From Bryobacteraceae bacterium (lineage in GTDB: Bacteria > Acidobacteriota > Terriglobia > Bryobacterales > Bryobacteraceae): a DNA stretch of 53,134 bases. Both the position numbers and the translations under genes were made by a program. The stretch is from the NCBI GenBank assembly GCA_028275505.1, contig JAPWUP010000007.1:1-53134 (forward strand), in the 5' to 3' direction. Each line of letters begins with the position of its first letter. Position 1 is the stretch's first letter. This document shows positions 1-53,134 of this stretch, piece by piece. A model generated the notes under the pieces. It worked only from the letters and a program-made list of their open reading frames with translations, did not search any database and had not been told where the DNA came from.

Positions 1-280
1 AAAAGCCCCGGGCGGGACCTCCCTCGCGGACCACTGCTCGCCAGTCTGCGACGCGTTCGCGCGTGTTGAAGTTGCAGTCGGCGAAGTCAGGCAAGGGCTG
101 CTCGAAACCGACCATGGAGCGGTCCTGCCCGCGGCCATCCTGGCCGTGACAGGCAGCGCAAGCCGCCCGGTAGATTTTCTCGCCGGAATCGAGCTGCTGA
201 CCCCAGCCCGCCGACCAGCCCCAAAAAAGCAGCAGCAAAAACGTCCGGGCCGTCAGGGCCCGTTTCCCAGGCTCGCTCAT
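1..280 (-). CDS. Secreted c-type cytochrome, partial (cut by left edge)
   Basis: Reading the minus strand from an ATG at 280 gives 93 codons before the window ends, so the C-terminus is missing. The first 27 residues form a signal peptide: a basic start (MSEPGKRALTAR), a hydrophobic run (TFLLLLFWGWSAGW), then GQQ. Soon after comes CAACH, the CXXCH haem c attachment motif, inside an IYRAACAACHGQDGRG context typical of single-haem class I cytochromes. It probably acts in the periplasm as an electron carrier or as a domain of a larger quinoprotein-type oxidoreductase; the missing half prevents a finer call. It is transcribed away from receptor 1, sharing the intergenic region 281-448. Confidence 0.82.
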   Translation of the reverse strand, partial: MSEPGKRALTARTFLLLLFWGWSAGWGQQLDSGEKIYRAACAACHGQDGRGQDRSMVGFEQPLPDFADCNFNTRERVADWRAVVREGGPARGF

Positions 281-356
281 GGCGAACTTTCAGCTTAGCA
301 TCCCGTCGCGCCCCGGCTGGAGAAAGTACTTTGAGTTGTAAAGGGAAACGCCGGGC

Positions 357-385
357 TTGACAGACAACGGCGTGCCAAGTAGAAT
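357..385 (+). promoter_or_regulatory. Sigma-70-type promoter of receptor 1
   Basis: A perfect TTGACA at 357-362 is followed, after a 17-base spacer, by TAGAAT at 380-385. Transcription should begin near 392, leaving about 57 bases before the ATG at 449. This is the closest match to the sigma-70 consensus I found in the window. Confidence 0.75.
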
Positions 386-448
386 TTTGCCAATACCCGG
401 GACGCGCGCTGGCTGCGCGGGTCCATGTTGGGACAGGAGTGTCTCTTT

Positions 449-3400
449 ATGCGGTCGCCCGTATGTTTATTCATCGCCGCCGCCATCGGCTGGGGTTGGA
501 TCCCTGCCTTGTTCGCCCAGACGGCTACCACGGCGGTCATCTCCGGCACGGTCAAGGATCCCTCCGGTGCGGTGGTGCCCGGCGCCAGCGTGGAACTCGT
601 CGAGCTGAACACGAAACTGAGCCGGCAGCAGACGACCAACGAGGCCGGCCAGTACTTCTTCCCTTCGGTGCCGCCGGGCCAGTACGACCTGAAAGTCAGC
701 GCGGCGGGATTCCGCAGCGCCACGGTGCACGCGCTGCGTGTGGAAGTGGCCCGGAGCTACGTGCAGGACGTGGAGCTGGAGGTGGGCGCGATCACGGAGA
801 CGGTAGCGGTCACGGCCGAAGCGCGCGCCGAACTGCAAACGGTGGACGCCACCGTGGGCAACGTGCTCTCCGGCCGCTCGCTCCCGGTATTACCCACCTT
901 CACGCGGCAGGCCAACGAACTGCTGACCCTTCAGCCCGGGGTGACGCCGGACGGTCAGGTCACGGGCGCCCGCAACGATCAGAGCACCTTCTCGCTGGAC
1001 GGAATCGAGGTGACCAACCAGAGCGTGGGCGGCCTGACGACCTATATGTATCTGGGCATCGAAAGCGTCGAGGAGTTCCGGGTGGCGGTGGCCAATCCCA
1101 ACGCCAGTTTCGGACGGGGGGCCGGCGGGCAGGTCGCCATCATCGGACGCCGCGGTTCCAACGACCTGCACGGCGCCCTGTTCTGGTATCACCAGAACGA
1201 CGATCTGAACGCCAACACCTGGACCAACAACCGGAACAAGATCAAGGAGCCCGAACTCAAGGACAACCGCTTCGGCTTCCGCGCCGGCGGCCCCGTCCTG
1301 CGCGACCGCATCTTCTACTTCGTCAACTACGACGGGCGGCGCTTCCCGCGCTCCAGCGATATCAACCGGCTGGTGCCCACCGAATCGTTGCGCCGCGGCG
1401 AGCTGCGCTTCCGTGACGCCGCAGGCAACATCAACACCTACCCGCTGGCCACGGCGCGGCTGTGCGGACCCACCGGCGACCAGCCCTGCGATCCGCGCGG
1501 ACTGGGTCTGAGCCCGGCCATCGCCAAGCTGTGGTCCTTCCTGCCGCCGGGCAACGATCCCAGTCTCGGCGACGGGTTGAACACCATCGGCTTCCGGGCC
1601 ACCGTGCAGCACCCGTTCACCAGCGATTTCTACATGGGACGGCTGGACTTCAACCTCAACAGCAACTGGCGGCTCGACGGCGCCTTTCGTTATTACCGCG
1701 AGCTGGATCGCAGCAACGCGCAATTGTCCATCATCAACGGCAACGTGCAAAGCGTCCGCCAGTTCCCCAACCGGCAAAACATGGTCAACGTGGGCCTGAC
1801 GGGCGCGTTCCGCCCGAATCTGACGGCCGAGTTCCGGTTCGGTTGGGTGCGGGTGCGACCGGCGACGGATTCGCTGCGTCCCAACGAGGCCGCCAAAATC
1901 CTGGGCATCCCCGAAACGAACACGCCTGAGGGCTACGTGGCGCTGGATCAGGGCGCTCTGGAGGGCACCTACGCCTTGCTGGCCGAACCCATAGATGTCG
2001 GCACGCAGGTGGCGCGCAAGCAGGCCAACGACAACCGCATCTTCCAGTGGAACGCGGACATGAACTGGGTGCGCGGGCGTCATTCCTTCCAGTTCGGCTC
2101 CCACGTGCGCTTCCTGCCTACCCGGCATTTGCGCGACGACAAGGTGCTGGGAGCGCTCGGCGCGCTGGTGGCCCAGATTGATTCCGACTACGGCGCCATC
2201 CGGCTGCCGGCCAGCGTGGCGCCTCCTACCTGCGGCCCCGGACGCACCACGTATTGCTTGCAGGCCTCCGACGTGCGCCAGTGGAATCGGCTCTATGCCT
2301 CCGCCCTCGGGATCATTGACAACGTCAGCATCATGGTGGTGCGCGATGGCGACTTCAAGCCGCTTCCCTACGGCACGCTGCTGGAATCGGACACCCGTGG
2401 AATCCGCGCCCCCGAGTTCTATTTCCAGGACGTCTGGCGGCTCAGCTCGTCGCTCACCGTGACGCTGGGCCTCAGCTACGGCTGGCAAACGCCACCCACT
2501 GAGCGTCTGGGCCGCTACACCTTCCAGATCCTGCGCGATACGGGCGAGTTTGTGACGGCGGAAAACTTCCTGAATGCGCGACGACGCGCGGCGGAGCAGG
2601 GCCAGATCTACAATCCCGAATTCGCCTTTCTGCCCATCAAAGCGGCGGGCGGGAAACGCGTCTTCGATGTGGACTGGAACAACATCTCGCCGCGGCTGTC
2701 CGCCTCGTGGAATCCGTCGGTCACGCGCGGCTGGCTGGGCAGGCTGCTGGGTGATCGCAAGACCGTGTTCCGCGGCGGCTGGAGCCTGATCTACGACCGG
2801 CAGAACACGGTGCAAAGCGTGATCATTCCTTCGCTGGGCGTCGCTTTCGCGCAGACCATCAACGTCAGCGCGCCGCCTTGCAACGCCAGCGGCCAGGGCG
2901 GCCGCGGCTGCGACCCCACCAATCCCAACCAGGCGGCTAGCGTGTTCCGCGTAGGCCAGGACGGCACGATTCCGTTACCCAAGGTCCCCGAGCAGTCCAT
3001 CCCGGTCTCCCCGCCCTGGTGCAAGACCGGATCGGCCAACTGCCTGTTCCCGGAAATTCTCTCCTTCCAGGTAGATCCGACCATGAAAGTAGGCGAGAAC
3101 CACGCGGTGGACTTCACCATCCAGCGCGAACTGCCTGCCGACATGCTGCTGGAAGTGGGCTTCGCCGGTCGCTACGCCCGCAAGCTGCCGCAGAGCATGA
3201 ATCTCGGTCAGGTTCCCTACATGCACCGTGATCCTGCCTCCGGGCAGACATTCGCCCAGGCCTTCGATGCGGTGGCTACGGCCCTGCGCGCAGGCCTGAC
3301 GCCCACTCCGCAGCCCTGGTTCGAAAATCAGGTGCCGGGCGGCACGGCGGCCCTGGTCTCGGCCGCGCGATCGAATTTCATCAATGGGGATCTCAACGCC

Positions 3401-4306
3401 CTGTTCCTCACGCTCGATCTGCGGCGCATGGCGCAGGGATTGCCGCCCTTCAACAACTACATGTCGCGTACGCTGTTTTTGCGCTCGAGTTTGGGGCGCT
3501 CCAATTACAACGCCCTGATGGTCACGCTGCGCAAGCGCATGTCGCACGGCCTGACGTACGATCTCAACTACACGTTCTCCCGTTCCCTGGACCAGGTGGG
3601 CTACTGGCAGAACTCGGCCAACGTGATGCCGAACAACTTCGATCTCAACGCCGAGTACGGCCCGTCGGTGTATGACTTCACCCACATGTTCGTGGGCCAC
3701 TGGCTCTATGATCTGCCCTTCCGGACGGGGCGCCGCGGCCTGGACCGGCTGGTGGGCGGCTGGCAGCTCTCCGGCATCTTCACAGCGCGCAGCGGCGATC
3801 CCCTCACCGTCACCCAGGGCAGCCAGGTATGGGGCGGTAGCCTGTTTTTGGGCTTCTCCTCGGGCGCCATCCCGACTCGCAATCCCAAGGAGTTCGGCAA
3901 CACGGTGCACCGCAACGTGGCGGGTACGGGCGGCGTCGGTACCACGGGCGATCCGGCAACAGGCGGCAGCGGACTGAACCTGTTCGCGGACCCCGAAAGC
4001 GTCTTCAAGAGCTTCCGGCGAGTGCTGATCAGCCAGGATGGCCGCTCCGGCCGCGCCAACCCGTTGCGCGGGCTGCCGCGCTGGAACCTGGACGTCTCCG
4101 TGGGCAAGCGCATTCAGGTCGTCGAGCGCGTCAGCGCCCGCATCAGTTTCGACTTCTTCAATGTCTTCAACAAAGTGGACTTCGTTAACCCGACCCTGGA
4201 TCTGAACAACCCGCGCGCCTTTGGCGTGCTCAGCACGCAGTTCACGCCGCCTAATCGTTTCGCGGGCAGCCGCTGGATCCAGGCCGGTTTCCGCGTGGAG
4301 TTCTGA
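449..4306 (+). CDS. Oar-type TonB-dependent receptor 1 with carboxypeptidase-regulatory domain
   Basis: A 1285-residue outer-membrane receptor of the Oar kind abundant in Acidobacteriota. The start at 449 is preferred over the in-frame ATG at 425: AGGAG (435-439) lies 9 bases upstream, and MRSPVCLFIAAAIGWGW begins a clean signal peptide ending near ALFAQ. Residues of about 30-125 form a carboxypeptidase-regulatory Ig-like fold (SGTVKDPSGAVVPGA, then GQYDLKVSAAGF). A plug region follows (SLDGIEVTNQ, GRGAGGQVAI) and then a long beta-barrel ending in terminal Phe (GFRVEF), as the BAM machinery expects. Unlike receptors 2 and 3 it has four close Cys pairs 6-9 residues apart, probably disulfides in surface loops. 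The ligand is unknown; there is no SusD-like partner nearby. Confidence 0.93.
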   Translation: MRSPVCLFIAAAIGWGWIPALFAQTATTAVISGTVKDPSGAVVPGASVELVELNTKLSRQQTTNEAGQYFFPSVPPGQYDLKVSAAGFRSATVHALRVEVARSYVQDVELEVGAITETVAVTAEARAELQTVDATVGNVLSGRSLPVLPTFTRQANELLTLQPGVTPDGQVTGARNDQSTFSLDGIEVTNQSVGGLTTYMYLGIESVEEFRVAVANPNASFGRGAGGQVAIIGRRGSNDLHGALFWYHQNDDLNANTWTNNRNKIKEPELKDNRFGFRAGGPVLRDRIFYFVNYDGRRFPRSSDINRLVPTESLRRGELRFRDAAGNINTYPLATARLCGPTGDQPCDPRGLGLSPAIAKLWSFLPPGNDPSLGDGLNTIGFRATVQHPFTSDFYMGRLDFNLNSNWRLDGAFRYYRELDRSNAQLSIINGNVQSVRQFPNRQNMVNVGLTGAFRPNLTAEFRFGWVRVRPATDSLRPNEAAKILGIPETNTPEGYVALDQGALEGTYALLAEPIDVGTQVARKQANDNRIFQWNADMNWVRGRHSFQFGSHVRFLPTRHLRDDKVLGALGALVAQIDSDYGAIRLPASVAPPTCGPGRTTYCLQASDVRQWNRLYASALGIIDNVSIMVVRDGDFKPLPYGTLLESDTRGIRAPEFYFQDVWRLSSSLTVTLGLSYGWQTPPTERLGRYTFQILRDTGEFVTAENFLNARRRAAEQGQIYNPEFAFLPIKAAGGKRVFDVDWNNISPRLSASWNPSVTRGWLGRLLGDRKTVFRGGWSLIYDRQNTVQSVIIPSLGVAFAQTINVSAPPCNASGQGGRGCDPTNPNQAASVFRVGQDGTIPLPKVPEQSIPVSPPWCKTGSANCLFPEILSFQVDPTMKVGENHAVDFTIQRELPADMLLEVGFAGRYARKLPQSMNLGQVPYMHRDPASGQTFAQAFDAVATALRAGLTPTPQPWFENQVPGGTAALVSAARSNFINGDLNALFLTLDLRRMAQGLPPFNNYMSRTLFLRSSLGRSNYNALMVTLRKRMSHGLTYDLNYTFSRSLDQVGYWQNSANVMPNNFDLNAEYGPSVYDFTHMFVGHWLYDLPFRTGRRGLDRLVGGWQLSGIFTARSGDPLTVTQGSQVWGGSLFLGFSSGAIPTRNPKEFGNTVHRNVAGTGGVGTTGDPATGGSGLNLFADPESVFKSFRRVLISQDGRSGRANPLRGLPRWNLDVSVGKRIQVVERVSARISFDFFNVFNKVDFVNPTLDLNNPRAFGVLSTQFTPPNRFAGSRWIQAGFRVEF

Positions 4307-4321
4307 AGCGGGCGGAGGGCG

Positions 4322-4702
4322 TCAGCCCACTTCAGCGATAGCCTCGATTTCGATGCGCGCGTCGCGCGGCAGTCGCGCCACCTGCACCGTGGCGCGCGCC
4401 GGCGGAGCGGAAGGAAAGTAGCGAGCGTAGACTTCGTTCATTTTGGGGAACTCCTCGAGGTCAGCCAGGTAAACGGTTGTCTTGACGACGCGGTCCAGCG
4501 ACGAACCGCAGGCCTCCAGAATGGCGCGCAGGTTCTCCAGGACACGCTCAGTCTGCGCTGCGATGTCGCCGGCGACCATCTGGCCCGTGGCCGGATCGAG
4601 CGGGATCTGGCCGCTGACGAACACCAGTCCTCGTGAAATCACGGCCTGCGAATAAGGTCCGATAGCGCGCGGCGCAGCTTCCGTGGCAACGATCTGTTTC
4701 AT
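4322..4702 (-). CDS. ridA: RidA family enamine/imine deaminase
   Basis: A 126-residue protein of normal RidA length. It hydrolyses reactive 2-aminoacrylate-type enamines and imines released by PLP enzymes. Visible hallmarks are GPYSQA (15-20), [10 protein letters not shown] (28-37), and PPARATVQV with the carboxylate-binding Arg103, followed by the conserved Glu120 of IEIEAIAEV. It should be cytosolic. It is last in a five-gene minus-strand operon; its ATG overlaps the pyrD stop by 4 bases, so translation is probably coupled. A PLP decarboxylase two genes upstream makes a protective role against its by-products plausible, but that link is inference. Its 3' end meets receptor 1 tail to tail with a 15-base gap. 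Confidence 0.95.
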
Positions 4703-5628
4703 CTTCCTTCTCCCATTTGCAAAGTGCCTGTGATTTCGCGCACGTTGGGGATCTTCTGCTCGGCCAGAAACCGGTCCAGTTCGCGAGCCACGCGCAGCGG
4801 CGCCCGGGGATCCCAGAACGTGGCTGTGCCCACCTGGACGGCGCTGGCGCCCGCGATCAGGAACTCGGCCGCGTCTTCACCTGTGGCGATGCCGCCCATG
4901 CCGATCACGGGAATTGTCACCGCCTGCGCAGCCTCCCAGACCATGCGCAGCGCGATGGGCTTGATCGCCGGTCCTGACAAACCGCCGAATCCGGCGCCGA
5001 GGCGCGGCCGGCGGGTGCGCGCGTCAATCGCCAGAGCCAGGAAGGTGTTGATCAGGGATACGGCGTCCGCGCCCGCCTGCTCGGCCGCCTGCGCCAGAGG
5101 CTGGATGCGGGCTACATTGGGCGAGAGCTTGACGATCAGGGGCCGCCGCGCCACGGCCCGCACCGCCTGCACGACCTCGGCCAGCAGCCCGGGGTCGCTC
5201 GAAAAAAACATTCCGCCTTTTTTTGTATTGGGACAGGAAACGTTGAGTTCGTAGCCCGCCAGCCCCTCGGCGTCCTCCAGTACGCGCACGACCTCGACGT
5301 AGTCCTCCACGGTGTAACCGAAGACGTTGGCGAACACCGCCGTCCGGTACCGGCGCAGGGCCGGCAGTTTGTCACGCACAAAGGCACGCACGCCGATGTT
5401 CTGAAGGCCGATCGAATTGATCATTCCCGCGGCGCTCTCCCAGATCCGGGGCGGCGGGTTGCCCGCCATCGGCTCGCGCGAGAGGCCCTTGACCACGATA
5501 CCGCCGAGCTGATTCAGATCCACGTGCGCGGCGAACTCCACGCCGTAGCCGAACGTCCCCGAGGCGGCCAGCACGGGATTGCGCAGCGGGATCCCGCACA
5601 GCGTGATAGCCAGCCGATCAGAGTTCAT
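4699..5628 (-). CDS. pyrD: Dihydroorotate dehydrogenase, class 1B-type catalytic subunit
   Basis: A 309-residue FMN-dependent TIM-barrel enzyme that oxidises dihydroorotate to orotate in pyrimidine synthesis. It shows the N-terminal [18 protein letters not shown], and NVSCPN with Cys132, the class 1 catalytic base (class 2 enzymes use Ser). The C-terminal phosphate-binding part has [14 protein letters not shown]. Class 1B enzymes usually work with PyrK, an iron-sulfur/FAD subunit, which is not in this window, so the natural electron acceptor cannot be read here. Start and stop both overlap neighbours (11 bases with the decarboxylase, 4 with ridA), so it is embedded in an operon not otherwise about pyrimidines. 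A related dihydropyrimidine dehydrogenase subunit is a less likely alternative. Confidence 0.9.
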
Positions 5629-7006
5629 CCGCCGTTCTCTGGATCAATTCCCAGGCCTCGCGAACGTCCTGCCGCGTGGTGCCCAGGTTGCCGATGGCGA
5701 TGCGCAGTACGTAGCGCCCGTTCAGTTCGGTGTGGGAAAGGAAGAAGCGGCCACTCCGGTTGATGCGCTCGAGCAGCTGGCGATTTTCCTCGTCGCCGGC
5801 TCGCAGGCGGAAGCACACCACCGAGAACGGCACGGGCGCCACCCGCTCGAATCGCGAGTCCTCATCAATCCACCGCGCCAGCTCCTGCGCCCAGCCGATA
5901 TGCGCGCGGAGCGCCTCGATGATGCCCTGACGGCCCATGCGCCGCAGCACGAACCAGAACTTGAGCGCGCGGAAGCGCCGGCCCAGCGGCACGCCGTAAT
6001 CCATCAGGTTGATGGCGCGCGGATCCTCGGCGGTGCGCAGATACTCGGGCGTCAGGGAGAAGGCGCGGCGCAGCACGTCCGGGCGGCGGCAGTAAAAAGC
6101 GCTCAAATCCAGCGGCGTGAACAGCCACTTGTGAGCGTTGACCACGATGGAGTGCGCGCGCTCCCAGCCGCGGAACAGAGGCCGCTTCTCGGGCAGCATC
6201 GCCGCGGCCCCCGCGTAGGCGGCGTCCACGTGGAGCCACAGGTCATGCCGCTCGGCGATGTCGGCGATCGCCTCCAGAGGATCCACGCTGGTGGTCGAGG
6301 TGGTCCCGGCCGTCGCCACGATGCAGAACGGACGCAGGCCCGCCGCGCGATCGCGCTCGATGGCCTGCTCGAGCGCATCGGCTCGCATGCGGAACTCGGC
6401 GTCCACAGGGATCTTGCGGATGTGCTGGCGACCGATGCCCAGAACCAGTGCGCCTTTTTCGATGGAAGAGTGGGCCTGTTCGGAGCAGTAGAGAATGAGG
6501 CCAGGCCGGGCGCCGCGCTCGCGCGCTTCGGGATCGGCCATTTCGCGGGCGGCGGCGAGGGCATGCAGGCTGCTCACGGAGGCCGTATCGAAGATCTCGC
6601 CGAAGAATTCCGCCGGCAGGCCAAGCCATTGCCGCAGCCAGCCCAGCGTCACCTGCTCGAGTTCCACCACCGCAGGCGAAGTGAGCCAGTGAATGCCGTT
6701 GGTGTTCAGCGCTGCCGCTAGCATTTCGCCGAGCACCGCCGGCGGCGATCCTGTGCACGCGAAATAAGCCAGATACCCGGGATGATTCCAGTGAGTGACC
6801 GCGGGCAGGACCACGCGCTCGAAGTCGGCCAGCAAGGCCTCGTACGGCTCCCCTTGCTCGGGGCCACAGCCCGGGAGCGCATCCATCAATTCGCCCGGCT
6901 TGAGGCGCGGCAACACCGGGTAGCGCCGGGCGTTCTCCAGGTAGTCCGCGATCCAGTCCACCGCCTGGTGGGCGACGCGACGGAACTCCTCGAAGTCCTC
7001 TTTCAT
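5618..7006 (-). CDS. PLP-dependent group II (aromatic-L-amino-acid type) decarboxylase
   Basis: A 462-residue fold-type I PLP enzyme related to aromatic-amino-acid and tyrosine decarboxylases. It would release CO2 from an amino acid to give the amine. Visible features: NHPGYLAYF near 74-82, the cofactor-stacking His179 (SEQAHSS), the PLP-binding Asp261/Ala263 in HVDAAYAG, and the Schiff-base Lys293 in VVNAHKWLF. Length and motif order match the family. The substrate cannot be fixed from the sequence; Trp, Tyr, Phe and DOPA types look alike here. Its start overlaps the esterase stop by 4 bases (ATGA) and its end runs 11 bases into pyrD, so it is co-translated within the five-gene operon. Confidence 0.9.
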   Translation of the reverse strand: MKEDFEEFRRVAHQAVDWIADYLENARRYPVLPRLKPGELMDALPGCGPEQGEPYEALLADFERVVLPAVTHWNHPGYLAYFACTGSPPAVLGEMLAAALNTNGIHWLTSPAVVELEQVTLGWLRQWLGLPAEFFGEIFDTASVSSLHALAAAREMADPEARERGARPGLILYCSEQAHSSIEKGALVLGIGRQHIRKIPVDAEFRMRADALEQAIERDRAAGLRPFCIVATAGTTSTTSVDPLEAIADIAERHDLWLHVDAAYAGAAAMLPEKRPLFRGWERAHSIVVNAHKWLFTPLDLSAFYCRRPDVLRRAFSLTPEYLRTAEDPRAINLMDYGVPLGRRFRALKFWFVLRRMGRQGIIEALRAHIGWAQELARWIDEDSRFERVAPVPFSVVCFRLRAGDEENRQLLERINRSGRFFLSHTELNGRYVLRIAIGNLGTTRQDVREAWELIQRTADEL

Positions 7007-8655
7007 CGAATCCTCACCGCTCCCGTGGCCAGCATTCTGGCAGCCGCCTCCGGGGGAACCTTCCAGTTTCGATCAAAGCGACCCTCGGCTACCACCTGGT
7101 CCAGAGACCCTTTGAACAAAATAAAATCCCCGAAGCTGTCGAGCAGTCGCGGGATCAGAGGCGCAAAACCGAAGGCGCCGCGGCGCGTGCGCTCGGCGCC
7201 GGTCCAGAAGGGCAAGCCGGAATTGACGACAACCAGCCGATCCCCCGCCGGCGCCACGAACACGAGACCGTAATCGGGCGCGCCGGGGTTGAGCTCCAGC
7301 GGCAAGCGGTCGGCCAGGCGTGCGATCAGGCGGTTGGTCTCGCGGTTCCCAAACAGGATCAGATGGCTCGAGCGCAGATCTGCCTCAGTCACCTCCGTAT
7401 CGGCCAAGACGCGAAAGAAGACCAGCAGCCGCCCGCGAGGCGACGACCAGTCCGCGGCCTGAGCCGCCATGCGGCGCCGGGACTCGATCTCCTCGGCCGA
7501 ACCCGCCGCGGCAGTGCCGTACACGTAAAGATGCCGCCCGGCAATGGCTTCGCCGATCGGGCCTTCCAGACCGGGACGTTTCTCGCCATGCGAAGGCTGG
7601 TAGCGACCTGGCTGCCAGCGACCGTTGACCTTGCGGAAAGCAGGAGTTGTTTCGCGCGGGACGGCGACGCGCTGACCGTCAATGCTCAGCTCCAGCGGCC
7701 GGGACGAAACAAATGCAGGATGGCCTGCGAGCTTCAGCGTGAAGCCGTCCACGCCGCTGGTTCGAATTTCCAGCCGGTTGTTTTCCGTGAAGCGTGCGTC
7801 CACAGAAGCGGTTTCGCCCGGTGTCAACCCGTCCAGCTCGACCCAGTAAGCAGAGCGGTACCGGTAGGCGTCGGTAACGAAGCGCACGCGCTGAGGGAAA
7901 CGCTGGCGCCGGAATTGTTTGAACCATTCGAGAACGGCCGCGTTCTGATAAGCGCGATCCCAGGCGTTGTGACGCACGCCGGGATACTCGATGTAGTCGG
8001 CGGGCACGTCGAGATCGAGCAGCAGGCGATGCCACTTGCGCGAGACGGCTACGGGCGCCACGGGATCGAGTTCGCCGTGAAACAGGCGCACGGGCAGGTT
8101 GAGCGCGTTGCCGGCCAGGTGTTCCAGCTCGGGAGGCACCACGGGACAGACCGCAGCTACGGCGGCCCACACGTCGGGACGGGTCAACGCCAGCCGCAAA
8201 GCGCCGCCGCCCCCCATGGACAGCCCGGTCAGGTAGACGCGATCTTCGTCCACGGGGAAGCGCCGCTGAACGTCGGCCAGCACGTCGTAGACGTCCTTCT
8301 CCGCCAGACCTTGGTAGCCCATGGTCCCGCGCGCCAGCGGCGAGGCCACGATGAAATCCACGTCGGGCAGCGGCGGCCAGCGGCGCGTCGCCTCCGCATC
8401 GGTCTCGCCAGGGAGATTGCCGCGCCCGAGTACGCGCCGCAGGTTCAGGCGATGATTGGATCCGGCGCCGTGAAGGCTGATCACGAGCGGCCACTTGCGA
8501 GCGGGGTCGAAATTTCGGGGCAGGTAGAGAGCGTAGGGTTGGTCGGAGTCGTCGGCATCGGACAAGAACGTCAGGACCTGAGGGCCGGGCTGGTAGAGCT
8601 GGGCGGCGAGCGTCGCCGTCGCCACCGCCAGCCATGCCGCCAGGCGCTCAGCCAT
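7003..8655 (-). CDS. Secreted alpha/beta-hydrolase (esterase/peptidase-like)
   Basis: About 550 residues with an N-terminal signal peptide (MAERLAAWLAVATATLAAQ). The ATG at 8655 is chosen because it begins that signal and overlaps the preceding gene by only 8 bases; the longer open frame upstream is a shadow of that gene. The hydrolase domain has the oxyanion stretch LVISLHGAGSNH, nucleophile Ser146 in GLSMGGGG, Asp197 (HGELDPVAP) and His229 (GVRHNAW), the usual triad of prolyl-oligopeptidase and polyhydroxyalkanoate-depolymerase-like esterases. A beta-rich C-terminal half follows (roughly 260-550), which I cannot assign beyond similarity to C-terminal parts of other secreted acidobacterial hydrolases. 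Likely periplasmic; the substrate is unknown. Confidence 0.85.
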   Translation of the reverse strand: MAERLAAWLAVATATLAAQLYQPGPQVLTFLSDADDSDQPYALYLPRNFDPARKWPLVISLHGAGSNHRLNLRRVLGRGNLPGETDAEATRRWPPLPDVDFIVASPLARGTMGYQGLAEKDVYDVLADVQRRFPVDEDRVYLTGLSMGGGGALRLALTRPDVWAAVAAVCPVVPPELEHLAGNALNLPVRLFHGELDPVAPVAVSRKWHRLLLDLDVPADYIEYPGVRHNAWDRAYQNAAVLEWFKQFRRQRFPQRVRFVTDAYRYRSAYWVELDGLTPGETASVDARFTENNRLEIRTSGVDGFTLKLAGHPAFVSSRPLELSIDGQRVAVPRETTPAFRKVNGRWQPGRYQPSHGEKRPGLEGPIGEAIAGRHLYVYGTAAAGSAEEIESRRRMAAQAADWSSPRGRLLVFFRVLADTEVTEADLRSSHLILFGNRETNRLIARLADRLPLELNPGAPDYGLVFVAPAGDRLVVVNSGLPFWTGAERTRRGAFGFAPLIPRLLDSFGDFILFKGSLDQVVAEGRFDRNWKVPPEAAARMLATGAVRIR

Positions 8656-9571
8656 CGGAACATTCCCGCAAGACCTGCGGGAGCCACTCCTTGAACCAGT
8701 CGCGGAAGTTGGCCAGCCGCCGCCGTTCTTCCGCCGAAAGAGGCACAGCATGCGGACCCGTATCCAGCCCTCGAGCGCTGAGCGCCTCGCGGATGCCCAC
8801 CGGCGCCGGGAAGCCGTCCACCCAGGCGATGAACTCGTGCAGCCGTGCGTCAAGCTTCTCGCGGCGCTCGGGCGCTGAATTTACGATAGCGCGGTCCAGC
8901 GCGACCAGAAGTTCCGGGATGGCGGAAGCACACCCGGAGATTACGCCGTCGGCGCCAGCGGCACGGGCGGGCGTAAACAGCACGTCGTTGCCGACCAGCA
9001 GGCGGAAGCCATGACGCTGGCGGGCGGCGCGCAGGCGAACGAAATTATCCCAGCGTCCGCTGGAATCCTTGATTCCGGCGAACAAGCCGGTGGCCAGCAA
9101 CTCGATGGCAGTTTCAGCGGCCAGCTCGTTGGTGAAGAACGGGATGTTGTACAGGTAAACCGGGGCAGCGCCCTTCAGTTCGGCGGCGAACCGCAACAGG
9201 TACTCCTTGATTTCCGGTTGCCGGTAACGGAAGAAATAGGGCGGCATGATCAGCAGACCCGCGACGCCGGCGCCTGCCGCCGCGCGGGCCAGGGCGAGCG
9301 CGCCGTCCAGAGTGGCGTGCGCCACCGAGGCGATGACCGGCACACGGCTTTTGCGCACAGCCTGCTCGACGAGGCGCCGGCGCTCTTCGAGATCAAAGTG
9401 GACGAATTCGCCGGTGGTGCCCATCAGGACCACGGCCTGGATGCCGGCACCGGCGAGGAAATCCACGAGTTCCGACAGGGCTCCCAGATCAGGTTTGGTC
9501 TCTGCGGGTCGGCGGGGCGTGAGAGCCGCGGCCATCACCCCGCCGGCGAGGAATGTGGTTTGCGTGTTCAT
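8648..9571 (-). CDS. Dihydrodipicolinate synthase / N-acetylneuraminate lyase family aldolase
   Basis: A 308-residue class I aldolase. It carries GTTGEF at 51-56, catalytic Tyr141 (VYLYNIP) and the Schiff-base Lys168 (AGIKDSSG). These are family hallmarks for condensation or cleavage of pyruvate with an aldehyde; the position and context do not prove it is the lysine enzyme DapA, and many relatives act on sugar acids or hydroxyproline derivatives. The ATG at 9571 is preferred over the GTG at 9619 because a good -10 box (9620-9625) would start transcription downstream of that GTG. It is the first gene of the overlapping operon that runs through ridA. Confidence 0.87.
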   Translation of the reverse strand: MNTQTTFLAGGVMAAALTPRRPAETKPDLGALSELVDFLAGAGIQAVVLMGTTGEFVHFDLEERRRLVEQAVRKSRVPVIASVAHATLDGALALARAAAGAGVAGLLIMPPYFFRYRQPEIKEYLLRFAAELKGAAPVYLYNIPFFTNELAAETAIELLATGLFAGIKDSSGRWDNFVRLRAARQRHGFRLLVGNDVLFTPARAAGADGVISGCASAIPELLVALDRAIVNSAPERREKLDARLHEFIAWVDGFPAPVGIREALSARGLDTGPHAVPLSAEERRRLANFRDWFKEWLPQVLRECSDG

Positions 9572-9619
9572 CGAGTGGTACTCGCGCCCGGGTCGCGGAG
9601 GGCGACCCCGGGAACTCAC

Positions 9620-9625
9620 ATTGTA
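9620..9625 (-). promoter_or_regulatory. -10 box of the aldolase-to-RidA operon
   Basis: On the minus strand TACAAT matches the -10 consensus in five of six bases and lies about 50 bases before the ATG at 9571. No clear -35 box is visible at 17 bases. The 146-base gap 9572-9717 is shared with the divergent glycosyltransferase gene. Confidence 0.45.
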
Positions 9626-9692
9626 TCCGCTTGTATGCGCCCCGCGCGCGACCTCGTCACAGGCGAGTGCAGCAGAGGCCGGCCGTGCCTGT

Positions 9693-9698
9693 CATAAT
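9693..9698 (+). promoter_or_regulatory. Possible -10 box of the glycosyltransferase gene
   Basis: CATAAT, five of six matches to TATAAT, 19 bases before the ATG at 9718. The -35 position holds nothing recognisable, so the call rests on the hexamer and its place. Confidence 0.35.
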
Positions 9699-9717
9699 CG
9701 TCAATGAGCGAGCCGCC

Positions 9718-10620
9718 ATGGGTGAGTACCCGTTGGTCAGCATCGTCACGCCCGTCTATAACCTGGCGGATTTCATCGAGGAGACGGTGCAAAGCGTGCT
9801 GAACCAGGACTACCCGCGCATCGAATATGTGGTCATGGACGGCGGCTCTACCGACGGCACGCTGGAAATTCTGGCCAAATATTCGGACCGAATCCGGGTA
9901 ATTTCCGCCCGGGATCGCGGCGCCGCGGATGCCGTGAATCGGGGCTTCCGGCTCACCAGCGGAGAAATTTTCGCGTTTTTGCACGGCGATGACCTGTATA
10001 TGCCGGGCGCGGTGCGCACCGCGGTCGAGTACCTGATGGCGCACCCGGATGCAGGCGGGGTCTACGGGGAGGCGAACTGGATCACAGAAGACGGCCAGGT
10101 CATTGGCCGTTATCCGACCCGGGATTTCGATCCCGAGGCGCTGGCTTGCGAATGCTACATCTGCCAGCCCGCCTGTTTTCTGCGCCGCCGCGTCTTCATT
10201 CAGGCAGGCCTGCTCGATCCCGATCTGGAGTGCGCCTTCGACTACGACCTCTGGATGCGCATTGCGCGCTTCGCTCGCCTGGACCGGATTGACGCCGTGC
10301 TGGCTGCTTCGCGCATGCGGCGCAGCAACAAAACGCTCGGTCAGCGCAAGCGAGCCTTTCAAGAAGCGCTGCGCCTTGTGGAGCGCTACTACGGGTACGC
10401 GCCTTTCGAGTGGGTCTACTGCTACACGGCCTTCCTGATTGACCACCGGGACCAGTTTTTCGAGCCGCTGCGGCCTTCGGTGACGAAACTGCTGGCGAGC
10501 CTGCCCATGGGCTTGTGGCACAATCGCCGGCGCCCGTGGCGCTTCTTGCGGGAGTGGGTGCGGTGGTGGAACCCGCGGTCTGCGGCGCGGCACTGGGCGA
10601 GGCTGCGGCAGCGGGCGTAG
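9718..10620 (+). CDS. Family 2 glycosyltransferase
   Basis: A 300-residue GT-A fold enzyme that transfers a sugar from a nucleotide-sugar donor. The start at 9718 places the conserved PLVSIVTPVYN strand at the N-terminus. It is followed by SVLNQDYPRIEYVVMDGGST, DRGAADAVNRGF, and HGDD (about residues 89-92), the metal/nucleotide-binding acidic motif. There are no obvious membrane helices, so it is cytosolic or peripheral. The C-terminal 60 residues are basic and aromatic-rich (MGLWHNRRRPWRFLREW) and could touch the membrane. It stands alone between the divergent aldolase operon and smc, so the polysaccharide or glycolipid it builds is unknown. Confidence 0.92.
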   Translation: MGEYPLVSIVTPVYNLADFIEETVQSVLNQDYPRIEYVVMDGGSTDGTLEILAKYSDRIRVISARDRGAADAVNRGFRLTSGEIFAFLHGDDLYMPGAVRTAVEYLMAHPDAGGVYGEANWITEDGQVIGRYPTRDFDPEALACECYICQPACFLRRRVFIQAGLLDPDLECAFDYDLWMRIARFARLDRIDAVLAASRMRRSNKTLGQRKRAFQEALRLVERYYGYAPFEWVYCYTAFLIDHRDQFFEPLRPSVTKLLASLPMGLWHNRRRPWRFLREWVRWWNPRSAARHWARLRQRA

Positions 10621-10628
10621 GGGCCCGC
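10611..10628 (+). terminator. GC hairpin overlapping the glycosyltransferase stop
   Basis: GCGGGC (10611-10616) pairs with GCCCGC (10623-10628) across a six-base loop that contains the stop codon. There is no T-run after it, so it is only a possible terminator. Confidence 0.25.
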
Positions 10629-10681
10629 GAACCCAACATCCGGGGCCAAAAACAAATTCGGCCCCATATGTCGTGCCCCGC

Positions 10682-10711
10682 TTTACAAACCCAACGTCAA
10701 CCGGCTAACAT
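10682..10711 (+). promoter_or_regulatory. Promoter upstream of smc
   Basis: TTTACA (10682-10687) and TAACAT (10706-10711) are 18 bases apart in a locally less GC-rich stretch. Transcription would start near 10718, about 105 bases before the smc start codon. Confidence 0.5.
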
Positions 10712-10822
10712 AGAACCATCCCCCGAGCGGGTCCGCTCCCGCGCGACCCGGCGGGCGGCGTTTCGCCTTCGAAATGCCCGTCCGCCACAGCGGCCGGACT
10801 CTTTGAGCGAGGTGGGAAAGAC

Positions 10823-13800
10823 TTGCTGAGACTCAAACGCATCGAACTCCAGGGCTTCAAATCCTTCGCCGATCGCACGGAACTGCGCTTCGACGGTGCC
10901 GGCATCGTCGCCATCGTGGGTCCCAACGGCTGCGGCAAGTCCAATCTGGCCGACGCCATCCAGTGGGTTCTCGGCGAGCAATCGGCGAAAAGCCTGCGCG
11001 GCGCCCGCATGGAGGACGTCATCTTCGCGGGCACGCGCGAGCGCAAGCCGGTTTCCCTGGCTCAGGTCACCATGACGCTGGCTGAGCCCGCCATCCCGGA
11101 GCAGCAGGTGCTGGCTCCCGCCAAACCCAACGGCAAGCAGGTGAACGGGAAGGCCGGCTCGCAGCCCAAGCAAGTCACCGTCACGCGCCGCCTGTTCCGC
11201 TCCGGGGAAAGCGAGTACCTCATTGACGGCCGGCCTGCACGGCTGCGCGACATCCAGGATCTTTTCATGGGCACCGGCCTGGGCGGCGATTCCTACGCCA
11301 TCATTGAGCAGGGACGCATCGGCCAGATCCTGAGCTCCAAGCCGCAGGACCGCCGCCTCGTCATCGAGGAGGCCGCGGGCATCAGCCGCTACAAGACGAA
11401 GCGCCGCCTGGCCGAGGCCAGGCTGGAAGGCGCCAAGCACAACCTGGAGCGGGTCTTCGACATCCTCGAAGAAGTCGGGCGGCAGATGAACTCGCTGAAA
11501 CGGCAAGCCGCGAAAGCCCGCCGCTACGAAGACCTGAAGGCGCAGATGTGCGCACAGCTTCGCCTCGTGCTGGCAGCCCGTCATCGCCTGCTCGAGCGCG
11601 AGGCGGCCCGCATCGCCGTGGATCTGAGCCTCGCCACGAGCCAACTGGAATCCCTGGGCAAGCAGGTAGCCGAAAAGGAGCGTTCCCACGAGGCCGCACA
11701 GCAGACGGTCTTCGGCCTGGAATCCGAGCTGCTCCAGGCGCGGCAACGCCTGGCCGAATTGCAAGTGACGGCGGAACGGGTCTCGGGCCAGCTCGACTCC
11801 GCAAGTAAACAGGCGGCGACGATCGAAGATCGCCTCCAGCGCGGCGCTGCGGAAGCCGAGCAGTTGCAGGTTCGCTGCCAGGAGCTCGCCTCCGAGCTGG
11901 CCGCGCAACGGTCCGCGCTGGTTGCGCTCGAGCAGGAAGAGACTGCGCTCCGCCAGAAGGTCGAGAGCAAGGCACGCGAGCGTTCCGAGCTGGAGCGCAA
12001 ACTGACCGAAGTCGAGCGCGCCATCGAATCCGCACGGCAGGCGGTCCTGCGGCTCATGGGCGAGGCCGCCGCGCTGCGCAACCAGCTCGCCCAGATGGAC
12101 GAACACCTGGCCGCTATCGAGCGGGACGCGGCCCGCGCCGGCAAGGAAGAGCAGTCGGCTCTGTCGGATCTGGAGTGGCTCGAGCAGAGCGAGCGCGAAC
12201 TGGCGGCAAAGGCCCAGGAGCGACAGCAGCAGCTCGAGGAGTTGCGGGAACGGCGCCGCGGCGTCGAGCAGGCTCTGGCCGAGGCGCGCCGGCAGGCCGA
12301 GGAAGCGCGCCGGCAGCAGGATGCGCTGCGGGCCGAGCTCTCGCGCGTGCGCGCGCGTCGCGACTCGCTGGAAGAAATTCTCTCCCACCGCGCCTACACG
12401 ACCGAGGCCGTCAAGCGCCTGTTCACTGCCGTGGAGCGGGGTCAGGGCCAGAACTTCTCGCCGCTGGGCGTGCTGGCCGATTTCCTCGAAGTGGACCCGG
12501 CCTGGGAGAAAGCGGCCGAAGAGTTCCTCCACGACGAGCTCGAGTACGTGGTCGTGGACTGCTGGGATCAGGCCGAGCGTGGCCTCGAATTGCTGCGCAC
12601 GCTCGGGGACGGCCGGGCCACGTTCCTGGTGCGACCCGAACCGCGGGATCCTGGCGCGGCAACCCGCCCGCAGCCCGAGCCCGGCGACCAGCTTCCCTCC
12701 TTGCGCGACGTTCTGCGGCTGAACGGCTCGCTGGGCGAAGCTCTGCTGGACTCGCTGCCTCGCATCAATGCATGCCGTCTGGTAAGCGATGAAAAGACGG
12801 CGCGCGAGCTGGCGGCGGCGCACCCTGCGCTGTATTTCCTGCTGCCGGACGGCGTCTGCTATCACGGTCAGGCGCTGAGCGGGGGACGCAAGTCGGCCGG
12901 CGGGCCGCTGGCGCTCAAGCGTGAACTCCGGGAGTTGCGCACTCTGGCTCAGGCGCGTGAACAGGAGCTGGCGGCGGTTGCGTCGCGGCGCGAGCAACTG
13001 GAAAAGGAAATCGCCGCTCTGGAGCAGGAGCTTGAAGCCGTACGCGCCGCGCAGCAAGGCCTCGAAAAGGAAAACGTCACACTGGAGCACGAACGGCGCA
13101 AGCTGGCCGAGGATCTCCATCGGGTGCGCACGCGGCTTTCGGTGGCGCGGATGGAAAGCGAGCGTCTGGCCAACGAAAAACAACAGCTCCAGGCGCAACG
13201 CGAGTGCAATCTGGAAGCCATCGCCGAAAAGGAGCGGGTGCGCGAGCAGCGCGAGCAGGAGCTCGCGGATTTGCGGCGGCGGTGGGAAGAACTGAAATCG
13301 CTGGCCGCCCGCAGCGCGGAAGAACACTCTGCGGTGCGCGTCGAACTGGCCGGCGTCGAGGAACGGCGCCGCGCCCAGGCTGCCGCGCTGAACCGTCTGG
13401 AAGCCGAACACCGACAGAGTGAAGCGCGGCGTGCGGAACTTTCGCGCGAGCTCTCGCGCCTGGAGCAAGAGAAGGCGCGGCTCGCCGAGTCGAACGCAAG
13501 GCTGCTCGAGCAGCAGGAATCGCTCAGGTCCGAGCTGGCCTCCTGCCAGGAACGCGTCGCGCAACTGGAGGCCGAAGAAGTCCGCCGGCGCGATGAAATG
13601 CTGGCGTTGGCCGAGGAGCTACGGAGTTTGCGGACGGAACTGCAAGCGGCCCAGGAGCAGCGATCCCGGATCGAGCTGGAGCTGGTCCGGCGCCAGGCCG
13701 ATCTGCGCTATCTGGACGAAACCAGCCGCAAGGAGCTGGGCGTGCCTGCCGCGGAGCTCAGCGCCGCCGAGGCGACCATCCCGGACGAAGAGGAACTGGC

Positions 13801-14494
13801 GGCCGCCGAGCAGAAGTACCAGGAACTCAAGGAGCGGATCGAAGCTCTGGGGCCGGTGAACCCGCAGGCGCTCGAAGAATTCAAGGAGACCGAGCAGCGT
13901 TACAACTTCCTCAACGCGCAGCGGCAGGATCTGCTGGATTCCATTCGCGACACCGAGCAGGCCATCCGCGAAATAGACGCCGAGACGCGAAAGCGCTTCC
14001 AGGAAGCTTTCTCCGCAATCAATCAAAATTTCGGGGAAATGTTCCAGCGGCTGTTCGGCGGCGGCTCGGCCGAGATGCGGCTCACCGACCCCGAGAATCT
14101 GGCCGAGTCCGGCATTGACATCGTCGCCTCGCCGCCCGGCAAGCGGCTTCAGAACGTGCTGTTGCTCTCGGGCGGCGAAAAGGCGCTCACGGCGCTGGCC
14201 CTGTTGCTGGCCATCTTCAAGTACCAGCCCAGCCCGTTCTGCGTGCTGGACGAGGTGGATGCGCCGCTGGACGATCCCAACATTGACCGCCTCATGCGCA
14301 TCCTGCGCGAAATGTCGGCGCAAACGCAATTCATCGTGATCACCCACACCAAGCGGACCATGGAGGCGGCCGATGTCCTCTACGGCGTGACCATGCAGGA
14401 GCCGGGCGTCTCCAAACTGGTCTCGGTGCGCCTGCCCACGCCGGCCGCGGCCTCGCCGCCGCCCGCCACGCTGGAACTGGCGGCACGCGCCTGA
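10823..14494 (+). CDS. smc: Chromosome segregation ATPase SMC
   Basis: A 1223-residue structural-maintenance-of-chromosomes protein, normal for bacterial SMC. It begins at a TTG codon with AGGTGGG (10810-10816) six bases ahead; no in-frame ATG fits. The head has Walker A GPNGCGKSN at 33-41. Long coiled coils, very rich in Glu, Arg, Ala and Gln, flank a hinge at roughly 520-680. The C-terminal half of the head has signature LLSGGEKALTAL and Walker B VLDEVDAPLDD. A Pro/Lys/Gly-rich stretch in the N-terminal head (about 95-112) looks longer than usual. Homodimers with ScpA/ScpB (not here) compact and separate chromosomes. It is monocistronic, with its own promoter. Confidence 0.97.
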   Translation: MLRLKRIELQGFKSFADRTELRFDGAGIVAIVGPNGCGKSNLADAIQWVLGEQSAKSLRGARMEDVIFAGTRERKPVSLAQVTMTLAEPAIPEQQVLAPAKPNGKQVNGKAGSQPKQVTVTRRLFRSGESEYLIDGRPARLRDIQDLFMGTGLGGDSYAIIEQGRIGQILSSKPQDRRLVIEEAAGISRYKTKRRLAEARLEGAKHNLERVFDILEEVGRQMNSLKRQAAKARRYEDLKAQMCAQLRLVLAARHRLLEREAARIAVDLSLATSQLESLGKQVAEKERSHEAAQQTVFGLESELLQARQRLAELQVTAERVSGQLDSASKQAATIEDRLQRGAAEAEQLQVRCQELASELAAQRSALVALEQEETALRQKVESKARERSELERKLTEVERAIESARQAVLRLMGEAAALRNQLAQMDEHLAAIERDAARAGKEEQSALSDLEWLEQSERELAAKAQERQQQLEELRERRRGVEQALAEARRQAEEARRQQDALRAELSRVRARRDSLEEILSHRAYTTEAVKRLFTAVERGQGQNFSPLGVLADFLEVDPAWEKAAEEFLHDELEYVVVDCWDQAERGLELLRTLGDGRATFLVRPEPRDPGAATRPQPEPGDQLPSLRDVLRLNGSLGEALLDSLPRINACRLVSDEKTARELAAAHPALYFLLPDGVCYHGQALSGGRKSAGGPLALKRELRELRTLAQAREQELAAVASRREQLEKEIAALEQELEAVRAAQQGLEKENVTLEHERRKLAEDLHRVRTRLSVARMESERLANEKQQLQAQRECNLEAIAEKERVREQREQELADLRRRWEELKSLAARSAEEHSAVRVELAGVEERRRAQAAALNRLEAEHRQSEARRAELSRELSRLEQEKARLAESNARLLEQQESLRSELASCQERVAQLEAEEVRRRDEMLALAEELRSLRTELQAAQEQRSRIELELVRRQADLRYLDETSRKELGVPAAELSAAEATIPDEEELAAAEQKYQELKERIEALGPVNPQALEEFKETEQRYNFLNAQRQDLLDSIRDTEQAIREIDAETRKRFQEAFSAINQNFGEMFQRLFGGGSAEMRLTDPENLAESGIDIVASPPGKRLQNVLLLSGGEKALTALALLLAIFKYQPSPFCVLDEVDAPLDDPNIDRLMRILREMSAQTQFIVITHTKRTMEAADVLYGVTMQEPGVSKLVSVRLPTPAAASPPPATLELAARA

Positions 14495-14518
14495 GCCTTT
14501 CGGGCGCCGGAGGACGAG

Positions 14519-15931
14519 CTACGTCCAGACCGGGGATTCTGCCTGGATCTCCCGGTAAAGCGCGACGAGCCGCTCCCGCAGCGAGCGCAGCACGGGCGGG
14601 TTCTTCGCCGCGAGGTCCTTGCTTTCCGCGGGATCCTCGGCCAGGTTGTACAGCTCGAACTCCACCAGCCGGGCTTCTTTGATGAAGGGCATGTCCTGCT
14701 GCGGATCGAAAGCGCCGCCGGCAGCCCGAGGGGAGGCGCGATCGGGAATGCCGAGGATCTTCCACGGACCGTCGCGCAGGGCGGCTTTGGGACGGCTCAG
14801 CGCATTGTAATAGTGCCAGTACAGCGGAACCCGTCGTCTCACCTTCTTGCCTTCCAGCAAGGGGAGGATGTTGACCCCATCGAGGCGCGCGGGCGGCTGG
14901 GCGCCGGCAGCGGCGCAAAGCGTGGGCAGTACGTCCACGCCCGAGATCGGCTCGGAAATCGTGGCGCCGGCGCGGGCGCGTCCCGGCCAACGCAGAATCC
15001 CGGGCACCCGAATGCCTCCCTCGTACATATGAAGCTTCATGCCGCGGAAGGGGCCGGGTGAGCCATAGGAGCGCCACGCTCCCTTGTAGCGATTCAGCGT
15101 CTCCGGGCCGTTGTCGCTCGTGAAAAAGACCAGCGTGCGATCCCCGAGGCCGGACTCATCCAGGTAGCGAATCAGCCGGCCGAACTCGTGGTCCATCTGC
15201 GTGACGTTGGCGTAGTAAAGCGCCTCCCCCTTTTCGCGAACCGAAGGGTACAGGCGCAGGAACTCTTCATCGGCTGCGATCGGCTCGTGCGGCGCGTGGA
15301 AGCAAACGAAAAGGCAGAACGGCTGGCCGGCGGGCAAGCGTTTGAGCCACTCGATGGCTTCGCTGACGATCAGGGTGCTCGAATTGCCCTTCAGCGGACC
15401 GACGGGTTTGCCGTTGCGAACGAAGTTGACGGGGTCGGCGTGGCTGGGCGCGGCGTTGTTCTGGGTCGAAAACCAGTGGTCGAAGCCATGATCGGAGGGT
15501 TGCGGCTGTTCGGGCGAGTTGAACTTGCCGTTGCAGTGCCACTTGCCGGTATGGCAGGTGGCGTAGCCCAGGCGCTTGAGGATCTGGGCGAACGTGACCC
15601 GGTCGCGTCCCAGATGCATGGGATTGCCGGCGGGGATCCAGTTGTAGACGCCCACGCGATCCGGGATCAAGCCGGTCAGCATGGCGGCGCGCGAGGGCGA
15701 GCAAACGGGCGCGGCGGCGTAGCAATCCGTGAAGCGCACGCCCTGGGAAGCGAAGCGATCCAGGTGCGGGGTCTGGATACGGCGACTGCCGTAGCAGCCC
15801 AGATCCCCGTAGCCCAGATCGTCGCAGAGTACGATCACGAAATTGGGTCGCGGCGCAGAAGCTGAGACGGTTGCGGCAGCGAGGCCGCCCAGGAATTCGC
15901 GTCGGGTAAGAGAGGATCCCAGCACGCTCAT
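14519..15931 (-). CDS. Formylglycine-dependent sulfatase 1 (Tat-exported)
   Basis: A 470-residue type I sulfatase that cleaves sulfate esters, most likely from a glycan. The N-terminus SLTRREFLGGLAAATVSA is a twin-arginine signal. Metal ligands appear in LCDDLGYGDLG, and Cys77 in CSPSR is the residue converted to formylglycine. HTGKWH and FTSDNGPE are the other catalytic blocks. Cys-type sulfatases need a maturase (FGE or a radical-SAM enzyme), which is not in this window. The ATG at 15931 is preferred; an in-frame ATG at 15952 would add seven residues. It diverges from the Gfo/Idh gene with only 30 bases between, suggesting shared control. Confidence 0.94.
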   Translation of the reverse strand: MSVLGSSLTRREFLGGLAAATVSASAPRPNFVIVLCDDLGYGDLGCYGSRRIQTPHLDRFASQGVRFTDCYAAAPVCSPSRAAMLTGLIPDRVGVYNWIPAGNPMHLGRDRVTFAQILKRLGYATCHTGKWHCNGKFNSPEQPQPSDHGFDHWFSTQNNAAPSHADPVNFVRNGKPVGPLKGNSSTLIVSEAIEWLKRLPAGQPFCLFVCFHAPHEPIAADEEFLRLYPSVREKGEALYYANVTQMDHEFGRLIRYLDESGLGDRTLVFFTSDNGPETLNRYKGAWRSYGSPGPFRGMKLHMYEGGIRVPGILRWPGRARAGATISEPISGVDVLPTLCAAAGAQPPARLDGVNILPLLEGKKVRRRVPLYWHYYNALSRPKAALRDGPWKILGIPDRASPRAAGGAFDPQQDMPFIKEARLVEFELYNLAEDPAESKDLAAKNPPVLRSLRERLVALYREIQAESPVWT

Positions 15932-15942
15932 GTTCGCACGCT

Positions 15943-15952
15943 GTTGTATCAT
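15943..15952. promoter_or_regulatory. Overlapping divergent -10 boxes between sulfatase 1 and Gfo/Idh gene
   Basis: TATCAT (15947-15952) reads as a -10 toward the dehydrogenase, and TACAAC (15943-15948, minus) as a -10 toward the sulfatase. Each would leave a leader of only a few bases. Neither gene has a good Shine-Dalgarno sequence here. Confidence 0.3.
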
Positions 15953-15961
15953 GCCCCGCGT

Positions 15962-17074
15962 ATGGAGATCAACTTCGATCTGGAGCACGCGGCCAGGCCG
16001 CCGGCCCGCAGCGATTACGGCATCGGCATCGTGGGCGCAGGATTCGTCGTGCGTGACCTTCACCTGGCGGCGTATCGCAAGGCCGGCTACCGCGTGGTCG
16101 CGATCACCGACTTGGATCTGGAACGGGCGCGCGAGACGGCGCGCCTGCGCGGGGTTCCGAAAGTCTGCGCAACGCTGGAGGAACTGCTGGCGGATCCCGA
16201 AGTCGAGGTGCTGGACATCGCGGTGCCGCCAGACCAGCAACTGGCGGTGGTGCGCCAGGTGGTCGAACGCGGCCGCCGCATTCGCGGGATCCTGGCGCAG
16301 AAGCCGCTGGCGCTTCATTACGCCGAGGCCCTCGAAATCGTGGAGTGGTGCGAGCGCGCGGGCATCGTGCTGGCGGTCAATCAGAACATGCGCTGGGATC
16401 CTTCGATCCGCGCGTTGCGCACGTTGCTGGCCCGTGGCTGGCTGGGCGAGCCGGTGCTGGCCACCATCGAGATGCGTTCGCCGCGCAGGTACGCGGGCTG
16501 GAAGCGTCGCTCCGACCGGCTGACGCTGCCCGTGATGAGCATCCATCATCTGGATGCGTTCCGCTTCCTGTTCGGCGAACCGGAGAGCGTGTACGCCAGC
16601 GCGCGTACTGACCCGCGGGCGGATTTTGCCCACACCGACGGCATCGTACTGTACGTGCTGGAATACGCCAGCGGGCTGCGCGCGGCGGCCTGGGACGACG
16701 TATATGCCGGTCCCGTGCTGGAAGGCGCGGCGGCCGATAATTACGTGCGCTGGCGCGTGGAAGGGACCGAAGGCATGGCCCGCGGGGCCATCGGATGGCC
16801 GGCCTGGCCCAACGTCGTGCCCAGCACCATAGATTTCACCCTGCGGTCCCAACCCGGCGTCTGGTTCTCGCCACGCTGGCCGGAGGCCTGGTTCCCGGAC
16901 GCCTTCGCCGGAACCATGGGTGAACTGCTCGACAGCCTGGCCACCGGGCGCCAGCCCAGCATCCACGGACGCGATAACCTACGCACCATCGCCCTGGTGG
17001 AAGCCTGTTACCGTTCCATCGCCGAGCGTCGCGCAGTGCGAGTGGCCGAACTGACGGACGAGCTGCCCGTCTGA
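15962..17074 (+). CDS. Gfo/Idh/MocA family NAD(P)-dependent oxidoreductase 1
   Basis: A 370-residue dehydrogenase with an N-terminal Rossmann fold (IGIVGAGFVVRDLHL) and the family's lysine motif as AQKPLAL near 120, in place of the usual EKP. The C-terminal alpha/beta domain has MSIHHLDAFRFLFGEP, with the His expected near the substrate. Members oxidise or epimerise sugars and inositols; the substrate is not readable. The ATG at 15962 is preferred over the TTG at 15944. It begins a plus-strand run into the mutarotase-like, DUF1638 and methyltransferase-like genes with gaps of 16, 21 and -4 bases. It belongs with the sulfatase it diverges from. Confidence 0.92.
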   Translation: MEINFDLEHAARPPARSDYGIGIVGAGFVVRDLHLAAYRKAGYRVVAITDLDLERARETARLRGVPKVCATLEELLADPEVEVLDIAVPPDQQLAVVRQVVERGRRIRGILAQKPLALHYAEALEIVEWCERAGIVLAVNQNMRWDPSIRALRTLLARGWLGEPVLATIEMRSPRRYAGWKRRSDRLTLPVMSIHHLDAFRFLFGEPESVYASARTDPRADFAHTDGIVLYVLEYASGLRAAAWDDVYAGPVLEGAAADNYVRWRVEGTEGMARGAIGWPAWPNVVPSTIDFTLRSQPGVWFSPRWPEAWFPDAFAGTMGELLDSLATGRQPSIHGRDNLRTIALVEACYRSIAERRAVRVAELTDELPV

Positions 17075-17078
17075 AGGC

Positions 17079-17084
17079 TATACT
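17079..17084 (+). promoter_or_regulatory. -10 box giving a possible leaderless start
   Basis: TATACT ends six bases before the ATG at 17091, and no Shine-Dalgarno sequence lies in the 16-base gap. Transcription from this box would begin at about the start codon itself. No good -35 is visible. Confidence 0.35.
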
Positions 17085-17090
17085 GCTTCC

Positions 17091-17414
17091 ATGCGACGCT
17101 ACGGGATGGTTATCGGTCTGGATCCGGCGCGACTGGAAGAATACAAGGCCTGCCACGCCAACCCCTGGCCCGAAGTTCTCGAAATGATCCGCAAATGTAA
17201 CATCCGCAATTACTCGATTTTCTACAAAGACGGTTACCTGTTCAGCTATTTCGAGTACGTGGGCGAGGACTTCGAGGCCGACATGGCCCGGATGGCGGCC
17301 GATCCGAAAACGCAGGAATGGTGGGCTTACGTGAAGCCCATGCAAAGGCCTCTGGAAAGTCGCAAACCGGGCGAATGGTGGGCGGAAATGGAGGAAGTTT
17401 TTCACATGGACTGA
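17091..17414 (+). CDS. L-rhamnose mutarotase family protein
   Basis: A 107-residue dimeric alpha/beta-barrel protein of the RhaM (DUF718) family, which interconverts sugar anomers. His22 in CHANPWPEV sits exactly where the catalytic His22 of E. coli RhaM does. WWAYVKPMQ and the C-terminal EVFHMD also match the family. True rhamnose enzymes sit beside rhaBAD genes, which are absent, so the natural sugar may be another 6-deoxy or methylated sugar. It has no visible ribosome-binding site; see the -10 box at 17079. It lies between the Gfo/Idh dehydrogenase and the DUF1638/methyltransferase-like pair. Confidence 0.9.
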   Translation: MRRYGMVIGLDPARLEEYKACHANPWPEVLEMIRKCNIRNYSIFYKDGYLFSYFEYVGEDFEADMARMAADPKTQEWWAYVKPMQRPLESRKPGEWWAEMEEVFHMD

Positions 17415-17435
17415 AACCGCGACCTCCGAGCTACG

Positions 17436-18167
17436 ATGCGCCTGCGCCTGATCGGCTGCGAGATCCTGTACCGCGAACTGTGCTGGGCGGTGGCGCACTC
17501 GATCCATCAGGTGGACGTGGAGTTTCTGCCCAAGGGCCTCCACGATCTGGGCGCGGCGCCCATGCGCTCCCGCCTGCAAGAGGCGATTGACCGCACGGAT
17601 GCCTCGCGCTACGAGGCCGTGCTCCTCGGTTACGCGCTGTGCGGGATGGGCCTGGCCGGGTTGACGGCGCGCTCGCTGCCGCTCATCGTGCCTCGCGCTC
17701 ACGACTGCATCACGCTTTTTCTCGGTAGCCGCCGGCGCTACACGGATTACTTTCGCAGCCACCCTGGCACTTACTTCCTGACCACGGGATGGATCGAGCG
17801 CGGGCGCGATCTTCCCCAGCTTTCCATCCAGGAAAAACTCGGCCTGCGGCAAAGCTTCGAGGAGCTGGCGTCGCGCTACGGTGAAGACAACGCCCGTTAT
17901 TTGATGGAGGAGCTGGGCGGTTGGACGCGCCATTACCGCCGCATTGCCTTTATCGAAACGGGTCTGGAGCCGGACGGGCGCTTCGAGGAAGCCGCGCGGC
18001 GCGAAGCCGAGAGCCGGGGTTGGGAATTCGAGAAGCTCTCGGGCGATCTGAGCCTGGTCCGACGGCTAGTGGACGGGCCGTGGGACGAGGATTTCCTGCA
18101 AGTGCCGCCGGGCCACCGCATCGTGGCAACCTATGACGAGGACATCGTAGGAGTGGAGCCGTTATGA
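17436..18167 (+). CDS. DUF1638 domain protein
   Basis: A 243-residue cytosolic protein of the DUF1638 family, biochemically uncharacterised as far as I know. Candidate metal or cofactor residues stand out: Cys8 (IGCEIL), Cys69 (GYALCGMGL), and His89-Asp90-Cys91 (PRAHDC), followed by ITLFLGSRRRY and PGTYFLTTGW. Family members often lie next to corrinoid methyltransferases and MtaA/CmuA-type proteins. Here the stop overlaps the start of an MtaA-like gene by 4 bases (ATGA), so the two are probably made together. A role in handling a methyl group or corrinoid is inference from that pairing. Confidence 0.85.
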   Translation: MRLRLIGCEILYRELCWAVAHSIHQVDVEFLPKGLHDLGAAPMRSRLQEAIDRTDASRYEAVLLGYALCGMGLAGLTARSLPLIVPRAHDCITLFLGSRRRYTDYFRSHPGTYFLTTGWIERGRDLPQLSIQEKLGLRQSFEELASRYGEDNARYLMEELGGWTRHYRRIAFIETGLEPDGRFEEAARREAESRGWEFEKLSGDLSLVRRLVDGPWDEDFLQVPPGHRIVATYDEDIVGVEPL

Positions 18168-19195
18168 CGGGGCGTGAACGCATCCTGGCTCACCTGGCGG
18201 GCCAGCCCGTGGATCACCTGCCGCTGATGCCGATCACCATGATGTTTGCCGCCGATCTGGCGGGCGTACGCTACCGGGACTACGTCAGCGATCACCGCGT
18301 GCTGGCGGAGGCGCAGATCCGCGTAGCCGAAACATTCGGGTTCGATCATGTTTCGGTCATTTCGGATCCCGCGCGCGAAACCGCGGATCTGGGCGGGGCC
18401 ATCGAGTGGTTTGACGACCAGCCCCCCGCGATCGTCGAATCCCGCGCTTTGCTCACCGACAAACGCGCTCTGGCCCGCCTGCGCCTGCCCGATCCCTACG
18501 GCGGCGGCCGCATGACGGACCGCGTGCGCGGCGTGGCGTTGCTCAAAGAACGGATCGGGGCAGAAAAGCTCGTGGAGGGCTGGATCGAGGGGCCCTGTGC
18601 CATGGCCGCCGACCTGCGGGGGATCAACACGCTGATGCTCGACTTCCTGGATGACCCGGGCTTCGTGCGCGATCTGCTTGAATTCTGCGTGACGATGGAG
18701 TTGGAGTTCGCACGCGCCCAGTTCCAGGCTGGGGCCGACATCATGGGCGTGGGCGACGCGGCCGCCTCGCTGGTCGGTCCCAGGATCTACTACGAATTCG
18801 TCTGGCCGTACGAAAAGAAGCTGGTGGACGGCCTGCACGCCATGGGCGGGTTGGTGCGGCTCCACATCTGCGGGCGCACGCGCAAGCTGTTCGAAGGCAT
18901 GGGAAGGCTGGGCGCGGACATCGTGGACCTGGATTTCGTGGCGCCGGTGGAAGAGGCGCGTCGCGTGATGGGACCCGATCAGGTCCTGCTGGGCAACATC
19001 GAGCCGGTGGGCGTGCTGCGCAATGGCACGCCGGAAACCGTCTGGCAGGCTGTTGCTCGGTGTCACCGCGAAGCCGGACCCCGCTTCATCGTCGGTGCAG
19101 GCTGCGAGGTCGTGCGCGACACGCCGCACGAGAACATGCGCGCCATGACGCGCTACGCGCAGGAGCACCGGCCGGAGGATCACTCCACGGCGTAA
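18164..19195 (+). CDS. Uroporphyrinogen-decarboxylase-family (MtaA/CmuA-like) zinc methyltransferase
   Basis: A 343-residue TIM barrel of the UroD superfamily. It has the zinc-ligand set of methylcobamide methyltransferases rather than a haem enzyme's substrate arginines: His234-x-Cys236-Gly (RLHICGRT) and Cys314 (VGAGCEV) before PHENMRAM. Relatives move a methyl group between a corrinoid protein and a thiol acceptor such as coenzyme M or tetrahydrofolate. No corrinoid-binding protein or first methyltransferase is encoded nearby. It overlaps the DUF1638 gene by 4 bases. Its last 16 bases are shared with the convergent DUF4838 gene. Members of this family are numerous and mostly uncharacterised in Acidobacteriota and Planctomycetes. 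Confidence 0.87.
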   Translation: MTGRERILAHLAGQPVDHLPLMPITMMFAADLAGVRYRDYVSDHRVLAEAQIRVAETFGFDHVSVISDPARETADLGGAIEWFDDQPPAIVESRALLTDKRALARLRLPDPYGGGRMTDRVRGVALLKERIGAEKLVEGWIEGPCAMAADLRGINTLMLDFLDDPGFVRDLLEFCVTMELEFARAQFQAGADIMGVGDAAASLVGPRIYYEFVWPYEKKLVDGLHAMGGLVRLHICGRTRKLFEGMGRLGADIVDLDFVAPVEEARRVMGPDQVLLGNIEPVGVLRNGTPETVWQAVARCHREAGPRFIVGAGCEVVRDTPHENMRAMTRYAQEHRPEDHSTA

Positions 19196-21696
19196 ACCGC
19201 TTCCAGCCGCAGGCCTTCACGCGGCTTGAGGGTGCGTTCGGGAGTCCACAAGACCAGACCGATGCGGTTTTCGCCTTGTACGGTCCAGTCCAGCACGGCC
19301 CGCTGCACCTGCGAGTTCGGGAAGCGGTTCAGCAGTACGGGGCCGCCGGCGCGGTGAAACGCGCGCCATGCGCTGTCAGGGCAGGCGCCGCCATCCAGCG
19401 GCTCCCCGCGGCGCGTCTCCTCGCCGGGCTCGAACAGCGTGCGATTGACCGCCCGGCCGTCCCGGCTGCGGTAACTCACGGCCAGGCGCGGGTCGGTGAC
19501 GGGTCCGGCCGCATAATCGGCCCGGCTCTGCAAGGCGACCTGGACGGGCGCCGATCCCTCGTTGACGACCTCGGTCTGCGTCCGCACCTCGCCGCCGGAC
19601 AGACTGATGAGGCGCACGAGCTTCAATCCGTTGGCGCAGGCGCCGCCCATTTCTAACCGGTCCGGGGCAGCGTTCCACACTTGCCAGTCCACGTCCCACG
19701 CGCGGGCCTGATAGTCGGGATGCACCGAGACGAAGAGGCCGCTGACGTTCGGATAGCCGGCATCGCCCGGGTCGGGCCGTCGAAGCACATCCGTGCCGCT
19801 GGGCTTGTGCACGAGCTGCACGATGCGCCCGTTCAGGCCGGGCACTACCGCCACGCGCAGCGTCTCGTTTTCCAGCGTGAAGACGCCGTAACGGCGCAGG
19901 CGGCGCTCGAACTCCTTTTCGTCGTACTCCAGACCGCGTCCTTCGTGCAATTGCTGGATGCCGAAGCTGCGGACTTCGCGGAGAAACTCGGGGAAGCGGC
20001 TGGTCACTTCAGTCCGCGCAGCCGGCGGCATCTGATACCAGCCGTCGCGGATCTCAAACGCCATCGAGCGCAGCAGCTCCACGTAGTCAATGGAAAGACG
20101 CACCTTGCGCACGCGGCGGCGCACGGCGTCGTTTTCAGCTTCCTGTTCGGCGCGCGTGAGCAGCTCGCGGGCGCGCTGGAGGAAATCGGCCTCGAGATAC
20201 GGAGCGGTCGGACCCTGGAAAATCCACAAATGATGACCGCGGCCCTGGGGCGGGAAGCGGACCTGCCGGTGCAGGAGCTCGAGATACTCGGCGATGCGCG
20301 GCGCCGCGCGGCCATAAACTCCTTCGATGAACTCCTGCATGGCCTGCCGAGCGTCCGTCTTGACGTCCCACATCAGCCGCGCCATAACATAGGAGCGCAG
20401 CTCGGCCATTTCCCCGCCTCCACCCGGAGCGTAGTCTCCTTCCATGAACAAGCCCACCACGCCGTGCCGGTGATACATCGGGATATCGGCGATCAGCTCG
20501 TCGAAGTCGGGGAACGGCATCAGGTAGTGGGCGAAGTTCGTGTTGTAGTGCCAGATGTAGAGCTGGTTGGTGATCTGGGACCAGGCCTTCAGCCGCCTCA
20601 TGAAATACGCGTTGCGGTCGCAGCTCTCGTAAGGATGCGCCTCGCAGGCCCGGATGGGACACAGGCGCACGCGCACGTTACGGCGCGGACGCACACGCGC
20701 GGGAGGCTCCTCGGTGTACCAGTAGGCCAGCGTGTCAATGAGCTTGTCGGGATAGTGCTTTTCCACTTCGGCCGCCAGAGCGTTGACAAAGCGCAGCACG
20801 GGACCGGAGTGAGCCCCGCCCTCCTCTTCTTCCACGCGGCGGCAGTTGTCGCACTCACACCAGCCCGTCCAGTCGTTCTGCGAGACCGAGAAGATGGTGG
20901 CCTCGGGATGCTCGCGGATCCAGCGCAGCACGGTCTCGGTAGCCAGACGCAGCACGTCGGGATTGGTCAGGCAGAGCTGGCCTCGCTCGGCGCGCCGCTT
21001 GCCGGCAATGAGCGAGTAATATTCGGGGTGATCGCGGAAGTACTTCTCGGGTGGTAGTAACTCGTAGAAAGTATGCACGAACGGGTAATACTGAACCTTG
21101 CCGCCGGTGCTCTCATCGAGCTTGAGAAAATGCCCGTTCATGCGGTTGCGCGCCGCCCAATCCTTGTCGAAAGCCTCATAAAAGAAAGGCTCGCGATACT
21201 CGAAAGAAGGCTTTCCGATCTCGTTGAGCGGCGGAATGCGCACGGTGGGTAACTTCGGAATCCGACTTACTTCGGCGGTAAACCAGCGGCATCCGAGTCT
21301 TTCCAGAAAAACGTAGACGCCGTACATGGTGCCGCGCTGCCGGCCGCCGGCGATGATCAGGTTGCGCCCGGCGGTGCGGAGCAGAAAGCCTTCGGGTCCC
21401 AGCGCGTCCCAGTTGGCGCGCACGCCCAGCCGGTCGAGCGCGCGACTGCGACCGACCAGGATCCACGGGCCGCGAGGGCGCGCCTGGTCCGTGACGATCG
21501 GAAGCCGGGCGCCGGACATTTCCTCCAGGAAGCGTTGCAGCTCCTGGGCGCCGCGTCGCTCCGAGGGCGAGGCGTCCTGCGCCACGACGATCGTGTAAGG
21601 AGAACGTCCTTTTTCGATGAGCGTCAGGCCGGCGGGCGCGGCCAGCGCCGTCGCAGCCAACGGCAACAGGAACGCACAACGAATTCCCACAGTCAT
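19180..21696 (-). CDS. Secreted DUF4838 protein (alpha-glucuronidase-like fold)
   Basis: An 838-residue exported protein. The signal peptide is MTVGIRCAFLLPLAATALAAPAG. Residues of about 28-150 resemble the N-terminal domain of GH67-type glycosidases (EMSGARLPIVTD, then GTMYGVYVFLERLGCRWFT). The central DUF4838 barrel has WTGWCECDNCRRVEEEEGG, with a CxCxxC cluster that may bind a metal, and LIDTLAYWYTEEPP. The last 200 residues are beta-rich, as in carbohydrate-binding or transglutaminase-like modules. The family is thought to act on polysaccharides, but activity is unproven. It converges with the MtaA-like gene and shares 16 bases with it. Upstream, 13 bases separate it from the barrel-protein gene, so they may be co-transcribed. 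Confidence 0.85.
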   Translation of the reverse strand: MTVGIRCAFLLPLAATALAAPAGLTLIEKGRSPYTIVVAQDASPSERRGAQELQRFLEEMSGARLPIVTDQARPRGPWILVGRSRALDRLGVRANWDALGPEGFLLRTAGRNLIIAGGRQRGTMYGVYVFLERLGCRWFTAEVSRIPKLPTVRIPPLNEIGKPSFEYREPFFYEAFDKDWAARNRMNGHFLKLDESTGGKVQYYPFVHTFYELLPPEKYFRDHPEYYSLIAGKRRAERGQLCLTNPDVLRLATETVLRWIREHPEATIFSVSQNDWTGWCECDNCRRVEEEEGGAHSGPVLRFVNALAAEVEKHYPDKLIDTLAYWYTEEPPARVRPRRNVRVRLCPIRACEAHPYESCDRNAYFMRRLKAWSQITNQLYIWHYNTNFAHYLMPFPDFDELIADIPMYHRHGVVGLFMEGDYAPGGGGEMAELRSYVMARLMWDVKTDARQAMQEFIEGVYGRAAPRIAEYLELLHRQVRFPPQGRGHHLWIFQGPTAPYLEADFLQRARELLTRAEQEAENDAVRRRVRKVRLSIDYVELLRSMAFEIRDGWYQMPPAARTEVTSRFPEFLREVRSFGIQQLHEGRGLEYDEKEFERRLRRYGVFTLENETLRVAVVPGLNGRIVQLVHKPSGTDVLRRPDPGDAGYPNVSGLFVSVHPDYQARAWDVDWQVWNAAPDRLEMGGACANGLKLVRLISLSGGEVRTQTEVVNEGSAPVQVALQSRADYAAGPVTDPRLAVSYRSRDGRAVNRTLFEPGEETRRGEPLDGGACPDSAWRAFHRAGGPVLLNRFPNSQVQRAVLDWTVQGENRIGLVLWTPERTLKPREGLRLEAVYAVE

Positions 21697-21709
21697 GAAG
21701 CCTCCTCGA

Positions 21710-22408
21710 TCAAAATCGCAACCCGATGCCGAAAACCCCGTGGTGGCTGCGCACCAGCGCCTCCGCCCGGCCCGCCACCACGCTTACCTCCTGCCGCGTG
21801 CGGGTGAATTTGTACTCGCCCAGGGCGTGCAGGCCGCGCCACAGGCGGAACTCCAAAGCAGCAGCCGCCTGGACGGCGGGCCGTCCCAGTTCATAGCCTT
21901 GGCGACTCTCCCCGCGAATGCTGCTTTCCGGGTGCGGAATCGTGGGCCCCGCGCCGAAACGAAGTTGCAGGAAACTTCGCTGCGTGAGCCGCCGTTCCCA
22001 CGCCACATTGGCGAGCAGCATGTTCAAGCCGTGAGAAATGGAGAATTGCTCGATCACGGCGTTGAAGGGCAGACGCCCCTCGATGGGCTGGCCGTGCAGC
22101 GTCCCCCGCGCCTCGACCACGCGGTCCGGGCGCGCATAAATTTTCTGGTGAATGAACTCCGCCTCCAAGCCCAAGGGTCCGAAGAAGTAACCGAGCCGGT
22201 AGCCATAATAAAGCGGCGGCTCGAAGGAACGGCCCTGCCAGGATACCCCGCGAAGCTCGAGGCTGGTGGCGCGCGCCGGCTGTTCGATGGCAAGCCTGCT
22301 GTTGTGACTGGCGGCGCCGCCCAGGTAAGCGGCGAGTCGCCATCCCGCGAGACCGGGAGTCCCTGAGGCCAGCAGCAGCGCGAGCCAGGCGACCGCACGC
22401 GCCCGCAT
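21710..22408 (-). CDS. Small outer-membrane beta-barrel protein
   Basis: A 232-residue protein with a signal peptide (MRARAVAWLALLLASGTPGLAG). Alternating hydrophobic and polar strands end in GIGLRF, a terminal aromatic residue typical of BAM substrates. Repeated amphipathic segments such as GYRLGYFFGPLGLEAEFIH and FLQLRFGAGPTI suggest an 8-stranded barrel of the OmpA/OmpX or lipid-modifying sort. No catalytic motif is evident and I do not recognise a specific family. The start at 22408 lies 8 bases after the ALDH stop, so it is likely read with the aminotransferase and ALDH genes. The longer open frame upstream is a shadow of the ALDH gene. Confidence 0.75.
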   Translation of the reverse strand: MRARAVAWLALLLASGTPGLAGWRLAAYLGGAASHNSRLAIEQPARATSLELRGVSWQGRSFEPPLYYGYRLGYFFGPLGLEAEFIHQKIYARPDRVVEARGTLHGQPIEGRLPFNAVIEQFSISHGLNMLLANVAWERRLTQRSFLQLRFGAGPTIPHPESSIRGESRQGYELGRPAVQAAAALEFRLWRGLHALGEYKFTRTRQEVSVVAGRAEALVRSHHGVFGIGLRF

Positions 22409-22416
22409 GAAGGTCC

Positions 22417-23949
22417 TCACAACTCGAATCGGATCCCTTGCGCCAAAGGCAATTCGGAAGACCAGTTGATAGTGACCGTCTGGCGGCGCATGTACGCTTT
22501 CCAGGCGTCGCTGCCCGCCTCGCGCCCGCCTCCCGTGTCCTTCTCGCCGCCGAAGGCGCCGCCGATTTCCGCGCCGCTGGTGCCGATGTTGACGTTGGCG
22601 ATGCCGCAATCGCTGCCGCAGGGGCTCAGGAAGGTCTCCGCCGCAATCAAGTTGCGCGTGAAGATAGCGGAAGAAAGGCCCTGCGGCACATCGTTGTGCC
22701 AGCGAATGGCTTGCTCCAGGTCGTCGAATTCGATCAGATAGAGCACGGGCGCGAACAGTTCCTCGCGCAGGACGGGCATGTCGGGCCGGGCGCGGATGAG
22801 CGCGGGCTCCACGTAGCAACCGCCGGGCAAATCCAGCGGACGACCGCCGCAGAGCAGCTCGCCGCCTTCACCCCGGGCGCGCTCGATGCCCGCCATCATG
22901 TCGGCCACGGCCTGCCGGTTGACCAGCGGGCCCATCAGCGTCCTCTCATCCAGCGCGTGCCCGATGCGGATCTGGCGGTAAGCCGCGATGAGCGATTCCG
23001 TGAAACGGGCAGCGATGCTACGTTGCAGGAACAGCCGTCGGATCGTGGTGCAACGCTGGCCCGCCGTGCCGATGGCGCCGAACAGGACGGCGCGCAAAGC
23101 CAGATCCAGATCCGCATCTTCCATGATGATGACGCCATTGTTGCCGCCCAGCTCCAGAATCGTGCGACCGAGCCGCCGTCCCACCACTTCCGCCACGCGT
23201 CGCCCCATGGCGCAGGAGCCGGTGGCGCTGATGAGCGGGATGCGGCGGTCGGCGAGCAGGCGCTCCCCCACTTCGCTGCCGCGCCCGATGACGAGATTGA
23301 ACACGCCCAGCCAGCCGTTGCGTTCGAGCACGCGGTTGACGATCTTCTGCACAGCGATGGCAGTGAGCGGGGTTTCCGAGGAAGGCTTCCAGACGACACA
23401 ATCGCCGCAAACCGCAGCGATCAGGGCGTTCCAAGCCCACACCGCCACCGGAAAGTTGAACGCGGTGATCACGCCCACCACTCCCAGCGGATGCCATTGC
23501 TCGTACATGCGATGGCGCGGGCGTTCGCTGGTCATGGTGACGCCGTAGAGCTGCCGCGAAAGGCCCACCGCGAAGTCGGCCATGTCAATCATCTCCTGGA
23601 CCTCGCCGCGGCCCTCGGCCAGGATCTTGCCCATCTCGAGGCTGACCAGCGCTCCCAGATCGTCCTTGGCCCGGCGCAGCTCATCGCCGATCTGGCGCAC
23701 GATTTCGCCTCGTTTGGGCGCCGGGAACATGCGCCAGCGCTCGAAGACCTCAACCGCCGAAGCCACCACCCGCTCGTAATCCTCGGCCGAGGCCATCCTC
23801 ACGGCGGCGATCGGAGAGCCGTCATTGGGGCTGTAAGAGATCAGTTCGCCGCCGGCGGGTTGCTCGATCCACGGGCCGTAACAGGCGCCGGAATTGACGG
23901 GCTCGATCCCCAGGCGGGCCAGGATCTCGCTTGCCGGAAGGATTGCCAT
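22417..23949 (-). CDS. ALDH7-family aldehyde dehydrogenase (piperideine-6-carboxylate dehydrogenase type)
   Basis: A 510-residue NAD-dependent aldehyde dehydrogenase. The catalytic Cys300 is in GTAGQRCTT, the general base Glu266 in LELGGNN, and Lys188 in VWKPSSETP. The C-terminus, with GGEKDTGGGREAGSD followed by WKAYMRRQTVTIN, is diagnostic for ALDH7 (antiquitin/AmaB), which oxidises alpha-aminoadipate semialdehyde in lysine breakdown. The gene directly upstream encodes a class-III aminotransferase that could make that semialdehyde, 33 bases away. Cytosolic. The substrate is inferred from family plus neighbour. Confidence 0.93.
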   Translation of the reverse strand: MAILPASEILARLGIEPVNSGACYGPWIEQPAGGELISYSPNDGSPIAAVRMASAEDYERVVASAVEVFERWRMFPAPKRGEIVRQIGDELRRAKDDLGALVSLEMGKILAEGRGEVQEMIDMADFAVGLSRQLYGVTMTSERPRHRMYEQWHPLGVVGVITAFNFPVAVWAWNALIAAVCGDCVVWKPSSETPLTAIAVQKIVNRVLERNGWLGVFNLVIGRGSEVGERLLADRRIPLISATGSCAMGRRVAEVVGRRLGRTILELGGNNGVIIMEDADLDLALRAVLFGAIGTAGQRCTTIRRLFLQRSIAARFTESLIAAYRQIRIGHALDERTLMGPLVNRQAVADMMAGIERARGEGGELLCGGRPLDLPGGCYVEPALIRARPDMPVLREELFAPVLYLIEFDDLEQAIRWHNDVPQGLSSAIFTRNLIAAETFLSPCGSDCGIANVNIGTSGAEIGGAFGGEKDTGGGREAGSDAWKAYMRRQTVTINWSSELPLAQGIRFEL

Positions 23950-23982
23950 GCGCGCCTCCCGCCCTATGGTATTCCAGGCGGC

Positions 23983-25215
23983 TCAGGCGCTGTCGGGCGG
24001 GTACTTGACCTTCTTGAAGACCTTGGTCAGGATCTTGATGGCGCGGTCCACTTCGGGATCGGTGATGATGTAGGGCGGCAGAAGGCGGATCACGTTCTCG
24101 CTGGTGCAATTGATCAGCAGGCCTTCGGCGAGGGCGTCTTCCACGATGCTCTTGCCAGGCAGGTCGAGCTCGATGCCGATCATCAGGCCGAAGCCGCGGA
24201 CTTCCCGGATGAAGGGGAAGTGGCGGGCCATTTCGGTGAGCTGGACGCGGAAGGCGCTGCCAGTCTGGTGAATGGCAGGCAGCAGCTCGGGGAGAATGTC
24301 CAGGAACTCCAGCGCGACGCGGCAAGCCAGCGCCCCGCCGCCGAAAGTGGAGCCGTGCATGCCGGGACCGAGCGCAGCGGCGGCCTTGTCGTTGGCGATG
24401 ATGGCGCCGAGAGGAAGGCCGCAGGCCAACGGCTTGGCCACCACGGTGACGTCAGGCAGCACGGGCGGTTCGGCAAGCTGGTAAGCGAAGTACCGGCCGG
24501 TGCGCCCCAGGCCGCACTGGATTTCGTCGAAGATCAGCAGCGCATCGTGCTGATCGGCCAGTTCGCGCGCGCGGCGGGCGAAGTTCACGTCCACAGGATG
24601 GATGCCGCCCTCGCCCTGGATCCATTCCAGCACGATGGCAGCCGTTTGCGGGCCGACGGCTTGTTCCAAAGCCGTCACGTCATTGCGGGGGACGAAACGG
24701 ACGCCAGGCAGCAGCGGTTCGAAGTCCAGGCGATACTTCGGCTGGCCGGTGATCGAAAGAGCGCCAAAACTCCGCCCGTGGAAGGAGTTTTCCAAGGCGA
24801 CGATTTCGTATTTTTCGGGACTGCGGCGGCGTCCATAAGACCGGGCGATCTTGAGGGCGCCTTCTACAGCCTCGGTGCCCGAGTTGCTGAAAAAGCAGCG
24901 CTGCAAACCGCTGATCTCGGCGAGCCGGCGCGCCAGAGGGGCCTGGTAGTCGTGGTAATAGAGGTTCGAACAGTGGATCAGCAGGCCTGCCTGTTCCCGG
25001 ATCACGCGCAGGATCCGGGGATGGGCGTGGCCCAGCGCGTTAACCCCGATGCCGGCGATCAGGTCCAGGTAGCGCTTGCCCGCGGCGTCGTACAGCCAGC
25101 AACCTTTGCCGCGGCGCACCACCAGAGGGAACCTGCGGTAGGTCTGGATGAGGTACTGCTGCTCGATCTCCTGGAGAGATTGCGCATCGGCTACAGGACC
25201 GCACGAAACCGACAT
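23983..25215 (-). CDS. Class III PLP aminotransferase (ArgD / lysine aminotransferase-like)
   Basis: About 410 residues. It shows ALGHAHP, the phosphate-contacting NSGTEAVEGALK, FDEIQCGLGRTG with the PLP-binding Asp, and the Schiff-base Lys in VVAKPLACGLP. The closing block, NCTSENVIRLLPPYII, is shared with acetylornithine and lysine-epsilon aminotransferases. These move an omega-amino group to 2-oxoglutarate. With an ALDH7 gene next in the operon, lysine (or a derivative) is the most likely amino donor; ornithine or acetylornithine cannot be excluded. The ATG at 25215 is chosen over a GTG at 25242; the evidence for either start is modest. Confidence 0.88.
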   Translation of the reverse strand: MSVSCGPVADAQSLQEIEQQYLIQTYRRFPLVVRRGKGCWLYDAAGKRYLDLIAGIGVNALGHAHPRILRVIREQAGLLIHCSNLYYHDYQAPLARRLAEISGLQRCFFSNSGTEAVEGALKIARSYGRRRSPEKYEIVALENSFHGRSFGALSITGQPKYRLDFEPLLPGVRFVPRNDVTALEQAVGPQTAAIVLEWIQGEGGIHPVDVNFARRARELADQHDALLIFDEIQCGLGRTGRYFAYQLAEPPVLPDVTVVAKPLACGLPLGAIIANDKAAAALGPGMHGSTFGGGALACRVALEFLDILPELLPAIHQTGSAFRVQLTEMARHFPFIREVRGFGLMIGIELDLPGKSIVEDALAEGLLINCTSENVIRLLPPYIITDPEVDRAIKILTKVFKKVKYPPDSA

Positions 25216-25287
25216 CTCTTCATGATATCCGACCGACCGCACCCGCTGCGGCTGTTGGCGACGAAGGGGGCGGCTGAATTAAGAAGG

Positions 25288-25296
25288 TGTTATGAT
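25288..25296 (+). promoter_or_regulatory. Extended -10 promoter of the efflux adaptor operon
   Basis: TGTTATGAT is an extended -10 (TGn plus TATGAT, five of six matches). Transcription would start near 25303, about 108 bases before the GTG at 25411. No strong -35 is visible, as is common for extended -10 promoters. The same bases contain the possible start of a 33-codon leader ORF. Confidence 0.5.
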
Positions 25297-25396
25297 GAAA
25301 TTCGACCCCGATTTTCGGTCAGGGAGGCGGCAGGCCCCGGCCTCAGTCTGGCGTACGGGAAGGGAACAAGCCACTTTGAAGGATCGTCTTGACTGA
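25295..25396 (+). CDS. Possible 33-residue leader ORF before the efflux adaptor
   Basis: ATG AAA TTC at 25295 opens a frame that closes with TGA at 25394-25396, 14 bases before the adaptor's GTG. AAGAAGG at 25281-25287 could serve as its ribosome-binding site. The peptide is polar and highly charged (it begins MKFDPDFRSGRR and ends KDRLD), with no membrane segment. It could be a regulatory leader peptide or simply chance; it also conflicts with using the same bases as a -10 box. Confidence 0.2.
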   Translation: MKFDPDFRSGRRQAPASVWRTGREQATLKDRLD

Positions 25397-25410
25397 TTGA
25401 GGAGTGGTGC

Positions 25411-26838
25411 GTGAAGCGCAAATGGAAGATCTGGACAGGCATCCTGGCAGCGATCCTGATTGCCGGCGGGGTCTACGGCGGCGTCAAGTATAATCAGCGC
25501 GGCGTCGTTACCGTGCAAACGGGCCGGGTCATCCGGCAGGATCTGGTTTCCGTGGTCACGGCCTCGGGCGAGATCAAACCTCGCAACTACATTAATATCG
25601 GCACCAACGCCATGGCTCCGTCGCGCATCACGGAGATTCTGGTCAAAGAGGGGGACCGCGTGCGCAAGGGCCAGTTGCTGGCCCGGCTCGAATCGGTCCA
25701 GCCCGAAGCCGAGGTCCAAGCGCAGCGCGCCGCACTGAGCCAGGCCGAGGCCGAATCGGCAGCCGCGGAAGCAGCCCTGCGCGTGGCGGATGAAAATCTG
25801 GCGACTGCACAGGCCACCCTGGATCGGACCAAGGCGGAACTGGAGCAGGCGCGAATCAACTTCGAACGCGCGCAAAAGCTATGGCAGGAACGCCTGATCT
25901 CCCGGCAGGAATACGACCAGCGTCGGATCGAGCTGGACGCGCGCCAGGCGGCTCTGCGTGAGGCCGAGGCCCGGCTCGCCCAGGTGCGAGCCCAGCGCGC
26001 GCAAGTGGCCTCCCAGTTGGCCGCGGCGCAAAAGCGCGTAGCCCTGGCCCAGGCCAACTTGCGGCGAGCCAGCGACGTATTGCAGCGAACTTACGCGGTG
26101 GCCCCGCTGGACGGCGTGGTGACCAACCTGCCCGTCCGGGTGGGTGAAACCGTGGTCCCGGGCATCCAGAACTCACCGGCCAGCCTGATCATGACGATCG
26201 CGGACATGTCGCTGATCACGGCCGAGGTGAAAGTGGACGAGACCGATATCGTGAACGTGAAGCTCGGCCAACCCGCGGATGTGACCATTGACGCGATTCC
26301 TAACCGCGTCTTCAAGGGCCGGGTCATCGAGATCGGCAACACCGCGATCCTGCGCTCGACCGGCCTGGCCGCCTCCCAGAGCGCCATTTCCAGCCAGGAA
26401 GCCAAGGATTTCAAGGTCGTGATCGCCCTGGACAATCCCCCGGAGGAGATCCGCCCAGGCCTGTCCTGCACCGCCAAGATAACCACCGCGGTACGTAAAA
26501 ACGTCCTTACTATTCCGATCCAGGCGCTGACCGTGCGCCAGCGCGGCGACTTGGAGGAGCCGCCCAAGGGTGGTGTGCAGGCGGCGGCAAAGACCGACCC
26601 TGCGGCCGAAAAAGCGCGCAAAGAGGAAATCCAGGGCGTGTTCGTGATCCAAGGTGACCGGGCGGTCTTTCGCAAGGTCGAGACAGGGATCACGGGCGCG
26701 ACCGACATCGAGGTCATCAGCGGCTTGAAAGAAGGAGAAGAGATCATCACCGGCAGCTACCGGGTGATCCGGACCATACGCAACCACGCCCGCGTCAAGG
26801 TGGACAACAAGGCACCGGTCCGGACGGAACAGACCTGA
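25411..26838 (+). CDS. MacA-like periplasmic adaptor (HlyD/RND-MFP family)
   Basis: A 475-residue membrane-fusion protein. A GTG start has AGGAG (25400-25404) six bases upstream. The N-terminus has one membrane anchor ([18 protein letters not shown]). A barrel-sandwich half ([15 protein letters not shown]) is followed by a long Ala/Glu/Gln coiled coil at about 100-225, then the second half ([17 protein letters not shown]) and beta-barrel and membrane-proximal domains. Such proteins bridge an inner-membrane ABC exporter and a TolC channel. The next gene encodes the matching MacB/LolD-type ATPase, but no FtsX/MacB-like permease follows. It could export macrolides, peptides, lipids or siderophores. 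Confidence 0.92.
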
Positions 26839-26887
26839 GCAGGTCCTTTTTCGTCCACCCGGGAGTGGCACAGGGAGGAAGAGCAAT

Positions 26888-27631
26888 ATGGCGCGAGTGG
26901 CAGAACGCCAGGTTACCGACGACATCGGCGAGCAGTTGCGGCGCGAAAACATCGTGATCCGCACGTTCGACCTCTGGAAGACGTACCTGATGGGCGAGGT
27001 GGAGATTCACGCTGTCCGCGGCGTGGACCTGGAGATCCGCAAGGGAGAATATGTCGCCATCATGGGTCCCTCGGGCTCCGGCAAATCCACGCTCATGAAC
27101 CTGATCGGATGCCTGGACACGCCCACCAGCGGACGCTACTACATCAACGGGCGACTGGTCAGCGATCTGAGCGATGACGAGCTGGCCCGCATCCGCAACA
27201 AGGAGATCGGCTTCGTGTTCCAGACCTTCAACCTCCTGCCTCGCGCCACCGCCCTGCACAACGTCGAGCTGCCTCTCATTTACGCCGGCCTGCCCAAAGA
27301 AGTTCGTATCAAACGGGCCATGGAAGCACTGCGCCAGGTGGATTTGGAAGACCGCATGTACCACAAGCCGAGCGAACTCTCGGGCGGCCAGCGCCAGCGC
27401 GTGGCTATCGCCCGCGCCCTGGTCAACAACCCTTCCATCATTCTGGCCGACGAGCCGACCGGGAACCTGGACACCGCCACCGGCAACGAAATCATGGAGA
27501 TCTTCGCACGCCTGCACCAGCAGGGCAACACCATCGTGCTCGTCACCCACGAGCACGACATCGCCATGCACGCCCACCGCGTCATTCACATCCGGGACGG
27601 CAAGATCGAGCGCGACGAACGGATCAAGTAA
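26888..27631 (+). CDS. ABC transporter ATPase, MacB/LolD/FtsE-type
   Basis: A 247-residue stand-alone nucleotide-binding subunit. Walker A is GPSGSGKST, the signature is [15 protein letters not shown], and Walker B plus the D-loop is [11 protein letters not shown]; the H-loop His lies in [26 protein letters not shown] is characteristic of the MacB/LolD/FtsE group, which drives mechanotransmission rather than import. About 20 extra residues precede the core. It lies 49 bases after the adaptor with a good GGAGGA ribosome-binding site. The permease it must pair with is not in this window. Confidence 0.94.
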
Positions 27632-27665
27632 TTTTTGCGACCGGTTTGCCGGGATCGCGATCTCC

Positions 27666-27671
27666 TATACT
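27666..27671 (+). promoter_or_regulatory. -10 box for bacterioferritin
   Basis: TATACT lies 32 bases before the bfr ATG, placing the transcript start near 27678. There is no convincing -35 hexamer. It would let bfr be transcribed apart from the ABC genes upstream. Confidence 0.4.
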
Positions 27672-27703
27672 GGGTAAGGAAGATCCAACCGAGGAGCGTC
27701 CTC

Positions 27704-28180
27704 ATGCGCGGAAACGAAAAAGTGATCGCCGTCCTCAACGAAGCCTTGAGCGAGGAACTCACCGCCATCAGCCAGTACTTCGTCCATGCGGAAATGCAGA
27801 ACCGCGCGGGATACCGGCGCCTCTACGAGCTGATGAGGAAGTTGTCCATCCAAGAGATGAAGCACGCCGAATGGCTGATCGAGAGGATCCTCTTCCTCGA
27901 GGGTGCGCCCAAGATGACGGACTACGGGCCCCTCAAGATCGGCCAGAACGTGCGAGAGCAGCTCGAGAATGACCTCGCGCTGGAACAGGGAGCCGTCGCC
28001 ATGTACAACCGGGCTATCCAGGTGGCGCAGGAGGCGGGCGATCACGGTTCGCGCGAGCTGCTGGAGAAAATCCTGGAAGACGAAGAAGAACACACCGACT
28101 GGTTCGAAACCCAGCTCGGGCGGATCCGCGAAGTGGGCTACGAGCGGTATCTCGCCGAGCAGATTCGCAGCGACTCCTAG
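27704..28180 (+). CDS. bfr: Bacterioferritin
   Basis: A 158-residue four-helix-bundle iron-storage protein that forms a 24-subunit haem-containing shell. Ferroxidase ligands match E. coli numbering at Glu18, Tyr25, Glu51 and His54, with the remaining ones near Glu95, Glu128 and His131 in DEEEHTDW. Met52, the axial haem ligand, is present (QEMKHAEW), so it should bind haem rather than be a plain ferritin. The start at 27704 has GAGGAG (27691-27696) seven bases ahead; the longer frame upstream is spurious. No bacterioferritin-associated ferredoxin gene is adjacent. Confidence 0.96.
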   Translation: MRGNEKVIAVLNEALSEELTAISQYFVHAEMQNRAGYRRLYELMRKLSIQEMKHAEWLIERILFLEGAPKMTDYGPLKIGQNVREQLENDLALEQGAVAMYNRAIQVAQEAGDHGSRELLEKILEDEEEHTDWFETQLGRIREVGYERYLAEQIRSDS

Positions 28181-28189
28181 AGGCCGGTT

Positions 28190-28954
28190 TCAGGCCGCGG
28201 TCCACCCGCCGTCAATCGTGATAATGGACCCCGTCATGAAAGTGGAGGCGTCACTGGCCAGGTAGAGGGCCAGACAGGCGATTTCCTCCGGACGTCCAAG
28301 CCTGCCCATGGGCTGCCGCGCACGCAACTCCGCCCGCACCTTTTCCTTCTCGTGTTTGTGATAGCGCTCGAGGTAATCCTCGACAAAAGGCGTCTCCACC
28401 GTGCCGGGGCAAATGCAATTGACGCGCAGTTGCGTGGGATAGTCCACGGCGAGCTGCCGCGTCATGGCCACGACCGCGCCTTTGGTCGCGCAATAAGCGA
28501 ACCGTTGCTTGACCCCGACCAGTCCCGCGACCGAGCCGATGTTGATGATGACCCCGCGCGCAGCGAGTAATAGCGGCAGCGCGGCCCGCGTGACCAGAAA
28601 CATTCCTTCCACGTTGACCCGGAACAGACGCCGGAAGTCCTCCAGGGAGGTTTGCTCGATGCTGCCCACCAGCCCGATGCCGGCGTTGTTGACCAGCACG
28701 TCGAGACGATCGAGCTGGGTCATGGCGGCGGCCACCTGATCCTCGGAAGTGATGTCGCAGACAAGGGCACGCGCCCGCGGCAGCTCGGCAGCCAGCGCTT
28801 CGGCCCGGGCTCGGTCAATGTCCATGATCAGCACGTCCGCGCCGGCCTGGGCGAACAAACGCACCGTGGCTTCGCCAATCCCGCGCGCTCCGCCCGTCAC
28901 CAAAGCCACTTTGCCGTCCAGACGAAAGGGGTCAGCCTGCATCGCTGTTAGCAT
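28190..28954 (-). CDS. Short-chain dehydrogenase/reductase (classical SDR)
   Basis: A 254-residue NAD(P)-dependent oxidoreductase. The cofactor motif TGGARGIG is at 20-27, NNAG at 89-92, and the catalytic triad is Ser141, Tyr154 and Lys158 (YCATK). The C-terminus has GSIITIDGGWTAA. The acidic MDID at the end of beta-2 suggests NAD rather than NADP. Sequence style is close to sugar-acid or 3-oxoacyl reductases, so the substrate is open. Start may be 28954 or the in-frame ATG at 28942; neither has a clear ribosome-binding site. It converges with bfr and follows the antiporter on the same strand. Confidence 0.92.
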   Translation of the reverse strand: MLTAMQADPFRLDGKVALVTGGARGIGEATVRLFAQAGADVLIMDIDRARAEALAAELPRARALVCDITSEDQVAAAMTQLDRLDVLVNNAGIGLVGSIEQTSLEDFRRLFRVNVEGMFLVTRAALPLLLAARGVIINIGSVAGLVGVKQRFAYCATKGAVVAMTRQLAVDYPTQLRVNCICPGTVETPFVEDYLERYHKHEKEKVRAELRARQPMGRLGRPEEIACLALYLASDASTFMTGSIITIDGGWTAA

Positions 28955-28972
28955 AACGCGGGCGAGTTCGGC

Positions 28973-30610
28973 TCAGTGCCGCAACGAAAGCGCTTCCAGC
29001 GTCTCGCGCGCCAGCTCGCGGCCGACGACGACCTCCTCGCTCACCACGCGGTCCGAGCCGGCTTCCGTGAGGGACTCACGGTGGACGTGGTAGCGTGCCC
29101 GTGCAATGACCGGCGCGCGTCCCGCCAGTCGCCGGGCCTGCGCGATAACGTTGCGGGCCGTGACGGGATCCGGAACGGTCACCACGATGGCTCTGGCCCG
29201 CGGCGCTCCGGCCCGTTCCAGGATTTCCTGCTGGGTGGCGTCGCCGTATTCGATGGGCAGGTCGGGCGAACTGCCGGCCGCGGTTCTGGGATTGAGGTCC
29301 ACCACCACTACCATCACGCCGGCTTGGCACAAGCGTTCGGCGACCTGCTGCCCGGCGGGGCCAAAACCGATGACGACCACGTGATCGCGCCAGCGACTCC
29401 CGTGGAATTCCGCCGGCAGTTGGCTGAGGCCCCGCTTTTCCTGCATGCGCTGGGCGATGCGCGCCGCTAGCGCCGTCAGCGGCGGGCTCAGCACCAAGCT
29501 GAGTACTGATACTGACAACAGCAGGCGGAACAGCCCGTCTTCCAGCAAGCCGGAGCGGCGAGCGTGTTCCAGGAGCACGAACGAAAACTCGCCTGCCTGC
29601 GCCAGCCAGAAACCCGCGCGAAGGCCATCGGCTGCCGTCATGCGCAAAGCGATCCCGGCCGCCACGACGACGCCAACTTTGACGAGTACCAACGCCACCC
29701 ACAGCAATGCGACCCAAGCGGCGCTGCGCCAATCCGACACCCCCGCCAGCATCCCCGCCGAGGTAAAGAACAGCGGCAGAAACGCGGCGCGCAGCGGGAT
29801 CACGTCGGCGCGGATCTGCTCAGCCAGCAAGCATTCGGAGAGGATGATGCCCGCCGCGAAGGCGCCCAACACCGCGGAGAGTCCCAGCGCGTGGGACACC
29901 CAACTCGAACCCAGGCAAACCACGGCGGACAGCAGCACTGGCAAATCGCGGTTCCGCAACCCGGCAGCCCGCAGCAACAGAGCGGGCGCCACCCAGCTCA
30001 TGAGAACCCACAGGGCCACCAGGAAACTCACCGCTTTGGCCAGCGCCCATACCAGCGAACGGAGACCATCGCCGCCCGTCTGCGGCCCCGCCAGCAACGG
30101 GACCAGCAGCATGGCGGGGACCACCGCCAGATCCTGCATCAAGCTGACGCCAAGCGCGGCGCGGCCATGCCCGCTATCCAGCTCGCTGCGGTCGGAGATC
30201 AGACGCATCACCACAGTCGTGCTGCTCATCGCCGCCGCGGCGCCTACGATCACGGCCGAAGGCGCCGGCAGTCCCAAAGCTCGCCCCAAGGCAGCCACCA
30301 CAGCCAGGGTGCCCAGAATCTGCGCCAAGCCCAACCAGATCACCCGCGGACCCAGTGCCCGCAGGCGCGTCATGGAAAACTCCAGGCCGATGGTGAACAG
30401 CAACATCGCCACGCCGATTTCGGCCAGCATGCGAACGGCGTCCTGACCCGCGGCCCGCAACAGATAAGGCGAAAGCAACACGCCGGCCAGCAGGTAACCC
30501 GTGATGGCGTTCTGGCCCACGCGCTGCGCCAGCAGTCCGAACAGGGTCGCCGCCCCCAGCAGGATCAGAATCTGGGCGAGGATGCTCCAGCCGTCCATGT
30601 CCCTTGTCAT
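28973..30610 (-). CDS. KefB-type cation:proton antiporter (CPA2) with RCK_N domain
   Basis: A 545-residue membrane protein. About 12 hydrophobic segments fill residues 1-385 (for example ILILLGAATLFGLLAQ and ITGYLLAGVLLSPYLL), as in the Na/H exchanger domain. A cytosolic Rossmann RCK_N domain follows from about 410 (VVVIGFGPAGQQVAERL, VVVVDLNPR, then IEYGDATQQEILERAG). It ends without an RCK_C domain. Such proteins export K+ or Na+ in exchange for protons and are gated by nucleotides. ATG 30610 is used; 30598 is also possible. It is divergent from sulfatase 2 across 93 bases. Confidence 0.93.
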   Translation of the reverse strand: MTRDMDGWSILAQILILLGAATLFGLLAQRVGQNAITGYLLAGVLLSPYLLRAAGQDAVRMLAEIGVAMLLFTIGLEFSMTRLRALGPRVIWLGLAQILGTLAVVAALGRALGLPAPSAVIVGAAAAMSSTTVVMRLISDRSELDSGHGRAALGVSLMQDLAVVPAMLLVPLLAGPQTGGDGLRSLVWALAKAVSFLVALWVLMSWVAPALLLRAAGLRNRDLPVLLSAVVCLGSSWVSHALGLSAVLGAFAAGIILSECLLAEQIRADVIPLRAAFLPLFFTSAGMLAGVSDWRSAAWVALLWVALVLVKVGVVVAAGIALRMTAADGLRAGFWLAQAGEFSFVLLEHARRSGLLEDGLFRLLLSVSVLSLVLSPPLTALAARIAQRMQEKRGLSQLPAEFHGSRWRDHVVVIGFGPAGQQVAERLCQAGVMVVVVDLNPRTAAGSSPDLPIEYGDATQQEILERAGAPRARAIVVTVPDPVTARNVIAQARRLAGRAPVIARARYHVHRESLTEAGSDRVVSEEVVVGRELARETLEALSLRH

Positions 30611-30703
30611 CGTACTGCGCGCGAACGCGGCGTGGCGCAGTACAGTACAATACGCAAGTCATCACGCAGCTCAGCCGTTCAACGGAAACAGGAGGCAACC
30701 CAA

Positions 30704-32233
30704 ATGCACCGGCGCGCATTCCTCGAACAGGCAGGCGCAGGATTGCTGGCAGGTTTGTGGCCGGCGCTGGCCCAAACGCAGGGCGAGCGCCCTAACATCG
30801 TTCTCATCTACGCTGACGATCTCGGCTACGGCGACGTGAGCTGCTACGGGGCCCGCCGCATCAAGACGCCCAACATTGACCGGCTTGCGGCCAGCGGCAT
30901 TCGCTTCGTGCACGCCCACTCGCCTGCAGCCACCTGCACGCCATCGCGCTACGCGTTGCTCACGGGCGAGTACGCCTGGCGGCGCAAGGGGACAGGCGTG
31001 CTGCCGGGCGATGCGGCCCTGATCATCGAACCGGGCAGGCCCACTCTGCCGGGCGTGCTCAAACGGCAGGGTTACGCGACCGGCGTGGTAGGCAAGTGGC
31101 ATCTGGGGCTGGGATCGGGCAACGTGAACTGGAACGCCGAGATCAAGCCCGGCCCGCTGGAAATCGGCTTCGATTACGCTTTCATCATGCCGGCCACGGG
31201 CGACCGCGTGCCGTGCGTCTACGTGGAAAACCACCGCGTAGTCAACCTGGATCCGAACGACCCCATCGAGGTCAGCTATGAGAAACCTTTCCCCGGCGAG
31301 CCTACGGGCAGGACCCACCCGCATCTCCTTCGGATGCATCCCAGCCACGGGCACGACATGGCCATCGTCAACGGCATCAGCCGCATCGGCTACATGCGCG
31401 GCGGCAAGAAAGCCTTGTGGAAGGACGAAGAGATGGCCGACGTGTTCACGGAAAAGGCCATTCAGTTCATCGAAAAGCACCGCAGCGGCCCGTTCTTCCT
31501 GTACTTCGCAACTCACGACATCCACGTGCCGCGCGTGCCGCATCCGCGCTTTGCGGGCAAATCGGGCATGGGGCCGCGAGGCGACGCGATCCTGCAACTG
31601 GACTCGTGTGTGGGGCGGATTCTCGAGACGCTCGACAAGCACGGCCTAACGCGCAATACGCTCGTGATCTTCACCAGCGACAACGGCCCCGTGGTGGACG
31701 ACGGCTACAAGGACGAGGCGGTGGAGAAACTGGGCGACCACAAGCCCTGGGGGCCGTGGCGCGGCGGAAAGTACAGCATTTTCGAGGCGGGTACGCGCGT
31801 GCCTTTCCTGGTGCGCTGGCCCGCTCGCATCGAGCGTCGCATGGACTCGCCTGCTCTGATCAGCCAGATTGACCTGTTCCATACGCTGGCGTTCCTCACT
31901 GGCGGAAAACTGGAAGACGAGGCGGCGCCCGATAGCTTCAATCTGATTTCGGCGCTCCTCGGACGAGACCCACAGGGTCGGCCGCACCTGGTCGAGCAGG
32001 CGGGGACGCTATCGGTGATCGTGGGCCGCTGGAAGTACGTGGCGCCCAGCAAGGGACCGAAGATCAACAAGAACGTGAACATCGAGCTGGGCAACGATCC
32101 CGAGCCGCAGCTTTATGATCTGGAGACAGATCCGGGCGAGCGGAACAACGTAGCGGCACAATTCCCGGACAAGGTGGCCGAGCTGGCCGCCCTCTTGGAG
32201 CAGATCCGGCGCTCCCCGCGGACGCGCCCGTGA
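30704..32233 (+). CDS. Formylglycine-dependent sulfatase 2 (arylsulfatase A-like)
   Basis: A 509-residue exported sulfatase. Start 30704 has a perfect AGGAGG (30690-30695) eight bases upstream; the much longer open frame antisense to the antiporter is not coding. The N-terminus MHRRAFLEQAGAGLLAG is a Tat-like signal. Key blocks: YADDLGYGDVS (metal), Cys78 in CTPSR (formylglycine), GKWHLG, THDIHVPR and FTSDNGPV. Its active-site blocks differ from sulfatase 1, so the two likely act on different sulfated positions. It directly precedes receptor 2, which may import the same glycan. Confidence 0.94.
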   Translation: MHRRAFLEQAGAGLLAGLWPALAQTQGERPNIVLIYADDLGYGDVSCYGARRIKTPNIDRLAASGIRFVHAHSPAATCTPSRYALLTGEYAWRRKGTGVLPGDAALIIEPGRPTLPGVLKRQGYATGVVGKWHLGLGSGNVNWNAEIKPGPLEIGFDYAFIMPATGDRVPCVYVENHRVVNLDPNDPIEVSYEKPFPGEPTGRTHPHLLRMHPSHGHDMAIVNGISRIGYMRGGKKALWKDEEMADVFTEKAIQFIEKHRSGPFFLYFATHDIHVPRVPHPRFAGKSGMGPRGDAILQLDSCVGRILETLDKHGLTRNTLVIFTSDNGPVVDDGYKDEAVEKLGDHKPWGPWRGGKYSIFEAGTRVPFLVRWPARIERRMDSPALISQIDLFHTLAFLTGGKLEDEAAPDSFNLISALLGRDPQGRPHLVEQAGTLSVIVGRWKYVAPSKGPKINKNVNIELGNDPEPQLYDLETDPGERNNVAAQFPDKVAELAALLEQIRRSPRTRP

Positions 32234-32365
32234 GGGCCATCCGCCCCAACAGCGGGCTGCGGTTGGCGCGAGGTTCTGGCTCCGGCGTTGCCGGCTTCTT
32301 AATCGTGGCGGTGTGGTAAGCTTTCTCCGCAGCCACATCGTGGCAGGCTCAACCAAGGGGGTAAA

Positions 32366-32401
32366 CAGGAGGGAAGCATGCGAAACGTCGCATGAACAGC
32401 T
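32366..32401 (+). other. Interrupted start of receptor 2: strong RBS, ATG and in-frame TGA
   Basis: AGGAGG (32368-32373) precedes an ATG at 32378-32380 at proper spacing. The frame reads MRNVA, then TGA (32393-32395), then TALTAIVPAAVLWAQG, running on into the receptor. Together, apart from the TGA, they make a normal signal peptide with a positive start and a hydrophobic core. Confidence 0.7.
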
Positions 32402-35400
32402 TTGACGGCGATCGTGCCCGCGGCCGTTTTGTGGGCCCAAGGCACAGTGACCATTTTCGGCACGATCACGGATTCCACCGGAGCCGTGGTTCCTGGGGCG
32501 CGCGTGGTCGTGCGCAATGTGCAAACGGGGTTGGAGCGAGAAACCCGGACCAACGAAGCGGGCGGTTACGTAGTCAGCCAGTTGCCCGTCGGCGTTTACA
32601 CCGTCACGGCGGAGGCGGCCGGTTTCAAGAGCGGGGTGCAGGAAAACATCCGCGTACAGGTGGATGAAAACCGGCGGGTGGATTTCCGGCTCGAGGTTGG
32701 GGCGGTTACGGAAAGCATCACGGTCGAAGCCGCCATCGCACAGGTGGAGACCCGGGAGGGCACGCTCAAGGAAGTCGTGGACGCGGAGCGAATCGTCGAG
32801 CTGCCCCTCAACGGGCGGAACGCCATCGAGCTGCAATACCTGGTGGCAGGCGTAGGCGGGCGGACTGATCGCGACCAGCAGCAAAATCCTTCCGTGTCCA
32901 TCAATGGTTCGCGCACCAATGCGAACAATTACGTGCTGGACGGGGGCGATAACCACGATCCTTACTTCAACAGCCCGGCAGCTTTCCCGAACCCCGACGC
33001 CCTCCAGGAATTCAGCATCCAGACGAACGCCTACTCGGCGGACCGCGGCCGGAACGCCGGAATCATCATGAGCGCGGTGACCAAGTCGGGCACCAATCAG
33101 CTCCACGGCTCGCTCTTCGAGTTTCTGAGGAACGAAAAACTCAATGCGCGCAACTTCTTTGCCGTGAGCGTGCCGCCCTTCAAGCGGAACCAATATGGCG
33201 GTACGCTGGGAGGCCCGATCCGCAAGAACAAATTGTTCTACTTCACGTCCTATCAAGGGACGCGTGAACGCAGCGCGCCCGGATCGCTGACGGCGACGGT
33301 GCTAAGTCAGGCCCAGCGACAGGGCGACTTTTCCGAGATCCTGCCACGAACGTTGCGGGATCCGCAAGGCGGTCTGTTCCCGGGCAATATCATTCCCAGG
33401 AGCCGCCTCCACCCTGCCTCCCTGAAGTTCCTGGAGGAGTTCATTCCCTTGCCCAACCGCCCCGGCAACCTCTACAGCTTCGCCAGCCAGCAGAAGGTGG
33501 ATGATGAGCAAGTCATCGTCAAGGTGGACTATAACCCCAGCGAGGCTCATCGGTTCTACGGGCGGCTCCTTTACAACTACGATTACACGGACCAGGCCGT
33601 GGGTAACGTACCCGGTTTCCTGGCGGGCATTGATTACAGGAACTGGAACTGGGTCGCCAATCACACTTACACGATCAGTCCGTCCGTCCTCAACGTAGCG
33701 AGCTTCAGTTTCGCGGACATTGACCGCGTTCAGATCCCCGTAGTTCCGAAGAATCTTACCTGGATGGATCTGGGCGCCAACTTTACGCGGGCTGCGGAGG
33801 GCACCTATCCGGCGGGTCATGATACCAACGTGCAGGGCTACTTCAACGCGTTTTCGCGGTTCCCTCTTAACCACTTCCGCCAGAACTATGCCGTGACGGA
33901 CACGTTATCCATGAGCCGCGGCGTGCACTATCTGCGGGTGGGAGGCGAGCTGCGACGGTCGCTCCTGAACTTGCAGGAACTGTTTCGCTGCGATCCTTAC
34001 GTGCTTTTCCGCAACCAGTTCACCGGAGACGCCGCCGGGGACTTTCTGCTGGGCCGCCCGTCGCAAATCCAGCAGATTGCCGAGACCAGCAACAAACCGC
34101 GGGCCTGGGAAGTGGCTTTGTTCGTGCAGGATGACTGGAAGCCGGCGCGTCGTTTGTCCCTGAACCTGGGCGTGCGGTGGGAGCCGTTTCTGCCCTTCGT
34201 GGATGTAACCGACAAGTTCGCGCAGGTGCGGCTCGGTTACCAGTCCAAACGTTTCCCCACAGCGCCGCCGGGAGTGGTCTTCGCTGGCGATCCGGGAGTG
34301 CCGCGCGCCCTGATTCGTTCCCGCTGGCTCGACTTGGGCCCGCGCTTCGGTTTTGCCTGGGACCTTTTCGGAACCGGGCGGACAGCGCTGCGCGGCGGCT
34401 ATGGTATTTTCTACGCCAAGATCCGGCAGCAAGCTCACAACCAGATCTCGACCGCCCAGCCTTTCTCTATCAAGTTGACCATTGACGCGCCGCCCCTGGG
34501 CTTGAACAATCCTTACAGCGAAACCGGGAATCCGTTCCCGTTCCGGGCACCGGGCAACGCGCAGGAGGCGGAAAAATACCGCTGGGTCCTGCCCATGGAG
34601 CTCCAGCAGTGGAACGTGGATTTTCGCAACGCGATCGTGCAGCAGTGGAATCTCAATCTCCAGCAGCAACTCGGGGCCAGCTATGTAGTTACTTTGGCGT
34701 ACGTGGGCAGCAAAGGCAATCACTTGTACATGCAAAATCAGGCCAACCCAGGCATCTACGGCAGACCCGGCAATCTGAACCAGCGCCGGCCGCTCTACCC
34801 CATATTTGGCTCCATCATTGACATGAGCTCGCAAGGCAACTCGACTTACCATGCCTTCCAGGCGACCCTGAACAAACGGCTCAGCCGGGGCTTTACCGTG
34901 CTGGCCAACTACACCTTCGGCAAGTTGCTCGACGACGCGTCCAGCGACGGGGACGGCCCCGCCAACCCGTGGAACATTGCAGCCGAGAAGGGCCATTCGG
35001 ACTTCGACATCACCCAGAGATTTGTCGCCTCTTACATCTGGCTGCTGCCCATATTGCGGAGAGGCCATCCGGTCTTGCGGAGCGTACTGGGCGACTGGGA
35101 GCTCAACGGCATCATCGTGCTCGAGACCGGTCGCTGGCTCACCGTTGTTTCAGGTCAGGACCGTTCCGGGACAGGGGTCAACGAGGATCGTGCGGATGTG
35201 GTGGGCGACTGGCGCTTGCCGTCCAATCGCAGCCGGAACGAGCGCATCGCGCGCTGGTTCAACACGGACGCTTTCGCAGTAAATGCTGCGGGCACCTTCG
35301 GCACCGCGGGGCGCAACATCATCCCCGGGCCGGGGCAGGTGGACGTCACCTTCGGCCTGTTCAAGAATTTTGCGGTCCGGGAGGGCCATCGTTTGCAGTT

Positions 35401-35539
35401 CCGCGCGGAGCTCTTCAACGCTCTCAATCGCGTCAACCTCGGCAATCCAAACATGAACCGTTCCTCGGGCAACTTCGGCCGCATTACCTCGGCCGGAGCG
35501 CCGCGGGTCGTGCAGCTTGCTTTGAAGTACTCGTTCTGA
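32402..35539 (+). CDS. Oar-type TonB-dependent receptor 2
   Basis: The open part is 1045 residues from a TTG at 32402; the natural start is probably the ATG at 32378, cut off by an in-frame TGA. It has a carboxypeptidase-regulatory domain (FGTITDSTGAVVPGARV, GVYTVTAEAAGF), a plug (NGSRTNANNYVLDGGD, SADRGRNAGIIMS) and a large barrel ending ALKYSF. It has almost no cysteine (one near RCDPYVLF), unlike receptor 1. Without the first residues the signal lacks its basic n-region and export would be poor. It lies between sulfatase 2 and a Gfo/Idh plus TIM-barrel pair, suggesting uptake of a sugar that these process. It could be a recent pseudogene or a sequence error. Confidence 0.88.
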   Translation: MTAIVPAAVLWAQGTVTIFGTITDSTGAVVPGARVVVRNVQTGLERETRTNEAGGYVVSQLPVGVYTVTAEAAGFKSGVQENIRVQVDENRRVDFRLEVGAVTESITVEAAIAQVETREGTLKEVVDAERIVELPLNGRNAIELQYLVAGVGGRTDRDQQQNPSVSINGSRTNANNYVLDGGDNHDPYFNSPAAFPNPDALQEFSIQTNAYSADRGRNAGIIMSAVTKSGTNQLHGSLFEFLRNEKLNARNFFAVSVPPFKRNQYGGTLGGPIRKNKLFYFTSYQGTRERSAPGSLTATVLSQAQRQGDFSEILPRTLRDPQGGLFPGNIIPRSRLHPASLKFLEEFIPLPNRPGNLYSFASQQKVDDEQVIVKVDYNPSEAHRFYGRLLYNYDYTDQAVGNVPGFLAGIDYRNWNWVANHTYTISPSVLNVASFSFADIDRVQIPVVPKNLTWMDLGANFTRAAEGTYPAGHDTNVQGYFNAFSRFPLNHFRQNYAVTDTLSMSRGVHYLRVGGELRRSLLNLQELFRCDPYVLFRNQFTGDAAGDFLLGRPSQIQQIAETSNKPRAWEVALFVQDDWKPARRLSLNLGVRWEPFLPFVDVTDKFAQVRLGYQSKRFPTAPPGVVFAGDPGVPRALIRSRWLDLGPRFGFAWDLFGTGRTALRGGYGIFYAKIRQQAHNQISTAQPFSIKLTIDAPPLGLNNPYSETGNPFPFRAPGNAQEAEKYRWVLPMELQQWNVDFRNAIVQQWNLNLQQQLGASYVVTLAYVGSKGNHLYMQNQANPGIYGRPGNLNQRRPLYPIFGSIIDMSSQGNSTYHAFQATLNKRLSRGFTVLANYTFGKLLDDASSDGDGPANPWNIAAEKGHSDFDITQRFVASYIWLLPILRRGHPVLRSVLGDWELNGIIVLETGRWLTVVSGQDRSGTGVNEDRADVVGDWRLPSNRSRNERIARWFNTDAFAVNAAGTFGTAGRNIIPGPGQVDVTFGLFKNFAVREGHRLQFRAELFNALNRVNLGNPNMNRSSGNFGRITSAGAPRVVQLALKYSF

Positions 35540-35654
35540 ACTCCGCGTCCGGCTGGGACCGAGGGGGCGGCCTTGCTTCCCGCCACGGGCTTGTTGTATG
35601 TCTGGATGCGTCGCCTCGGCGATCCCGAAAACCGGAAGCGGAAAGGACAAGGCT

Positions 35655-36782
35655 ATGACGGGAACTGTGGGTATCGGCATGATCGGCGCCAGGTTCATGG
35701 GCAAGGCGCATACCAACGCCTGGCGGCAGGCCTCGATCTTCTTCGATCCGCCCCTGAAAGCGCGCCTGCGCATCGTGTGCGCGCGCAGCCCGCGGGTGCA
35801 CGAGTTTGCGCGCCGGTGGGGCTGGGAAAAATCCACCACCGACTGGCGGGAAGTCATCGAAGACCCGGAAGTGCAAATCGTGGACATCTGCTCGCCCAAC
35901 AACACGCACCATGACATCGCCATTGCCGCCCTGGAAGCGGGCAAGGTCGTCTGCTGCGAAAAGCCGCTGGCCATGAACGGGGAAGAGGCCCAGCGCATGG
36001 TGGATGCGGCCCGCAAGAGCGGCAAACTGAACACGGTCTGGTTCAATTACCGCCGCGTGCCGGCTATCGCTTTGGCGCGGCAGCTCATCGAGGAAGGCCG
36101 CATCGGCCGCGTCTATCACTTCCGCGCGCTCTACCTTCAGGACTGGACCATGGATCCCTCGGTGCCGCTGGTCTGGCGCATGGACAAAGCGGTGGCCGGC
36201 TCCGGCGTCACCGGCGATCTGCACTCCCACATCGTGGACATCTCCAATTACCTGGCGGGCGAGATCGAATCGGTGGCCGGCGTCAGCCGGATCTTCGTGA
36301 GCGAGCGCGAGCGTCCGGAAGGCGGGCGGGCGCGCGTGGAGATCGAAGACGCCTCGATTTTCGTCTGCCAGTACGCCAACGGCGCCATCGGACACTTCGA
36401 AGCCACCCGGTTCGCCAACGGGCGCAAGAACGGCAACATCTTCGAGATCAACGGCGAGTATGGCAGCCTCTATTTCAACCTCGAAGACATGAGCCGCCTG
36501 TGGTATTTCGACTCGCGCGAGCCCAAATACATCCAGGGTTGGAAGCAGATTTCGGTCTGGGAAGAAGTGCATCCCTACATGAACCGCTGGTGGGTGCCCG
36601 GTTGCGCCATCGGCTACGAGCACACCTTCGCCAACCAGGCTGCCGACATTCTGTTCGCCCTGGCCGAGGGCAGGCCGGTGTCGCCCACGTTCGAAGACGG
36701 ATTGAAGTGCCAGCTCGTGCTGGATGCGGTATTGGAGGCCTGCCAGACAGGCCAGTGGGTCAAGGTCAAGAAGCCGGCCTGA
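35655..36782 (+). CDS. Gfo/Idh/MocA family oxidoreductase 2
   Basis: A 375-residue dehydrogenase with the Rossmann motif GIGMIGARFMGKAH, the canonical EKP lysine (CCEKPLAMNG) and a catalytic-region Asp/His pair in TGDLHSHIVDISNYL. The start at 35655 is an ATG with a GAAAGGACAAGG upstream; the frame open from 35598 is not needed. The mid-protein WFNYRRVPAIALA is shared by sugar dehydrogenases that pass a 3-keto sugar on for isomerisation or cleavage. The next gene, 12 bases on, encodes a TIM-barrel isomerase-like protein, a pairing common in Acidobacteriota and Planctomycetes. The substrate is unknown. Confidence 0.93.
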   Translation: MTGTVGIGMIGARFMGKAHTNAWRQASIFFDPPLKARLRIVCARSPRVHEFARRWGWEKSTTDWREVIEDPEVQIVDICSPNNTHHDIAIAALEAGKVVCCEKPLAMNGEEAQRMVDAARKSGKLNTVWFNYRRVPAIALARQLIEEGRIGRVYHFRALYLQDWTMDPSVPLVWRMDKAVAGSGVTGDLHSHIVDISNYLAGEIESVAGVSRIFVSERERPEGGRARVEIEDASIFVCQYANGAIGHFEATRFANGRKNGNIFEINGEYGSLYFNLEDMSRLWYFDSREPKYIQGWKQISVWEEVHPYMNRWWVPGCAIGYEHTFANQAADILFALAEGRPVSPTFEDGLKCQLVLDAVLEACQTGQWVKVKKPA

Positions 36783-36794
36783 GGAGGAAACGTC

Positions 36795-37688
36795 ATGAAG
36801 ATTTCCATCGGAAGCTGGGCCTTTGCCTGGGGCGAATATGCCAGCAATCCCGTGCCGTTCGATCGGGTGGTGCGGCGGCTGGCGGAGGTGGGCTATGACG
36901 GCGTGGAGATCTGCGGCTTCCCGCCGCACATCACCCTGGAAGCGTACCCGGACGCGGCATCGCGGCGCGCAGTGGTGCGCATGCTCGAGGATCTGAACCT
37001 GGGTGTCTCGGGCTACGCGGCCGATTTCACGTCCGTGAACCCGGTGGTCACGCAGAAACAAAAGTATCTTGATTTGTTCCGGCGCAACGTGGAGATGTGC
37101 GTGGATCTGGGCAGTCCCTCCATCCGCGTGGACACGGTGGCCGCGCCGGGCTCGATCCCGGACGCCGACTACGAGGCGGCCATGATGCGCGTGGCGGACA
37201 TCTGGCGCGAGGCTGCGGAGATCGCGCAGCAGGCCGGCGTACGGGTGGTCTGGGAATTCGAGCCCGGCTTCGCGTTCAACAAGCCCTCCGAGGTCGTGCG
37301 CCTGCACGACGCCGTCGGTCATCCCAACTTTAAGGTCCTGTTCGACACCTCCCACGCCTACATGTGTTCGGTGGTGGGGGCACGCCAGCACGGAGAAAAG
37401 GAGACGCTGCCGGGCGGGGTCGCCGAGTTCCTCGATCGTCTGGAAGGCCGGATCGGGCACATCCATCTGATTGACTCCGACGGCACGCTGCACGACGGGG
37501 AAACCAGCACGCACCGGCCTTTCGGTGAGGGCTTCATTGATTTCAAGGCCCTGGCGCCGAAGTTGCTGGCCGTCCCCGGCATCCAGTGGTGGTGCGTGGA
37601 CCTTTGCTTCTGGCCAGGCGCCTGGGAGCTGGTAGACACCAGCCGCCGGTTCGTGGCGGACCTGCTGGCGGGCGTGGGACAGGCGTAG
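36795..37688 (+). CDS. Sugar phosphate isomerase/epimerase-like TIM-barrel protein
   Basis: A 297-residue AP-endonuclease-2/xylose-isomerase-like TIM barrel with GGAGG just before the ATG. Likely metal ligands are Glu and His residues in VVWEFEPGFAF, DTSHAYM, GHIHLIDSDG and GEGFIDF. This family includes IolE/IolI, 3-keto-sugar epimerases and hydroxypyruvate isomerases. Its tight coupling to the Gfo/Idh gene (12 bases) suggests it works on that enzyme's keto-sugar product. Cytosolic: no signal peptide is seen, unlike some acidobacterial relatives with Tat signals. Confidence 0.92.
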   Translation: MKISIGSWAFAWGEYASNPVPFDRVVRRLAEVGYDGVEICGFPPHITLEAYPDAASRRAVVRMLEDLNLGVSGYAADFTSVNPVVTQKQKYLDLFRRNVEMCVDLGSPSIRVDTVAAPGSIPDADYEAAMMRVADIWREAAEIAQQAGVRVVWEFEPGFAFNKPSEVVRLHDAVGHPNFKVLFDTSHAYMCSVVGARQHGEKETLPGGVAEFLDRLEGRIGHIHLIDSDGTLHDGETSTHRPFGEGFIDFKALAPKLLAVPGIQWWCVDLCFWPGAWELVDTSRRFVADLLAGVGQA

Positions 37689-37711
37689 GGCGCGTCCCGC
37701 AACAACGCGCC
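37689..37711 (+). terminator. Hairpin after the TIM-barrel gene
   Basis: GGCGCG (37689-37694) pairs with CGCGCC (37706-37711) directly after the stop codon, with an 11-base loop and no T-run. It could end transcription before receptor 3, but the evidence is weak. Confidence 0.25.
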
Positions 37712-37849
37712 GCCTGACGGTTCAGGCGAGCTCTACTGGCCGCTTTGGCGGGAGTTTTCAGATCACAGACGTCACGCGCCCGAGTCTGTCGGGTGCAACA
37801 ATCGAGTCCTTTACAAAGGCGCTCCTCGGGGGCGCAGGGAGGATAAAAC

Positions 37850-40800
37850 ATGCCTTCATATCGCAATGCTGCAGGGGGCAAGGGTGTGGCCTTGCTGGCT
37901 TTGATCCTGGCGACGTGTTCGTGGCTGGTGCCCGTCGCGCTGGCCCAGACCTTCGGCGCCAGCCTGCTAGGCAACGTCACCGATGCTTCGGGCGCCGCGG
38001 TTCCCGGAGCCACGATCGTGGCTATCAACACGGCCACCAACGTGAAGACGGAAACGCGGAGCGACGGCACAGGTCGCTACGTGATCACCCCGCTTCAGCC
38101 CGGCGTTTATACGCTGGAAGCCACCGCGCCCGGCTTCAAGAAGTTCGTGCGCACGGGCATCGAGCTGACAGTGGCGCAGCAGGCGCGCGTGGATATCGCG
38201 ATGGAGGTGGGCGAGATCACGGAGCGGATCACGGTGGAAGCGGCCGTATCCAACATCGAGACGGCGTCTTCGACCATCGCGAAGGTCGTTTCCAACCGCG
38301 CCATTTTGAACCTGCCGCTCAACACACGCAACGTTTACTCGCTGATTTACTTGACGCCCGGCGTGGCCGGCTCGATCGGCAACAACTATAACAGCATGAG
38401 TTACTCGATCAACGGCGCGCGCACGAGCATGATGGAAACGCTCATTGACGGGGCTACGGCCTCGCACCCGACGGTGCAGGGATATTCGGGAATCTCGGCC
38501 TTTCCCAGCGTGGACGCCATCGGCGAATTCAAGGTGCTGGGCGCGAACTTCCCGGCCGAGTACGGGCGCACCGCGGGGAGCGTGTTGAACGTGGTTTACA
38601 AGTCGGGGACCAACGAGTTCCACGGCTCGGCCTACGAGTTCCTGCGCAACTCGAAGATGGACGCCAACACGTTCTACAACAACATGCGCGGCGTTCCGCT
38701 GGCCAGCTTCAAGCGCAGCCAGTATGGCGGCACGCTGGGCGGCCCCATCCGCAAGGACCGCACGTTCTTCATGAGCTCTTACGAAGGCCTTCGGCAGCGC
38801 AGCTTCACCTCCCGCACCACCACCGTGCCCACGCCGCTTCAACGCACGGGCGATTTTTCGCAAACGTACGCCGGGCCTAACAACCCGGTGATCATTTACG
38901 ACCCGTTCACCACGCGACCGTCCGGGACGGGCTACGTGCGGGATCCCTTCCCGGGCAATATCATTCCCGCAGGCCGCCAGGACCCGGTGGCGCGCAACAT
39001 CATGAAGTACTATCCCTTGCCCAACACGCAAGGAGTTCCGTGGACCGAGGCCAACAATTACTACGCCCAGGGATCCACCCACCTGGATATTGACCAGATT
39101 GACGGCCGCTTCGATCACAACTTCAGCGAAACGCGCCGTTTCTTCGTGCGCTACTCCTACCGCAACCAGGATAACCTGCCGCCGGTGCTGTGGCCGCAGG
39201 AGCTTAAAGCCGCCGAGACCAACAACAACGAGCGCAACCGGATGCATAACGGCGTCATTGATTACACGATGACGCCCAACCCGACGACCGTGGTGACGCT
39301 GCGGGGCGCCGTGGCCCGGAGCCTGTATCTCTACGAGAATCTGGGGCTGGGTTTTCTCGCTTCCTCGCTGGGCTTTCCGGCCGCGCTGGACACGGCCGGC
39401 GGCCTGCCTATGTTTCCGCGCATCCAGGCTTCCAACTACACCACGCTGGGTAACCAGGATAACCGTCGCAACGCGTTCATGACCTATACGGTGCAAGGCA
39501 GCGTGACGAAGCTCCGGGGCGCGCACACCCTCAAGACCGGTTACGAAGGACGCCTGATCCGGGTCAACAATCGTGAGTCGCGCGCGGCCTCGGGCACCTT
39601 TGCGTTCACGCCGGCCTTCACCCAGGGTCCCGATCCCAACCGTGCTGCATCGAACCGCGGAAACTCGATCGCCAGCCTGCTTTTGGGCACCGGCAGCAGC
39701 GGCTCGCTGATCCAGAACTTCAAGGACGTCGCCTCACAAAGCACCTATCACGCTCTTTACCTTCAGGACGACTGGCGACTGACCCGCAAGCTCACTCTCA
39801 ATCTGGGCGTGCGTTACGATCTGGACACCCCGCGCACCGAGCGATACAACCGGATGAATTACTTCGACCCGTTCGTGCGTTCGCCGCTGGCCGACAAGGT
39901 CCCGGGGTACTCGAACCTGACGGGCGGGCTGGTGTTCGTAGGAGTGGAAGGCCGGCCGCGGACCCAGTACATCATGGACAAGAACAACCTGGCGCCGCGC
40001 TTCGGCTTTGCCTATCAGGCAACGCCGAAGACGGTCATCCGCGGCGGCTACGGCCACGTCTTCGCCATCTCGCTCCAGCAGGCGCACGGAACAGTGGGCC
40101 CCTTCGGCTTCCGGACGGAAACTCCCTGGGTGACTACGATTGACGGGATTACACCGCTTTATCTGCTGTCGAACCCGTTCCCGCAGGGTTTCGAGAAGCC
40201 GCCAGGAGCCTCGCAGGGTCTGCTCACCCAAGTGGGCGCCAACATCCAGGCGCCTTTGCGCGAGACCCTGACACCCTGGTACATGCAGTGGAACTTCAAC
40301 ATCCAGCGGAACCTGCCGGGTGAGGTACTGCTCGAGGTGGCTTACGTGGGTACGCGAGGACTGCAACTGTCCCGCAATGATGAAAGCGGGCTGAGCCTCA
40401 ACCAGGTGCACCCCATGTACATGTCCTGGGGAACCAAACTGAACCAGACAGTGGATAACCCGTTCTACGGGATCGTGAAAACCGGCGTGCTGGCCACGCC
40501 CAAAATCAGTATTGCCCAGTTGCTACGCCCCTACCCGCAGTTCACCGACGTGATTCCGCTGTACTCGACCGGCGCCTCGTCGAACTACCACTCGCTGCAA
40601 ACCACCTTCAGCCGGCGTTTCTCGCGGGGCGTCTACTTCGAAGGCAGCTATACCTGGGCGAAAGCCATCCACGAAGGTCTGAGCCACCAGGACAGTTACT
40701 ACATCCGTGCTTCCCGCTCGCTGGCCGAATACGATATCGCGCACCGTTTCGTGGTGAGCTACATATACGAACTGCCGTTCGGCCGCGGGCGGCGTTGGGG

Positions 40801-41287
40801 CGCCAACTGGAGCCGCTTGAGCAATGCGGTACTGGGCGGCTGGCAGATCAACGGGATCACCACGTACCAAACGGGCACGCCGTTGAGCATCTCGGCCAAC
40901 AACGTGACCGGCATTTTCAACCCGCGGCAGCTTGCCAACAACAACGGGCGCAGCGGCAAGCTCACGGGCGACATCCACCAGCGCCTGAACCGCTACTTTG
41001 ACACCAGCGTCTTCTCCCAGCCGCCGCCGTTCACATTCGGCAATCTCTCGGTCACGCTACCCGACATCCGCTCGCCTGGCATTCGCAACTGGGACCTCTC
41101 GATTTTCAAGGAGTTCGAGCCTCGCGAACGAACTACCCTGCAACTGCGCGTAGAGGCGTTCAACGCCTTCAACACGGTCCGTTTCGGGAGTCCCAACACG
41201 AGCGTAACCTCGAGCACGTTCGGGCAGATCAGCACGCAAGCCAATTCGCCCAGACAACTTCAGCTCGGCCTGAAGCTGCTGTTTTAG
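37850..41287 (+). CDS. Oar-type TonB-dependent receptor 3
   Basis: A 1145-residue outer-membrane receptor. The ATG at 37850 has AGGGAGGA upstream. The signal peptide ends near PVALAQTFG. The carboxypeptidase-regulatory domain runs from [16 protein letters not shown] to [12 protein letters not shown]. The plug has [20 protein letters not shown] and [17 protein letters not shown], and the barrel ends LGLKLLF. In order and length it is closer to receptor 2 than to receptor 1, and like receptor 2 it lacks the paired cysteines. No SusD or TonB gene is nearby, so energy coupling must come from elsewhere. It may import the substrate handled by the upstream dehydrogenase/isomerase pair. Confidence 0.95.
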
Positions 41288-41289
41288 GG

Positions 41290-41334
41290 CGGGCCCGGAC
41301 CGATCCGGCGACGATCCGGCAGCGCCCGGGCCCG
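41290..41334. repeat. Inverted repeat with internal direct repeat after receptor 3
   Basis: CGGGCCCGG (41290-41298) and CCGGGCCCG (41326-41334) are perfect 9-base inverted arms just past the receptor stop. Between them CGATCCGGC occurs twice in the same direction (41301-41309 and 41312-41320). It may form the receptor's 3' end structure, though no T-run follows. Confidence 0.45.
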
Positions 41335-41399
41335 AGGGCCACGTGCTCCTTTACTTTCGGGGGATCAAGATGTTAGCCTAAGTTTTCGGCAGCAAACGT

Positions 41400-41435
41400 G
41401 CAGGATTTCTCCTGCCAGGGCTGCCCGCGCCGGGC
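41400..41435 (+). terminator. Two adjacent hairpins before the nucleoside operon
   Basis: GCAGGA (41400-41405) pairs with TCCTGC (41410-41415) over a TTTC loop. GCCCG (41423-41427) then pairs with CGGGC (41431-41435). They lie 45 bases before the phosphorylase start, so they may end upstream transcription or shape that operon's leader. Confidence 0.3.
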
Positions 41436-41479
41436 CACACGCCGGCATCAATGCGAATCAAAATACAAGGTCCGGGACG

Positions 41480-42784
41480 ATGCGAGTGGTGGATCTGATT
41501 CAGCGCAAGCGCAACGGCGAGGAACTCAGCCCGGAGGAGATCGCGTGGCTGGTGGAAGGTTACACGCACGGCGAGATCCCCGATTACCAGATGGCCGCCT
41601 TCCTGATGGCGGTCTATTTCAGGGACATGACGGATCGGGAGGTCACTGCGCTCACCGATTGCATGATCCGTTCCGGCCAGCGCTTTGATCTCTCGGACGT
41701 CCCGGGCGTCAAGGTGGACAAGCATTCCACGGGGGGTGTGGGGGACAAAACCAGCCTGATCGCCGCGCCGCTGGCCGCCGCGGCTGGCGTCGTAGTCCCC
41801 ATGATCACGGGCCGGGCGCTTGGCTTCACGGGCGGCACCCTGGACAAGCTGGAATCCATCCCGGGCTTCCGCACCGATCTCAGCCCCTCGGAGTTCCGGG
41901 AACAGCTCCGTCGCGTGGGCTTGTGCTTTGCCGGGCAAAGCGCGGAAATTGCGCCCGCTGACGGCAAGCTCTACGCCCTGCGCGACGCCACAGCCACCGT
42001 AGATTCCATTCCGCTGATCGCCTCCTCGATCATGTCCAAGAAGCTGGCCATGGGGCTGGACGCGCTCGTGCTGGACGTCAAAGTGGGCTCGGGCGCGTTC
42101 ATGAAACGGCAAGTGGACGCGCGGCGGCTGGCGCAGTTGATGGTGGGCATCGGCCGCCGCATGGGCGTAAAAGTGCAGGCGCTGATCACCGACATGAATC
42201 AGCCGCTGGGGTTCGCCGTGGGCAACGCGCTCGAGGTCATGGAAGTTTCGCAGACGTTGCAAAACGCCGGCCCCGTGGACCTGACGCGGCTGTCGCTGGA
42301 GCTGGCCGCCCGGATGATCCATCTGGGCAAAGTGGCGGCCACGCTGGAAGAAGCGCGCGAGATCGCGCAGCGGAAGCTACTCGACGGATCCGGCTATCGC
42401 AAGCTCAAGGAGGTCATCCAGGCGCAGGGCGGCAACCCGCTGGTACTGGACCGCTTCGAGCTTCTGCCTAACGCGATGGGCGTGCGCGAGATCACGTCCC
42501 CGCGCAGCGGGTTCGTCAGCTCCATTGACGCCGAGGACATCGGGCGCGCGGCGATGATGATCGGCGCCGGGCGCGACCGCAAGGAGGACCAGATCGATCC
42601 CGCGGTGGGCGTCATACTGGAAGTCAAACCCGGGCACCGCGTGGAGACGGACTCCGTACTCTGCCGCCTTTACTACACACGCGAGGACCATGTGGAGGAA
42701 GCGGCCCAACTGGTTGAGGACGCCTTCCGCATTTCCAACCAGCCGCCGGAAGAGTACGACCTGATCCTGGAAGTCGTCAGCTAG
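41480..42784 (+). CDS. pdp: Pyrimidine-nucleoside (thymidine) phosphorylase
   Basis: A 434-residue enzyme that phosphorolyses thymidine and/or uridine to the base and (deoxy)ribose-1-phosphate. The phosphate site is KHSTGGVGDKTSL. It is followed by MITGRALGFTGGTLDKLE, the active-site stretch around ALRDATATVDSIPLIASSIMSKK, and the C-terminal domain (SGFVSSIDAEDIG). The length matches the PyNP/TP family. E. coli-type DeoA versus broad-specificity PyNP cannot be settled by eye; Firmicute-like PyNP seems the better match. It heads a five-gene salvage operon with 1-base and 4-base junctions. AAGG nine bases before the ATG is its ribosome-binding site. Confidence 0.94.
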   Translation: MRVVDLIQRKRNGEELSPEEIAWLVEGYTHGEIPDYQMAAFLMAVYFRDMTDREVTALTDCMIRSGQRFDLSDVPGVKVDKHSTGGVGDKTSLIAAPLAAAAGVVVPMITGRALGFTGGTLDKLESIPGFRTDLSPSEFREQLRRVGLCFAGQSAEIAPADGKLYALRDATATVDSIPLIASSIMSKKLAMGLDALVLDVKVGSGAFMKRQVDARRLAQLMVGIGRRMGVKVQALITDMNQPLGFAVGNALEVMEVSQTLQNAGPVDLTRLSLELAARMIHLGKVAATLEEAREIAQRKLLDGSGYRKLKEVIQAQGGNPLVLDRFELLPNAMGVREITSPRSGFVSSIDAEDIGRAAMMIGAGRDRKEDQIDPAVGVILEVKPGHRVETDSVLCRLYYTREDHVEEAAQLVEDAFRISNQPPEEYDLILEVVS

Positions 42785-42785
42785 C

Positions 42786-44009
42786 ATGGGCCGCTTCACC
42801 GGCGCTCTGGGGCTGGTTGCCATCCTGGCGACCGCGTACGCCTTTTCGCGCCGGCGGAGCGCGATCCGGTTGCGGCTGCTGGCCTGGGGGCTGGGACTCC
42901 AGTTCCTTTTCGCCTTTCTGGTCCTCAAAACGCCCTTCGGCAAACTCTTCGAGGCGGCCAGCGCCGGCGTGAACGCCTTGCTGGCCTACGCGGAAGCGGG
43001 CAGCCGTTTCGTTTTCGGTCCGCTGGGCGATAAGGGCGGCCCGATGGGCGTGGTTTTCGCCTTCCAGGTCCTGCCCATCGTTATCTTCATTGCTTCGTTC
43101 TTCGCCGTCCTTTATTACCTCGGCGTGATGCAGGTGATCATCCGCGGCATGGCCATCCTGATGCAGCGGGTGATGGGGGCCAGCGGCGCCGAGTCCACCA
43201 ACGTGGCGGCCAGCATTTTCATGGGGCAGACCGAGGCGCCGCTGACGATTCGTCCTTTCCTGCCGCGGCTGACGCAATCGGAGCTGTTCACCGTGATGGT
43301 CAGCGGGATGGCGCACGTCTCCGGGGCGGTGATGGCAGCCTACGTGAAGATCGCCGGCGTGGATATCAAGCACCTGTTGACCGCCGTGATCATGACGGCG
43401 CCCGCCACCATCCTGCTGGCCAAAATGTTTATTCCGGAAACCGAGCAGCCGGAAACGGCGGGGCGCGTCGAGATCCGCGTGGAGAAGCCGGGAGTCAACC
43501 TGATTGACGCGGCGGCGCGCGGGGCCGGGGAAGGGCTCCAGCTTGCGCTCAACATTGCCGGGATGCTGATCGCGTTCCTGGCCCTGATCGCGATGGCCAA
43601 CGGCATACTTGGGTGGGTGCACGGCTTGCCTGGCCTGGGGTGGTTCCCTGCCTCGCTGGAACAATTATTCGGAGTTTTGTTTGCGCCGGTGGCCTGGCTG
43701 CTGGGAGTGAGCTGGCGCGACGCGGCGGCGATCGGCAATCTGCTCGGGACGCGACTGGTGCTCAACGAGTTCGTGGCCTTCATGCAGTTGGGACCCCTGC
43801 GGGGACAACTGGAGCCGCGTTCGTTCGTGATCGCGACCTATGCGCTGTGCGGCTTCGCCAACTTCAGCTCGATTGCGATCCAGATCGGCGGCATCGGGGC
43901 GCTGGCCCCCAATCGCAAATCGGATCTGGCGCGGCTCGGATTGAAGGCGGTGGCCGCCGGCACCATGGCGAACTTCATGTCCGCCGCCATCGCGGGGATG
44001 CTGCTGTGA
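42786..44009 (+). CDS. Concentrative nucleoside transporter (NupC/CNT family)
   Basis: A 407-residue inner-membrane symporter that brings nucleosides in with H+ or Na+. Roughly ten hydrophobic segments surround family blocks: FQVLPIVIFIASFFAVLYYL, MGASGAESTNVAASIFMGQT, TVMVSGMAHVSGAVMAAY, and the C-terminal TYALCGFANFSSIAIQIGGI. The GQTEAP and NEFVAF motifs carry the conserved substrate-contacting Gln, Glu and Asn residues. The start codon is one base after the phosphorylase stop, so the two are translationally coupled and import feeds straight into cleavage. Confidence 0.95.
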   Translation: MGRFTGALGLVAILATAYAFSRRRSAIRLRLLAWGLGLQFLFAFLVLKTPFGKLFEAASAGVNALLAYAEAGSRFVFGPLGDKGGPMGVVFAFQVLPIVIFIASFFAVLYYLGVMQVIIRGMAILMQRVMGASGAESTNVAASIFMGQTEAPLTIRPFLPRLTQSELFTVMVSGMAHVSGAVMAAYVKIAGVDIKHLLTAVIMTAPATILLAKMFIPETEQPETAGRVEIRVEKPGVNLIDAAARGAGEGLQLALNIAGMLIAFLALIAMANGILGWVHGLPGLGWFPASLEQLFGVLFAPVAWLLGVSWRDAAAIGNLLGTRLVLNEFVAFMQLGPLRGQLEPRSFVIATYALCGFANFSSIAIQIGGIGALAPNRKSDLARLGLKAVAAGTMANFMSAAIAGMLL

Positions 44010-44836
44010 AGGAGCTGGAAGAGGCCGTTGCGTGGTTGCGCGAGCGAACGTCTCTTTCGCCGCGCGTGGGCGTGGTGCTGGGAAGCGGCCTGGGCGGGTT
44101 CGCCTCGCGCCTCACCGATCGCTTGGAGATTCCCTACGAGACCATTCCTCACTGGCCCGTTTCCACGGCGGAGGGTCATGCGGGGCGTCTGATTCTGGGG
44201 CGGCTCGGGGAGCTGCCGGTGGCGGTCATGGCCGGTCGCGTGCATCTGTACGAAGGCTACCGCCCGGACCAGGTCGTGTTCGGCGTGCGCGTGCTGGGAC
44301 GCCTGGGCGCACGGGCGCTCGTGCTGACCAACGCGGCCGGCGGGATCAATCCGGCGTTCCAGCGGGGCCTGCTCGTTCTGATCTCGGACCACATCAACCT
44401 GCAAGGGGCGAACCCGCTCGTGGGTCCGAACGAAGAGAGTCTGGGGCCGCGCTTTCCCGACATGACGGAGGCGTACTCGATCCGGCTGCGCCAGATCGCG
44501 CGCGAGACCGCGGCGGAGCTGGGCATCCCGGTGGCCGAAGGCGTTTACGCCGCCATGCTCGGTCCCAGTTACGAAACCCCGGCCGAGATCCGTTTCCTGC
44601 GCATCATCGGCGCCGATCTGGTGGGCATGTCCACTGTGCCCGAAGTCATCGCCGCGCGGCACATGGGACTTTCCGTGCTCGCCATTTCCTGCGTGACGAA
44701 TATGGCCGCGGGACTGGCGCCGGGGCCGCTTTCCCACCGCGAAGTATTGGAGACGGGCGAAATGGTGCGCGATCGGCTGAGCCGGCTTCTGGAGGCATTG
44801 CTGCCGCGGATCGCCGCGGAGGTGGCGGGGAGCTGA
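44006..44836 (+). CDS. punA: Purine-nucleoside phosphorylase (trimeric class)
   Basis: A 276-residue enzyme that splits inosine and guanosine into base and ribose-1-phosphate. A GTG start overlaps the transporter stop by 4 bases (GTGA). Motifs: GVVLGSGLGGF, the phosphate/ribose sites GRVHLYEGY and LTNAAGGINP, and the active-site block LGPSYETPAE, GADLVGMSTVPEVI and SCVTNMAAG. The Asn of CVTN, rather than Asp, marks 6-oxopurine specificity as opposed to methylthioadenosine phosphorylase. It is the third gene of the salvage operon; the longer frame upstream lies inside the transporter gene. Confidence 0.95.
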   Translation: MKELEEAVAWLRERTSLSPRVGVVLGSGLGGFASRLTDRLEIPYETIPHWPVSTAEGHAGRLILGRLGELPVAVMAGRVHLYEGYRPDQVVFGVRVLGRLGARALVLTNAAGGINPAFQRGLLVLISDHINLQGANPLVGPNEESLGPRFPDMTEAYSIRLRQIARETAAELGIPVAEGVYAAMLGPSYETPAEIRFLRIIGADLVGMSTVPEVIAARHMGLSVLAISCVTNMAAGLAPGPLSHREVLETGEMVRDRLSRLLEALLPRIAAEVAGS

Positions 44837-44837
44837 C

Positions 44838-45227
44838 ATGGACGCACTGGTGGAAGCGGCTGCGCGGGCTCGCGAGCGCGCCTGCGCGCCTTACTCTGGC
44901 TTCCGGGTGGGCGCCGCCCTGGAGGATGCGGAAGGGCGCATCTGGACGGGCTGCAACATCGAGAACGCTTCCTACGGCCTGACGGTGTGCGCCGAGCGCG
45001 TGGCGCTGTTGAAGGCGCTGTCGGAGGGAGCACGCGCATTCCGCCGGCTGGCGGTGGTGACCGCGGCCGGCGCGCTCACTCCGCCGTGCGGCGCCTGCCG
45101 GCAGCTTCTGTGGGAATACGCAGGCGACATCGAAATCATCCTTTCCGACGGCGGGGCTCGCTCGGAGACGCTGCGGCTGAGCCAACTGCTGCCGAGACCG
45201 TTTGATGCGACGTATTTTCGCCCTTAG
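44838..45227 (+). CDS. cdd: Cytidine deaminase
   Basis: A 129-residue tetrameric zinc enzyme converting cytidine and deoxycytidine to uridine forms. Zinc and catalytic residues are visible: Cys and Glu in VCAERVALLKA and the two Cys of PPCGACRQ. APYSGFRVGAAL and GCNIENASYGLT bind the substrate. It lies one base after the purine phosphorylase stop, and its 3' end overlaps the amidohydrolase start by 23 bases. In the operon it channels cytidine to the pyrimidine phosphorylase encoded first. Confidence 0.96.
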   Translation: MDALVEAAARARERACAPYSGFRVGAALEDAEGRIWTGCNIENASYGLTVCAERVALLKALSEGARAFRRLAVVTAAGALTPPCGACRQLLWEYAGDIEIILSDGGARSETLRLSQLLPRPFDATYFRP

Positions 45228-46581
45228 TTTCGTTTCGCTGGCGCTGTTTGGCGCCGAGCCGGCGGACTGGATCGTTTCGGCGCACTGGGTCCTGACGATG
45301 GACCGCGACCGTCGCGTGCTGGAGGACGGCGCCGTGGCCATTCGCGGCGCTCGCATTCTGGCCGTGGGTAGCCGGTCGCAGATCGAAGCGAGCTACCGGG
45401 GCAGGAAGCTGCACCGCGCGAACTCGCTGCTGGCGCCCGGCCTCGTCAACACTCACACCCACGTTCCCATGTCGTTGATGCGCGGGCTGGCCGACGACCG
45501 CCGGCTCCGCGAGTGGCTCGAAGATTACATCTTCCCCGCCGAAGCGCGCAACGTGGACGCCGAATTCGTGCGCTGGGGCACGCGGCTGGCCTGCCTGGAA
45601 ATGATGCTCGGGGGAACGACCACGTTCGCCGAAATGTACTATTTCGAGGACGTGATCGCGGAGGCCACGCGCGAAGCGGGCCTGCGCGGCGTGCTGGGGG
45701 AAACCATCATCGGCTTTCCCGCGCCGGATTTCAAGACGCCCGAGGCGGCGCTGGCCTTCAACGAGGAGTTCATTCGCCGTTACCGCAACGATCCGTGGAT
45801 CGTGCCCGCCGTGGCTCCGCACTCCCACGAGACCACGCCGGAGGCCGCCTACCGCGCCGCGCGCAGCCTGGCCAATCGCTATGGCGTGCCCTTGATGACG
45901 CATTTGGCCGAGACCCGTCAGGGTCGCGAAGAAGCCTTGAAGCGGTACGGCATGAGTCCGGTGCGGCTGCTCGATGCCTGGGGCGTTTTCCAAGGGCGGA
46001 CGCTGGCGGCCCACGTGGTGTGGGTGGACGAAGAAGATCTGGCCATTCTGCAGCGACGCGGCGTGGGCATTGCGCACTGCCCTTCCAGCAACGCCAAGCT
46101 GGCTAGCGGCGTGGCCCCGGTGACGCGCATGCTGGCGCTGGGACTGGCGGTCGGTCTGGGCACGGACGGCCCGGCGGGCAGCAACAACGATTTCAATCTC
46201 TTCGAAGAAATGGATCTGGCCGCCAAGCTCCAGAAAGTGACCACGGGCGATCCGCAGGCGCTCTCTGCGCGTCAGGCGCTGGAGATGGCCACCATCCTCG
46301 GCGCCCGCGCCCTGGGGCTGGAGGATCGCATCGGTTCGCTGGAGCCGGGCAAGTACGCCGATCTGATCGCGGTGCGCCTGGACCGCGCCCACGCCGTCCC
46401 GCTCTACGACCTGTACTCGCAGATGGTTTACGCGCTCAAAGCCTCGGACGTGACCGACGTCATGGTGCACGGGCGGTGGCTGGTGCGCGACGGCCGCCCG
46501 CTGACGCTGGACGCCCGCCGCATCCTGAGCAAGGCGGAAGAATACGGCCGCCGCGTGCGCGCCTCGCTGGCCCAGCGCTGA
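45205..46581 (+). CDS. Amidohydrolase (adenosine/MTA/SAH deaminase-like, MtaD/TrzN group) with signal peptide
   Basis: A 458-residue metal-dependent hydrolase of the MtaD/TrzN/guanine-deaminase branch. Metal ligands are His84 and His86 (NTHTHVP), His in THLAETRQG, and Asp in LGTDGPAGSNNDF; AHCPSSNAKLASG is typical of 5'-methylthioadenosine/S-adenosylhomocysteine deaminases. The N-terminus, MRRIFALSFVSLALFGAEP, looks like a cleavable signal, which cytosolic MtaD enzymes lack, so it may act in the periplasm, deaminating nucleosides before uptake. The ATG at 45205 overlaps cdd by 23 bases. It is last in the salvage operon. The exact substrate (adenosine, MTA, SAH or a base) is not readable. Confidence 0.92.
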   Translation: MRRIFALSFVSLALFGAEPADWIVSAHWVLTMDRDRRVLEDGAVAIRGARILAVGSRSQIEASYRGRKLHRANSLLAPGLVNTHTHVPMSLMRGLADDRRLREWLEDYIFPAEARNVDAEFVRWGTRLACLEMMLGGTTTFAEMYYFEDVIAEATREAGLRGVLGETIIGFPAPDFKTPEAALAFNEEFIRRYRNDPWIVPAVAPHSHETTPEAAYRAARSLANRYGVPLMTHLAETRQGREEALKRYGMSPVRLLDAWGVFQGRTLAAHVVWVDEEDLAILQRRGVGIAHCPSSNAKLASGVAPVTRMLALGLAVGLGTDGPAGSNNDFNLFEEMDLAAKLQKVTTGDPQALSARQALEMATILGARALGLEDRIGSLEPGKYADLIAVRLDRAHAVPLYDLYSQMVYALKASDVTDVMVHGRWLVRDGRPLTLDARRILSKAEEYGRRVRASLAQR

Positions 46582-47071
46582 GGGGATAAGCACAGGGCAT
46601 TCTCCTGGCAGGCAGGCTGCAGCCATTCCGCAACCGCTTTTTTCTCAGGCAGAAACGTTAGTCCCTGCTCTTGTTTTGCCCTCGCGCGACCCCCGAGCAT
46701 CTTCGCATTCGATTTTGGGCCTTGACAGGGATCGCTTTCCCAGACACCGTGGCGAAAAGAGGCTGGTCAGGTGCTGTTCGGCCTTCCGCCCTGAGGGGGC
46801 GCCAAGGGACAAGCCTTCACTTACTCACCAGCTGAGCTATCAGACCGACCCCAAGCGGCTTGGGCGGAGGTGTCGGCCTACAGGCCGTCGTGGTGCGTCC
46901 AGCCGCTTACCAGGTGGTCAGTAACCGCCAAAAGCGGCGTGACCGCGAATTTGGCCTGCGTTTGAGGCGCTTGCAAGCCACTGCGAAGGTACTTGGGCAG
47001 CCGACAAACGTGCGGTTACCAACCCGATTTCCCCTCTCACCGCGAGGCGGTTGCGGAATTACCTACCCGTC
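46582..47071. other. Non-coding region between the salvage and metal-efflux operons
   Basis: About 490 bases with no credible gene on either strand; the open frames here have no matching family features and poor starts. It contains small dyads: CGCCC/GGGCG around 46787-46801, CGGCCT/AGGCCG at 46874-46887, and CCGC/GCGG at 46925-46937. It also holds a tRNA-like fold on the minus strand (46779-46846). A lone TTGACA at 46722 has no -10 partner. It could hold a small RNA or the remains of a lost gene. Confidence 0.5.
46779..46846 (-). ncRNA. Degenerate tRNA-like sequence (possible pseudo-tRNA)
   Basis: On the minus strand the 5' end reads like a tRNA: GGTCTGA, then TA, then GCTC-AGCTGGT-GAGT, a good D-arm. 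A five-base stem with one mismatch (AGTGA/TCCCT) holds a 7-base loop. A perfect five-base stem (CGCCC/GGGCG) stands where the T-stem belongs, and 5 of 7 acceptor pairs can form, counting a G-U. It lacks U33, the TTCRA T-loop and CCA, so it cannot be a working tRNA; it may be decayed or a coincidence. Confidence 0.2.
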
Positions 47072-47092
47072 CAGGGCTTCATTGCAGCCCTG
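47072..47092. promoter_or_regulatory. Inverted repeat over the -35 box of the metal-efflux promoter (candidate operator)
   Basis: CAGGGCT (47072-47078) and AGCCCTG (47086-47092) are perfect 7-base arms separated by 7 bases. The right arm covers part of the -35 hexamer TTGCAG (47082-47087). This placement suits a repressor or activator that senses metal. No regulator gene lies in the window beside it. Confidence 0.5.
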
Positions 47093-47110
47093 CAAATCCT
47101 GTGGTATCGT
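47082..47110 (+). promoter_or_regulatory. Promoter of the heavy-metal efflux operon
   Basis: TTGCAG (47082-47087), a 17-base spacer, then TATCGT (47105-47110) preceded by TGG, making an extended -10. Transcription would start near 47117, 15 bases before the ATG at 47132. Confidence 0.5.
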
Positions 47111-47131
47111 GTATACGAGCCGGTGGGCGTC

Positions 47132-47434
47132 ATGAAAGCCCCGCAGCGCATAGCGGCGATTCGGGCATGGGGCAGGGCCGGCCTCGCCGCAGCTCTTGCC
47201 CTGATTCTCGTCCTTATCGCGGGCTTCATTTACAGCCCGTGGCACCGGCACGATCTCACCACACGGCAGCCTTGCATTTTCCAGCCTGTGGAGGCGAGTC
47301 CGGGCCTGGAAGCCGGGCCTCACATCCAGATCGAACCTCCCATGGTTGCGCTGTGGCTGGCAGCTCGCGACCCGGTACTGCCATCTCTGCTCGCGCCGGT
47401 CAAGCCTCGCCCGAGCCGCGCGCCTCCCGCCTGA
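47132..47434 (+). CDS. Small single-span membrane protein upstream of the RND efflux genes
   Basis: A 100-residue protein with a basic N-terminus, one hydrophobic helix (about 17-34) and then SPWHRHDLTTRQPC, in which two His, an Asp and a Cys could bind a metal on the periplasmic side. The C-terminal 30 residues are rich in Pro and Ala. I do not recognise a named family, but short His/Cys-containing membrane proteins often sit at the head of heavy-metal efflux operons. The start at 47132 fits the predicted promoter; an in-frame start at 47051 would lie upstream of it. It is followed by an 80-base gap with a hairpin, then the TolC gene. Confidence 0.55.
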   Translation: MKAPQRIAAIRAWGRAGLAAALALILVLIAGFIYSPWHRHDLTTRQPCIFQPVEASPGLEAGPHIQIEPPMVALWLAARDPVLPSLLAPVKPRPSRAPPA

Positions 47435-47470
47435 AACTCTCCCGGTGTCATAGGTAGCAACCTGGCCGCA

Positions 47471-47501
47471 CGCCCTGAGCCGCGCGGCAACCTCAGGGGC
47501 G
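47471..47501 (+). promoter_or_regulatory. Hairpin just before the TolC ribosome-binding site
   Basis: CGCCCTGAG pairs with CTCAGGGGCG, leaving one bulged G and a 12-base loop. It ends two bases before GAGGAGG (47504-47510), the ribosome-binding site of the TolC gene. It may protect the mRNA or tune translation of the pump genes relative to the small protein upstream. Confidence 0.35.
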
Positions 47502-47514
47502 GCGAGGAGGAAGA

Positions 47515-48783
47515 ATGGGGAGCACGAGAACGTGGTGGTTTACTCTCGCGTGGTGCGTTCTGGCCCCAACGTCGGCGCTTGCGGATGAGAAGATCACGCT
47601 CGAACAGGCGCTGGCGGAGGCCTTGGAGAAGAATCTCAGCCTGCTGGCCGAGCGCGTCAACATCAGCATCGCCGAGGCGCGCCTGATCACGGCGCGGCTG
47701 CGGCCCAATCCTGTGCTGAGCGCAGGCGGCGACCATCTGGACCTGCTCGGCACCGGCTTCAACGAAATCAACAACGCCGGTCCCGAGGAGTTCAACTTGC
47801 GGACGGACTTTACCATCGAGCGGGGCGGGAAGCGGTCGAGCCGGATCGCGGTCGCGCAGCACGCGCTCGGCGTGGCTGAGCTGGAGTTTCTGAACGCCGT
47901 GCGCAGCCTGCGGTTCGAGGTGCAGAGCGCCTTTGTCGAGGCCCTGCTCGCCAGGCACCGGGTGGAGCTGGCCCGCCAGAATCTGGAAGCCCTGAACCGC
48001 ATCGTCGAAGTCAACCAGGTACGGTGGCGAGCGGGCGACGTGGCTGAGGTGGAGCTGATTCGTTCCCGCGTCGCCGCGTTGCAGCAGGCCAATGCACTGA
48101 GGCGGGCGGAGCTCGACTTGCGCACCGTTCTGATCCGGCTTCAGACTTTGATGGGCCGGGCGCGCCCGGCGCCTGACTTCGACGTGCTCGGCGAACTGCG
48201 CCGGGAGACTCGTGTTGCGCCGCTGGAAGAGTGGCTGAAGATTGCCCTCGAAAACCGGCCCGATCTGCTGGCCCTGCGGCGCGCGGTGCAACGCTCGGCG
48301 GCTGAGCTTCAGCTCGAGCTGGCGCGCGCCAAACCGGACCTGACCTTGGGCAGCGAGTACCGGCGGCAACAAGGCCTGGCGGGTACGGGAAACATGCTGG
48401 GCTTCTTCGTCCAGATTCCCCTGCCGGTTTTCGATCGCAACCAGGGAGAAATCGCACGGGTGCGGCAGGAGCTGCGTCAGGCCGAGTTGCGCGTGCGGGC
48501 GCTGGAGGCTTCGATCCGAGCTGAGGTGGAAAGCGCGTACCGGCAGTGGCAGTCCTCCCGCGAGTCCCTCGAACAAATCGAGAAGGCGATGCTGGCCCAG
48601 GCGCGCGAGGTGCGTGACATCACCGAGTACGCCTACCGCCGTGGCGAAGCGAGCCTGCTGGAGTTTCTCGACGCCCAGCGCGCCTTCAACGAGACCATGC
48701 AAGCTTACTACGAAGCCCGCGCCGAGTACGCCAGGAGCCTGTACCTGTTGGAGTCCTCGGCGGGCGCCGGAGGGAAGCCATGA
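47515..48783 (+). CDS. TolC/CzcC-family outer-membrane efflux channel
   Basis: A 422-residue outer-membrane factor. The signal peptide ends near PTSALA. Two homologous halves of long alpha-helices begin with ITLEQALAEALEKNLSLLAERVNI and show the GxNPxL-like ARLRPNPVLSAGG. The second half contains IPLPVFDRNQGEIAR and YRRGEASLLEFLDAQRAFNET, characteristic of CzcC/CusC-type factors. It forms the trimeric exit duct for the pump below. Its stop overlaps the adaptor start by 4 bases. Confidence 0.95.
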   Translation: MGSTRTWWFTLAWCVLAPTSALADEKITLEQALAEALEKNLSLLAERVNISIAEARLITARLRPNPVLSAGGDHLDLLGTGFNEINNAGPEEFNLRTDFTIERGGKRSSRIAVAQHALGVAELEFLNAVRSLRFEVQSAFVEALLARHRVELARQNLEALNRIVEVNQVRWRAGDVAEVELIRSRVAALQQANALRRAELDLRTVLIRLQTLMGRARPAPDFDVLGELRRETRVAPLEEWLKIALENRPDLLALRRAVQRSAAELQLELARAKPDLTLGSEYRRQQGLAGTGNMLGFFVQIPLPVFDRNQGEIARVRQELRQAELRVRALEASIRAEVESAYRQWQSSRESLEQIEKAMLAQAREVRDITEYAYRRGEASLLEFLDAQRAFNETMQAYYEARAEYARSLYLLESSAGAGGKP

Positions 48784-49925
48784 TCCGTTACGCCATGATG
48801 GGCGCGATCCTTTTATGCACGGCTTGCCAGCGGTCGGGTCCGCCGCCCGTTTCGAATGCTCATGCGGAGACGCGGACGGCGGGGATGGTCATTCTTCCGC
48901 CCGATTCTCCGAGACTGCGCGAGCTGGGCCTGAGCACGGTGGAACTCAGGCAGTTCCCGGCAGCGGAAGTAGTGGCGCCGGGCAAGCTGGAGGTGAATCC
49001 GCATCGTGTTTCCCGGGTTCTGCTGCCGGCGAGTGGAAGGGTGCGAAAGGTGCTGGTCGGTCTGGGAGACGCGGTGGTGGAAGGCCAGCCCTTGCTGTTG
49101 CTGGAAAGCCACGAGGCGGCCGAGGCACTGGCGCAGTGGCGTCAGGCTCAGGCTCAGCTGAACCAGGCCCGCGCGGCCCTGGCGAAAGCCGAGAAGGATC
49201 TGGAACGAGCGCGGGACCTCTACGAGCACCGGGCAGCGCCCCTCAAGGATGTGCTCGCCGCCGAGCGGGACCTGACGGAGGCCCGGGCCGCCGTCGAGCA
49301 GGCAGAGGCGGCCGTGGCCGGAGCGCGGCATCGGCTCGATTTACTGGGGGTGGATCCTGCCCGGGCTCAAACCGAGATCGCGGTGCGAGCGCCGATTTCG
49401 GGCAAGGTCTTGGAGGTCTCCGTGGCGCCCGGCGAATACCGTAGCGACACGGGGACGCCCGTGATGATGATCGCCGATTTGAGCACTCTCTGGGTGACCT
49501 CGCAAGTGCCGGAAAGCTCGATCCGCCTTATCGAGGTGGGAGAGCGCGTGGAGATTGAACTCACCGCATTTCCGGGGGAGATCTTCGAAGGTCGCGTGCG
49601 CCACATCGCGGACGTGGTGGATCCGCAGTCGCGCACCGTGAAAGTCCAAGCTGAACTCGACAACCGCAGGGGACGCCTGCGTCCGGAGATGTTCGGCACG
49701 ATCCGCCATACGCATGGCTGGCGCAGCTTACCCGCGGCGCCGGCTACCGCCATTGTTCGCGCAGGGGATCAGGCCTGGGCCTACGTGGAACGCGGTCCGG
49801 GCCGGTTCGAACGCGTCCCCGTGGAATGCGGTGAGACGCGGAACGGAATGGTGGCGATTCTCGCCGGGCTGAAGGCCGGCGACCGCGTGGTAAGCCGCGG
49901 CGCGGCGTTGCTGTCGGGTTTCTGA
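48780..49925 (+). CDS. Periplasmic adaptor of heavy-metal RND efflux (CzcB/CusB-like)
   Basis: A 381-residue membrane-fusion protein. The N-terminus has a hydrophobic stretch ending LLCTAC; Cys16 may be lipidated, though the -3 residue is not the usual Leu. APGKLEVNPHRVSRVLLPASG starts the barrel-sandwich domain. A coiled coil of about 80 residues, rich in Ala, Glu and Arg, follows, then IAVRAPISGKVLEVSVAPGEY and a beta-barrel with DVVDPQSRTVKV. It joins the RND pump to the TolC channel. It has no extra His- or Met-rich metal-binding tail, so the metal is not apparent from it. Confidence 0.94.
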   Translation: MIRYAMMGAILLCTACQRSGPPPVSNAHAETRTAGMVILPPDSPRLRELGLSTVELRQFPAAEVVAPGKLEVNPHRVSRVLLPASGRVRKVLVGLGDAVVEGQPLLLLESHEAAEALAQWRQAQAQLNQARAALAKAEKDLERARDLYEHRAAPLKDVLAAERDLTEARAAVEQAEAAVAGARHRLDLLGVDPARAQTEIAVRAPISGKVLEVSVAPGEYRSDTGTPVMMIADLSTLWVTSQVPESSIRLIEVGERVEIELTAFPGEIFEGRVRHIADVVDPQSRTVKVQAELDNRRGRLRPEMFGTIRHTHGWRSLPAAPATAIVRAGDQAWAYVERGPGRFERVPVECGETRNGMVAILAGLKAGDRVVSRGAALLSGF

Positions 49926-49933
49926 GGGCTGCC

Positions 49934-52900
49934 ATGTTCGCCGCTTTGCTGCGTCTGGCCGTCAGCCACCGCGTTCTCACCGTCGTGCTGGCCCTGATCC
50001 TGGCCGGGCTGGGGATCTGGGCCTTCACCGAGCTGAAAGTCGAGGCTTACCCCGACCTCTCGGATCCTCAGGTGACGGTCATCACCCAGTATCCGGGATA
50101 TGCGCCGGAGGAAGTCGAACAGCAGGTAACGATCCCGATCGAGCGTGCGCTGACGGGCGTGCCGGGAGTGATCTCGCGGCGGTCCAGAACAATTTTCGGC
50201 CTTTCTGTAGTGGATCTGACTTTCGAATACGACACCGATCTTTTGCGCGCGCGGCAGCTCGTGCTGGAGCGGCTGCGCGACGCGGCGTTGCCACCCGGCG
50301 TGGAGCCTACCCTGGCCCCTCCGACGACGCCCGCCGGCGAGCTGTACCGTTACGTGCTGGAATCCGACCGTCTGGACCAGCTTCAGTTGCGCGAGATCCA
50401 GGACTGGGTGATCGCGCCGCGGCTGATGCAGGTCCCCGGCGTAGGCGACGTGTTCGCGTTCGGCGGCCTGGTCAAGCAGTACGAGATCGCGGTGGAGCCC
50501 ATGGCGCTGTACAAGTACGGGCTGACGATCCGCCAGATCGCGGACGCAGTGGCCGCCAACAACGAAAACGCGGGCGGCTCGCTGATTCGCTCGGGAGAAC
50601 AGGCCCTGGTGGTGCGAGGCATCGGGAGGCTGCGGACGGTGGCGGACGTGGAGAACGTGGTGATCGCGGCCCGCGGCGGATCCCCGATCTTCATTCGCGA
50701 TGTAGCAAAGGTTCGCGTCAGTCACGAGCCGCCCACCGGCGTGTTCGGGCTGGACGAGCGCAGCGGATTGGTGGAAGGCATCGTGGCGATGCGGCGCGGC
50801 GAGAATCCCAGCGAGACGCTGCGCGGCGTACGGGAAGCGATTGACGAACTCAACGCGGGGGCGTTGCCGGAGGGTGTCCGGATCCGTCCCATTTATGACC
50901 GAACGGAGCTGGTCAACAACACGTTGCGCACGGTTTCGCGCACGCTGACCGAAGGGCTGGCGGTGGTACTGCTCGTCCTGTTGTTCTTTTTGGGAAGCCT
51001 GCGGGCCGCATTGCTGACCGCCCTGATCATTCCCTTATCGCTCCTGTTCGCCTTTCTGGCGATGCGGCTGTTCGGCATCACTGCGAGCCTGTTGAGCCTG
51101 GGCGCGATTGATTTCGGGATCATGGTGGACGGGACGCTGGTGATGGTGGAGTGCATGTTGCGGGGGCTGCATTCGCGCAGCGGGCGCCGCACCGAGGAAA
51201 GCGCGGCGGCCCTGTGCGATGCTGCTCTGCTCGTGCAGCGGCCCATCGTGTTTTCGCTCATCATCCTGATCACTGCGTACCTGCCGTTGTTCACGCTCCA
51301 GCGGGTGGAACGACGCCTGTTCATGCCGATGGCGTTCACGATCGTGGCGGCGCTGGTGGGTTCGCTCCTGTTCACGCTGACGCTGGTGCCGGCCCTGGGC
51401 AGCCGACTGTTACCCGGCAGCAGGCCCTGGAGCAACCCGCTGCTGGCCTGGCTCAGCCGACGCTACGAGCATGACGTACGGTTCCTGATCCGGCGCGCGC
51501 CGGCGGTGGCGGCCGTGAGCCTGCTCGTGTTCGCACTGACGTTCCTGTTGGCGCGCAAGCTGGGCAGCGAGTTCCTGCCCCATCTGGACGAGGGAGTCAT
51601 CTGGGTACGGACCGTGCTGCCGCCGGGTCATTCGCTGGAGCGCTCGGCGGAGGTGGCTGACCGGCTGCGCGAGCTGGCGCGACAATCACCGGAAGTGCTG
51701 CTGGCGACTTCGCAAACCGGCCGGCAGACTTCCAATACCGAGCCCTTCGGCCCCAATCGCATCGAAACTCTGATTGTGCTGCGGCCTTATTCGGAATGGC
51801 CGCCGGGCAAGCGCAAGATGGATCTGGTGCAGGAGCTCTCCGAGCGTTTCCGCACCCACATCCCGGGGGCCGCTTTCAACTTCACGCAGCCCATCATTGA
51901 CCAGGTGATGGATGCCGTTACCGGGTCCTCGGCCGATCTGGCCGTCCTTATCAGCGGGCCGGACCTGAGGGTCTTGCGCGCGGCTGCCGCGGAGACCCTG
52001 GAAATCCTTCGCGGCGTCCGGGGCGCGGCTGACGTGGCGATCGAGCAGGAAGGCGAGCAGCCTCAACTGCGAATCCGGCTCGATCGCGCGCAGGCGGCCC
52101 GCTACGGGATCAACGCCGCGGATCTGCAGGAGGTCATCGAGCTGGCCATCGGCGGGCGTCCGGTCAGCACGATGTTCGAAGGCGACCGGCGCTTCGACAT
52201 TGTCGTGCGCTACGTCCCGGAAGCGCGCAGCACGGTGAGCAGCCTGGGCCAGATTCTGGTGCCCACGGCGGACGGCGGGCGCGTTCCGCTGTCGCAGGTG
52301 GCCAGCATCGAGGTGGCCGACGGCGCCACGATTATCGCGCGAAGAGGGAACCAGCGGATGATCAGCGTGCGCACGAACATTCGCGGACGCGATCAAGGGA
52401 GTTTCGTGGCGGAGGCGCAGCGCAAGTTTCGCGAGCGCGTCAAGCTTCCGCCGGGCTACCGCGTGGAGTGGGGAGGGCAGTTCGAGAACCTGGATCGGGC
52501 CCGGCGGCGGCTGGCGTGGATCCTGCCTCTAACCGTGGCCCTGATTTTCGTGCTGCTTTACTGGGCGTTCGGCTCGATCCGGGACGCGGCCATGGTCTTG
52601 CTGGTGGTACCCTTCTCGGTGGCGGGTGGAGTGACTGCGCTCTGGCTGCGCGGCATCCCCTTCAGCGTCTCCGCGGCGGTGGGCTTTGTTTCCCTATTCG
52701 GGGTGGCGGTGATGGCGGGCGTGCTGTACCTGAGCGAGATCAACCGGCTGCTGCGGCAGGAAGGCTGCGATCTCGAGGAGGCCGTGTTGCGCGGCGCCCG
52801 AACCCAACTTCGGCCTGTCCTCATCCTGTTGACAGCGGCGATGCTGGGCATGTGCCCTGCCGCGCTGGCTACGGGAATCGGTTCCGACGTGCAGCGACCG

Positions 52901-53005
52901 CTGGCCACGGTGATCCTGGGCGGCCTGGCCTCCACGCTCGTCCTCACCCTGTTGGCGTTGCCGAGCCTGTACTACATGGTTCGCCGCAGACGCCGCAAGA
53001 GCTGA
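49934..53005 (+). CDS. CzcA/CusA-family heavy-metal efflux RND pump
   Basis: A 1023-residue proton-driven inner-membrane exporter with 12 predicted membrane segments in two repeats and two large periplasmic domains. Asp393, Asp399 and Glu406 in DFGIMVDGTLVMVE match the spacing of the proton-relay residues Asp402, Asp408 and Glu415 of CzcA, which marks the heavy-metal subgroup of RND pumps. The position after that Glu is Cys (VECML) where CzcA has Asn, a small departure. Periplasmic Met clusters typical of CusA (Cu/Ag) are not obvious, so Zn/Co/Ni-type or other divalent metals are more likely, as inference. It starts 8 bases after the adaptor. Confidence 0.95.
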   Translation: MFAALLRLAVSHRVLTVVLALILAGLGIWAFTELKVEAYPDLSDPQVTVITQYPGYAPEEVEQQVTIPIERALTGVPGVISRRSRTIFGLSVVDLTFEYDTDLLRARQLVLERLRDAALPPGVEPTLAPPTTPAGELYRYVLESDRLDQLQLREIQDWVIAPRLMQVPGVGDVFAFGGLVKQYEIAVEPMALYKYGLTIRQIADAVAANNENAGGSLIRSGEQALVVRGIGRLRTVADVENVVIAARGGSPIFIRDVAKVRVSHEPPTGVFGLDERSGLVEGIVAMRRGENPSETLRGVREAIDELNAGALPEGVRIRPIYDRTELVNNTLRTVSRTLTEGLAVVLLVLLFFLGSLRAALLTALIIPLSLLFAFLAMRLFGITASLLSLGAIDFGIMVDGTLVMVECMLRGLHSRSGRRTEESAAALCDAALLVQRPIVFSLIILITAYLPLFTLQRVERRLFMPMAFTIVAALVGSLLFTLTLVPALGSRLLPGSRPWSNPLLAWLSRRYEHDVRFLIRRAPAVAAVSLLVFALTFLLARKLGSEFLPHLDEGVIWVRTVLPPGHSLERSAEVADRLRELARQSPEVLLATSQTGRQTSNTEPFGPNRIETLIVLRPYSEWPPGKRKMDLVQELSERFRTHIPGAAFNFTQPIIDQVMDAVTGSSADLAVLISGPDLRVLRAAAAETLEILRGVRGAADVAIEQEGEQPQLRIRLDRAQAARYGINAADLQEVIELAIGGRPVSTMFEGDRRFDIVVRYVPEARSTVSSLGQILVPTADGGRVPLSQVASIEVADGATIIARRGNQRMISVRTNIRGRDQGSFVAEAQRKFRERVKLPPGYRVEWGGQFENLDRARRRLAWILPLTVALIFVLLYWAFGSIRDAAMVLLVVPFSVAGGVTALWLRGIPFSVSAAVGFVSLFGVAVMAGVLYLSEINRLLRQEGCDLEEAVLRGARTQLRPVLILLTAAMLGMCPAALATGIGSDVQRPLATVILGGLASTLVLTLLALPSLYYMVRRRRRKS

Positions 53006-53009
53006 GGGG

Positions 53010-53023
53010 GCCGGGGCACCGGC
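53010..53023 (+). terminator. Short GC hairpin after the RND pump
   Basis: GCCGG (53010-53014) pairs with CCGGC (53019-53023) over a GGCA tetraloop, five bases after the stop. No T-run follows, so terminator function is only possible. Confidence 0.3.
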
Positions 53024-53066
53024 TGCGCCAATCAACAAATCACTAGAAACATTTTTCGAAGTATTG

Positions 53067-53072
53067 TATGAT
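53067..53072 (+). promoter_or_regulatory. -10 box for the right-edge gene
   Basis: TATGAT (five of six matches) lies seven bases before the ATG at 53080, in a locally AT-rich stretch (53031-53072). A transcript from it would be leaderless or nearly so. The same bases include another in-frame ATG at 53068. Confidence 0.4.
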
Positions 53073-53079
53073 TGGCACG

Positions 53080-53134
53080 ATGCCGGATCCGGCGGATTGG
53101 CAGGTGTGGATCCAGGGGTACCTGGACTTCTGCC
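53080..53134 (+). CDS. Start of an unidentified gene, cut by the right edge
   Basis: From ATG 53080 the frame reads MPDPADWQVWIQGYLDFC to the window end without a stop; an in-frame ATG at 53068 would add four residues. Eighteen residues are too few to name a family. An upstream AT-rich promoter-like stretch and the lack of overlap with the RND operon suggest a separate transcription unit. Confidence 0.4.
   Translation, partial: MPDPADWQVWIQGYLDFC

Follow-up and report, generated by a model that had tools for sequence, protein, structure and literature searches.

A DUF1638/MtaA-like gene pair in a Bryobacteraceae genome is probably part of a scattered corrinoid-dependent methyl-transfer system

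Two overlapping genes in the draft genome of a Bryobacteraceae bacterium, encoding a DUF1638 protein and an MtaA-like methyltransferase of the URO-D family, very probably belong to a B12-dependent methyl-transfer system, the remaining components of which are encoded at other places in the same genome. Judged from the sequences, the pair most likely serves the thiol-side transfer and the upkeep of the corrinoid. The pair looks orphaned in the window, by which we mean the whole stretch of 53,134 nucleotides that was analysed, but it can be read through the neighbourhoods of its relatives, where the orthologues lie in a corrinoid operon. This cross-phylum operon suggests that Acidobacteriota and Planctomycetota carry out corrinoid methyl transfer, and provides DUF1638 with testable partners: a zinc enzyme of the MtaA type, a homocysteine methyltransferase and the activase RACo.

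The window corresponds to contig C190 of a genome of 4.66 Mb in 392 contigs (98.9% complete, 3.4% contamination). Its forward strand encodes a Gfo/Idh/MocA oxidoreductase (15962-17074), the first gene of the apparent transcript, followed by a RhaM-fold (L-rhamnose mutarotase-like) protein of 107 aa (17091-17414; PF05336, E 1.2e-35), the DUF1638 protein of 243 aa (17436-18167; PF07796, E 2e-39) and the MtaA-like protein of 343 aa (18164-19195; PF01208, E 6.9e-58). We recovered the genes of the initial annotation at the same positions, including the 4-nt overlap between the last two. Since all four genes share a strand and the remaining gaps are short (16 nt between the Gfo/Idh and RhaM-like genes, 21 nt between the RhaM-like and DUF1638 genes), the arrangement fits a single transcript. 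The flanking genes on the reverse strand, a divergent sulfatase (14519-15925) and a convergent DUF4838 protein with a GH67 N-terminal-like domain (19180-21696), are context and not parts of the system. The second gene had been described as rhamnose-mutarotase-like, and this wording was apt: the protein belongs to the Pfam rhaM family but scores 49.1 bits against the L-rhamnose mutarotase equivalog TIGR02625, under the cut-off of 99.6, so RhaM-like is the right label. No SAM or cobalamin riboswitch reached the gathering score in the window or near the operons (14 sources).

The MtaA-like protein carries the motif His234-x-Cys236-Gly and a later Cys314 (codons near 18863-18871 and 19103-19105), which align with M. 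mazei MtaA in a sequence alignment spanning the full length. These residues had been read as the zinc ligands of methylcobamide methyltransferases, a reading that the match to MtaA and their invariance in 29/29 and 31/31 orthologues (two alignments) bear out; loss of the ligands in most orthologues, named beforehand as counter-evidence, was not seen. The AlphaFold2 model of the protein (pLDDT 95.1) has M. mazei MtaA (4ay7) as its best structural match, with a Z of 41.0 and 2.0 Å over 328 residues at 22% identity, and URO-D enzymes score below it (Z 35.6-37.9). The best NCBIfam model is TIGR01463 mtaA_cmuA (174.2 bits, cut-off 235.4), and the scores against MtaA_Meth (104.3 bits, cut-off 400) and MtbA (129.8 bits, cut-off 600) are also too low; since the protein lies under all three curated cut-offs, we call it MtaA-like and not MtaA. 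Identity with the uroporphyrinogen decarboxylase HemE was rejected (TIGR01464, 65.7 bits against a cut-off of 302.95). A gene on contig C121 probably encodes the HemE of this genome.

The ligands predicted for the MtaA-like protein form the His-Cys-Cys zinc set of the CoM methyltransferase group. Coenzyme M itself would not be expected in this bacterium. Both Cys ligands are in place, whereas O-demethylases have at least one of them replaced, for example by a carboxylate; the MT1-type URO-D proteins of the operon described below have His-Cys-His or His-Asp-His at these positions. In this superfamily the His-Cys-Cys set goes with sulfur and selenium substrates and the O-methyltransferases replace one or both Cys (PMC10418091), which makes it unlikely that the MtaA-like protein itself demethylates the oxygen of a sugar.

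The DUF1638 protein, single-copy in this genome, scores 135.5 bits against PF07796 (Pfam gathering score 27). The three Cys and the His-Asp-Cys pointed out in the initial annotation lie at conserved places: Cys8, His36, Cys69 and His89-Asp90-Cys91 are invariant in 71/71 sequences. The identification of the pair as methyl-transfer proteins with conserved zinc ligands likewise stands. The nearest named relative with the pair is the Bryobacteraceae MAG SKYB110, with 81% identity in DUF1638, and a plasmid search for DUF1638 gave one weak haloarchaeal match. A sequence search of the PDB returned no relatives of DUF1638. Its AlphaFold2 model (pLDDT 90.7) yielded no trustworthy match by Foldseek (best E 0.011, TM below 0.3), and the best hits of a second fold search, to two-domain folds of the LacI/periplasmic-binding and Asp/Glu-racemase types, reached a Z of 8.1, in a range that the tool describes as common, and we took no function from them. 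Genetic data come from other bacteria: methionine rescues Phaeobacter mutants in DUF1638, as it does mutants in a RamA-like gene and in the split methionine synthase, a genetic phenotype that has so far come without a proposed function for DUF1638, and DUF1638 and the RamA-like gene have a common distribution in alpha-proteobacteria (PMC5764234). In Ruegeria growing on N-osmolytes both DUF1638 and RamA are more abundant (PMC12478193).

In relatives the pair is embedded in a conserved operon. Our survey covered 201 genomes (200 relatives besides this one), of which 55 encode DUF1638. In some 50 loci of relatives DUF1638 adjoins a corrinoid protein (PF02607+PF02310), a homocysteine S-methyltransferase (PF02574), MT1, the MtaA-like URO-D protein and RACo (RACo/RamA-like activase; PF14574/PF17651/Fer2), although in many of them the set is incomplete. 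The genes are usually arranged as URO-D MT1 (~424 aa), corrinoid protein (~212 aa), homocysteine S-methyltransferase (~290 aa), DUF1638, MtaA-like URO-D and RACo. Under a stricter cut-off, 51 of 80 named loci, from Acidobacteriota, Planctomycetota, Armatimonadota, Verrucomicrobiota, Chloroflexota, Omnitrophota and others, had at least one of the corrinoid protein, homocysteine methyltransferase, RACo and MT1 beside DUF1638. Such extra parts were present in 30/33 loci of Acidobacteriota and in only 10/30 of Planctomycetota, where the link is weaker and a two-component system often lies upstream of DUF1638. In some named loci a pterin-binding module or MtaB, the methanol methyltransferase, is present as well.

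The same association appears across whole genomes. With shared ancestry ignored, the corrinoid protein occurs in 53/55 genomes with DUF1638 and 7/146 without it (p 4e-38), RACo in 52/55 and 33/146 (p 1e-21) and the MtaA-like gene in 43/55 and 2/146 (p 3e-30); the three DUF1638 genomes that lack RACo are all incomplete (64-87%). The sugar-processing cluster, from which the initial annotation had argued, does not by itself point to a role in sugar metabolism. In relatives the typical context of DUF1638 is the corrinoid operon, with the weaker link in Planctomycetota given above, and not a sugar cluster. The Gfo/Idh, RhaM-like, sulfatase and DUF4838 genes were rejected as conserved neighbours: the recurrence of Gfo/Idh, sulfatase and DUF4838 beside DUF1638 is limited to the genus, and the RhaM-like gene is missing there from both sister genomes. 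Unrelated contexts in relatives had been named in advance as evidence against the sugar clue, and they are largely what was found.

The remaining parts of the system are dispersed in this genome, with orthologues of the corrinoid protein on contig C343 (73% to the operon version), of the homocysteine methyltransferase on C307 (65%) and of RACo on C101 (55%). The statement that no corrinoid protein or first methyltransferase is present is therefore right about corrinoid partners in the window, but not about the corrinoid protein in the genome. The idea that the pair works without corrinoid partners is not supported, as its orthologues lie in corrinoid operons of several phyla and the partners are kept elsewhere in the genome. 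No clear MT1 orthologue was found in this genome, the best candidates reaching 43% (over part) and 34%. The corrinoid, homocysteine and RamA-like parts by which a split methionine synthase is recognised are all present, dispersed over contigs. Contig C109 additionally encodes a complete MetH, reactivation domain included, and methionine synthesis by itself therefore does not explain why the corrinoid set is kept; the MetH pterin-binding domain was the only one among the stretches of this genome examined.

The three species of the genus indicate when this dispersal took place. All of them keep the corrinoid protein and RACo, and the corrinoid gene has the same neighbours on both sides in this genome (G000) and in G002. 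The RhaM-like gene is absent at this place from both sister species: G001 has Gfo-DUF1638-MtaA, and the block in G002 reads SMC-sulfatase-Gfo-MtaA-DUF4838, with both DUF1638 and RhaM missing between Gfo and MtaA. The shared scattered arrangement means that the operon broke up before the species split. G002 (96% complete) has lost DUF1638 and kept the MtaA-like gene, the corrinoid protein and RACo; DUF1638 can thus be lost and is dispensable in that species. The stand-alone homocysteine methyltransferase was found in this MAG, whose contamination is 3.4%, and not in G001 or G002. A broken operon, a gene lost in one species and a context of sulfatase, Gfo/Idh, RhaM-like and DUF4838 genes are what would be expected if the pair were a relic or, as the initial annotation implied, now served sugar metabolism in a role that needs no corrinoid. 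We consider this very improbable, since the ligands are kept, the dN/dS values of the pair (about 0.10 and 0.14) indicate purifying selection, and the corrinoid protein and RACo persist in all three species.

Corrinoid proteins are methyl-group carriers, and RACo/RamA proteins use ATP in the reduction of Co(II) to Co(I). In the scattered system that we favour, MT1, a donor-specific URO-D methyltransferase with His-Cys-His or His-Asp-His ligands, would methylate Co(I) of the small corrinoid protein, and the MtaA-like protein and the homocysteine S-methyltransferase (zinc thiolate-type) would exchange the methyl group between corrinoid and sulfur; methionine or a methylthiol would be the product or, in the opposite direction, a methyl-sulfur or methyl-selenium compound would be the source of the methyl group. 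RACo would reduce oxidised corrinoid at the expense of ATP, and DUF1638 may load, hold or reactivate the corrinoid. In the genus this operon is broken up, with the pair located behind a Gfo/Idh gene. The cross-phylum operon, the zinc ligands, the fold, the co-occurrence and the dispersed orthologues are visible in the sequences; the donor, the direction of transfer, homocysteine as an acceptor, the thiol-side action of the MtaA-like protein and what DUF1638 does are what we infer; corrinoid upkeep by DUF1638 agrees with the methionine rescue of the Phaeobacter mutants and with its distribution shared with the RamA-like gene (PMC5764234).

In a rival reading the MtaA-like protein would act first, taking the methyl group from a methyl-sulfur or methyl-selenium compound, as proposed for Mlp proteins, and the methyl group would go to homocysteine. 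The zinc set invariant in 31/31 orthologues, the tie between His-Cys-Cys and sulfur or selenium and the selenide activity of an Mlp2 (PMC10418091) speak for this order of events, which we nevertheless hold to be doubtful, because His-Cys-Cys fits a thiol acceptor equally well and the families listed for the extra operon genes include none for the salvage of sulfur or selenium.

The nature of the donor bears on the earlier proposal that the two proteins demethylate O-methyl sugars. As worded it is hard to maintain, the zinc set of the MtaA-like protein being of the S/Se type, but several hints exist at the level of the system, in which the methyl group of an O-methyl sugar or uronate would pass from MT1 to the corrinoid and, through the MtaA-like protein and the homocysteine methyltransferase, to a thiol, with Gfo/Idh and its partners processing the sugar. 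This is a narrower version of the scattered system and not exclusive of it. An orthologue of the window's Gfo/Idh (63%) directly follows MT1-corrinoid in G013 (MT1-corrinoid-Gfo-epimerase-GHL6-URO-D-GH2), and another is flanked by the RACo and MT1 genes of G063 (RACo-Gfo-epimerase-PhyH-MT1), so that 2/18 Gfo orthologues stand beside corrinoid-system genes (rough chance about 0.016). There is also a weak association between Gfo and the corrinoid protein (14/18 vs 26/60, p 0.015, in G000-G077, assumed searched whole). In at least two genera (g11, g15) the DUF1638 operon contains a sugar porter gene, with TIGR00879 above its cut-off for the one tested, and Sugar_tr accounts for 5/96 extra operon genes but is absent from the families listed for 96 background genes. 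The ligands of MT1 are compatible with O-chemistry. Most Gfo orthologues, however, sit with an epimerase and no corrinoid gene, the epimerase orthologue is absent from this genus, most DUF1638 operons lack a sugar gene and no methylated-sugar enzyme was identified. We found nothing relevant in the literature on corrinoid sugar demethylation or on URO-D families with corrinoid in Planctomycetes. A methylated sugar as donor is therefore possible, if only tentatively, and the more specific proposal, that a cross-phylum corrinoid pathway carries methyl groups of O-methyl sugars or uronates to a thiol such as homocysteine and that DUF1638 is a new protein of corrinoid maintenance beside RACo, appears unlikely.

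The scattered system resembles several known ones. Its MtaA-like component shares fold and zinc ligands with M. mazei MtaA, from which it differs in lying under the TIGR01463, MtaA and MtbA family cut-offs. As in the split B12-dependent methionine synthase with RamA-like activase and DUF1638 of Phaeobacter inhibens (PMC5764234) and in MtgBCDE with RamA and DUF1638 of Ruegeria pomeroyi (PMC12478193), DUF1638, a separate corrinoid protein, a homocysteine methyltransferase and a RACo/RamA-like activase go together. In contrast to both, the operon described here has at least two URO-D methyltransferases, of the His-Cys-Cys and the His-Cys/Asp-His type, pterin-binding modules appear in some Thermoguttaceae loci only, and in this genus the parts are scattered in a host that also has a full MetH. 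Likened by description, the type 1 mlp clusters of Kountz and Balskus (PMC10418091) share several URO-D proteins, a corrinoid protein, a Ram/RACE activase and the His-Cys-Cys set. The text of that paper, however, has no DUF and no homocysteine methyltransferase in these clusters, which belong to obligate anaerobes, mostly Firmicutes, and in which Mlp2 and Mlp3 are clustered with the corrinoid protein and activase, a co-location that the window lacks.

Besides the dispersed partners of the pair, the draft genome carries a second corrinoid system on contig C8 (fetched stretch L016:8213-11703, in local coordinates as for the other L-numbers), consisting of a corrinoid protein, two URO-D proteins, both of which carry His-Cys-Cys sites, and a protein that weakly resembles the activation domain of methionine synthase. 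The same genome yielded 14 URO-D matches, and further paralogues adjoin carbohydrate genes (L018:597-2718, L108:6317-8682 and L109:959-3659), these neighbours being Gfo/Idh, alpha-L-fucosidase-family and altronate/galactarate dehydratase genes. As for the dispersed partners themselves, the corrinoid protein (L017:2719-5988) has a gene of the pectate lyase family on one side and a xylose-isomerase-like gene on the other; the homocysteine methyltransferase (L117:3248-6175) adjoins an alpha-L-fucosidase-family gene.

Elsewhere in the window, a second Gfo/Idh-like gene is followed by a xylose-isomerase-like gene (35655-37688), both named from the start of their sequences only. At 22417-25242 an L-piperidine-6-carboxylate dehydrogenase (NF050084, above cut-off) adjoins an ArgD-family aminotransferase, a pairing that suggests lysine catabolism.

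At several Pirellulales loci (L128:2384-4927, L154, L175, L177, L179 and L188) DUF1638 directly follows a two-component pair of histidine kinase and response regulator, which may act as a methyl-donor sensor. In a Chthonomonadales locus (L134:2-15649), DUF1638, a homocysteine methyltransferase and RACo are accompanied by MtaB as well as at least seven URO-D-like proteins.
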